Below, one piece after another: positions 1 to 36,057 of a DNA stretch of 36,057 nt. The position numbers and the translations under genes are program-made. This stretch comes from Alphaproteobacteria bacterium (lineage in GTDB: Bacteria > Pseudomonadota > Alphaproteobacteria > Bin95): assembly GCA_022826185.1 (NCBI GenBank), contig JAJDVH010000167.1, forward strand, positions 1 through 36,057, given 5' to 3'. The notes under the pieces are model-generated. The model was given only the letters and a program-made list of their open reading frames with translations, did no database searches and was not told the origin of the DNA. Every line of letters begins with the position of its first letter. Position 1 is the first letter of the stretch.

Positions 1-217
1 CGATGATCTCGTCGAAGGCGCGCTTGTAATGCACCTTGACCGCCTTCTTGATCTCGCGGTCCTTGATGACCAGGAACCGCCAGCGCTGGAAATTGCCGCC
101 ATTGGCGGCCGACGCGCCGGCCTCCAGGATCTTGCGGATCAGTTCGTCCGGCACCGGGTCCGGCTTCAGCCGGCGCATGGCGCGGGTGCCGTGGAGGATT
201 TCGAAGAGTTCGGGCAT
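1..217 (-). CDS. Nitroreductase family protein, N-terminal part (runs off window)
   Basis: The first 72 codons of a minus-strand gene that continues beyond the left edge. The ATG is at 215-217. The protein opens with MPELFEILHGTRAMRRLKPD, then PVPDELIRKILEAG and an NGGNFQRWRFLVI stretch. This is the usual start of FMN-dependent nitroreductases: an Arg-rich FMN-phosphate-binding R-x-x-R-x-x-K followed by the conserved helix and a strand reading W-R-F-L-V-I. Family members reduce nitro compounds, quinones or other electrophiles with NAD(P)H in the cytoplasm. The gene starts 98 bases after the importer ATPase gene on the same strand, so it may be the last gene of that operon. The substrate cannot be told from the fragment. 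Confidence 0.85.
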   Translation of the reverse strand, partial: MPELFEILHGTRAMRRLKPDPVPDELIRKILEAGASAANGGNFQRWRFLVIKDREIKKAVKVHYKRAFDEII

Positions 218-315
218 GGCGTTGCGGGGTCTCCGTCCGTGTTTCGGGATGCGGCGGGTGCAGAGGGGTTATGGATAGAGGCTTTCGACTGCGGACGGAA
301 GCGGATGGCCGCCTG

Positions 316-1344
316 CTAGCAAGCGCCGGCGGCGGCCGCGTGCGGCGGCACGCAGTCGTCCCCGACCAGGTGGCAGGAGACCAGATGCCCCGCGCGCACC
401 TCGCGCAGGGCCGGCTTTTCGCGGTGGCAACGATCCACGGCGAAGGGGCAGCGCGGCGCAAAGCGGCAGCCGGGCGGCGGGTCGATGGGGTTGGGCGGGT
501 CTCCCTGGAGGCGGACCCTGCCGTCCTGCCCGCCGGTGCGGCGCCTCGCGGAGGGCACGGCCGAGACCAGCGCCCACGTATAGGGATGCAGCGGCAGGGT
601 GAACAGCGAGACGCGGTCCGACTGCTCGACGATTTCGCCGAGATACATGACGGCGATGTCGTCGCAGATATATTGCACCACGCCGAGATCGTGCGAGATG
701 AACAGGTAGGTGAGGCCGAACCCCTCCTGCAATTCGCGGAGCAGGTTCAGGATCTGCGCCTGGATCGCCACGTCGAGGGCGGAGACGGGCTCGTCGCAGA
801 CGATCAGCTCCGGTTGCGTCGCGAGCGCCCTCGCGACCCCGATCCGCTGGCGTTGGCCGCCCGAGAACTGGTGCGGGAAGAGCGCTGCCTGTTCGGGCCT
901 GAGGCCGACGCGGTCGAAGAGCTCGGCGACCCGGAGGTCCCGTTCGGCGGGGTCGCCCACATCCATGAGGTCCATCGGCTCGCGCACGATGGCGCCGGCG
1001 CGCATGCGCGGATTGAGCGACGAATAGGGGTCCTGGAACACGATCTGGATCTTGCGGCGCATCTCGCGCAGCGCGTCGCCTCCCAGCACCGTCATCTCGA
1101 CGCCGTCCAGCCGGATCGACCCGCCGGTGACGGGCACGAGGCGCATGGCGGCAAGCGCGGCGGTCGTCTTGCCCGAGCCGCTTTCGCCGACGATTCCGAA
1201 GGTCGAACCCCGGCGCACCCTGTAGCTGATGCCGTCCACGGCATGAACCGTGCCGCCGGGGGTCAGGACATTGCGGCGGGGCAGGCGGAAATGAACCTTG
1301 AGGTCCTGCACTTCCAGCAGGTAGTCGCCGCCGCCGCCCGTCAT
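316..1344 (-). CDS. Dipeptide/oligopeptide ABC transporter ATP-binding protein (DppF/OppF type)
   Basis: A 342-residue cytoplasmic ATPase that powers a family-5 solute importer. Visible motifs are Walker A GESGSGKT (53-60), the Q-loop region IVFQDPYSSLNP (about 101-112), the ABC signature FSGGQRQRI (160-168), Walker B LIVCDEP (180-186) and an H-loop in LFISHDLGVV. The C-terminal part has the oligopeptide-transporter extension with the cysteine pattern GCRFAPRCPFA, which in this family can bind an Fe-S cluster. The ATG overlaps the stop of the preceding ATPase gene by 4 bases (1341-1344), indicating translational coupling. With that partner it should form the heterodimeric nucleotide-binding unit. 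Transported substrate unknown; the family covers peptides, nickel and other solutes. Confidence 0.95.
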   Translation of the reverse strand: MTGGGGDYLLEVQDLKVHFRLPRRNVLTPGGTVHAVDGISYRVRRGSTFGIVGESGSGKTTAALAAMRLVPVTGGSIRLDGVEMTVLGGDALREMRRKIQIVFQDPYSSLNPRMRAGAIVREPMDLMDVGDPAERDLRVAELFDRVGLRPEQAALFPHQFSGGQRQRIGVARALATQPELIVCDEPVSALDVAIQAQILNLLRELQEGFGLTYLFISHDLGVVQYICDDIAVMYLGEIVEQSDRVSLFTLPLHPYTWALVSAVPSARRRTGGQDGRVRLQGDPPNPIDPPPGCRFAPRCPFAVDRCHREKPALREVRAGHLVSCHLVGDDCVPPHAAAAGAC

Positions 1345-2342
1345 GCCGCGCCCGCCTCGTCATAGAGCCAGCAGGCGGCCCGGTGGTCCGCGCCGACCGC
1401 GAAGGGCCGCGGCGCCCGGCTCCGGCAAAGGTCCGTCGCATGGTCGCAGCGCGGCGCGAAGGAACAGCCGGACCCGAGATCGGTCAGCGCCGGCACGACG
1501 CCCGGGATTTCGGTGAGCGCGCCGCGCTCGGGAGGCGGCTCTTCCTCCATATGCGGCACGCAGGCGATCAGGCCCCTTGTGTAGGGATGCCGGGGGTTTT
1601 CGAGAATCTCGTCGGTCGCGGCCTCCTCGACGATCCGCCCGGCATACATGACCATCACGCGGTCGGCCATTTCGGCAATCGCGCCCATGTCGTGGCTGAT
1701 GAGGATGATCGCCGTGCCGGTCTTTTCCTGCATCTCCTTCAGCAGGTCGAAGACCTGGGCCTGCACGGTGACATCGAGCGCCGTCGTCGGCTCGTCCGCG
1801 ATCAGCACGCTCGGCCGGCAGGCGAGCGCCATGGCGATCATCACCCGCTGGCGCATCCCGCCCGACATCTGGTGGGGAAACTCGCGCACGCGCCGTTCGG
1901 CGGCGGGAATATGGACCGCCTTCAGCATTTCGATGGCGCGGTCGAGCGAGTCCCGGCGGCTGAGCCCCTCATGCAGGCGCACGGTCTCGGCGATCTGGTC
2001 GCCGATGGAATAGACCGGGTTTAGGGAGGTCATCGGCTCCTGGAAGATCATAGAGATGTCCTTGCCGCGCACCTCCCGCATCCGTTTTTCGCTGGCCTGC
2101 AGCAGATCTTCCCCCTTGAGCCGGACCGCGCCCGCGCCGATCCGTCCGGGCGGCACCGGCACGAGGCGCATGATCGAAAGCGCCGTCATGCTCTTGCCGC
2201 ATCCGGACTCGCCGACAATGCCGAGCGTCCGGCCCGGCTGAAGCGACAGCGCGACGCCGTCCAGCACCCTGGCCGTGCCGTGGCGCGTGCGGAATTCGAC
2301 CTCGAGGTCCTCGACTTCGAGCAGCGGCGCGGCGGCGTCCAC
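1341..2342 (-). CDS. Dipeptide/oligopeptide ABC transporter ATP-binding protein (DppD/OppD type)
   Basis: A 333-residue ATPase, partner of the downstream DppF-type subunit. It shows Walker A GESGCGKS (44-51), a Q-loop in [12 protein letters not shown], the signature [15 protein letters not shown], Walker [14 protein letters not shown] and H-loop [10 protein letters not shown]. The C-terminal [17 protein letters not shown] carries the cysteine-rich oligopeptide-transporter tail. Length and the MSGGMRQR signature are typical of the DppD/OppD half as opposed to the DppF/OppF half. It starts 3 bases after the permease stop and overlaps the next gene by 4 bases, so the whole importer is one transcription unit read leftward from about 5870. 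Confidence 0.95.
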
Positions 2343-2345
2343 GGC

Positions 2346-3239
2346 TCAGCGCTCCCTGAGGCGGGGGTTGAAGGCGTCGTTCAGCCCGTCCCCGATCAGG
2401 CTCACCGCCAGCACGGTCAGGAAGATCGCCACGCCCGGAATGGTGACGGTCCAGGGGGCGTCCAGCAGGTAGTCGCGGTTGTCGCCGATGATCTTGCCCC
2501 AGCTCATCACATTGGGGTCGCTGAGCCCGAGGAAGCTCAGCGCCGCCTCGAACAGGATCGCGATGCCCACGGTGAGCGCGGCATTGACGATCAGCGGCGG
2601 CAGCGCATTGGGCAGGATCACGCGCCAGATGATGCGCCGGTCGCGCGACCCGATGGACCGCGCGGCCTTCACGAACTCCAGCTCGCGAATGCGCATGAAC
2701 TCGGCCCGCGCCAGACGGGCGACGCCCGTCCAGGTCACGACGCCGATGGCGATGGCGACCGTCGGCAGGGTCGGCTCGAAGAGCGCCACCAGCACCATGG
2801 CCAGCAGCAGCGGCGGCAGCACCTGGAAAAACTCGGTGATCCGCATCAGCACCTCGTCCACCCAGCCCCGGTAGTAGCCGGCGAGCGAGCCTATGGTGAG
2901 GCCGATGACGATGGTGAGCCCTGCCGCCGAGCCGCCCACCACGAGGGTGGCGCGCGCGCCGTAAACGATGGCCGTGAACATGTCGCGGCCGAGATTGTCG
3001 GTGCCGAGGATGTAGCCGTCCTGTCCCGGCGGGGTGAAGGGCATCCACACCATGTCGAACGGGTCCACGGCCAGGATCACGGGCGCGAAGAGCGCTGCGA
3101 AGACGATCGCCGAAAACACGATGAACCCGGCAACGGCCGCCCAGTTGCGCACATACATGCGCAGGAATTCGACGACCGGGCGCTCGACGCGGACGGCTTC
3201 GGGGCCGTTTTCCGGCGCCGTTGTCGGACGGTTCGTCAT
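2346..3239 (-). CDS. Peptide ABC transporter permease (DppC/OppC type)
   Basis: A 297-residue inner-membrane permease. It has a polar N-terminal tail, a first membrane helix around residues 33-56 (VAGFIVFSAIVFAALFAPVI), a periplasmic segment with GTDNLGRDMFTAIVYGAR, and the usual five-helix binding-protein-dependent transport core ending in LAVSLIGDGLNDAFNPR, the classical DppC/OppC C-terminal signature. The cytoplasmic coupling loop region R-E-L-E-F-V-K-A-A-R-S-I-G-S sits mid-protein and contacts the ATPases. Its ATG overlaps the stop of the companion permease by 4 bases (3236-3239). Confident family call; substrate not deducible. Confidence 0.95.
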   Translation of the reverse strand: MTNRPTTAPENGPEAVRVERPVVEFLRMYVRNWAAVAGFIVFSAIVFAALFAPVILAVDPFDMVWMPFTPPGQDGYILGTDNLGRDMFTAIVYGARATLVVGGSAAGLTIVIGLTIGSLAGYYRGWVDEVLMRITEFFQVLPPLLLAMVLVALFEPTLPTVAIAIGVVTWTGVARLARAEFMRIRELEFVKAARSIGSRDRRIIWRVILPNALPPLIVNAALTVGIAILFEAALSFLGLSDPNVMSWGKIIGDNRDYLLDAPWTVTIPGVAIFLTVLAVSLIGDGLNDAFNPRLRER

Positions 3240-4174
3240 GCGTTGCGCGCCGAGCGGATTCTCGGGTCCACCAGCCGGTATGCAAGGTCGGTCAGCAGAT
3301 TGACGACGATGACGATCATGGCGGAGAAGAACAGGATGCCCATGATGGTCGGCGTGTCGCCGCGCAGGATCGATTCGAAGGCGAGCGTGCCCAGCCCCGG
3401 CCAGGTGAACACCGTCTCCACCACCACCGCGCCCGAGAAGATGTGCGAGAACTGGAGCCCGGCGATGGTGATGACCGGGATGACCGCATTGCGGAGCGCG
3501 TGCTTGTAGGTGACGGAGGTCTCGCCGAGGCCCTTGGCCCGCGCGGTGCGGATGTAGTCCGAGCCGAGCACGTCCATCATGCTGGCGCGCGCGAGGCGGC
3601 TGTACGAGGCCAGGTAGATCGACGACAGCGACAGCACCGGCAGGAACAGGTGGTGCAGCACGTCGAGATACCAGGTGAGCGTGCCCCTCGGCGTGGTCGG
3701 GTCCACCAGGCCCGACAGCGGCATGATCTCCAGCATGGCGACGAACAGCACGATCAGCAGGAAGGCGGTCCAGAACACCGGCGCCGCGAAGCCGACCAGG
3801 GCGAGCACGGTGACGAAATGGCTGAACAGCCCGTTCGGCCTGCGCGAGGCGATGACGCCGAACAGCGTGCCGATCAGGATGGCGAGCACCAGCGCGGTGA
3901 CGACCAGCAGCAGGGTCGGCGCGATGCGCCCGAGAATGAGCTCGGTGACCGGCAGGTTGAAATAGTAGGACGTGCCGAGGTCGCCCTGGACCACCTTGCC
4001 GACATAGGTCGCCAGCTGGATGTGGAACGGCCGGTCGAGCCCGTAGGTGCGCCGGATATCGTCCATCACCTCCTGGCTGGCGCCGCCGCTTTCCCCGGCG
4101 AGCGTGTCGGCGATGTCGCCCGGCACCAGCGAAAGGAGGATGAAGTTGAAGACGACGACGGCCAGCAGCAGCAC
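3236..4174 (-). CDS. Peptide ABC transporter permease (DppB/OppB type), start uncertain
   Basis: The inner-membrane partner of the DppC-type permease. The protein has the hallmark LVPGD after the first helix, GTSYYFNLPVTELILGR, the coupling loop R-T-A-R-A-K-G-L-G-E and the end DLAYRLVDPRIR. The first standard in-frame start is a GTG at 4172-4174, which begins inside helix 1. The frame stays open upstream to a TAG at 4238-4240 and encodes IAFLTVIAQRLFYAAV, which matches the usual DppB N-terminus. There is no ATG, GTG or TTG in that stretch. A CTG lies at 4208-4210, and an ATG at 4228-4230, just after an AGGA-type ribosome site, is one frame off. The true start is therefore probably upstream, using a rare codon, or a base has been lost. 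Confidence 0.9.
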   Translation of the reverse strand: MLLLAVVVFNFILLSLVPGDIADTLAGESGGASQEVMDDIRRTYGLDRPFHIQLATYVGKVVQGDLGTSYYFNLPVTELILGRIAPTLLLVVTALVLAILIGTLFGVIASRRPNGLFSHFVTVLALVGFAAPVFWTAFLLIVLFVAMLEIMPLSGLVDPTTPRGTLTWYLDVLHHLFLPVLSLSSIYLASYSRLARASMMDVLGSDYIRTARAKGLGETSVTYKHALRNAVIPVITIAGLQFSHIFSGAVVVETVFTWPGLGTLAFESILRGDTPTIMGILFFSAMIVIVVNLLTDLAYRLVDPRIRSARNA

Positions 4175-4249
4175 AGCAGCGTAGAAGAGTCGCTGGGCTA
4201 TGACGGTCAGGAATGCGATGACACGGCCATCCTCGTCCTAGGGTCCCGG

Positions 4250-4283
4250 CGCCGGGGCGGCTTCGGGCTGCGCCGCCCCGGCG
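4250..4283 (-). terminator. Strong GC hairpin between binding-protein and permease genes
   Basis: A 12-bp perfect inverted repeat, arms 4250-4261 (cgccggggcggc) and 4272-4283, with a 10-base loop. It lies just after the binding-protein stop codon. No T-run follows on the minus strand, so it is unlikely to be a full intrinsic terminator. In binding-protein importers such a hairpin commonly stabilises the upstream mRNA or attenuates read-through, giving more binding protein than membrane components. That role is inferred. Confidence 0.55.
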
Positions 4284-4292
4284 TCCGGCCGG

Positions 4293-5870
4293 CTACCTGA
4301 TATAGACCTCGTCCCACGGCGAGCACACGCCCCAGATGGAATCCACGGGCGGGTTGCCGATGCGCTCGTGGTTGAACACCGTGTGGTAGGGCGAGGTGTG
4401 CAGATAGGCGATGGGCGCCTCATCGACGACCAGCTTCTGCATCTCCCCGTAGAGCGCGGCGCGCTTGTCGCGGTCCAGCTCCTTGCCCGCCCTGTCCATG
4501 ACCGCATCGACCTCGGCGTTCTGGAACTGCTGGGTGTTGTGCCACGGCACGCCGGGGCGGATGTTCGTGGACTGGTAGGTGCGGTGGACGCCGATCACCG
4601 GGTCGCCCCAGTTGAAGACCGAGTCCATCGTCATGTCGAACTCGTGGTTGGAGACGGTCTTGATCCAGGCCCGGAAGTCCGCCGAGGCCTTGATCGTCAC
4701 GTCGATGCCGACCTTCTTGAGCTGCGCCTTGACGAACTCGGTCTTGCGCTTCCAGGTGCCGCCGGCGGGGATGTAGTCGAGCGTGGTGCGGATGCGAATG
4801 CCGTCCGCGTCCGGCGTGTAGCCGGCCTCGTCCAGCAGCGCCTTCGCCTTCTCGACATCGTAGTCGTAAGGGTTCACGTCCTTCGGCGCGAACACGCTGC
4901 CCGGATGGATCGGGCCGAGCGAGCGCTGCGCATAGCCGCCATAGAGCACCTTGAGGATGAACTCCTTGTCGATGGCGTAGGCGACGGCCTGGCGCACGCG
5001 CTTGTCGTCGAAGGGCTTGCGCTTGGTGTTGAAGGCCAGCCACTCCAGCGGGCCGATGGCCGAATAGCCGTCCGGCGTCAGGGTCAGGTGCTCGTTCTTC
5101 TTCAGGCGGTCCAGGACCGGCGCGTCGGACTCGAAGGCGGTCAGGTCCACATCGCCCTTCTCAAGCGCGATCACGCGGCTCGTGTTCTCGGAGATCTTCT
5201 TGTAGACGATCCGGTCGATATAGGGCTTGCCCTCGAGGAAGTAGTCCTCGTTGCGCTCCAGGATGATGTATTCGCCGGGCTTGAACTCCTTCAGCTTGAA
5301 GGGGCCGGAGCCGACGATGTCCTGGCTGTTCTGCGGATGCTGGCGGATATTGTCGGTGTTGCCGTACACATGCTTCGGAATGACCACGCCGAGCTGCGAG
5401 GAGAACGCCAGCAGGATCGCCGGGTGCGGGTCGCTCAGATTGAACACCGCGGTCAGCGGGTCCGGCGTGTCGATGGACTTCACCGGCGCATACATCGGCT
5501 TGAACGGGTGGTGCTCCTGGTAGGTCTCGATGGAGAACTTCACATCCTCCGAGGTGATCGGCTTGCCGTCATGGAAGCGCGCGTTGTCCCGCAGCTTGAC
5601 GGTCACCGTCAGGCCATCGTCGGAAATATCCCAGCTTTCCGCCAGATAGGGCTTCGGGTTCCACTCGTCGTCGAACCGGAGCAGCGCCGCGAAGAGCTGT
5701 GTTCCGGGGATGCCGGTGGGCGTGCCGGAGGCGATCGTCGGGTTGAAATGCCCGGCGATGATCCGATACGAGAATGTCAGCGTTCCGCCCCGCTTGGGTT
5801 CCTCCGCCGACGCCGCCGCTGCGGTCAAAGCGACCGCCGCGGATGTCAGCGCAACCAAGAATTTCTTCAT
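4293..5870 (-). CDS. Peptide/solute ABC transporter substrate-binding protein (family 5)
   Basis: A 525-residue periplasmic binding protein. The ATG at 5868-5870 is preceded by a strong GGGAGGAG ribosome site 5 bases upstream, and the product begins with a signal peptide: MKKFLVALTS, a hydrophobic Ala-rich core, then ASAEEPKRGGTL with cleavage after ASA. The mature start RGGTLTFSYRI is typical of SBP_bac_5 proteins, as are W-D-I-S-D-D-G-L-T-V-T, FHDGKPITSEDVKFS, VGSGPFKLKEFKPGEY and VRQAVAYAIDKEFI. The open frame runs on upstream to 6068, but that extension has no ribosome site and no signal character. It is the first gene of the importer operon. Ligand unknown: peptides, opines and other solutes are all possible. 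Confidence 0.95.
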   Translation of the reverse strand: MKKFLVALTSAAVALTAAAASAEEPKRGGTLTFSYRIIAGHFNPTIASGTPTGIPGTQLFAALLRFDDEWNPKPYLAESWDISDDGLTVTVKLRDNARFHDGKPITSEDVKFSIETYQEHHPFKPMYAPVKSIDTPDPLTAVFNLSDPHPAILLAFSSQLGVVIPKHVYGNTDNIRQHPQNSQDIVGSGPFKLKEFKPGEYIILERNEDYFLEGKPYIDRIVYKKISENTSRVIALEKGDVDLTAFESDAPVLDRLKKNEHLTLTPDGYSAIGPLEWLAFNTKRKPFDDKRVRQAVAYAIDKEFILKVLYGGYAQRSLGPIHPGSVFAPKDVNPYDYDVEKAKALLDEAGYTPDADGIRIRTTLDYIPAGGTWKRKTEFVKAQLKKVGIDVTIKASADFRAWIKTVSNHEFDMTMDSVFNWGDPVIGVHRTYQSTNIRPGVPWHNTQQFQNAEVDAVMDRAGKELDRDKRAALYGEMQKLVVDEAPIAYLHTSPYHTVFNHERIGNPPVDSIWGVCSPWDEVYIR

Positions 5871-6052
5871 TTTCTCCTCCCGATGGGTTTTCGGTTCCGC
5901 CCAGATGACCGGATCTGCCGCAAGGCCCGGATTCAGCCTTTGGACGTTGGCCCCGGAACCGCCGGCATCCTCAAAGGTCGCGGATTTGTTGTCAACGGCG
6001 TGCATGGCGGTGTCGAGGCAGGCTTCCGGCGACGCAGAGGGACTGCGCGGAT

Positions 6053-6163
6053 TGTCATGAAGTGTCATGCGATGTCATGCGATGTCATGGTCCAGCCGCC
6101 CCTGCATCCCTGATCCGGGGGCACACTCCATCCTGGTGTCATGAAGTGTCATGTTTTGTCATG
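6053..6163. repeat. Two clusters of phased TGTCATG heptamers (7 copies)
   Basis: The heptamer TGTCATG starts at 6053, 6063, 6073 and 6083 (cluster 1) and at 6137, 6147 and 6157 (cluster 2), always 10 bases apart within a cluster. The 17 bases TGTCATGAAGTGTCATG are identical at 6053-6069 and 6137-6153, 84 bases apart, about eight helical turns, so all copies would lie on nearly the same DNA face. They sit 183-293 bases upstream of the importer binding-protein ATG. On the minus strand the unit reads CATGACA. Phased direct repeats of this kind usually bind a cooperative regulator. The cognate protein is unknown. Confidence 0.75.
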
Positions 6164-6266
6164 CGGGGCCGCCTCCGCCGGGCTGCGCGGCCAGGGTTCC
6201 CGCGGCGGGCGCCAGCCTTGCGGCCGGTTTCGCCGCCAGTTCGGGGCGAGGGTCGGTTGCGGTCAT
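6159..6266 (-). CDS. Possible 35-residue Ala/Pro-rich leader peptide
   Basis: A small open frame, ATG at 6264-6266, with a near-ideal ribosome site: AAGGAGG ends 6 bases before the ATG. The product starts MTATDPRPELAAKPAARLAP and ends GGGGPA. Its stop codon lies inside the last TGTCATG repeat (6159-6161). It is downstream of the promoter-like sequence at 6511-6537 and upstream of the importer binding protein. The composition is Ala/Pro/Gly-rich with no membrane segment. The evidence is the ribosome site and position only; no family is recognised and it may not be expressed. Confidence 0.35.
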   Translation of the reverse strand: MTATDPRPELAAKPAARLAPAAGTLAAQPGGGGPA

Positions 6267-6294
6267 GCGTGCCTCCTTCCAGGCAAAGGGCGGG

Positions 6295-6310
6295 ACAGGG
6301 GTGTCCCTGT
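6295..6310. promoter_or_regulatory. Perfect palindrome ACAGGG-GTGT-CCCTGT
   Basis: A 6-bp inverted repeat with a 4-base spacer, about 20 bases upstream of the ribosome site of the possible leader peptide. It could be a repressor site or a small RNA hairpin in the leader. Nothing else supports a role. Confidence 0.25.
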
Positions 6311-6510
6311 TTTGCGCGCGTTTCGCGTGTGCGGGCGTGCGGGCGCGGGCGGGCGTCGGCGCCGGCGCGGTTCGCGCACCTGATTGCGCGCGCGAGACGC
6401 AGGACGCACCTCTCGCGCCTGCTCTCGCCGGGGGTTTTTTCGGCCCCCAGCCGGTCGCTTTCTGCAGAAACGCCGAAAGGCGGCCCCGGAAGCCGCCTCT
6501 CTCTACTTTC

Positions 6511-6537
6511 ATCATACACCATACCGCCAAATGTCAA
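6511..6537 (-). promoter_or_regulatory. Sigma-70-like promoter, likely for the importer operon leader
   Basis: On the minus strand a perfect -35 box TTGACA (6532-6537) is followed after 15 bases by TATGAT (6511-6516), one mismatch from the -10 consensus. The spacer is 2 bases shorter than optimal. The surrounding tract is the most AT-rich stretch of this intergenic region. Transcription would run toward the possible leader peptide and the importer gene, giving a leader of roughly 600 bases. Two GC-rich hairpins occur just downstream on the transcript: GGCGGC/GCCGCC (about 6480-6500) and GGGGG/CCCCC around a run of six A (about 6429-6447). Confidence 0.45.
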
Positions 6538-6562
6538 GCCCGCCCGGGAACAAAAAATGAAA

Positions 6563-6761
6563 TTATGCCAACGGCATCGACTTCAGACTCATGTCTTCTT
6601 CCCGTCATGCCCGGACTTGTTCCGGGCATCTCCCTCAACCATTTCCGTCCGGCCAAGCGGCCGCATGGATGCCCGGAACAAGTCCGGGCAAGACGGAAGG
6701 GGGCGATCGGGCGACGGGCGTCGAAGCCGTTATGGGTTCCGGTCAACGACCGCTGGTATAA
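6563..6761. mobile_element. Miniature palindromic element, copy 1 (complete)
   Basis: About 199 bases with imperfect terminal inverted repeats: TTATGCCAACGG (6563-6574) at the left, and CCGCTGGTATAA (6750-6761) at the right, whose complement is TTATACCAGCGG. The core is two large palindromic arms (6601-6630 and 6668-6696), each containing GCCCGGA-CTTGT-TCCGGGC or its complement. No open reading frame spans it. Copy 3 (35785-35933) is a near-identical inverted copy, and copy 2 (13538-13764) shares both ends but has another core. It fits a non-autonomous MITE or a REP-derived mobile unit. The flanking stretches from 5871 to 6872 otherwise show no recognisable protein gene. Confidence 0.7.
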
Positions 6762-6872
6762 CGCAAGCCGGGAGAGGTTCCGGATCGTCGCCGGCGCGCC
6801 GTCCGGGACTGTGGGCAAGGCCTGTCGGTTCATACCCTTTGCCACCGGCATCGGGTCATGCGCCAGGGACCG

Positions 6873-7061
6873 TCAGCTGCCGGCCTTTACGGCCCTTGCC
6901 CGCTCGAAATGGCTCAGCGCGGTCTGGAACTTGTCGCGGCAGCCGGTGTTGCAGAACCCGACGACCTGCCCGTCGTATTCGATCAGCGAATCCGGCTGCA
7001 CCGGCTTTCCCGACCAGGGGCAGGTTTCGTTGATGCAATCGGCGATATCGAGAGCGGGCAT
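6873..7061 (-). CDS. Small zinc-finger-like protein (TRASH/YHS-like cysteine motif)
   Basis: A 62-residue protein, ATG at 7059-7061 with GGAAGGGA upstream. The sequence reads MPALDIADCINETCPWSGKP, then DSLIEYDGQVVGFCNTGC, then RDKFQTALSHFERA. The pattern C-P-W-S-G-K-P, Y-x-G, G-F-C-N-x-x-C-R-D-K-F resembles metal-binding TRASH/YHS domains, with Cys14, Cys37 and Cys41 as candidate ligands. Similar small proteins in alphaproteobacteria are often loosely annotated as glutathione S-transferase, but no such fold fits 62 residues. It is the last gene of a five-gene minus-strand run. Role unknown; metal sensing or chaperoning is a guess. Confidence 0.75.
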   Translation of the reverse strand: MPALDIADCINETCPWSGKPVQPDSLIEYDGQVVGFCNTGCRDKFQTALSHFERARAVKAGS

Positions 7062-7086
7062 CGCGTTTCCCTTCCGTTTGCAGGCG

Positions 7087-8010
7087 TCAGTCGTCCGTCA
7101 TTTCCGCGAGGAGGGCCATGACGACGCGGGCGGCATTGCCGGCGGCGAGGCGGAAGAAAAGCTCGATCCGGTTCGCCTGTCCACTGCCGCCGGCAAGGTC
7201 CGACAGGCTCCGGACGGCAATGAAGGGAATCTCGTTCGCCCAGGCGACATGGGCCACCGCCGCGCTCTCCATGTCGAGCACGCGCGCCCCGAAGGCGCCG
7301 AACGCATACTCGCGGAACCCGGCATTGTCGATGAACGCGCCGCCGGAAACCCCGGAGCCGCCGACGACCACCCTCGGCGCATGCGAAAGGCAGCGGTTTT
7401 CGTCGCTGCAGCGGTCGAGCGTCACGCGGGCTGCAGCGCGCCTGGCCCGGTCGAGAAGGGCTTCGTCCACGGGGAACCAGAAGCGCGCTTCCGGCTGCGC
7501 TCCGCCCGCGCGCGCCACGGTCACGGAGCGCGGGAACATCATGCCGAAATTCGCGTAGGGGTATTCGAAGAAGGGCGGTTTCTCCCAGCCGTCGCCCGCC
7601 TTCCGCGCGAAGACCGATTCCAGATACTGGCCCCAGCGGTCGGCGACCACGACATCGCCGATATTCAGGCCGGGGTCCACGCCGCCCGCTATGCCGGAAA
7701 AGACGATCCGGTCGATATGGAAGCGGTCCAGGGCGAGCTGCGCGGTCATTGCCGCGTTCACCATGCTGATGCCGCTCAGGAACAGCACGACATCCCGGCC
7801 GGCGAGCCTGCCCGTAACGAACTCGACGCCGTTGACGGATTGTGAGACGGCGTCCTCGGTCTCCGCCCGCAACACCGCCATCTCCGGCGGGAAGGCGGAA
7901 ATGACGGCGGTTCGAGGCGTTTCGTCCGCGGCCGGATGCGCGGACGCCGGAAACGCGGCAAACGCCAGCCAGAGTGCAGCGACCGGAAGAAGGAAGGACT
8001 TCCAGGTCAC
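7087..8010 (-). CDS. Exported MTA/SAH-nucleosidase-like phosphorylase-superfamily protein
   Basis: A 307-residue protein with a GTG start at 8008-8010. Residues 1-24 are a clear signal peptide ending FPASA|HP. The mature part is a nucleoside phosphorylase/MTA-SAH nucleosidase fold: FSGIAGGVDPGLNIGDVVVA (104-123), LDMESAAVAHVAW (245-257) and AVRSLSDLAGG (265-275). E43, E248 and D271 match the catalytic E12, E174 and D197 pattern of E. coli MtnN. Cys201 and Cys207 in the lid region could form a disulfide, consistent with periplasmic location. Cytoplasmic MtnN enzymes have no signal peptide, so the substrate may be an external nucleoside. It lies 9 bases after a solute-binding-protein gene. Confidence 0.85.
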   Translation of the reverse strand: MTWKSFLLPVAALWLAFAAFPASAHPAADETPRTAVISAFPPEMAVLRAETEDAVSQSVNGVEFVTGRLAGRDVVLFLSGISMVNAAMTAQLALDRFHIDRIVFSGIAGGVDPGLNIGDVVVADRWGQYLESVFARKAGDGWEKPPFFEYPYANFGMMFPRSVTVARAGGAQPEARFWFPVDEALLDRARRAAARVTLDRCSDENRCLSHAPRVVVGGSGVSGGAFIDNAGFREYAFGAFGARVLDMESAAVAHVAWANEIPFIAVRSLSDLAGGSGQANRIELFFRLAAGNAARVVMALLAEMTDD

Positions 8011-8019
8011 GGCCAGGCC

Positions 8020-8751
8020 TTATCCCGCCGCGGCCACCATCAGCCGGCCTTCGACGCCATGCCGGGCGATCAGGCTTGCGACAAGGCCGCCCGTCTTGGC
8101 CTCCTCCACGAACTCCGCGACGAAGGCCGCGGCGGATCCGGGCCGCGAGCGCGGCACGCCGATGGCCTGCTGCACGGCGGAGAACTGCCCGTCCAGTATG
8201 CGCGCGCCGGGCAGCTTCTCGACATCGCCGATCAGCCCCGGACGCAGGCCGGCAAGCGCCTCGTATCCTTCGTCCACGAACAGCTGGAAGGCCGCGCCGA
8301 GGCCCTGCGCGAGCACAAGCTCGGCATGGCGGATGTTGCGCGAGAGCCAGAGTTCGTAGGCGCTGCGGGCCGAGACGGCGATGCGGATGCCGGGCCGGTC
8401 CACCTCCTCGATCGACCGGATCGGCGAGCCGGGGGGCACGAGGTAGGTCGCCTCGATCTCCGAGTAGGCAAGCGAGAAGGCGATCTTCTCCGCGCGCTGC
8501 GGCTCGGCGCCGATCAGCCCGATGTCCCAGGCGTCGTCGGCGGCTGCGTCCGCCAGCTCGCCGGGGGTGGCGAAGGGCACCATCTTCACCGGCAGGCCCA
8601 GCCGCTCGCCCAGCGCGCGGGCCATGTCGGGGCTTACCCCGTCAGGATCGCCCGCCTCCGTGCGGCCGGTGACGAGCAGGAAGTTGGACATGTTGATGCC
8701 CGCGCGCAGCACGCCGGTCGGCGCCAGCTGCTCGGCGATATTGTCTGACAT
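8020..8751 (-). CDS. Family-3 solute-binding protein without signal peptide
   Basis: A 243-residue protein of the amino-acid binding-protein fold (SBP_bac_3). Near the N-terminus it reads GVLRAGINMSNFLLVTGRT and GVSPDMARALGERLGLPVK, then WDIGLIGAEPQRAEKIAFS and IAVSARSAYELWLSRNIRHA. The start ATG (8749-8751) is followed directly by MSDNIAEQL, with no hydrophobic leader. A stop codon lies in frame seven codons upstream, so no signal peptide can be recovered by moving the start. The protein should therefore be cytoplasmic, unlike most relatives, perhaps as a ligand sensor. Neighbours are a CoA-transferase gene 50 bases upstream and the exported nucleosidase 9 bases downstream. Confidence 0.85.
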   Translation of the reverse strand: MSDNIAEQLAPTGVLRAGINMSNFLLVTGRTEAGDPDGVSPDMARALGERLGLPVKMVPFATPGELADAAADDAWDIGLIGAEPQRAEKIAFSLAYSEIEATYLVPPGSPIRSIEEVDRPGIRIAVSARSAYELWLSRNIRHAELVLAQGLGAAFQLFVDEGYEALAGLRPGLIGDVEKLPGARILDGQFSAVQQAIGVPRSRPGSAAAFVAEFVEEAKTGGLVASLIARHGVEGRLMVAAAG

Positions 8752-8801
8752 GGGACGGAAGGTTCCTTCGTTCTATCGGTTCCGGATGGGGGTGCGGCCG
8801 G

Positions 8802-10025
8802 TCAGACGGCGCCCTTGTCGCGCAGCGCTTCCACCTCGCCGCCGGAGAGGCCGAGCCAGTCGGACAGCACCTCGTCGGTGTGTTCGCCAAGCGTGGGGGA
8901 GCACTGGACCGGCACGTCGTTGCCGGACATCTTCACGGGCCAGCCCGGCATCAGGAAATCGCCGCGCTCGGGATGCTGCACGGTCTGGAAGATGCCGCGC
9001 GCGCGCATGTCCTCGCTGTCGGAAAGCTCCTTGGAATCGAACACCGCGCCGACCGGCACGCCGGCCGCGCCGATGGCTTCCATCGCCTCTTCCTTGCTGC
9101 GCTTAGAGGTCCAGGCGGTGATGGCCTCGTCGAGGTCCTTCTGGTTGGCCGAGCGCGCGGGCGCGTCGGCGAAGCGCGGATCGTCCTTGAGCTCCGGACG
9201 GCCGATCACCTCGCAGAGCCGCTCCCAGTGGAGGTTCGAGGCGCGGGTGGTGTAGATGTAGACATAGTCGTTGGGCCCGCCGGGCGCGCAGAGGAACACG
9301 TCCGAGGGCGCGCTGCCCGCCATGATGACCTCGTTGCCGCGCCGGGGCGCAGCCGCGCCGGTCGTGGCCTGCACGGCGTAGGCGAGCCGGCAGTAGTTGA
9401 TCATCGCATCCTGCATCGCGACCTCGATATGCTGGCCCACGCCGGTGCGTCCGCGCTGGTAGAGCGCGCCCAGGATCGAGATCGCCATGTGCAGGCCGGT
9501 GCCGGTGTCGCCGATGGTGGGGCCGGGATTGATCGGCCGCCCGTCCGGGTCGCCGGTGATCGCCATGACGCCGCCCACCGCCTTGCCGATCATGTCGAAG
9601 GACAGGAACTTTTCGTAAGGCCCGCCGCGCGCGAAGCCCTTCACCTGGGCGTAGATGATGCGCGGGTTGATCTCCTTGGCGACATCGTAGCCGAGGCCGA
9701 GGCGCTCGATGGCGCCCGGCGCGAAATTCTCGATCATCACGTCGGCCTGGCCGATCATGGCCTTCACCGTCTCCAGCCCCTCCGGGCTCTTCAGGTTGAC
9801 GGTGACGCTCTTCTTGTTGGCGTTCAGCAGCATGAAATAGTAGCTGTCCACGCCCGGCCGGTCGGTGGAGGCGAAGCGGCCCTGCTCGCCGGAGCCCGGC
9901 CGCTCGACCTTGACCACGTCGGCGCCGAGCCAGGCCAGCGCCTCGGTGCAGGAGGGGCCCGCCTCGAATTGCGTCAGGTCGAGCACGCGGACGCCCGCCA
10001 GGGCGCGGTTGCTGTCGTCGGTCAT
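8802..10025 (-). CDS. Family III CoA-transferase (CaiB/BaiF)
   Basis: A 407-residue cytoplasmic enzyme that moves CoA between carboxylic acids. The ATG at 10023-10025 gives MTDDSNRALAGVRVLDLTQF, the standard start of the family. Further marks are GADVVKVERPGSGE (35-48), NKKSVTVNLKSPEG, ENFAPGAIERLGLGY (99-113) and the catalytic-aspartate motif GPTIGDTGTGLH with D173, which aligns with Asp169 of formyl-CoA transferase. The frame runs on upstream to 10502, but that part overlaps the neighbouring gene antisense-free in another frame and has no family match. It lies 20 bases after the carbonic-anhydrase-like gene. Acyl donor and acceptor cannot be named. Confidence 0.93.
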   Translation of the reverse strand: MTDDSNRALAGVRVLDLTQFEAGPSCTEALAWLGADVVKVERPGSGEQGRFASTDRPGVDSYYFMLLNANKKSVTVNLKSPEGLETVKAMIGQADVMIENFAPGAIERLGLGYDVAKEINPRIIYAQVKGFARGGPYEKFLSFDMIGKAVGGVMAITGDPDGRPINPGPTIGDTGTGLHMAISILGALYQRGRTGVGQHIEVAMQDAMINYCRLAYAVQATTGAAAPRRGNEVIMAGSAPSDVFLCAPGGPNDYVYIYTTRASNLHWERLCEVIGRPELKDDPRFADAPARSANQKDLDEAITAWTSKRSKEEAMEAIGAAGVPVGAVFDSKELSDSEDMRARGIFQTVQHPERGDFLMPGWPVKMSGNDVPVQCSPTLGEHTDEVLSDWLGLSGGEVEALRDKGAV

Positions 10026-10045
10026 GTCGGTCTCTCGCTGGTCGG

Positions 10046-10570
10046 TCAGTCGTCCTGGGGCCGGAGGCTTTCCTTGAAGCGCGCCCGGTTGGTCACATAC
10101 CACTGGTTCTGCTCGGCGAAGAAGGCGGACATCTCCGGCGTCACCTGCCGGATGACCCTGCCGGGAATGCCGACCACCATGGAATTGTCGGGGATCTCGG
10201 CGTTCTCGCGCACCAGCGCCTTGGAGGCGATGACGCAATTGCTGCCGATCTTGGCGCCGTTCAGCACCACCGCGCCGATGCCGATCACGGTGCCGTCGCC
10301 GACGAGGCAGCCATGCAGCATCGCCATGTGGCCGACGGTGACATTGCGGCCGAGCACGAGCGGCGAGCCGGGATCGGTGTGCAGCACGGAGCCGTCCTGG
10401 ATGTTGGTCTCCTCGCCCACCTCGATGGGCTCGTAGTCGCCGCGCAGCACCGCGTTCCACCAGATCGAGGCGTTGCGGAGCACGCGCACACTGCCGATGC
10501 ACACCGCGTTCGGCGCAATGAAGGCGCTCTCATGCGCCTCCACCCGCCGGTCTTCAAGGATGTATTTCAT
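10046..10570 (-). CDS. Gamma-carbonic-anhydrase family protein (left-handed beta-helix)
   Basis: A 174-residue hexapeptide-repeat protein, MKYILEDRRVEAHESAFIAP onward. The imperfect hexapeptides give the left-handed beta-helix, and the three metal-ligand histidines of gamma carbonic anhydrases are present: H64 in SVLHTD, and H81 and H86 in VGHMAMLHGC. A C-terminal helix carries the typical VGIPGRVIRQVTPEM. Relatives include CaiE/PaaY, a thioesterase accompanying CoA pathways. The CoA-transferase immediately downstream makes a CoA-linked role at least as likely as bicarbonate formation. It is the first gene of the minus-strand run 6873-10570 and is divergent from the microprotein at 10741. Confidence 0.9.
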   Translation of the reverse strand: MKYILEDRRVEAHESAFIAPNAVCIGSVRVLRNASIWWNAVLRGDYEPIEVGEETNIQDGSVLHTDPGSPLVLGRNVTVGHMAMLHGCLVGDGTVIGIGAVVLNGAKIGSNCVIASKALVRENAEIPDNSMVVGIPGRVIRQVTPEMSAFFAEQNQWYVTNRARFKESLRPQDD

Positions 10571-10679
10571 GGACCCGCATTAGAACGGCGCGGGGCGGGG
10601 GACGCAAGCGGCGGCGGCGCGCTGGCGATTGCGGGAGCGGGGATGCGCGGACGGAATGGCGTAGATGAGCAAATGGCAT

Positions 10680-10709
10680 TTGATGGCTCTGACCGCCTGC
10701 CCCTATGAT
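10680..10709 (+). promoter_or_regulatory. Promoter of the coiled-coil microprotein
   Basis: TTGATG (10680-10685), an 18-base spacer, then TATGAT (10704-10709). Transcription would begin near 10716, about 25 bases before the GTG at 10741 and just before its ribosome site. The -10 box overlaps the upstream ATG at 10705, which rules out that codon as the start if this promoter is used. Confidence 0.5.
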
Positions 10710-10740
10710 CTACAAGATGGGGGTTGGAGGGAGAGACGGC

Positions 10741-10929
10741 GTGAGCGCCGAAACCGAGCAGTTCGCGACCAAAGCCGACCTGGCGTCCCTCGAGACGCGG
10801 ATGGTCGACAGGATGGGGCAGCTTGAGGCGCGACTGACGCGGGATATCAACAACCATGACTGGCGGATGATCGGCGCAATGATCGCCGTTGTCAGCGTGG
10901 CTGTTGCGGTGCTGAAATTGATTCCCTGA
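10741..10929 (+). CDS. Coiled-coil membrane-anchored microprotein
   Basis: A 62-residue protein starting at GTG 10741-10743, preceded by GGAGGGAG about 7 bases upstream. An earlier in-frame ATG at 10705 lies within the likely -10 box and is rejected. Residues 8-36 (ATKADLASLETRM, then GQLEARLTRDI) form a short heptad coiled coil. Residues 41-59 (MIGAMIAVVSVAVAVLKLI) form one membrane helix ending two residues before the C-terminus. This layout resembles the small DUF1640/CCDC90-like coiled-coil membrane proteins common in proteobacteria, of unknown role. It is a free-standing gene, convergent with the creatinase gene. Confidence 0.65.
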   Translation: MSAETEQFATKADLASLETRMVDRMGQLEARLTRDINNHDWRMIGAMIAVVSVAVAVLKLIP

Positions 10930-10972
10930 AAGACCGATAAAGGCCGGAACCGATACCGGACATGCCAGGGAA
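10922..10972. terminator. Compound inverted repeat after the microprotein
   Basis: Outer arms TTCCCTG (10922-10928) and CAGGGAA (10966-10972) enclose inner complementary blocks (GGCCGG with CCGG and GCC). It begins at the stop codon of the microprotein. A second small hairpin, GCGGCT-GATT-AGCCGC, follows at 10983-10998. Neither has a T-run, so termination is only suspected for the two convergent genes here. Confidence 0.3.
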
Positions 10973-11018
10973 CATCGTGCGGGCGGCTGATTAGCCGCTC
11001 CCCAGGTCACTTTCGTGT

Positions 11019-12221
11019 TTAGTTCCGCACAATGTTGTGCTCCGGCCCGTAGGGGAACCCCGTGATGTTCTCCGCCCCGTCCTCGGTCACCACCAGGATG
11101 TCGTGTTCGCGGTAGCCGCCGGCGCCGGGCTGGCCTTCGGGGATGGTTATCATCGGCTCCATCGAGAGCACCATGCCGGGCTCCAGCACCGTGTCCACGT
11201 CCTCGCGCAGTTCCAGGCCGGCCTCGCGGCCGTAATAGTGGGAGAGCACGCCGAAGCTGTGGCCGTAGCCGAAGGTGCGGTTTTCCAGCAGGCCGTAGCG
11301 CTCGTAGATGGCGTTGAGTTCGGCGGCGATATCCGAGCAGCGCGTACCCGGCCGGATGAGCGCCAGTCCCGCCTCGTGGACCTCGACATTGATCCGCCAG
11401 AGCCTCAGATGCTCGTCGGAGCACTCCTCCGCGAACAGCGTGCGTTCGAGCGCGGTGTAGTAGCCGGCCATCATCGGGAAGCAGTTCAGCACCATGATGT
11501 CGCCGCGCTCGATCCGGCGCGAGGTGACGGGGTTGTGCGCGCCGTCGCTGTTGAGGCCGGACTGGAGCCAGGACCAGGTATCCATCAGCTCCACATGCGG
11601 CTGGCTGCGGGCGATCTCGCGCACCATGGCCTGCGTGGCGTGGAGCGCCACTTCATGCTCCGGCACGCCGACGGCGATCGCCTCGACGGCCGCCGCCCCG
11701 CCCATGTCGGCGATGCGCGCGCCTTCCTTTATCCAGGCGATCTCCTCCGCGGACTTGACCATGCGCAGGGCCATGGCGGGCTTGCCGGCATCGACCAGCT
11801 CCGAGGTCGGCAGCGCGCCCTGCAATTTGCGGAGATTCTCGACGCTGATGTGGTCGAACTCGACGCCGACCCGCCAGCCGTCGGGGATCAGGGCCTTCAC
11901 GGCGGCGAAGTAGTTGTCCCGGTGCCAGTCCGTATAGACGAGATTGTCCCCGAAAGTCCGCCGCCAGGGCTGCGCCCCGTCCACATTCGGCGTGATCGTC
12001 GTCTGGCCCTCATGCGTGACGACGAGGCCGAACGGGCGTCCGAAGGCGGTGTAGAGGAAATCGCTGAAATAGGCGATGTTGTGCCAGGAGGTGAACAGGC
12101 AGGCATCGACCTGCCGCTTCGCCATATAAGCGCGTAGCGCGGCCAGCCGACGCTCCATCTCGGCGGCGGAGAATGTGGGGACGGCCTTCGCGCCATTGCG
12201 GATCGTCTTCAGCTGTTCCAT
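11019..12221 (-). CDS. Creatinase (creatine amidinohydrolase), peptidase M24 family
   Basis: A 400-residue enzyme that hydrolyses creatine to sarcosine and urea. It uses the pita-bread fold without metal. From the ATG at 12219-12221 the sequence follows Pseudomonas creatinase almost throughout: TSWHNIAYFSDFLY (44-57), VYTDWHRDNYFAAV, QSGLNSDGAHNPVT, CFPMMAGYYTALERTLF, GYGHSFGVLSHYYGREAGL and MEPMI. H229, E259 and E355 correspond at a constant offset of 3 to the catalytic H232, E262 and E358. The frame extends upstream to 12314, but the extension is not family-like. It is divergent from the diaminopropionate ammonia-lyase gene across about 124 bases. No sarcosine oxidase is nearby, so another guanidino substrate is possible. 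Confidence 0.93.
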   Translation of the reverse strand: MEQLKTIRNGAKAVPTFSAAEMERRLAALRAYMAKRQVDACLFTSWHNIAYFSDFLYTAFGRPFGLVVTHEGQTTITPNVDGAQPWRRTFGDNLVYTDWHRDNYFAAVKALIPDGWRVGVEFDHISVENLRKLQGALPTSELVDAGKPAMALRMVKSAEEIAWIKEGARIADMGGAAAVEAIAVGVPEHEVALHATQAMVREIARSQPHVELMDTWSWLQSGLNSDGAHNPVTSRRIERGDIMVLNCFPMMAGYYTALERTLFAEECSDEHLRLWRINVEVHEAGLALIRPGTRCSDIAAELNAIYERYGLLENRTFGYGHSFGVLSHYYGREAGLELREDVDTVLEPGMVLSMEPMITIPEGQPGAGGYREHDILVVTEDGAENITGFPYGPEHNIVRN

Positions 12222-12345
12222 CGCCTTGCATCCCGTGCCTCGATCAGCCGGCGGATAGCAGCATGTTCCGCGCCGGCGGCAAAGGGCCTCGACAAGCGCC
12301 GCCGCTGCTGTCATGCGAGCGCTTTGCCGCAGGGGGACGAGCCGG

Positions 12346-13539
12346 ATGCTCGATGAGTTCGACGGCGCCCGGATGGGCCATGTCGCGGGGCTCCGCCGGA
12401 ACGGGGACGCCGCAGACCGCGTGCTGACCGCCGCCGGTTTCGCCGCTGCGGCGGCGGAGATCGCCGGGTGGGAGGGCTACGCGCCGACGCCGCTGCTGGA
12501 ACTGGACGCGCTGGCCGGCGCGCTGGGCGTCGCGAAAGTGCTCTATAAGGACGAGGGGCCGCGCTTCGGCCTCGGCAGCTTCAAGGCGCTGGGCGGGGCC
12601 TATGCGGCGCTCAGGGTGCTGCAGCGGGAGGTCTCGCGGGCGCTCGGGCGGCCCGTTGCGCCGGCGGATGTCCGCGAGGGCAGGCATGCGGAGCTTGTGT
12701 CCCGGATTACGCTCGTGGCGGCTACCGACGGCAATCACGGCCGCGCGCTCGCCTGGGGCTGCCGGCGGTTCGGCGCGCCCTGCCGCATCTATATCCATGC
12801 CGAGGTCAGCGAGGCCCGCGCGGAGGCCATGCGGGCGCTCGGCGCGGAGGTCGTCCGGATCGACGGCAATTACGACGACTCGGTGGCGCTGGCGCGCGAG
12901 GAGGCGGAAGCGAACGGCTGGTTTGCGGTCTCGGATACCTCCTGGCCGGGCTATACGGAGGCGCCCCGCGACGTGATGGCGGGCTACGGCGTCATGGTGA
13001 AGGAAGTTGCCGGCGTGCTCGACCGGCCGCCGACCCATGCCTTCCTGCAGGCGGGCGTGGGCGGGCTGGCGGCCGCCGTCGCCGCGGGCCTGCGCCAGCG
13101 CTGGGGCGGGGAGGCGCCGCGCATCGTGGTGGTGGAGCCCGAGCTTGCCGCCTGCCTGTTCGAGAGCGCGCGCGCCGGAGGCAGGACGGACATCCGCATC
13201 GAGGAGGAAACGCTGATGGCGGGCCTCTCCTGCGGCGAGCCGTCCGGGCTGGCGTGGGAGGTGCTGGCGGAAGAGGCAAGCGACTTCCTGACGGTGCCGG
13301 AGAGCGTCGTCGGTCCCGCCATGCGTTTGCTCGCGCGGCCGCTCGGCGGCGACCCGGAGATCGAAGCCGGCGAGAGCGCCGTCGCCGGGCTGGCGGCCCT
13401 GATCGCCGCCGCGCGAAGCGACCGGCTGCGGCGCGCGCTCGGCCTCGATGCGGACTCCCGCGTGCTGCTGATCGGCTCCGAGGGCGCGACCGACCCGGAC
13501 AGCTACGCCGCGCTCGTGGCTGAGGGCGGCGACGGCTGA
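12346..13539 (+). CDS. ygeX: Diaminopropionate ammonia-lyase (PLP fold type II)
   Basis: A 397-residue PLP enzyme converting 2,3-diaminopropionate to pyruvate and two ammonia, in the cytoplasm. The ATG at 12346-12348 follows AGGGGGA by about 8 bases and gives a length close to E. coli YgeX. Motifs are YKDEGPRFGLGSFKALGG with the PLP lysine K80, VAATDGNHGRALAW with D128, and SDTSWPGYTEAP with D197; these correspond to the E. coli K77, D120 and D189 residues. GVGGLAAAVAAG is the glycine-rich PLP-phosphate loop. An earlier in-frame ATG at 12313 is less likely. The stop codon (13537-13539) lies at the very edge of miniature element copy 2. Threonine-dehydratase-like relatives exist, but the WPGYTE motif favours this call. 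Confidence 0.9.
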   Translation: MLDEFDGARMGHVAGLRRNGDAADRVLTAAGFAAAAAEIAGWEGYAPTPLLELDALAGALGVAKVLYKDEGPRFGLGSFKALGGAYAALRVLQREVSRALGRPVAPADVREGRHAELVSRITLVAATDGNHGRALAWGCRRFGAPCRIYIHAEVSEARAEAMRALGAEVVRIDGNYDDSVALAREEAEANGWFAVSDTSWPGYTEAPRDVMAGYGVMVKEVAGVLDRPPTHAFLQAGVGGLAAAVAAGLRQRWGGEAPRIVVVEPELAACLFESARAGGRTDIRIEEETLMAGLSCGEPSGLAWEVLAEEASDFLTVPESVVGPAMRLLARPLGGDPEIEAGESAVAGLAALIAAARSDRLRRALGLDADSRVLLIGSEGATDPDSYAALVAEGGDG

Positions 13540-13764
13540 TACCAGCAGTATCGACTTCAGCCTCATGTGAAGATCACGGCCCCTTTCGTCACCCCGGCCC
13601 CCGAGCCGGGGTCCAACCATGGCTCCCGATGCCGCCGCAGCCGGTGGAGAGCAAGCTCAACCGCTGAAGCGACCGCCAGGACCGAGGCTGGGCCCCGGCT
13701 CGGGGGCCGGGGCGACGGTGAGGGTGGCCCCGCCATCGGTTCCGATCAACGACCGCTGGTATGA
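13538..13764. mobile_element. Miniature palindromic element, copy 2 (same ends, different core)
   Basis: About 227 bases. The left end GATACCAGCAGT (13538-13549) and right end CCGCTGGTATGA (13753-13764) are imperfect inverted repeats matching copy 1. Subterminal sequence is also shared: TCGACTTCAG followed by CTCATGT on the left, and GGTTCCGATCAACGACCGC on the right. The core differs: arms CACCCCGGCCCCCGAGCCGGGG (about 13591-13612) and its complement (about 13690-13712) replace the GCCCGGACTTGTTCCGGGC type of copies 1 and 3. There is no internal gene. It fills most of the 292 bases between the ammonia-lyase and the AcnX genes. Confidence 0.7.
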
Positions 13765-13831
13765 CCCGTCTTCCCGTTCCGCCGGTCCCGCATGTAGAGT
13801 CGCCGCTGGCGGAAAGGGGGCCGTCCGGGCG

Positions 13832-15076
13832 GTGAAGCTGAACGGTGAAGAACGGGCCATGCTCGCGGGCGAGACGGGCGAGCCCCGGCGCTGGGCCGTC
13901 GAGCACATGGTCGAGGTCGGCCGCATGTTCGATGCGGTGGACTTCGTGCCCGTGGCCCAAGCGCACATGATGGCCGACACGGAATCGCTCGGCGAGGCGG
14001 GCGTGGCGTTCCTGGAGGGGCTGGCGGCCCATCCGCCGGCGGAGCGGCGGGTGCGCGTGCCGATGCTGACGGACCCGCGCGGCGTCGATCTCTCCTACTA
14101 CCGGCCGCTGGGCCAGACCGAGGAGATGGCGGACCTCGAACGGCGCACCATCGCCGCCTGCACGAACCTCGGCATCCTGATGACGGACAGCTGCGTCACC
14201 TACCAGACCATCATGCCGCCCGTGCGGGGCGAGCATGTGGCCTACGGCGACACGGGCGTCGTGATCTATTGCAACAGCGTGCTGGGCGCGCGCTCCAATT
14301 TCGAGGGCGGCCCCTCGGCGCTGGCCGCGGGCCTCACCGGGCGGACGCCGCGCTACGGCCTGCATCTCGACCGCAACCGGCGCGCGACGAGGCGCTTCAT
14401 CGTGGCCGAACGGCCGGAAGGGTTGACGGATTGGGGCGTGCTCGGCGGTCTGATCGGGCGGCTCTGCGGCTCCTACTGGGAAGTGCCGGTGCTGGAGGGC
14501 ATAGAGGGCGCGCCGACCTCGGACGAGATGAAGCATTTCGGCGCCGCCATGGCGAGTTTCGGTTCGACGCCGCTCTTCCATATCGCCGGCGTGACGCCGG
14601 AGGCGCCGGACCTCGAAGCGGTATGCGACGGCCCGCCGCCGGAGCCGGTCGAGATCGGGCGGAAGGAGCTGGAGGGCTTGCGCGGCAATTTCGGGGCGAG
14701 CGGCGACGAGGTGGATGTCGTCGTGTTCGCCGCGCCGCAGCTCAGCCATGTGGAGATGGCGCGCGTCGCCGACCTTCTGGAGGGCCGCCGGGTGCATGAG
14801 CGCATGGCGCTGGTGGTCTGCACCTCGCCCACCGTGGCGGCGGACTGCGAGCGGCTCGGCATCGTCGGGCGGATCGAGGCGGCGGGCGCGGTCGTGCTGC
14901 GCGGCACCTGCTTCTACAACCAGTATGCGCGCGAGATCGGCGAGGCGAACGGCTGGACGCGCCTGCTCAGCAACTCGGTCAAGATCGTCAACATCCTGGG
15001 CGGCTACGGCTACCGGCCGGCGCTGGCGGGCATGGAGGACTGCGTAACGGCCGCCGCGACGGGGAGGGTCCCGTGA
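13832..15076 (+). CDS. Aconitase X family hydro-lyase, large (catalytic) subunit
   Basis: A 414-residue protein read from the GTG at 13832-13834 (VKLNGEERAMLAGETGEP). This matches the usual AcnX opening, although the G-rich ribosome site is 11 bases away. The frame is open back to 13619, through the miniature element, and that part is not coding in character. Family marks are AACTNLGILMTDSC (109-121), VRGEHVAYGDTGVVIYCNSV (131-150), NFEGGPSALAAGLTGRTP and GLHLDRNRR. Cys110, Cys121 and Cys147 are candidate Fe-S ligands. Characterised AcnX enzymes include cis-3-hydroxy-L-proline dehydratase and phosphomevalonate dehydratase. The presence of a separate small subunit fits the bacterial two-gene type. 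The substrate here is not proven; an amino-acid-derived hydroxy acid is likely from the neighbours. Confidence 0.88.
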   Translation: MKLNGEERAMLAGETGEPRRWAVEHMVEVGRMFDAVDFVPVAQAHMMADTESLGEAGVAFLEGLAAHPPAERRVRVPMLTDPRGVDLSYYRPLGQTEEMADLERRTIAACTNLGILMTDSCVTYQTIMPPVRGEHVAYGDTGVVIYCNSVLGARSNFEGGPSALAAGLTGRTPRYGLHLDRNRRATRRFIVAERPEGLTDWGVLGGLIGRLCGSYWEVPVLEGIEGAPTSDEMKHFGAAMASFGSTPLFHIAGVTPEAPDLEAVCDGPPPEPVEIGRKELEGLRGNFGASGDEVDVVVFAAPQLSHVEMARVADLLEGRRVHERMALVVCTSPTVAADCERLGIVGRIEAAGAVVLRGTCFYNQYAREIGEANGWTRLLSNSVKIVNILGGYGYRPALAGMEDCVTAAATGRVP

Positions 15077-15498
15077 CGCTGCGCCTGCGCTGCCATCCCG
15101 GCATCGGGCCGAGGGTCGAGGGCGAGGCGCTGGTCGCGGAAGACGACTTCTCCGCCCGCTACGACCTCGACCGGCTCGCCGGCACCTTCTCGCGGCCGGG
15201 GCACAAGCTGGCCGGGCTCTCCTATGTGGACAGGGTGCTGGTGCTGAACACGGCCAAGGGCGGGGTTGCGTCGGCCTGGATGCTGCGCGAGATGACGGCG
15301 CGCGGCCTCGCGCCGAAGGCGATCCTGTTCAACGCCGCCAACACCATACTGGCGCAGGGCGCGGCCTTCGCCGGCATGGCGCTCTGCGACCGCTTCGAAG
15401 ACGGCGACATCACCCGTTTGATCGCCACCGGCGACCATGTGATCGTCGATCCTCCCGTCGGTCTTGTGACGGTGCTGGAACGGGCGGCGGAGTGTTGA
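15073..15498 (+). CDS. Aconitase X small subunit (DUF126 swivel domain)
   Basis: A 141-residue partner of the large subunit. The GTG at 15073-15075 overlaps the preceding TGA by 4 bases, so translation is coupled. The product carries the family core: RPGHKLAGLSYVDRVLVLNT, AKGGVASAWMLREM and PKAILFNAANTILAQGAA. This is the aconitase-like swivel domain that closes over the active site in the complex with the large subunit. Full-length, with no sign of damage. The pair follows the diaminopropionate ammonia-lyase on the same strand, separated only by miniature element copy 2. Confidence 0.88.
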   Translation: MTLRLRCHPGIGPRVEGEALVAEDDFSARYDLDRLAGTFSRPGHKLAGLSYVDRVLVLNTAKGGVASAWMLREMTARGLAPKAILFNAANTILAQGAAFAGMALCDRFEDGDITRLIATGDHVIVDPPVGLVTVLERAAEC

Positions 15499-15556
15499 TT
15501 CGACGTTCGTTTTACTTCGGTTGGGATACGCAGCGTCGCCGGTCCGACAACCCTGT

Positions 15557-15643
15557 CGTCATGGCCGGACTTGTTCCGGCCATCTCCCTCGGCGTCCTCG
15601 CGGCGGCGGAAGTGGATGCCCGGAACAAGTCCGGGCATGACGG
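15557..15643. repeat. Core-only palindromic repeat
   Basis: Arms 15557-15584 and 15615-15643 are complementary and carry the same GCCGGACTTGTTCCGGC-type palindrome as miniature elements 1 and 3. The terminal inverted repeats and subterminal sequence of those elements are absent. A further fragment, TTCGGGCATGACGG, follows near 15653. The 232 bases between 15499 and 15730 hold this repeat and no recognisable gene. Confidence 0.7.
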
Positions 15644-15730
15644 AGGAGGGCGTTCGGGCATGACGGTAAAGGGGTGCGGCGTAGAAACACGCAAACTTCC
15701 TGATCGGGACACCAGACGGAGTGTTGTTCG

Positions 15731-16015
15731 ATGACGCGGCTTCCGAACATCCATCCCGGGGAAGTCCTGCTGAAGGAATTTCTCGAGCCGTTGCATCTCA
15801 GCCAGAACCGGGCGGCGCGAGAGATGAGTGTGCCGCCGCGCCGCCTCAACGAAATCGTGCATGGCAAGCGCCGCGTAACGGCCGATACGGCGCTGCGGCT
15901 GGCCCGATATTTCGGGACTTCGGAGCGCTTCTGGCTCGGTTTGCTGGCCGATTACGATCTGGAAGAAGCCCGCCGTCTGGAGCGTGAGGTAGGGACCGTC
16001 GATTTCGCCGCTTGA
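15731..16015 (+). CDS. higA: HigA-family helix-turn-helix antitoxin, apparently solitary
   Basis: A 94-residue Xre-type regulator, MTRLPNIHPGEVLLKEFLEP onward, with GGAG 9 bases before the ATG. The opening N-I-H-P-G-E-V-L-x-x-E-F-L and the helix-turn-helix QNRAAREMSVPPRRLNEIVH, followed by GKRRVTADTALRLARYFGTS and FWLGLLADYDL, are the HigA/VapI signature. HigA normally represses its own operon and neutralises the HigB mRNA interferase encoded immediately upstream. Here the upstream 232 bases contain only repeat sequence, and no HigB-like frame is seen on either side. It may be a domesticated regulator or the remnant of a lost module. Confidence 0.88.
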   Translation: MTRLPNIHPGEVLLKEFLEPLHLSQNRAAREMSVPPRRLNEIVHGKRRVTADTALRLARYFGTSERFWLGLLADYDLEEARRLEREVGTVDFAA

Positions 16016-16066
16016 CGGGGCCGGCATCGCGCACAAGGCTTTCGCACCCGGCCGGGGGAGTCTGCC

Positions 16067-17674
16067 ATGTACCGTTTCGACCTCACCGAATCCTACATTC
16101 CCGCCCAGACCGACGATGTCGTGCTGGAGACGACGGTCGGCGGCCAGCTGCGCGACATGGCGGCCAGGCGCGGCGGTTGCACGGCGCTGGTCGAGGTGGA
16201 GCTCGACGGCGGGAACGGGCGGCGCTGGACCTATGCGGAGCTGCTGGCGGACAGCGAGCGTCTGGCCAAGGCGCTGGCGTCGCGCTTCGCGCCGGGCGAG
16301 CGGCTGGTGGTCTGGGCGCCGAACGTGCCGGAATGGGTGCTGATGGAATATGCCTGCGGGCTCGCGGGCCTCATCCTGGTGACGGCCAACCCCTCCTACC
16401 AGGCGGCCGAACTGCGCTACGTGCTGGAGCAGTCGGGCGCCTCCGCGCTGTTTTCGGTGGAGAGCTACCGGGGCAATCCGATGGCGGAGATCGCCGTTGC
16501 CGCCGCCGACAGCCTCGAAGCCGTGCGGGAACTCGTCGATCTTGACGATGCCGACGCGCTCTACCGTATCGGAGACCGGCCGGCCGAACTGCCCGAAGTC
16601 ACGCCGGACCATGCCGCGCAGATCCAGTACACCTCCGGCACGACCGGCTTTCCCAAGGGCGCCGTGCTGTCCCACCGCTCGCTCACCAACAATGCGCGCT
16701 ACTGCGCCGTCCGGGCGGGCACAAGGCCGGACTCGGTCTGGGCGAACTTCATGCCGATGTTCCACACCAGCGGCTGCGGGCTGATTACGCTCGGCGCGCT
16801 CCAGGCGGGCTGCGCGATGTATCTCGTCAAGCTGTTCGACCCGGCGGCGATCCTGCGGCTGATGGAACGCGAGAAGGTGACCGCGCTTCTCGGCGTGCCG
16901 ACCATGCTGGTCGCGATGATGGAGTGCCTCGACCAGGAGCCGTTCGATCTCTCCTCGGTGGAGATCGCGGTGTCCGGCGGCTCGATGGTGGCGCCCGAGC
17001 TGGTGCGCAACGTGACCGAGCGGTTCGGTTGCGCCTTCCAGACGGTCTATGGCCAGACGGAAGCCTCGCCCCTCGTCACCCAGCACCATCTGGGCGAAAG
17101 CCTCGACATCGTCTGCAACACGACCGGCCTGCCGATGCCTCAGACGGAGGTCTCGATCCGCAGCGTGGACGGGGAGAACCGGGTGGTGCCGGTCGGCGAG
17201 GTCGGCGAGATCTGCACGCGCGGCTATTGCGTGATGATCGGCTACCACGACAACCCTTCGGCGACCGCGGACGCCATCGACGCGGACGGCTGGCTGCACA
17301 CCGGCGATCTCGGCACGCTCGACCGGCAGGGCTATCTGCGCATCACCGGGCGGGTGAAGGAGATGATCATCCGGGGCGGCGAGAACCTGTTCCCGGCGGA
17401 GATCGAAAACGCGCTGCTGGAGCATCCCGACGTGGCGGAGGTCGCCGTGGTCGGGCTGCCGGACGACAGGTGGGGCGAGATCGTCGCCTGCTTCGTGCGC
17501 ATGGAGCCGGGCCGGGAGATGGACCCGCAGGAACTCCGCCGCCACTGCCGCGCCCACCTCTCGCCGCAGAAGACGCCGGTCGTCTGGCGCGAGGTCCCCG
17601 CCTTCCCGCTGACCGGCTCCGGCAAGATCCGGAAATTCCAGCTGGCGGAGGACTATGCGGCGGGGAACGTCTGA
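16067..17674 (+). CDS. Acyl-CoA synthetase / AMP-dependent ligase (FadD-like)
   Basis: A 535-residue ANL-superfamily enzyme that activates a carboxylic acid as acyl-AMP and then acyl-CoA. Core motifs: A3 YTSGTTGFPKGAVLSH (188-203), A5 QTVYGQTEASPL, A7 WLHTGDLGTLD, A8 GRVKEMIIRGGENLFPAE and A10 PLTGSGKIRKFQL with the catalytic lysine. The start ATG at 16067 follows GGGGGAG. The architecture is that of medium/long-chain or aromatic acyl-CoA ligases; specificity is not readable. It is convergent with the serine hydrolase gene (13 bases between stops). CoA-transferases, crotonase and MaoC genes nearby fit a fatty or aromatic acid degradation setting. Confidence 0.93.
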   Translation: MYRFDLTESYIPAQTDDVVLETTVGGQLRDMAARRGGCTALVEVELDGGNGRRWTYAELLADSERLAKALASRFAPGERLVVWAPNVPEWVLMEYACGLAGLILVTANPSYQAAELRYVLEQSGASALFSVESYRGNPMAEIAVAAADSLEAVRELVDLDDADALYRIGDRPAELPEVTPDHAAQIQYTSGTTGFPKGAVLSHRSLTNNARYCAVRAGTRPDSVWANFMPMFHTSGCGLITLGALQAGCAMYLVKLFDPAAILRLMEREKVTALLGVPTMLVAMMECLDQEPFDLSSVEIAVSGGSMVAPELVRNVTERFGCAFQTVYGQTEASPLVTQHHLGESLDIVCNTTGLPMPQTEVSIRSVDGENRVVPVGEVGEICTRGYCVMIGYHDNPSATADAIDADGWLHTGDLGTLDRQGYLRITGRVKEMIIRGGENLFPAEIENALLEHPDVAEVAVVGLPDDRWGEIVACFVRMEPGREMDPQELRRHCRAHLSPQKTPVVWREVPAFPLTGSGKIRKFQLAEDYAAGNV

Positions 17675-17687
17675 CCGCGTTGAGCTC

Positions 17688-18854
17688 CTACAGGTTCCGG
17701 TAAACCGCCGTTTCGAAGTCCAGGTAGAGCGGCAGGGACTTTTCGTCGGCGAAGGGCAGGACCTGGGTGAGGTAGGCGCCGCCGATGCCCTTGTGCGGGT
17801 CGATCCAGAAATAGGAGTTGGCGAGGCCGGCCCAGGCGAGGCTGCCGGCCGTCCGGCCCGTCGGCGCTTCCTCATTGTTTATCATGAAGGTCAGGCCCCA
17901 GGTCTTCTCCATGCCGGGGAAGAACTCCGCATCGTTGGAGTAGGGCGGCATGGCCGTCGGAAGATTGACGACCCGGTTGTCGCCGATGCTGTTGACCGAC
18001 ATGGCCTCCACGGTTTCCGGCCTGAGCACCCGGTGGCCGTTCGCCGCGCCCTTGTTCAGGATCATGCGGATGAATTTGAGATAGTCGCCGACGGTGGAAT
18101 AGAGGCCGCCGCCGCCCATCTCGAACTCGGGATCCTGCTCGACGGTGAACTCCATCGCCATCCAGGCGCCGTCCTCGCCGCGCACATGCACGGTAGCCAT
18201 CCGCTCCTGCATGGCCGGCGTGATCCGGAAGGCGGTGTCGCCCATGCCGAGCGGATCGAAGATGTTTTCCTTCATATACTCGCCGAGCTTCCGGCCGCTG
18301 ACGGCCTCGACCATCTTGCCGGCCCAGTCGATGCCGATGCCGTAATCCCAGCGCTCGCCCGGATCGAACAGCAGCGGCGTCGTCAGCGCGGCATTCTCGC
18401 AGCTGGTGATCTGGGGCACGCCCTTCGCTTCCTGGTAGGCGAGGATGTCCGTGTTCCAGATCTCGTACACATAGCCGGAGGTGTGGGTCAGCAGGTGGCG
18501 CAGCGTGATCGGCCGCTTCGGCGGGCGCATCTTCGGCTGGCCGTCACCGTCGAAGCCCTCCAGCACCCCGACTTCGCCCAGATACGGTATGACCGCGCTT
18601 GCCGGTCCATCCAGTTCCAGCTTGCCTTGCTCGACCAGCTGCATGGCCGCCGCGCCGGTGACGGCCTTGGTCATGGAGGCGATCCAGCCCACCGTGTCGG
18701 GCGTCATGGCGGCGCCGCTGCCGACCGCGCGTTCGCCGAACCCGCCCTCATAGACGGTTCCCTCCGCCGTCGTCGCCGCAGCCACGACGCCGGGGACATC
18801 GCCCCGCGAAACCGCAGCCTCCAGGATTCCGTCCACACTGTCCTTGAGCGCCAT
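17688..18854 (-). CDS. Serine hydrolase of the beta-lactamase/class C family
   Basis: A 388-residue protein. The ATG at 18852-18854 follows GGGAGG, so the longer frame to 18902 is rejected. Motifs: SMTK (S60-K63) as the nucleophile S-x-x-K, HTSGY near 124-128, and the Tyr motif at Y171 in WDYGIGID. These mark the serine beta-lactamase-like family that includes EstB esterases and D-aminopeptidases. No signal peptide is visible, which argues for a cytoplasmic esterase or hydrolase rather than a true beta-lactamase. The gene stands between the acyl-CoA synthetase (convergent) and tRNA-Lys (36 bases upstream, same strand). Substrate unknown. Confidence 0.9.
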   Translation of the reverse strand: MALKDSVDGILEAAVSRGDVPGVVAAATTAEGTVYEGGFGERAVGSGAAMTPDTVGWIASMTKAVTGAAAMQLVEQGKLELDGPASAVIPYLGEVGVLEGFDGDGQPKMRPPKRPITLRHLLTHTSGYVYEIWNTDILAYQEAKGVPQITSCENAALTTPLLFDPGERWDYGIGIDWAGKMVEAVSGRKLGEYMKENIFDPLGMGDTAFRITPAMQERMATVHVRGEDGAWMAMEFTVEQDPEFEMGGGGLYSTVGDYLKFIRMILNKGAANGHRVLRPETVEAMSVNSIGDNRVVNLPTAMPPYSNDAEFFPGMEKTWGLTFMINNEEAPTGRTAGSLAWAGLANSYFWIDPHKGIGGAYLTQVLPFADEKSLPLYLDFETAVYRNL

Positions 18855-18890
18855 GGGAGCCTCCCGCCGAACCGGCCCGTTTTCGATGGG

Positions 18891-18966
<76 letters not shown>

Positions 18967-18980
18967 CACCGGGAAAGCGA

Positions 18981-19009
18981 GATGTATCCCTTTCCGCGCC
19001 GCCTGTCGA
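18981..19009 (-). promoter_or_regulatory. Candidate promoter of tRNA-Lys
   Basis: On the minus strand TCGACA (19004-19009), one base from the -35 consensus, is followed after 17 bases by TACATC (18981-18986), a weak -10. Position fits: the -10 ends 15 bases before the mature 5' end of the tRNA, and the site lies between the CoA-transferase stop and the tRNA. Confidence 0.4.
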
Positions 19010-19020
19010 GAACGCGGCGG

Positions 19021-20193
19021 CTATTCCTCCGCGGCGGCGAGCGGGGCGCGTTTGCGGGCGGCGAGTTCGGCCAGGACTTCTTCGGTGTGCTCGCCGAGCA
19101 GCGGCGCCGGCCGGTCGATGGCGCCGGGCGTCGCGGCGAGCTTCACCGGCGTGCCGATGGTGTTCATCCTGCCAACGGCCGGGTGGTCGAGCTCCACTAC
19201 CATGTCGCGGGCCAGCGTGTGCGGGTCGGTGAACACCTCGCCATGGTCCATTACCGGGCCTGCCGGCACGCCTACTTCCTCGAGTTCTGTCAGCCATTCG
19301 TCCCGCGTGCGGGTCTGCATCACGGCCTCGAAGATCTCGATCAGCTCGTCATTGTTCGCCACCCGGTCGGCGCGGGTCCTGAAGCGCGGGTCCTCCGGCA
19401 GGTCGGGCCGGCCGAGCACGTTGCAGATGCGGAACCAGAGGTTCTGCTGCGCGCCGCCGACCGCGAGATAGCCGTCCTTCGCCTTGAGGATCTGGTAGGG
19501 CGAGCTGCCGCGATGGCGCTGGCCGATCCGCTCCGGCGTCTTCCCGGTCGCGAAATAGGCCGCCGCCTCATAGACGCAGAACGACATGGCGCTTTCGTAA
19601 AGCGACACGTCCACATGCTGGCCCTTGCCGGTCCCGGTGCGGCCGTGGATGGCGACCATGGTGGCGTAGGCCCCGAACATGCCGGCGCCGACATCGGAAA
19701 TGGCGATGGGCAGGCGGAAGGGCGGGCCGTCCTCCGGGCCGTTGATGGCGGCGAGGCCGGACATGGCCTGGGTAATCAGGTCGAAGCCGCCGCGGGCGCC
19801 GTAGGGCCCGTCCTGCCCGAAGCCGGAGATCGAGGTCATCACCAGACCGGGATTCTCCGCCGCCAGCGCCTCGTAGCCGAGGCCGAGCCGCGCCATGACG
19901 CCGGGCCGGAAGTTCTCGACCACGATATCGGCCGAGATGCAGAGGTCCCAGGCGGCCTGGAAACCCTCCTCGCTCTTCAGGTCGAGCGTCACGGAACGCT
20001 TGTTGCGGTTCCAGAGCATGAAGGGCGCGCTTTCGCCCTCCACGAAGGGCGGCGTCTGGCGCATCGCTTCGCCCTCGGGGCGCTCCACCTTGATGACATC
20101 GGCGCCCTGGTCGGCGAGCAGCATCGCGCAATAGGGCCCCGAAAGATTGGTCGTGAAGTCGATGACTCTAAGCCCTTCCAGTGCCCCGGCCAT
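19021..20193 (-). CDS. Family III CoA-transferase (CaiB/BaiF), second copy
   Basis: A 390-residue CoA-transferase from the ATG at 20191-20193, which follows AGGAACGCC. It opens MAGALEGLRVIDFTTNLSGP and continues with DQGADVIKVERPEGE, NRNKRSVTLDLKSEEG, ENFRPGVMARLGLGY and the catalytic-aspartate motif AISDVGAGMFGAY with D167. The frame stays open upstream to 21273, but that part is the antisense of the crotonase gene and is not real. It differs clearly from the other CoA-transferase at 8802-10025, so the two are not a recent duplication. It is divergent from the crotonase gene across 114 bases, suggesting shared control of one acyl-CoA pathway. Substrate unknown. Confidence 0.93.
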   Translation of the reverse strand: MAGALEGLRVIDFTTNLSGPYCAMLLADQGADVIKVERPEGEAMRQTPPFVEGESAPFMLWNRNKRSVTLDLKSEEGFQAAWDLCISADIVVENFRPGVMARLGLGYEALAAENPGLVMTSISGFGQDGPYGARGGFDLITQAMSGLAAINGPEDGPPFRLPIAISDVGAGMFGAYATMVAIHGRTGTGKGQHVDVSLYESAMSFCVYEAAAYFATGKTPERIGQRHRGSSPYQILKAKDGYLAVGGAQQNLWFRICNVLGRPDLPEDPRFRTRADRVANNDELIEIFEAVMQTRTRDEWLTELEEVGVPAGPVMDHGEVFTDPHTLARDMVVELDHPAVGRMNTIGTPVKLAATPGAIDRPAPLLGEHTEEVLAELAARKRAPLAAAEE

Positions 20194-20307
20194 GGCGTTC
20201 CTGCCTCCCATGAGAAACCTGCGGCCATTCTCGCCAACCGGTTTCTCTTGGCAAGGGCGGCGCCGGCGCGGCATAACGGGGGCGGCCGACAGGGAGAAAC
20301 GGGTTCC

Positions 20308-21084
20308 ATGGACGAAATCAGGCTTCGCCGGCAGGGCCAGGTCGCGGTGGTCACCATCAATCGACCGCAGAAGAAGAACTGCTGCACCAAGGCGATGTGG
20401 TTCGAGCTTGGCCGGTTGTTCGGCGAACTGGACAAGGACGGCGACGTGCGGGCCATCGTGCTCACGGGCGCGGGCGAGAATTTCTGCACCGGGGCCGATA
20501 TCTCGGAATTCGCCGAGGTGCGCGGCGACGCCGACCAGGCGGCGGACTACGCCCGCGCCGTGCTCGCGGCCGAGCACGGCATTGCAGAAGTATCCAAGCC
20601 CGTCATCGCTGCGATCCGCGGCTATGCGGTCGGCGGGGGCTGCGGGTTGATCGTCTGCGCGGATTTCCGCGTTTCGGACCGCAGCGGGCGTTTCGGCGTC
20701 CCGGCGGCGCGCCTCTCCATCGTCTATGGCATGGACGGGCTGCAGAAGCTCGCCAGCATCGTCGGCGTCACCAACGCCAAGAAGATCATGTACACGGCCA
20801 GGCGCTTCACGGCGGAGGAGGCTGCGGACATGGGCCTGGTGGACATGCTGGTGGACGGCGACCCGGTCGAGGCCGCGATCGAGTTCGCGGACTCCATGGC
20901 GGGCAACGCGCCGCTCTCCATCATGGGCCACAAGATCGGGCTCAACGCTGTTGCGGCCGGCCGCATGGCCGAAACCGAAGACAGCTACCGCGACCTCCAG
21001 ATGCAGGCGTCGGAGAGCGAGGATTACCGCGAGGGCCGCACGGCCTTCATGGAGAAACGGGCGCCGGTCTTCCAAGGGCGCTAG
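20308..21084 (+). CDS. Crotonase-superfamily protein (enoyl-CoA hydratase/isomerase-like)
   Basis: A 258-residue crotonase-fold protein, MDEIRLRRQGQVAVVTINRP onward. The oxyanion-hole segments are present: FCTGADISEF (59-68) and IRGYAVGGGCGLIVCADF (103-120). The two acid-base glutamates of typical hydratases are not: the first (in GGGCE) is G113 and the second (after V-P) is A133 in FGVPAARLS. The P-A-A-R-L-x-I pattern is a recognised subgroup often annotated as enoyl-CoA hydratase. It may be an isomerase, a thioesterase or another acyl-CoA enzyme. First gene of a run with the glyoxalase and MaoC genes. Confidence 0.9.
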   Translation: MDEIRLRRQGQVAVVTINRPQKKNCCTKAMWFELGRLFGELDKDGDVRAIVLTGAGENFCTGADISEFAEVRGDADQAADYARAVLAAEHGIAEVSKPVIAAIRGYAVGGGCGLIVCADFRVSDRSGRFGVPAARLSIVYGMDGLQKLASIVGVTNAKKIMYTARRFTAEEAADMGLVDMLVDGDPVEAAIEFADSMAGNAPLSIMGHKIGLNAVAAGRMAETEDSYRDLQMQASESEDYREGRTAFMEKRAPVFQGR

Positions 21085-21134
21085 GCCGCGCCTATTCTGC
21101 CGCCGGCCCGATCCAATCCAGGAGATTCCCAGCC

Positions 21135-21575
21135 ATGCGCTATCTGCACACCATGGTCCGCGTTTCGGACCTCGACAAGTCGCTCGCCTTCTATTGCGGC
21201 CTGCTGGGCATGGTCGAAACCCGGCGCACCGAAAGCGAGAAGGGCCGCTACACCAATATCTTCCTCGCCGCATCGGCGGACGAGGCCGTGGCCCGCGATG
21301 CGAAGGCGCCGGTTCTGGAACTCACCTACAACTGGGACCCCGAGGACTACAAGGGCGGACGGAATTTCGGCCATCTCGCCTTCGAGGTCGATGACATTTA
21401 CGGCCTCTGCCAGTCCCTCTCCAACGCCGGGGTGACCGTCAACCGTCCGCCGCGCGACGGCTACATGGCCTTCATCCGCTCGCCGGACGGCATTTCCATC
21501 GAACTGCTGCAGGCGGGCGGTCCGCGCGAGCCGGCCGAACCCTGGGCGTCGATGGAGAACACCGGCGTCTGGTGA
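21135..21575 (+). CDS. gloA: Glyoxalase I-like (lactoylglutathione lyase) VOC protein
   Basis: A 146-residue vicinal-oxygen-chelate protein. The four metal ligands of bacterial glyoxalase I are all present: H5 (MRYLHTMVRV), E62 (VLELTYNW), H80 (FGHLAFEVDD) and E123 (ISIELLQ). The stretch ELTYNWDPEDYKGGRNFGHL closely follows E. coli GloA. The enzyme isomerises the methylglyoxal-glutathione hemithioacetal to S-lactoylglutathione in the cytoplasm. Setting it between crotonase and MaoC genes is unusual for GloA and leaves open a related epimerase-type reaction. Its stop codon overlaps the next start as TGATG. Confidence 0.88.
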   Translation: MRYLHTMVRVSDLDKSLAFYCGLLGMVETRRTESEKGRYTNIFLAASADEAVARDAKAPVLELTYNWDPEDYKGGRNFGHLAFEVDDIYGLCQSLSNAGVTVNRPPRDGYMAFIRSPDGISIELLQAGGPREPAEPWASMENTGVW

Positions 21576-22039
21576 TGCAGGCAGGCGATTCGGGGCGCTG
21601 GTTCGACGATTTCAGGGTCGGCCAGCGCTTCGAGACGGATGGATACACCTTCACCGAAAGCGGCATTATCGACTTTGCGCTCCAATACGACCCGCAATAT
21701 TTCCACCTCGACCGGGAGCGCGCCGTCGAGAGCATCTATGGCGGGCTGATAGCCAGCGGCTTCCATACGCTTGCAGTGGTTTTCCGCCTTATCGTCCAGG
21801 CGCGGGTGTTCGGGCCGGGCAATATGGGCGGCAAGGGCATGGACGATCTGCGCTGGCAGCGCGCGGTGCGGCCGGGCGACACGATTCGGGTTACCTGCGA
21901 AGTCCTGGAGCTGTTGCCGTCGTCCCGGCCCGACCGGGGCAACATGCGCATGTCGTTCCGCGCCCGGAACCAGTACAATGAAACGGCGCTGACCGGCGTG
22001 CTCATGCCGGTCATTCAGCGCAGGCCGGCAAGCGAATAA
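21575..22039 (+). CDS. MaoC-like hot-dog dehydratase ((R)-enoyl-CoA hydratase type)
   Basis: A 154-residue single hot-dog protein. ATG at 21575-21577 shares its A with the preceding TGA, so translation is coupled; a GTG one codon earlier is also possible. The hydratase-2 motif is visible as FALQYDPQYFHLDRERA, with D39 and H44 as the catalytic pair, followed by GGLIASGFHTLAV, and DDLRWQRAVRPGDTIRV in the second half. Such enzymes hydrate 2-enoyl-CoA to (R)-3-hydroxyacyl-CoA or dehydrate related CoA esters. Together with the crotonase and CoA-transferase it suggests an acyl-CoA degradation route. Confidence 0.88.
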   Translation: MQAGDSGRWFDDFRVGQRFETDGYTFTESGIIDFALQYDPQYFHLDRERAVESIYGGLIASGFHTLAVVFRLIVQARVFGPGNMGGKGMDDLRWQRAVRPGDTIRVTCEVLELLPSSRPDRGNMRMSFRARNQYNETALTGVLMPVIQRRPASE

Positions 22040-22075
22040 AGGCGCGGGACCCGCCGCAGGGAAGCGCCACCGGCA

Positions 22076-23542
22076 ATGACGATCTCGGAACAAATGCTGT
22101 CGCGACCAGGCCGCGCGGTTGTCCTGCTGTGCGCCGCGCAGGCGCTGTTCTGGACGCTGGCGCCGGCGTTGACCCACAGCGCGCCGCCGCTCGATGTCGT
22201 CGAGATGCTCGTCTGGGGCCGGGAAGGGGTCGTCGCGACCTTCAAGCACCCCAACCTGCCCGGCCTGTTGCTGGAGGCCGTCCGGCTCGTTTCGGGAGGC
22301 GCGCTCTGGCCGGCCTATGCGCTGGCGCAGGCCTGCGTCGCCGCAAGCTTCCTCGCCGTCTATCTGCTCGGGCGCGACCTGCTGGGGCCGGGGCGGGCGC
22401 TCGCCGGCACGCTGCTGCTGACGGGCGTCTTCTACTATTCCTGGCCGACGCCCGAGATGAACCACAATCTCGTGCAGATGCCGCTCTGGGCATGGACATG
22501 CCTGGCCTTGTGGCGTTCGGCGCAAGGCGGGCGGCTCGCCTGGTGGCTTCTGCTGGGCGCATTCGCCGGGCTGTCGCTCTGGGCGAAATACTCCTCCGGC
22601 CTGCTCCTGGCGGCGGCGGGCGCATGGATGTTGGCGGATGCGCAGGCGCGCGCGCAGCTTGCCCGCATCGGACCGTGGGCGGCGTTGGCGGTCTTCGCCC
22701 TCGTTGCCGCGCCGCAGGCGGCGTTCCTGGTCGAGACGGATTTCCTGCCGTTCGACTATGCACTGGCACGGGCTGGTTCCGGCAGGGCAGGGGGGCCGCT
22801 CTCCTTCCTGCTCACGCAGATCGCGGACCATGCCGTCTTCCTGCTGATGGCGCTGGCGGCGGGGCTGTTCGGCAGGGGGGCGTTCCGGTCGAGTCCGGAA
22901 GAGGCGCGCGCGCGCCGGTTCCTCATCGTCATGGGCCTGCTGCCCGCGCTGCTGGCGGCGCTCATGGCCGCCCTGATCGGCATGGGCCTGAAGGACATGT
23001 GGGGCATGCCGATGTTCAACCTCTCCGGTCTGCTGCTGCTGGCGCTGCTGCCGGGCCGTTTTGAAGGGCGGAGGCTCTCCAGGATTACGGCCATGGCTGC
23101 GTGCCTGCTCATCCTGGTGCCGACGGCCTATGCCGCTTCGGTGGTCCTCCGCGCCGAGCGGTCGGACAAGCCCTCACGAGTCGTCTGGCCGCAGGAGGAG
23201 ATCGCTGCCCGGCTGCTGCGCGCCTATAAGAATGAGACCGGCGCGATGCCGCAGATCGTTGCCGGGCCGGTCTGGGAGGCGGGGCTGGTGGCGCTGGCGG
23301 CGCCGGGCATGCCTTCGGTGTCCATCGACGGCGATGAACGGAAAGCCCCCTGGGTCTCTGAGCAAGACATCGTGCGCAAGGGCGCGCTGGTCGTGTGGCG
23401 GACGGGCTCGAAGCCCGCGCCGGGCCTGGTTTCATTGACAGCCGGACGGGTAACGAGAGAGGAAATCTTCCGGTGGAGCGCCTCCGCTGCGGCCCGGCCG
23501 ATCCGGATCACCTGGACGGCAGTTCCGCCTCGGGCTCGCTGA
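22076..23542 (+). CDS. Membrane glycosyltransferase, GT39/ArnT-like
   Basis: A 488-residue integral membrane protein with about ten hydrophobic helices in its first 360 residues and a C-terminal periplasmic-type domain. It begins MTISEQMLSRPGRAVVLLCA. The first periplasmic loop has PPLDVVEMLVWGREG with D40 and E43, the acidic pair typical of dolichyl/polyprenyl-phosphate sugar transferases, followed by FKHPNLPGLLLEA. Such enzymes take a sugar from undecaprenyl phosphate and attach it to lipid A, other envelope glycans or proteins. Its last 35 bases overlap the end of the convergent gtrA-like gene. With the three minus-strand genes it forms a likely glycosylation cassette. Confidence 0.85.
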   Translation: MTISEQMLSRPGRAVVLLCAAQALFWTLAPALTHSAPPLDVVEMLVWGREGVVATFKHPNLPGLLLEAVRLVSGGALWPAYALAQACVAASFLAVYLLGRDLLGPGRALAGTLLLTGVFYYSWPTPEMNHNLVQMPLWAWTCLALWRSAQGGRLAWWLLLGAFAGLSLWAKYSSGLLLAAAGAWMLADAQARAQLARIGPWAALAVFALVAAPQAAFLVETDFLPFDYALARAGSGRAGGPLSFLLTQIADHAVFLLMALAAGLFGRGAFRSSPEEARARRFLIVMGLLPALLAALMAALIGMGLKDMWGMPMFNLSGLLLLALLPGRFEGRRLSRITAMAACLLILVPTAYAASVVLRAERSDKPSRVVWPQEEIAARLLRAYKNETGAMPQIVAGPVWEAGLVALAAPGMPSVSIDGDERKAPWVSEQDIVRKGALVVWRTGSKPAPGLVSLTAGRVTREEIFRWSASAAARPIRITWTAVPPRAR

Positions 23543-23915
23543 AGACGAAGAAGCGGTTCAGCAGATAGGTGAGAATGGCTGCAAGGCCCGTGAACAGCAG
23601 GAAGCCGATCCGGTAGTCGAGTCCTCCGAGGTCCGCCCAGAGCGCCATCGCGCCGCCATGCAGGGAGACGATTGCCGTGTAGCAGGCGAGGAAGCGCGCG
23701 CCGGCCCGGCGGTGGGGCGCGCGGCTCCTCAGCACGAATGTGCGGTTGCCGGCATAGGAAACCGCGATGCCGCAGACGGCCGCGAGCGCGTTGGCGATGG
23801 CTGCCGATCCCATCCCCGCGCCCTCGATCAGGCCCGCGAGCACGCCGTAGTGGACGGCGGTCGCGAACAGCCCGTTCACGATGAAACGAACGACTCGGCC
23901 CGCTTCCTCACCCAT
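23508..23915 (-). CDS. GtrA-family membrane protein (lipid-linked sugar flippase)
   Basis: A 135-residue protein with four predicted helices: RFIVNGLFATAVHYGVLAGL, then ANALAAVCGIAVSYAGNRTF, a third around CYTAIVSLHGGAMALWA, and a last one in FTGLAAILTYLLNRFFVF. The S-Y-x-x-N-R-x-F and L-L-N-R-F-F-V-F segments are GtrA signatures. The chosen ATG (23913-23915) overlaps the end of the glycosyltransferase 2 gene as ATGGGTGA, so it is translationally coupled. GtrA proteins are thought to move polyprenyl-phosphate sugars across the inner membrane. The last 35 bases overlap the opposite-strand GT39 gene. Confidence 0.88.
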   Translation of the reverse strand: MGEEAGRVVRFIVNGLFATAVHYGVLAGLIEGAGMGSAAIANALAAVCGIAVSYAGNRTFVLRSRAPHRRAGARFLACYTAIVSLHGGAMALWADLGGLDYRIGFLLFTGLAAILTYLLNRFFVFSEPEAELPSR

Positions 23916-24859
23916 CGCGCGAACTGTCGAGCCCGGTCGCTTCCGTCTCCAGAATGAGCGACGCCGCAGCCGCATCAAGGTCCGCCGGCGAGCGGTAGCC
24001 GAGCGCGTTCATGATGAGCGCGACGAGGCTCAGGATCGCGGTCTGCAGGAAGACCAGCACCAGGAAGCCGGTCACGAAGGTGAGCCACCCCGGCGGAGTC
24101 TGGCCGGAGAGCTTCAGGATGACGCCGGCCAGGAAGACAAGAACGCCGGATATCGCCGCCCCGGCGCAAACGGCGCCCATTCTTGTCAGCACGGCATCGT
24201 CGAACACCGCGACCGCGCGAATGCCGTGAAGCGCCAGGTCGTAGAAATTCATCCGCGAGCGCCCGTCATAGCGGGCGCCCCGGTCGCAGGAGATTTCGAC
24301 GCGCCTCAGCCTGGACTTGATGACCGCCGCCGCGAGATGGATCCGGGTCTCCTGCATGGCCGTCAGCCGCAGCAGCGCCCGCCGGTCGAGCGCGCAGAAA
24401 TTGCCGAACCGGATCTCCCGGCCCGTCAACAGGCGGAAGAAGCGCCGGTAGAGCCGGTAGAAGAGCCGGAAGGGCAGGGACTCCGTCCGTCGTCCCCGCC
24501 GCGCGACGACCGCGTTGCAATCCGCCCCGATGGCGGCGACCAGTTGCGGCACGTTCTCGGGCCGGTCTTCGCCGTCGCTGTCCATGACGATCGCGCCGGC
24601 ATAGCGCGGCTCCGACGCGGCCACGGCGAGGCCGACCCAGATCGCCGTCTGGTGCCCGCTGTTGCGCTTCAGGCGGACGATCCGGCCGGCCAGCCCGGCA
24701 TCCCGGATGGCATCGACCGCCGGCGGCGCCCCGATCGTTCCATCGTCCACCGCAAGGACCTCCAGCGACACGCCGGCGTCGAGGCGCGCGAGGTCCCGGC
24801 ACAGCGAGGCAAAGGAATCGCCGTCTTCGTAGACCGGGGTAACGACGGCCCAGACCGTT

Positions 24860-24876
<17 letters not shown>
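23908..24876 (-). CDS. Glycosyltransferase family 2, polyprenyl-phosphate sugar synthase type
   Basis: A 322-residue membrane-associated enzyme. The ATG at 24874-24876 ([20 protein letters not shown]) overlaps the preceding gene by 17 bases; the longer frame to 24924 is rejected. GT-A motifs: LAVDDGT (41-47), [18 protein letters not shown] (69-86) and the metal-binding [13 protein letters not shown] (98-110). Two C-terminal membrane helices (about 236-256 and 268-292) are typical of ArnC/DPM1-like synthases that load a sugar onto undecaprenyl phosphate. Coupled to a UDP-sugar enzyme upstream and a flippase downstream. Confidence 0.9.
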
Positions 24877-25843
<967 letters not shown>

Positions 25844-25882
25844 CTGGGTGTCGCCGTCTTCCCGCGCACGGGCCTCTCCCGG

Positions 25883-25900
25883 GCCGGCGTTTTTGCCGGC
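25883..25900 (-). terminator. Hairpin after rpoH
   Basis: A 6-bp GCCGGC/GCCGGC stem with a 6-base loop, 49-66 bases downstream of the rpoH stop on the minus strand. No T-run follows in that direction, so it is a weak terminator candidate or a stabilising hairpin between rpoH and the sugar-nucleotide gene. Confidence 0.3.
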
Positions 25901-25948
25901 TCGTCGCTGAGTCCCATTGTAGCGTGCAGGCGCGTTGCAGCTATGCGG

Positions 25949-26833
25949 CTATGCGTCGGGCAGGACGTTGCCGTCGGCGCGCCAGCGAGGCGCCAGGCTG
26001 CGGCGCAGCTTGCCGAGCGCGCGGGCTTCCAGCTGGCGGACCCGCTCCTTGCTGACGCCGAGTTCCTGTCCGAGCGATTCCAGCGTGCGCGCATCGTCTT
26101 CCAGCAGCCGTTCGCGAATGATCTTCGCCTCGCGCTCCGGCAGTTCGGCCAGCGCCTCGCGGATCCAGCGTGCCCGCTCGTCGCCGTCGAGATGCTCCAT
26201 GGCGTTGTCTTCGGGGGACGGGCGCTGGTCCGCCAGAAACTGCACCCAGGTCTCGTCGCCGTCTTCGCCCACCGGCGCGTCCAGCGAGCGGTCGGCGCCG
26301 GTTAGCCGGCCCTCCATGCTTTCCACATCGCTCGTCGCGACCTTGAGCTCCGCGGCAATGCGCGCCCGCCCCCGGTCGTCGAGCGGCTTGCCGGTGCGGC
26401 CCTCGATGCGCGCGCGCAGCCGGCGCAGATTGAAGAACAGCGACTTCTGGGATGAGGTCGAGCCCGTGCGGACGATGGACCAGTTGCGCAGGACATAATC
26501 CTGCATCGCCGAGCGTATCCACCAGGAGGCGTAGGTCGAGAAACGGACCTCCCGCTCAGGCTCGAAACGGGCGGCCGCCTGCATCAGGCCGACCGCGCCT
26601 TCCTGCATCAGGTCGGCCATGGGCAGGCCGTAGTTCCGGTATTTCGCAGCCGTGGCGGCGACGAGGCGCGTATAGGCGTTGACCAGCTCGTGAAGAGCGG
26701 CCTCGTCCTGCTCGTCGCGCCAGCGCAATGCCAGCTCCTGTTCGCGTTCGCGAGTGAGCAGCGGCGTGCTCATCGCATGGCGGACGAAGTTCAACGCCCC
26801 CCTGCTATTGGCCGACCGGTCCAGATAGCTCAT
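25949..26833 (-). CDS. rpoH: RNA polymerase heat-shock sigma factor RpoH (sigma-32)
   Basis: A 294-residue alternative sigma factor. The ATG at 26831-26833 follows AAGGA by 6 bases; the longer frame to 26881 is rejected. Region 2 is clear: LVNAYTRLVAATAAKYRNYG, DLMQEGAVGLMQAAARFEP and FSTYASWWIRSAMQDYVLRN. The RpoH box QKSLFFNLR (129-137) distinguishes it from RpoD and RpoS. Region 4.2 ends LGVSKERVRQLEARALGKLR. It directs transcription of chaperone and protease genes on heat or oxidative stress. Alphaproteobacteria often have more than one RpoH; which paralogue this is cannot be decided. It lies downstream of carD with a terminator between them. Confidence 0.95.
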   Translation of the reverse strand: MSYLDRSANSRGALNFVRHAMSTPLLTREREQELALRWRDEQDEAALHELVNAYTRLVAATAAKYRNYGLPMADLMQEGAVGLMQAAARFEPEREVRFSTYASWWIRSAMQDYVLRNWSIVRTGSTSSQKSLFFNLRRLRARIEGRTGKPLDDRGRARIAAELKVATSDVESMEGRLTGADRSLDAPVGEDGDETWVQFLADQRPSPEDNAMEHLDGDERARWIREALAELPEREAKIIRERLLEDDARTLESLGQELGVSKERVRQLEARALGKLRRSLAPRWRADGNVLPDA

Positions 26834-26937
26834 CTCGTTCCTTCCCGCGCCGCGTCCCGATTGCCGGGCGGGCGCACACATTGAGAGGTGGGCAGTCGCG
26901 CGCGGTTATTCAACCGGTTTCGCGATACCGTCCTCCC

Positions 26938-26981
26938 AAAAAGCCGAGAGGCGGTCTGCCCGTCCGGGAGCAGACCGCCTC
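26938..26981 (-). terminator. Intrinsic terminator of carD
   Basis: On the minus strand a 12-bp perfect stem (26970-26981 with 26948-26959, GAGGCGGTCTGC type) and 10-base loop are followed by TCGGC and TTTTT (26938-26942). This is a good Rho-independent terminator 28 bases after the carD stop. It implies that rpoH has its own promoter in 26834-26937, where no clear consensus is visible. Confidence 0.85.
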
Positions 26982-27008
26982 ACGATGCGATATCTTGTCG
27001 CTGTTCGC

Positions 27009-27506
27009 TCAGGCAGCCTGCAACACCGTTTCCACTCGTTTGACGGCTTTGTCCTCGTCGATTTTCTCCACCACCGCGAGTTCCCGGCTCAACCGTTCGA
27101 GAGCGGCCTGGTAAATCTGGCGCTCGCTGTAGGACTGGTCCGGCTGGTCGGCGTTGCGGTGCAGGTCCCGCACGACCTCGGCGATGAGATTGGGATCGCC
27201 GGAGTTGATCTTCGCCTCATATTCCTGGGCGCGCCGGCTCCACATCGTTCGCTTGATCCGGACCTTCCCCTTGAGAGTGCGCAGTGCGTTCTGCATCTCC
27301 TTTTTCGTGGAAAGCGTTCGCAAGCCTGCCGTCTGCACCTTGGCGGTCGGGATGCGGAGCAGCATCTTTTCCTTTTCGAATTCGATGACCAGCATCTCCA
27401 GGTCGTAACCGGAAATCGTCTGTTCCTCGACCGCCAGAACCTTCCCGACGCCGTGCGCCGGATAGACCACGTGGTTGCCAGCCCTGAAATTTCCTCGCTT
27501 CGTCAT
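27009..27506 (-). CDS. carD: CarD family transcriptional regulator
   Basis: A 165-residue protein, MTKRGNFRAGNHVVYPAHGV onward. The N-terminal Tudor-like RNA polymerase-interaction domain is shown by GNHVVYPAHGVGKVLAVEEQ and by YDLEMLVIEFEKEKMLLRIP. The C-terminal helical DNA-binding part includes TMWSRRAQEYEAKINSGDP and LIAEVVRDLHRN. CarD binds the RNA polymerase beta subunit and stabilises open complexes at many promoters. Length matches alphaproteobacterial CarD. It lies between fdxA and rpoH, an arrangement common in the class, and has its own terminator. Confidence 0.95.
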   Translation of the reverse strand: MTKRGNFRAGNHVVYPAHGVGKVLAVEEQTISGYDLEMLVIEFEKEKMLLRIPTAKVQTAGLRTLSTKKEMQNALRTLKGKVRIKRTMWSRRAQEYEAKINSGDPNLIAEVVRDLHRNADQPDQSYSERQIYQAALERLSRELAVVEKIDEDKAVKRVETVLQAA

Positions 27507-27793
27507 CCTGTTGTTTCGGTCCCCAAGTTCCGTAACGATGCACCAACCGGTAAGGCAAAACGCCCAGCCGATTCAGCGAGCGGGGCGCGCCAGCGACTTT
27601 GCTGCGGTTGGCGGGGCTTCCTCCAAGCCCGACAGGAACTCTACCACAAAATCAACCGGATGGCGACTCTCTGGACCCACTGGAGCCGGAATCTCCATGT
27701 GCGGGAGGCATGGGGCCGACAGTGCGGGCCTGCGCCTGGCGGATACGCCTTATGCCCTCGCGTTTCCGGTGTCGGGGCGCCTCCTGCTGCGCG
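27507..27793. other. Gene-free stretch upstream of carD
   Basis: 287 bases between fdxA and carD, both on the minus strand. It presumably holds the carD promoter. A small hairpin GGGCTT-GGAGG-AAGCCC lies in the middle. No convincing -35/-10 pair, terminator or small gene was seen; open frames on the plus strand here are antisense to fdxA. Confidence 0.5.
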
Positions 27794-28126
27794 TCAACCG
27801 CCCGGATTGGGGCTGAAATGGGCTTCCAGCTTGCCCTCTACGCCTTCCCAGCTTTCCGCGTCGGGCGGCGCGTCCTTGCGGTAGGTGATATTCGGCCAGC
27901 TCTCGGAGTAGCGCCGGTTGAACTCGACCCACTCTTCCATGCCGGGGTCGGTGTCCGGCTTGATTGCCTCGACCGGGCATTCCGGCTCGCATACGCCGCA
28001 GTCGATGCACTCGTCCGGATGTATGACGAGCATGTTCTCGCCTTCATAGAAACAATCGACCGGGCATACCTCGACGCAGTCCGTGTATTTGCACCGGATG
28101 CAGGCGTCGTTGACGATATAGGTCAT
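27794..28126 (-). CDS. fdxA: 7Fe ferredoxin FdxA
   Basis: A 110-residue electron carrier with one [3Fe-4S] and one [4Fe-4S] cluster. From the ATG at 28124-28126 the start is [21 protein letters not shown]9, C17 and C50 should hold the [3Fe-4S] cluster, and C21, C40, C43 and C46 the [4Fe-4S] cluster, at an offset of one from Azotobacter ferredoxin I. Extra cysteines C12 and C25 also match that protein. GGAGA lies 9 bases before the ATG; a TTG two codons upstream is less likely. The redox partner is not known. It follows the S4-protein gene by 70 bases. Confidence 0.95.
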
Positions 28127-28196
28127 AGGCAATGTCTCCGGGCCGCATGTAGAGCGGCACCATGGATGGCGCCATTTAGCAGTCGGGCCGGACCTG

Positions 28197-28469
28197 TCAA
28201 CTGTCGAGGTTGGCGTAGAGGCGGGCCGCCTCCGGCGCCGGACCGCGCCGTTCCGCCAGCGCCTCGACCCGCACGACCCGGATGCTGCCGGCCTGGGGGA
28301 AGGTCAGGATGTCACCCACCCGAAGAAGGTGATGGGCCTTCTGCACCGGCCGGCGGTTCACCCGCACTCTCCCGGCCTGGCACAGCTTTGTCGCCAGCCC
28401 GCGCGTCTTGAAGAAACGGGCCCGCCAGAGCCACTGGTCGAGTCGCTGGCCCGCTGCCGGCCCGCTCAC
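28197..28469 (-). CDS. S4-domain RNA-binding protein (Hsp15-like)
   Basis: A 90-residue protein. The GTG at 28467-28469 overlaps the helicase stop by 4 bases, so it is coupled to that gene. The S4 fold is clear: [20 protein letters not shown], then [20 protein letters not shown] and [18 protein letters not shown]. coli Hsp15 (HslR) binds stalled 50S subunits with nascent chains after heat shock. Partnership with an RNA helicase gene upstream and with rpoH further downstream fits an RNA or ribosome stress role. The frame runs on upstream inside the helicase gene, but that part is a shadow. Confidence 0.9.
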
Positions 28470-30934
28470 AACCCGACCTTGAGTTCGGCGAGTTTTGCAA
28501 ACGGCGAACCGGACCGGGCCCGTATCCGGCGCGGCGGCCTGCGGCGGCTGCGGGTCATCTGCATGCCCGTGGCGCTGTCGCGGGCTTCGTATCCGATATC
28601 CGTCAGAACGGCGGGCAGGTCGTCGAGGCGGCACCCCGTCAACCGGGCGAGTTGCAGAGTGGGGACGAAGGGGCCCTGCTCGGCGAGGCCGGCGGCGGCC
28701 TCGGCCAGCCGTTCGACCACGGACGCACGGAGCGCCAGCGGACCGGCGGTGAGATAACCGGCAGCGGCGTAGCGGGCCGCCGGCACGGCCGGGTCCAGCG
28801 GCAGCACCGGCCGGGCGGTCGCCAACGGCTCGCCGCCGCTCTTGCGGTGGATGCGCCAAAGCAGGTCCAGCAGCCCTGCGGCCCGGTTCTTCTGCATCGC
28901 CGGCACGAACAGGGCGACCCGGCCGATGCGCACGCCCAGCCGCCCCAGCGCCTGCCGCTCGGCGCGCGGCAATGAGCGCGCGAGGTCCGAAACAGCCTCG
29001 CGCCTCAGCGTTCCCAGCGCTTCGGCGAGCCGGTAGGCGATTCCGCGAGCGCGGCCGGATAGTTCCTCGGCTCCGGCGAGCGCTGCGAGCGGCGCGAGCT
29101 CGCGGGCGACCAGGCCGTCGATCCACTCCCGAAGGCGGGTTTCCACCCGGCGCCGGGGCGCCGTTTCCAGGAGGTCCGAAGGCAGGAGCCGGAAGTCGGG
29201 CGCCAACGCGGTCGCCCCGGCCGCCAGGCGGGCCACCGGTTCGTCGTTCCACAGCATCCGGCCCTCTGCGTCGAGAGCGAAACACCCGTCATCGTCTGCG
29301 GCCAGCGCATCGACCCTGCGGGCCACCTCCTGCCGCAGCACGCGCTGCGTGGCCAGCACGAGGGGCCGGCCGCCGCGTTCGTCCCGCTCAGCGGTGTAGC
29401 GGAAGCCGTCCAGACGCCCGACCGTCTCGCCTTCGACGAAGACCGAACCGTTCCCCGCCACGGCCCCCATGAGGTCGCCGCCTTCCCTGAGGCGCCGGGC
29501 CAGCACCGCCGTGCGCCGGTCCACGAAGCGCTGGGTCAGGCGTTCGTGCAGGGCGTCCGAGAGCAGGTCTTCCAGCCGGCGGGTGCGCTCCTGCCAGCCG
29601 GCGGCGTCGTCGAGCCAGGCGGCGCGATAGGCGATATAGGTCCAGGTGCGCACGCCCGCGATGCGCGCCATAAGCGTGTCGATGTCGCCGTCGGTGCGCT
29701 CCAGCCGGCCGACCTGCCGCGCCACCCAGTCCGCGGGCAGCCGGCCGTCGCACTCGACCAGGTAGCGGTAAACGCGCCCCAGCAGATGGGCATGGGCGTC
29801 GGTCAGCGTCTTGCGGAAGTCCGGTATCTGGCAAACCTCCCACAACAGGGCGACCCTCTCGGGGCCGACGGCCGCCGACCCGATGGCCGGGTCCCGCGCC
29901 AGCACGGTCAATGCCTGCCGGTCCTCGCCGTCGCGCCCCGGCACGCAGAAAGGGAAGGGCGGCGGCCGGCCCAGGCTCGCCAGCAGCCGGTCGACGCTGG
30001 AGAAATCGAGATCGGCATTTCGCCAGCAGACCGTTTGCAGAGGCTCGAAGCGGTGGTCCTCGACCCGCGCGACGATGCGCTCGTCCATCGGCCGCTGTTC
30101 GGCGGTAACGCCGAATGTGCCGTCGGCGACATGGCGTCCGGCGCGCCCGGCAATCTGGCCGATCTCGGCCGCGGCGAGCTTTCGCATGCGCCTGCCGTCG
30201 AATTTGTCGAGCGAGGAGAACGCCACATGGCGCACATCCATGTTGAGTCCCATGCCAATGGCATCGGTGGCCACCAGGTAATCGACCTCGCCCGCCTGGT
30301 ACATGCCGACCTGGGCGTTACGCGCGCGGGGGCTGAGTGCGCCCAGCACGACAGCGGTGCCGCCGCGCTGCCGGCGGACGAGTTCGGCCAGGCGGTAAAC
30401 TTCGCTTGCGGAGAACGCCACCACGGCCGAACGCGGCGGCAACCGCGTGACCTTGCGGTAGCCGGAATAATCGAGCCGGGAGAAGCGGGGCCGGTCTTCG
30501 ACGACCGCCTCGGGTGCCAGTTGGCGCAGGAGCGGGCGGATCGTCTCGGCGCCCAGAAACATCGTCTCCTGCCGGCCGCGCGCATGGAGAAGCCGGTTGG
30601 TGACGATGTGGCCGCGCTCCGGGTCCGCTGCCATCTGCACCTCGTCCACCGCAAGGAAGGCGACACTCCTGTCCAGCGGCATGGATTCGGTAGTGCAGAC
30701 GAAATAGCGCGCCCGCGGCGGGAGTATCTTCTCCTCGCCCGTGACCAGGGCCACGGCGCCGGCGCCCTTGATCGCGGCAATGCGGTCGTAGTTCTCCCGC
30801 GCCAGCAGACGGAGCGGGAAGCCGATCATGCCGGACTCGTGCCCGAGCATGCGTTGCACGGCGGCGTAGGTCTTGCCGGTGTTGGTGGGTCCGAGTAGCG
30901 CGGTGACCCGCGCAGGCTCGTCAATTGGCCGCAT
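28466..30934 (-). CDS. SUV3-like superfamily 2 RNA helicase
   Basis: An 822-residue helicase. ATG at 30932-30934 gives MRPIDEPARVTALLGPTNTG; the open frame to 31117 is not family-like, although no strong ribosome site precedes the chosen ATG. Walker A GPTNTGKT (15-22), motif II DEVQ (97-100) and motif VI QIAGRAGR (260-267) are intact, with GLNMDVRHVAFSSLDKFDG in the second RecA domain. The long C-terminal region holds the SUV3-type helical domain. Relatives include mitochondrial SUV3, which unwinds RNA for degradation. The bacterial role is little known. It is divergent from the LLM oxidoreductase gene across 181 bases. Confidence 0.92.
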   Translation of the reverse strand: MRPIDEPARVTALLGPTNTGKTYAAVQRMLGHESGMIGFPLRLLARENYDRIAAIKGAGAVALVTGEEKILPPRARYFVCTTESMPLDRSVAFLAVDEVQMAADPERGHIVTNRLLHARGRQETMFLGAETIRPLLRQLAPEAVVEDRPRFSRLDYSGYRKVTRLPPRSAVVAFSASEVYRLAELVRRQRGGTAVVLGALSPRARNAQVGMYQAGEVDYLVATDAIGMGLNMDVRHVAFSSLDKFDGRRMRKLAAAEIGQIAGRAGRHVADGTFGVTAEQRPMDERIVARVEDHRFEPLQTVCWRNADLDFSSVDRLLASLGRPPPFPFCVPGRDGEDRQALTVLARDPAIGSAAVGPERVALLWEVCQIPDFRKTLTDAHAHLLGRVYRYLVECDGRLPADWVARQVGRLERTDGDIDTLMARIAGVRTWTYIAYRAAWLDDAAGWQERTRRLEDLLSDALHERLTQRFVDRRTAVLARRLREGGDLMGAVAGNGSVFVEGETVGRLDGFRYTAERDERGGRPLVLATQRVLRQEVARRVDALAADDDGCFALDAEGRMLWNDEPVARLAAGATALAPDFRLLPSDLLETAPRRRVETRLREWIDGLVARELAPLAALAGAEELSGRARGIAYRLAEALGTLRREAVSDLARSLPRAERQALGRLGVRIGRVALFVPAMQKNRAAGLLDLLWRIHRKSGGEPLATARPVLPLDPAVPAARYAAAGYLTAGPLALRASVVERLAEAAAGLAEQGPFVPTLQLARLTGCRLDDLPAVLTDIGYEARDSATGMQMTRSRRRPPRRIRARSGSPFAKLAELKVGL

Positions 30935-31115
30935 GAGGGAAGAGTCGGTCCGATTCCGCGGCAGTTCAAGGGCAAATCCGTGCCGGTGTTGCGGCAATGC
31001 GGGCCGAAGGATCGAGGGCGGCCCGGCCGTGCGGGCGGCGGCGGCTTCTCTGCTGCCGGAAATCGGATAGGCTGCGGCCTTACGGCAGGCACCCATAACG
31101 AAGGACGAAGACCCC

Positions 31116-31961
31116 ATGGACTACGGCATCGCCTATTTCCCGACCGACTATTCCATTGCGCCGGCGGCGCTGGCCGTTGCGGCCGAGGCGCGCGGCTTCG
31201 AGTCCTTCTGGCTTCCCGAGCACTCGCACATTCCCTGGTCGCGCCAGTCCCCCTGGCCCGGCGGCGCCGACCTGCCGAAGCAGTATTACGACGTCATGGA
31301 CCCGTTCCTGGCGCTGGCGAGCGCCGCCACCGCCACCTCCCGCATCAAGCTGGGAACGGGCATATGCCTCGTCGTGCAGCGCGACCCGATCTACACGGCC
31401 AAGGAAGTCTCGACGCTCGACCGGCTGTCCGGCGGGCGGTTCCTGTTCGGCGTCGGCGGCGGCTGGAATGCCGAGGAGATGGCCGACCACGGCACCGACT
31501 TCTCGACGCGCTTCGCCCTCATGGAGGAGCGCATCGCCGCCATGAAGACGATCTGGACGGAGGCGAAGGCCGAGTATCACGGCGCGTTCGTCACTTTCGA
31601 TTCGATGGCGCAATGGCCGAAGCCGGTGCAGAGTCCGCACCCGCCGGTCATCGTCGGCGGGGCCTTCCCCTGGGGCGCGCGCCGGGCGATAGCCTATGGC
31701 GACGGCTGGATGCCGATCGGAGGGCGGGACCAGGACGTGCTGGAACTGTTGCCGCGCTTCCGGCAGATGGCCGCCGAAGCGGAACGCGACCCGGACTCGA
31801 TTGCGGTGACTCTCTTCGGAGTCGAGGCGGATGCCGCACTGCTCGACCGGGCGGAAGCCGCGAGCGTGGCGCGCGCGGTCTTCATGCTGCCGTCCGTGGA
31901 CGAGGCCGAAAGCCTGAAACTCCTCGACGCCCTCGCGGAAAAACTCGGGCCGCGCCTGTAG
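31116..31961 (+). CDS. LLM-class (luciferase-like) F420/FMN-dependent oxidoreductase
   Basis: A 281-residue TIM-barrel protein, MDYGIAYFPTDYSIAPAALA onward, with AAGGA about 10 bases before the ATG. Family marks are AARGFESFWLPEHSHIP-type residues (24-40), KLGTGICLVVQRDPIYTAKE (78-97) and FLFGVGGGWNAEEMADHGTD, plus PVIVGGAFPWGARRAIAYGD. This subgroup is usually annotated as F420-dependent, but flavin-dependent members exist and the cofactor cannot be decided here. It is convergent with pcaG, with only 11 bases between. Substrate unknown. Confidence 0.9.
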   Translation: MDYGIAYFPTDYSIAPAALAVAAEARGFESFWLPEHSHIPWSRQSPWPGGADLPKQYYDVMDPFLALASAATATSRIKLGTGICLVVQRDPIYTAKEVSTLDRLSGGRFLFGVGGGWNAEEMADHGTDFSTRFALMEERIAAMKTIWTEAKAEYHGAFVTFDSMAQWPKPVQSPHPPVIVGGAFPWGARRAIAYGDGWMPIGGRDQDVLELLPRFRQMAAEAERDPDSIAVTLFGVEADAALLDRAEAASVARAVFMLPSVDEAESLKLLDALAEKLGPRL

Positions 31962-31972
31962 GCGGCGGGGGG

Positions 31973-32533
31973 TCAGTCGCCGAAGAACGGCGTTTCGTTC
32001 TCGCCCCGGAGGCGGATGTCGAAGCGGTAGCCGCCCTCCTGAGCCTCCGCGACCAGCAGCGCGCGGCGCCCGGAAGGCACGGCCGCCAGCACGGGGTCTT
32101 CGGCGTTCAGCTCCTCGTCGGGGAAGTAGGCGCGGGTCCGTATGCGCCGCAGCAGGCCGGCCGCGAACACGGCGACCGAGATATGCGGCGCCTGCCAGCG
32201 ATTGCCTTCGAAGGGGACGGGGCCCGGCATCACCGTCGTGAAGGAGAACGAGCCCTCGGGATCCGTCAGCACCCGGCCGAAGCCGCTGAAATGAGGGTCG
32301 CGCGGGCGCGCGTCGTCCCTGTCGAGCGGGTGGGCGTAGCCGCCTGCCGCATTGGCCTGCCAGATCTCGACGAGCGCATCGCGGACGGGCGCGGCGTTCA
32401 CATCGGTGACGCAGCCCCGCAGGAGAATGCTGCGCCCCTCGGCCTTGCCGCCGCCGGTGAGGTCGGCGATCGACGGCAGGGCATAGTTGAAGAACGGCCC
32501 GAGCGTTTGCGACGCAGTCGGCGCCGCGCTCAT
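31973..32533 (-). CDS. pcaG: Protocatechuate 3,4-dioxygenase alpha subunit
   Basis: A 186-residue intradiol dioxygenase alpha chain, ATG at 32531-32533 overlapping the pcaH stop by 4 bases. It shows TASQTLGPFFNYAL, VRDALVEIWQANAAGGYAHP, GRVLTDPEGSFSFTTVMPG and NRWQAPHISVAVFAAGLLRR. The alpha chain lacks the iron ligands and completes the active-site pocket. The alpha-beta enzyme opens protocatechuate to 3-carboxy-cis,cis-muconate, the first step of the beta-ketoadipate pathway. Other pca genes are not in the window. Confidence 0.93.
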   Translation of the reverse strand: MSAAPTASQTLGPFFNYALPSIADLTGGGKAEGRSILLRGCVTDVNAAPVRDALVEIWQANAAGGYAHPLDRDDARPRDPHFSGFGRVLTDPEGSFSFTTVMPGPVPFEGNRWQAPHISVAVFAAGLLRRIRTRAYFPDEELNAEDPVLAAVPSGRRALLVAEAQEGGYRFDIRLRGENETPFFGD

Positions 32534-33234
32534 GCCTGAAGCCCTTCGTCTTCCATCGGCGTCTGGTCCCGCCCCCGCAGCACGATGTCGAAGCCGTAGC
32601 CGAGCGCATGTTCGTGCAGGCCGAGAGATGTGTCGGCGACCGCGACGAGCCGGCTGCGCGCGTCGGCGTCGGGCACCGACATGAAGATCGAGTCGATTTC
32701 GTTGAGCGGGTCCCCGGGGAAGTACATCTGGGTAATCATCCGGCTCATGAAGGCGTAACCGTAGATCGAGAGATGAATATGCGGCGGCCGCCACCAGTTG
32801 CCGGAATTCGGGACCGGATAGGCGCCGGGCTTGATGGTGACGAAACGGTAGCGGCCTTCGGAGTCCGTCACCGCGCGCCCTGCGCCGACAAAATTGGGGT
32901 CCAGGGGCGCGTCGCGGCCGTCCACCGGGTGGCGGTATTTGCCTGAGGCATTGGCCTGCCAGGCTTCCACGAGGACGCCGGGAAGCGGACGCGCATCTTC
33001 GTCGCGGACCTGGCCGGCGAGGATCATCAACTGGCCGAGCGCCTTGCCGCCCGCGGTCAGGTCCGCTTCGTCCGCCGGGACGCCCTCGCGTGAGAACAGC
33101 GGCCCGGTGATCTCGGAAAGCGTCACCGGGGCCTCGATGAAGGACTGCGACGGGGCAAGCTGGCTCGTGCGGAAATAGCGCTCGGAGTTGACTGCCGGCT
33201 GGGTGGCGTCCGGGTAGGGGGCGTATTCGACCAT
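32530..33234 (-). CDS. pcaH: Protocatechuate 3,4-dioxygenase beta subunit
   Basis: A 234-residue chain carrying the catalytic non-haem Fe(III). The four ligands are readable at a constant offset of 8 from the P. putida beta chain: Y100 (ASGKYRHPVD), Y139 (KPGAYPVPNSGN), H152 and H154 (PPHIHLSIYG). Other family marks are QLMILAGQVRDEDARPLPG and VEAWQANASG. GGGAG lies 8-9 bases before the ATG. It is 32 bases downstream of the GMC oxidoreductase gene on the same strand, so the three genes probably form one operon. Confidence 0.95.
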   Translation of the reverse strand: MVEYAPYPDATQPAVNSERYFRTSQLAPSQSFIEAPVTLSEITGPLFSREGVPADEADLTAGGKALGQLMILAGQVRDEDARPLPGVLVEAWQANASGKYRHPVDGRDAPLDPNFVGAGRAVTDSEGRYRFVTIKPGAYPVPNSGNWWRPPHIHLSIYGYAFMSRMITQMYFPGDPLNEIDSIFMSVPDADARSRLVAVADTSLGLHEHALGYGFDIVLRGRDQTPMEDEGLQA

Positions 33235-33266
33235 GAGCTTTCTCCCGTTGGCGGCAGGCGCCGGTC

Positions 33267-34859
33267 CTATGCCGCGGCCTTTATCATGTCCGCGGCCTTC
33301 TCGGCGATCATCAGCACGGCCGCATTGGTGTTGGCGGAGACCATGCGCGGCATGACCGAAGCATCCACCACCCGGAGCCCTTCCAGCCCGCGCAGGCGCA
33401 GCGAGGAATCGACCACGGCCATCGGGTCGTCGCCCATCTTGCAGGTGCCGATCGGGTGATAGACCGTGGCGCCGTTGGAGCGGCAGTAATGGAGCAGCTC
33501 GTCATCGCTCGTGCGCTCGGGGCCCGGAATGGTCTCGCACTCGATGTAAGGCGCGATGGCCGGCTGCTCGAATATCTTTCGCGCCAGCTTCAGCGCGCCC
33601 GTCATGGTGTCGCAATCGGTCTGCGTGGCGAGGTAATTCGGGCGGATGACGGGGTGGCGGTCCGGATCGTTCGCGCCGATATGGATCGAGCCGATGCTCT
33701 CCGGCCGGTGCTGCCAGAAGCCGAGCGTCATGCCGGGATAATCGTCGAGCACGCTGATGACGCCGTCCTTGTAGCTCGCCGGGGCAAAGCTGTACTGCAC
33801 GTCCGGCGTCGCCACGCCCGGCATGATCTTCACCGAGGCGCTGACATTGCCCGGCGCGGCGGTCAGCAGGCCTGTGCGGGTCGTCGCGTAGCGCACGGTC
33901 TCCCAGAGCAGCGGCAGGCCCTTGGAACGCTCGTTGAAGGTGCGGATGCCCCGCGCCTTCATGCAGATGCGGGCGACATAGTGGTCCTGGAGGTTCTCGC
34001 CGACGCCGGGCAGGTGGTGGACCGGTTCGATCCCGAGCGGCTTGAGGCGCTCTCCGTCGCCGATGCCCGACAGTTCCAGCAATTGCGGCGAGGCGATGGA
34101 CCCCGATGAAAGGACGATCTCACGGTTCGCGCGGACCTCGCGGACGGTATTGCCCTGGCGGAACACCACCCCGGCCACGCGCCCCTCCTCGACGACGAGG
34201 CGCTGGGCGAGCGCATGGGTCTCCACCCGAAGGTTGGTTCGGCCGTCCGTCTGGCGCAGATAGGTCCGTGCGGTGCTCTCCCGGCGGCCATTGCGGATGG
34301 CGTGCTGGAAGTAGCCCACGCCTTCCTGCTCGCCGTCATTGTAGTCGTCGTTGCGCGGGATGCCCGCCTCGACGCAGGCCTCGATGAAGAGCCGCGTCAG
34401 CGGATGCTGCTCGATGGGGTCGATGACGTTGATCGGGCCGCCCTGGCCGCGAAGCTCCGGGTCGCCGCCCGCCCGGTTCTCGAACTTCCTGAAATAGGGC
34501 AGCACTTCCTCGTAGGACCAGCCGCGATTGCCGAGCTGCGCCCAGCCGTCATAGTCCTCCGGCTGGCCGCGCACGATGAGATGGCCGTTGATGGCGGACG
34601 AGCCGCCGAGCACCTTGCCGCGCGGCCAGTGGATCGCCCGGTTGCCGCTGTTTTCTTCCTTCTCCGTGGCGTAGCACCAGTTGACCGACTCATCGTAGAG
34701 CGTCTTGAAGAAGCCGGCGGGTATGTGGATGAACGGATTGAGGTCGCGCCCGCCCGCTTCGAGCAGCAGCACGCTGGTCTCCGGGTTCTCGCTGAGGCGA
34801 TTGGCCATGACGCAGCCGGCGGACCCGGCGCCGATAACGATATAGTCGAAGCGGTCCAT
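33267..34859 (-). CDS. GMC family FAD oxidoreductase (choline dehydrogenase-like)
   Basis: A 530-residue flavoenzyme, MDRFDYIVIGAGSAGCVMAN with the FAD-binding G10-x-G12-x-x-G15. Both GMC signatures are visible: GKVLGGSSAINGHLIVRGQP (81-100) and GSIASPQLLELSGIG (253-267). Catalytic H468 lies in TVYHPIGTCKMG and an Asn/His-position residue in VSANTNAAVLM (507-517). GGGGGAGGAAAGG precedes the ATG by about 7 bases. Members oxidise alcohols: choline, long-chain, aromatic or polyethylene glycol. Position upstream of pcaHG suggests oxidation of an aromatic alcohol or side chain on the way to protocatechuate, which is an inference. BetA is the usual annotation for this length. Confidence 0.92.
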   Translation of the reverse strand: MDRFDYIVIGAGSAGCVMANRLSENPETSVLLLEAGGRDLNPFIHIPAGFFKTLYDESVNWCYATEKEENSGNRAIHWPRGKVLGGSSAINGHLIVRGQPEDYDGWAQLGNRGWSYEEVLPYFRKFENRAGGDPELRGQGGPINVIDPIEQHPLTRLFIEACVEAGIPRNDDYNDGEQEGVGYFQHAIRNGRRESTARTYLRQTDGRTNLRVETHALAQRLVVEEGRVAGVVFRQGNTVREVRANREIVLSSGSIASPQLLELSGIGDGERLKPLGIEPVHHLPGVGENLQDHYVARICMKARGIRTFNERSKGLPLLWETVRYATTRTGLLTAAPGNVSASVKIMPGVATPDVQYSFAPASYKDGVISVLDDYPGMTLGFWQHRPESIGSIHIGANDPDRHPVIRPNYLATQTDCDTMTGALKLARKIFEQPAIAPYIECETIPGPERTSDDELLHYCRSNGATVYHPIGTCKMGDDPMAVVDSSLRLRGLEGLRVVDASVMPRMVSANTNAAVLMIAEKAADMIKAAA

Positions 34860-34998
34860 CCCGCCTTTCCTCCCCCCGTTATTCCAATCTGCGGCAGCTT
34901 ACGACGGAGCGCAGCGAATTCAACATTCGCACGCCGCTTGACCTGCGAGCGCCGGGACGTCCATATTCCGGAAACGTAACCGGAATGGGTGAATCGTC

Positions 34999-35319
34999 GT
35001 GAAGCCTGCAGCGCCGAAGACCGAAGAAGCGTCACGAGTTTCCCGTCACCGCAAGCGCATGGCGGTCGGCGGCGCGCAGCGTGTCGAAGTCACGGTTCCT
35101 TCCCGGGATGCGCCCCTCGTCAAGGCGGTCGCAGGCGTCCTTCGTTCCGGTGGAGAGGAAGCCCGGCTTGTCCGCCGGGCACTGCAACCCATGCTGCGCA
35201 TCCCGAGAGCGCGGACAGGCGCTGAGTTGGTCGCCTTTCTTCGTGCTTCGCCCCTGGCCGAGACTGAACTGCCGATCGAACGCGACAGGTCTTCCGGCCG
35301 CTCCGCCGAACTCGACTAA
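34999..35319 (+). CDS. Putative antitoxin paired with a PIN-domain toxin
   Basis: A 106-residue protein encoded directly before the PIN toxin; its TAA (35317-35319) and the toxin ATG overlap as TAATG. The GTG at 34999-35001 is taken as the start because the basic segment SRHRKRMAVGGAQRVEVTVP (35-54... counted from about residue 14) reads as the conserved part, but an ATG at 35059 is also possible. RVEVTVPSRDAPLVKAVAGV and GEEARLVRRALQPML suggest a short DNA-binding strand followed by helices. No exact antitoxin family is recognised with confidence. The role is inferred from position. Confidence 0.65.
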   Translation: MKPAAPKTEEASRVSRHRKRMAVGGAQRVEVTVPSRDAPLVKAVAGVLRSGGEEARLVRRALQPMLRIPRARTGAELVAFLRASPLAETELPIERDRSSGRSAELD

Positions 35320-35753
35320 TGGCCTTTCTTCTCGACACCAATGTGGTCAGCGAGACGATCAGGCCAAAACCGCAGCAACTTGTGCTCGGCTGGTTGGCAG
35401 CCCAGAACCCGTCGGACCTCTTCCTTGCCGCCCAGACCATCGGAGAGCTCGTTCGAGGCGCCCGGAAGGTAAGGGAACGGGAGCGCCGCGAGCGCTTCGA
35501 GAGATGGATCGAGCAGGATCTTGCCCGGCAGTTCGACGGGCGCGTCCTGCCTTTCGACGGCCGCTCGGCCGCCATCTGGGGCCGCCTTATGGGCGACGGC
35601 GATCGCGAAGGCCGCCGCCCCGCAGCGGCTGACGCCCAGATCGCGGCGGTAGCCATTCGCCATGAACTGACCCTCGTAACGCGCAATGTCAGGGACTTCG
35701 CCCGGCTGGATGTCCGGTTGCTCAATCCGTGGCGCGTAAGCGAGGAACGATAG
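35319..35753 (+). CDS. VapC/FitB-like PIN-domain ribonuclease toxin
   Basis: A 144-residue PIN-domain protein, MAFLLDTNVVSETIRPKPQQ onward. The acidic metal-binding set is complete: D6 (LLDTNVVSE), E43 (QTIGELVRGARK) and D105 (AADAQIAAVA), with D126 in VTRNVRDFARL. FitB/VapC toxins cleave tRNA or other RNA and are held inactive by the cognate antitoxin, encoded immediately upstream with overlapping stop and start codons. Full-length with all catalytic residues, so it should be active. It lies 31 bases from miniature element copy 3. Confidence 0.92.
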   Translation: MAFLLDTNVVSETIRPKPQQLVLGWLAAQNPSDLFLAAQTIGELVRGARKVRERERRERFERWIEQDLARQFDGRVLPFDGRSAAIWGRLMGDGDREGRRPAAADAQIAAVAIRHELTLVTRNVRDFARLDVRLLNPWRVSEER

Positions 35754-35784
35754 GGAAGGCGGACGTGTCCGCCGCCCCGGCGCC

Positions 35785-35933
35785 TTATACCCGCGGTCGT
35801 TGACCGGAACCCATGACAGACTCGACGCCTGCCGCCCGATCGCCCCCTTCCGTCATGCCCGGACTTGTTCCGGGCATCCATGTGGCCGCTTGGCCGGACG
35901 GACACGGTTGAGGGAGATGCCCGGAACAAGTCC
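35785..35933. mobile_element. Miniature palindromic element, copy 3 (inverted, truncated by IS)
   Basis: TTATACCCGCGG (35785-35796) corresponds to the right end of copy 1, read on the other strand. From there the sequence follows the complement of copy 1 with few differences: GGTCGTTGACCGGAACCCAT, the palindrome GCCCGGACTTGTTCCGGGC, CGCTTGGCCGGACGG, then GATGCCCGGAACAAGTCC. It stops inside the second palindromic arm at about 35933, where unrelated sequence begins. The missing part may continue beyond the insertion sequence. Confidence 0.75.
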
Positions 35934-35969
35934 ACGGCTGTCCGGTTTATTTTTGTGGACGGGTTGCAT

Positions 35970-36033
35970 GGCATTGATTCTACTGGCGTCCAAGCGTTTG
36001 CGAACGTTTTGGACACGAAGGAGGCTCAATGCC
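35970..36033 (+). promoter_or_regulatory. Leader hairpin before the transposase start
   Basis: GGCATTGA (35970-35977) pairs with TCAATGCC (36026-36033). Inside it GTCCAA...CGTT (35988-35998) pairs with AACG...TTGGAC (36003-36014). The ribosome site AAGGAGG lies between the two stems, and the outer stem ends at the base before the ATG. Such a structure can limit transposase translation from read-through transcripts. That function is inferred. Confidence 0.45.
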
Positions 36034-36057
36034 ATGCGCCACCACAATAGCGTTTTG
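36034..36057 (+). CDS. Transposase start, IS4 family (DUF4372 N-terminus), partial
   Basis: Only eight codons are in the window, MRHHNSVL. This is the characteristic opening of DUF4372-containing IS4-family transposases (M-R-H-x-N-S-V). AAGGAGG lies about 10 bases upstream. An overlapping ATG at 36029-36031 in another frame gives no known start. The call depends on a short match plus the insertion context. Confidence 0.65.

Follow-up and report, generated by a model that had tools for sequence, protein, structure and literature searches.

The TGTCATG array upstream of a peptide importer gene in the alphaproteobacterial window analysed here (the whole stretch of DNA, 36,057 nucleotides) is, judging from alignment of its copies, the 3′ module of a dispersed unit that, with the array read as CATGACA, comprises a promoter-like site, a GC-rich leader, a predicted small ORF and the array itself. 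The unit appears to have multiplied in one genus of sponge-associated Alphaproteobacteria, and the same array would be used with other promoters in a second lineage. The heptamers are probably docking sites for a protein lined along one face of the DNA, and we give a probability of about one half to the reading that the array provides the operators of a head-to-tail protein whose filament would act on the unit's own transcription. The pattern described in the original prediction is correct and stronger than was stated there; its reading in terms of the importer is not.

The array and its unit at the importer locus

TGTCATG heptamers start on the + strand at 6053, 6063, 6073 and 6083 (block 1, 6053..6089, CATGACA on the − strand) and at 6137, 6147 and 6157 (block 2, 6137..6163, the 3′ end of the dispersed unit). 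The step is exactly 10 within blocks and 54 from block to block, so that the seven heptamers at 10-base spacing, in clusters of four and three, stand at exact positions as first described. The identical 17-mer said to occur in both clusters is TGTCATGAAGTGTCATG, present at 6053 and 6137, i.e. 84 bp apart, and the array does lie 183–293 bp upstream of the importer, whose ATG is at 5870. The window holds nine copies of TGTCATG against 2.44 expected (none of 100 shuffles reached nine), and no other heptamer in it forms a triple with a 10-bp period. CRISPR arrays consist of repeats of about 23–47 bp and unique spacers of similar length; with repeats of 7 bp and spacers of 3 bp, this array was rightly set apart from them. 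The further claim that it is not part of the miniature elements was wrong, as block 2 (6137–6163) closes a dispersed element of about 430 bp at its 3′ end.

The copy of the unit at this locus occupies 6137..6563 on the − strand, with an approximate 5′ limit that reaches about 6597 in some copies; the leader profile matches at 6597–6168, and copies of the ~430-bp unit in other contigs of the same genome are 82–93% identical (blastn). Alignment of the copies places a promoter-like site at 6511..6537 (−), formed by TTGACA (6537–6532), 15 bp and TATGAT (6516–6511), with TG one base before TATGAT. It is followed on the same strand by the GC-rich leader (6279..6510), a Shine-Dalgarno-like AAGGAGG (6272..6278) and a predicted small ORF of 35 aa (6159..6266; MTATDPRPELAAKPAARLAPAAGTLAAQPGGGGPA), whose TGA stop lies within the first CATGACA. 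The copies have in common the putative promoter TTGACA-15-TATGAT/TAGAAT, with TTTGTTC or GAAATAATTC before it, then about 200 nt of GC-rich leader, in many cases AAGGAGG, and a small ORF that often stops in the array. The 5′ end of the unit is variable between copies and not sharp. Of the 43 array clusters in 519 kb of the own genome, 33 are accompanied by a leader at most 1.5 kb away on the CATGACA 5′ side and on the expected strand, and the remaining ten lie no more than 551 bp from where the analysed sequence ends; an array accompanies 30 of the 35 leaders, and no more than 251 bp is left beyond each of the other five. None of the 43 clusters is contained in a long ORF, and a coding role for the array was rejected on this ground.

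Rfam returned no family for the leader stretch of the window (one chance-level miRNA match lay far below threshold) and no RNA family at four other loci. A conserved leader RNA structure was considered and is not supported, given that RNAalifold proposed 18 pairs with two-sided change in only two of them. Pfam gave no match on three unit ORFs, and no transposase was found in the unit, two unit ORFs having no NCBIfam match and matching only PHROGs of unknown function. A few units carry longer ORFs of about 192–234 aa (L037 3220–3855, L124, L084 and L036) with DEFHYGGE and EFRAWRERQ motifs, and most other copies look internally deleted. The N-terminus of the longer ORF is weakly similar to phrog_31793, a PHROG of unknown function (E 1.5e-4), and weak matches were detected in only 2 of 189 other genomes of the class searched. 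Just 3′ of the last heptamer, GGGRCCC-type motifs (GGGGCCCACTCCA or GGGACCCCTGC) recur, for example at L031, L092, L033 and L046; they may mark the unit end or a terminator. A separate dispersed palindromic repeat of the CCCGGACTTGTTCCGGGCAT type, up to 18 copies deep among the own contigs compared, lies outside the array unit at 6602–6696, 15551–15664 and 35768–36051.

The importer gene, encoding the substrate-binding protein of a peptide ABC importer (SBP_bac_5; 4293..5870, −), is a neighbour of the unit and not part of it. An alignment of seven upstream regions reveals the importer's own conserved promoter-like block (5957..5997, −; TTGACA at 5995–5990), and this block is conserved in all seven sequences, with or without arrays. 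Among the importer orthologues of six congeners (E 1e-100 or better), an array lies upstream in two, near-identical in G003 and of another unit class in G005. No array was present upstream of the importer in G004, G007, G001 and G006 in the 1500 bp viewed (517 bp only in G001), and the G006 region contains a single heptamer at −1149. The array had been assigned to the importer, and an alignment upstream of orthologous importers had been suggested as a check, with absence of the repeats there named as refuting the idea; given its absence from four of the six orthologous loci, and its occurrence at more than 100 places beside unrelated genes, that assignment is not supported, and an importer-specific operator is rejected.

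Dispersal, second lineage and insertion polymorphism

Exact TGTCATG-N3-TGTCATG pairs number 259 in the own genome and none for the reversed control; with at most one mismatch, 321 places were found, against none for the reversed pattern. Pairs were detected in 8 of 60 genomes (the own one counted), all belonging to one genus (G000, the own genome, 259; G001, 1; G002, 177; G003, 192; G004, 228; G005, 210; G006, 53; G007, 104), and in none of the other 52, which comprised six from other genera in the same family and 46 others from the class. The leader query returned many copies in G004, G005 and G007, one 22-bp match in G008 and no match in G001 and G009–G013. The sole pair of G001 (L027 1501–1517) lies 52 bp upstream of a photolyase gene. 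An ancestral autoregulated photolyase site was rejected, as none of the 11 other listed loci, one of them a partial match whose upstream region is intragenic, has an upstream array.

A scan for triples returned, among the matches listed (103 stretches), 78 from the window lineage, ten from a second group (bin65, Spongia_Bin9, SB0661_bin_7, CO36386bin_9 and p16x44bins.53), one from a Silicimonas bin and 14 from unrelated organisms, which were set aside. The Silicimonas contig (L066, bin p16x57bins.41) carries both array and leader; given that this genome has only two pairs, the contig is probably misbinned. Genomes of the second lineage contain 44–56 pairs each (controls 0), and the leader profile had no match in any of the lineage's nine loci searched. 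Across 30 loci, 54 arrays (four seen twice) lie outside predicted genes, and in all 20 multi-array loci (two seen twice) the arrays share a single orientation. GAAC-N7-GAAC occurs at 22 of the 30 loci, upstream of and co-polar with the array in 21 (two places listed twice). Promoter-like GAACATTATATGAAC sites are numerous upstream of second-lineage arrays (e.g. L060 205, L106 1080 and L126 2309), and we take these and the GAAC-N7-GAAC sites to resemble the alphaproteobacterial LexA box. GAACATTANATGAAC is found 16–25 times per genome in G203–G206 and not at all in G000, G001 and G008, counts that hold for the GAACATTATATGAAC sites too. Upstream of other arrays, AGACCGGTCTGTC-like palindromes overlie a promoter-like TATA (L106 356, L107 4767, L111 3132 and L208 1576) and are possibly TetR-type operators.

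The array-bearing bins other than bin95 and bin65 are presumably sponge-derived, judging by their names. Bin95, of the window's genus, and bin65, of the second group, both originate from the sponge Aplysina aerophoba, according to an excerpt of PMC5649159, in which bin95 has the smallest N50 among the bins of that study. Since arrays in the own genome are often close to contig ends, the units may explain part of this low N50.

A clean case of insertion polymorphism is locus L039 of the own genome, which holds the unit in G000, G003 and G005; in G002, G004 and G007 the site is empty and the intergenic sequence can be aligned straight through the junction. Synteny is largely broken around the four loci tested, so the insertion polymorphism rests on this one clean locus and the importer locus. 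The top own leader copies (the best 40 of 253 candidates scored) are 88–94% identical to the window copy, whereas the best copies in G004, G005 and G007 reach 86, 81 and 79%, which suggests multiplication within each lineage. Such mobility fits the closest alternative to an action on the unit's transcription, in which the array would form the end at which a non-autonomous mobile element recombines or transposes, and would be bound in trans by a transposase or an excisionase-like protein. The insert at L039 stops about 35–45 bp past the array, as such an end might, and the excision factor RdfS is reported to bind with one molecule for every 10 bp (PMC11963761). The opposite end of the unit, however, is not sharp, and no terminal inverted repeat or target-site duplication was obvious by eye at the one clean junction. 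Integrases account for just 2 of 58 flanking proteins, and the two or three co-oriented arrays in single intergenic regions of the second lineage also argue against a recombination end. We regard this main rival as possible and, on balance, unlikely. A tandem pair of tyrosine integrase genes is situated close to an array at L047 11987–14244 and at L177 11001–13232.

An ordinary operator array for a PhoB-kind response regulator, controlling the adjoining genes, is a distinctly improbable reading. The heptamer shares TGTCAT with the Escherichia coli PHO box, a CTGTCAT heptamer in a 7 + 4 arrangement (PMC4415409, excerpt), and PhoP binds 7-bp direct repeats head-to-tail with a 4-bp spacer, extendable to tetramers (PMC4832192, excerpt). 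The period here is nonetheless 10 and not 11, and the same excerpt reports about 20-fold weaker binding by Mycobacterium tuberculosis PhoP with a 3-bp spacer. The genes beside the arrays do not favour such control either: the 58 flanking proteins scanned with Pfam are diverse, with at most two proteins per family, downstream neighbours are co-directional in 24 cases and antiparallel in 17, and most orthologous importer loci do without the array. Among PF00486 proteins (OmpR/PhoB-type; 58 matches in nine genomes, with the frame choice off at a few loci), no group tracks the arrays in the sense of occurring in every array-bearing genome tested and in no array-poor one; one OmpR-like group occurs in G000, G004 and G005 and not in G001, G008 and G010, and is incomplete in the second lineage. 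By the same measure, no group tracks the arrays among PF12728 proteins (HTH_17, BldC/Xis-type; 29 matches in seven of nine genomes).

Helical phasing and conservation of the heptamers

In 519 kb of the own genome, heptamer pairs lie 10–11 bp (87 pairs, 86 of them at 10 bp and one at 11 bp), 20–21 bp (22), 30–33 bp (23), 41–43 bp (37), 51–54 bp (25) and 62–64 bp (9) apart, with no pair at any other distance between 8 and 69 bp; these counts are not independent of one another. An independent test used 32 between-block gaps with sequences less than 60% similar to one another, the loci of both lineages being pooled. The 18 gaps of 12–60 bp (20, 20, 21 four times, 30, 31, 32 three times, 33, 33, 40, 43, 43, 53 and 54) gave a mean cosine of 0.83 at a period of 10.5 bp and 0.84 at 10.6 bp, values that none of 5000 uniform draws reached, against 0.37 at a period of 10.0. 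The gaps fit the repeat of B-DNA, whereas a decayed 10-bp tandem would give multiples of 10, and this points to recognition at the DNA level from the same face. The same-face placement originally proposed thus finds support in the sequence, with a gap period of 10.5–10.6 bp and pair distances up to 69 bp on helical multiples.

Over six orthologous pairs with long shared flanks (L161 and L039, L160 and L039, L078 and L168, L052 and L176, L141 and L032, L152 and the window), a single heptamer position out of 182 differs, as do 6 of 48 in the spacers and 1009 of the 22422 remaining columns, in a collection of loci gathered by their arrays or leaders and therefore biased toward intact heptamers; most loci were found via arrays, so decayed arrays are under-sampled. 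In a seventh pair, L061/L176, one whole 10-bp repeat of L061 is missing from L176 (raw score 7/28) and the three aligned heptamers have no substitution, which indicates that repeat number can change by one unit. Left out were L154 against the window (0/14 in heptamers and 2/3 in spacers; another unit class), L153, which is the same place as L152, and shorter or paralogous matches, some with decayed heptamers (L088/L176, 12/35; L072/L171, 8/42). The spacers are AT-rich in a GC-rich genome, with an AT fraction of 0.84 in the first spacer. Phasing and conserved heptamers beside changing 3-bp spacers lend support, at the level of sequence, to the binding platform for a cooperative regulator that had been predicted.

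The same data bear on a role in RNA or translation, by which CATGACA at a period of 10 would supply TGA stops in three frames, or RNA–protein sites, ending small ORFs. Many small-ORF stops do fall within the array, three successive heptamers close all frames and the polarity relative to the promoter is fixed. However, runs of two heptamers come close in number to runs of three (92 and 99, counts that may include up to four foreign loci, the source of 22 distances of 5 bp), conservation covers the whole heptamer beyond TGA, and the phasing across gaps is that of B-DNA. As second-lineage arrays after promoter-like sites also show no evident ORF by eye, we find this role hard to credit. Least plausible of all is a functionless relic of tandem repeats spread by a selfish element, which the varying insertion sites, the random neighbours and growth by 10-bp tandem units (the one-repeat difference between orthologues), a possible source of multiples of 10, would allow, but which is at odds with gaps fitting 10.5–10.6 better than 10.0, with heptamers less changed than their surroundings and with recurrence of the array beside unrelated leaders in another lineage.

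A proposed filament and its known counterparts

In the mechanism that we favour, in which the filament would influence transcription of the unit itself, one protomer would bind per helical turn, head-to-tail on one face, in the manner of winged-helix PhoB/PhoP, BldC and RdfS. Proteins of this sort read directional sites of the present design, an exact heptamer at each turn with AT-rich spacers between. In both lineages the arrays come after a promoter-like site and keep one polarity relative to it, for which reason the filament is proposed to act on the unit itself. Such a filament would stop or silence the unit's outward transcription, and insertions beside host genes might thereby be tolerated. 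Against this mechanism stand the PF00486 and PF12728 profiles, in which no group follows the arrays, the step of 10 where PHO boxes have 11, the position of the arrays away from any −10 element, the bias of the locus collection toward intact heptamers and the blurred 5′ end of the unit. That a protein binds, of which kind and with what effect, we infer from the arrangement of the sites.

In the literature searched, we found no account of binding to TGTCATG direct repeats or of sponge intergenic repeats, and among the matches listed for CATGACA and helically phased sites none was relevant. Taken together, the parts may form an undescribed nucleoprotein system, in which a filament protein would use helix-phased operators at more than 100 intergenic sites, laid down by a mobile promoter–leader unit and passed between, or kept in, two lineages; we offer this broader view tentatively, as somewhat less probable than its negation. 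If a protein does read the array, these genomes carry a large network of operators spread by a mobile element. Given that bin95 and bin65 represent one lineage each in the same sponge, the published metatranscriptomes of Aplysina aerophoba (PMC12879404) could test transcription directly.

The array unit differs from familiar repeats in having purely directional phased heptamers that stay intact amid diverging surroundings, in two lineages of sponge symbionts. Dispersed repeats in bacteria are mostly hairpins or remnants of transposons. REP/BIME, ERIC and Correia elements and MITEs resemble the array unit in their many intergenic copies, restricted to certain lineages and polymorphic for insertion, but they are built on hairpins or terminal inverted repeats, which the array unit does not appear to be. 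With MITEs and insertion sequences it shares dispersed copies with empty sites; from all these repeats it stands apart through its promoter-like site, long leader, small ORF and phased heptamers.

Among protein-bound arrays, the PHO box is similar in its conserved heptamer containing TGTCAT, its head-to-tail direct repeats, its less conserved spacer and its capacity for extension (excerpts of PMC4415409 and PMC4832192). It differs in its period of 11, against 10 here, and in that the present sites number more than 100 and do not stand beside a −10 element. BldC, with 9-bp repeats (PMC5859096, excerpt), and RdfS resemble the proposed system in occupying about 9–10 bp per protomer on directional repeats of varying number along one face, a likeness that on our side concerns spacing and polarity. 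In the excerpted accounts, BldC sites are AT-rich 9-mers (PMC5859096) and RdfS binds without a consensus (PMC11963761), whereas the array described here repeats an exact heptamer.
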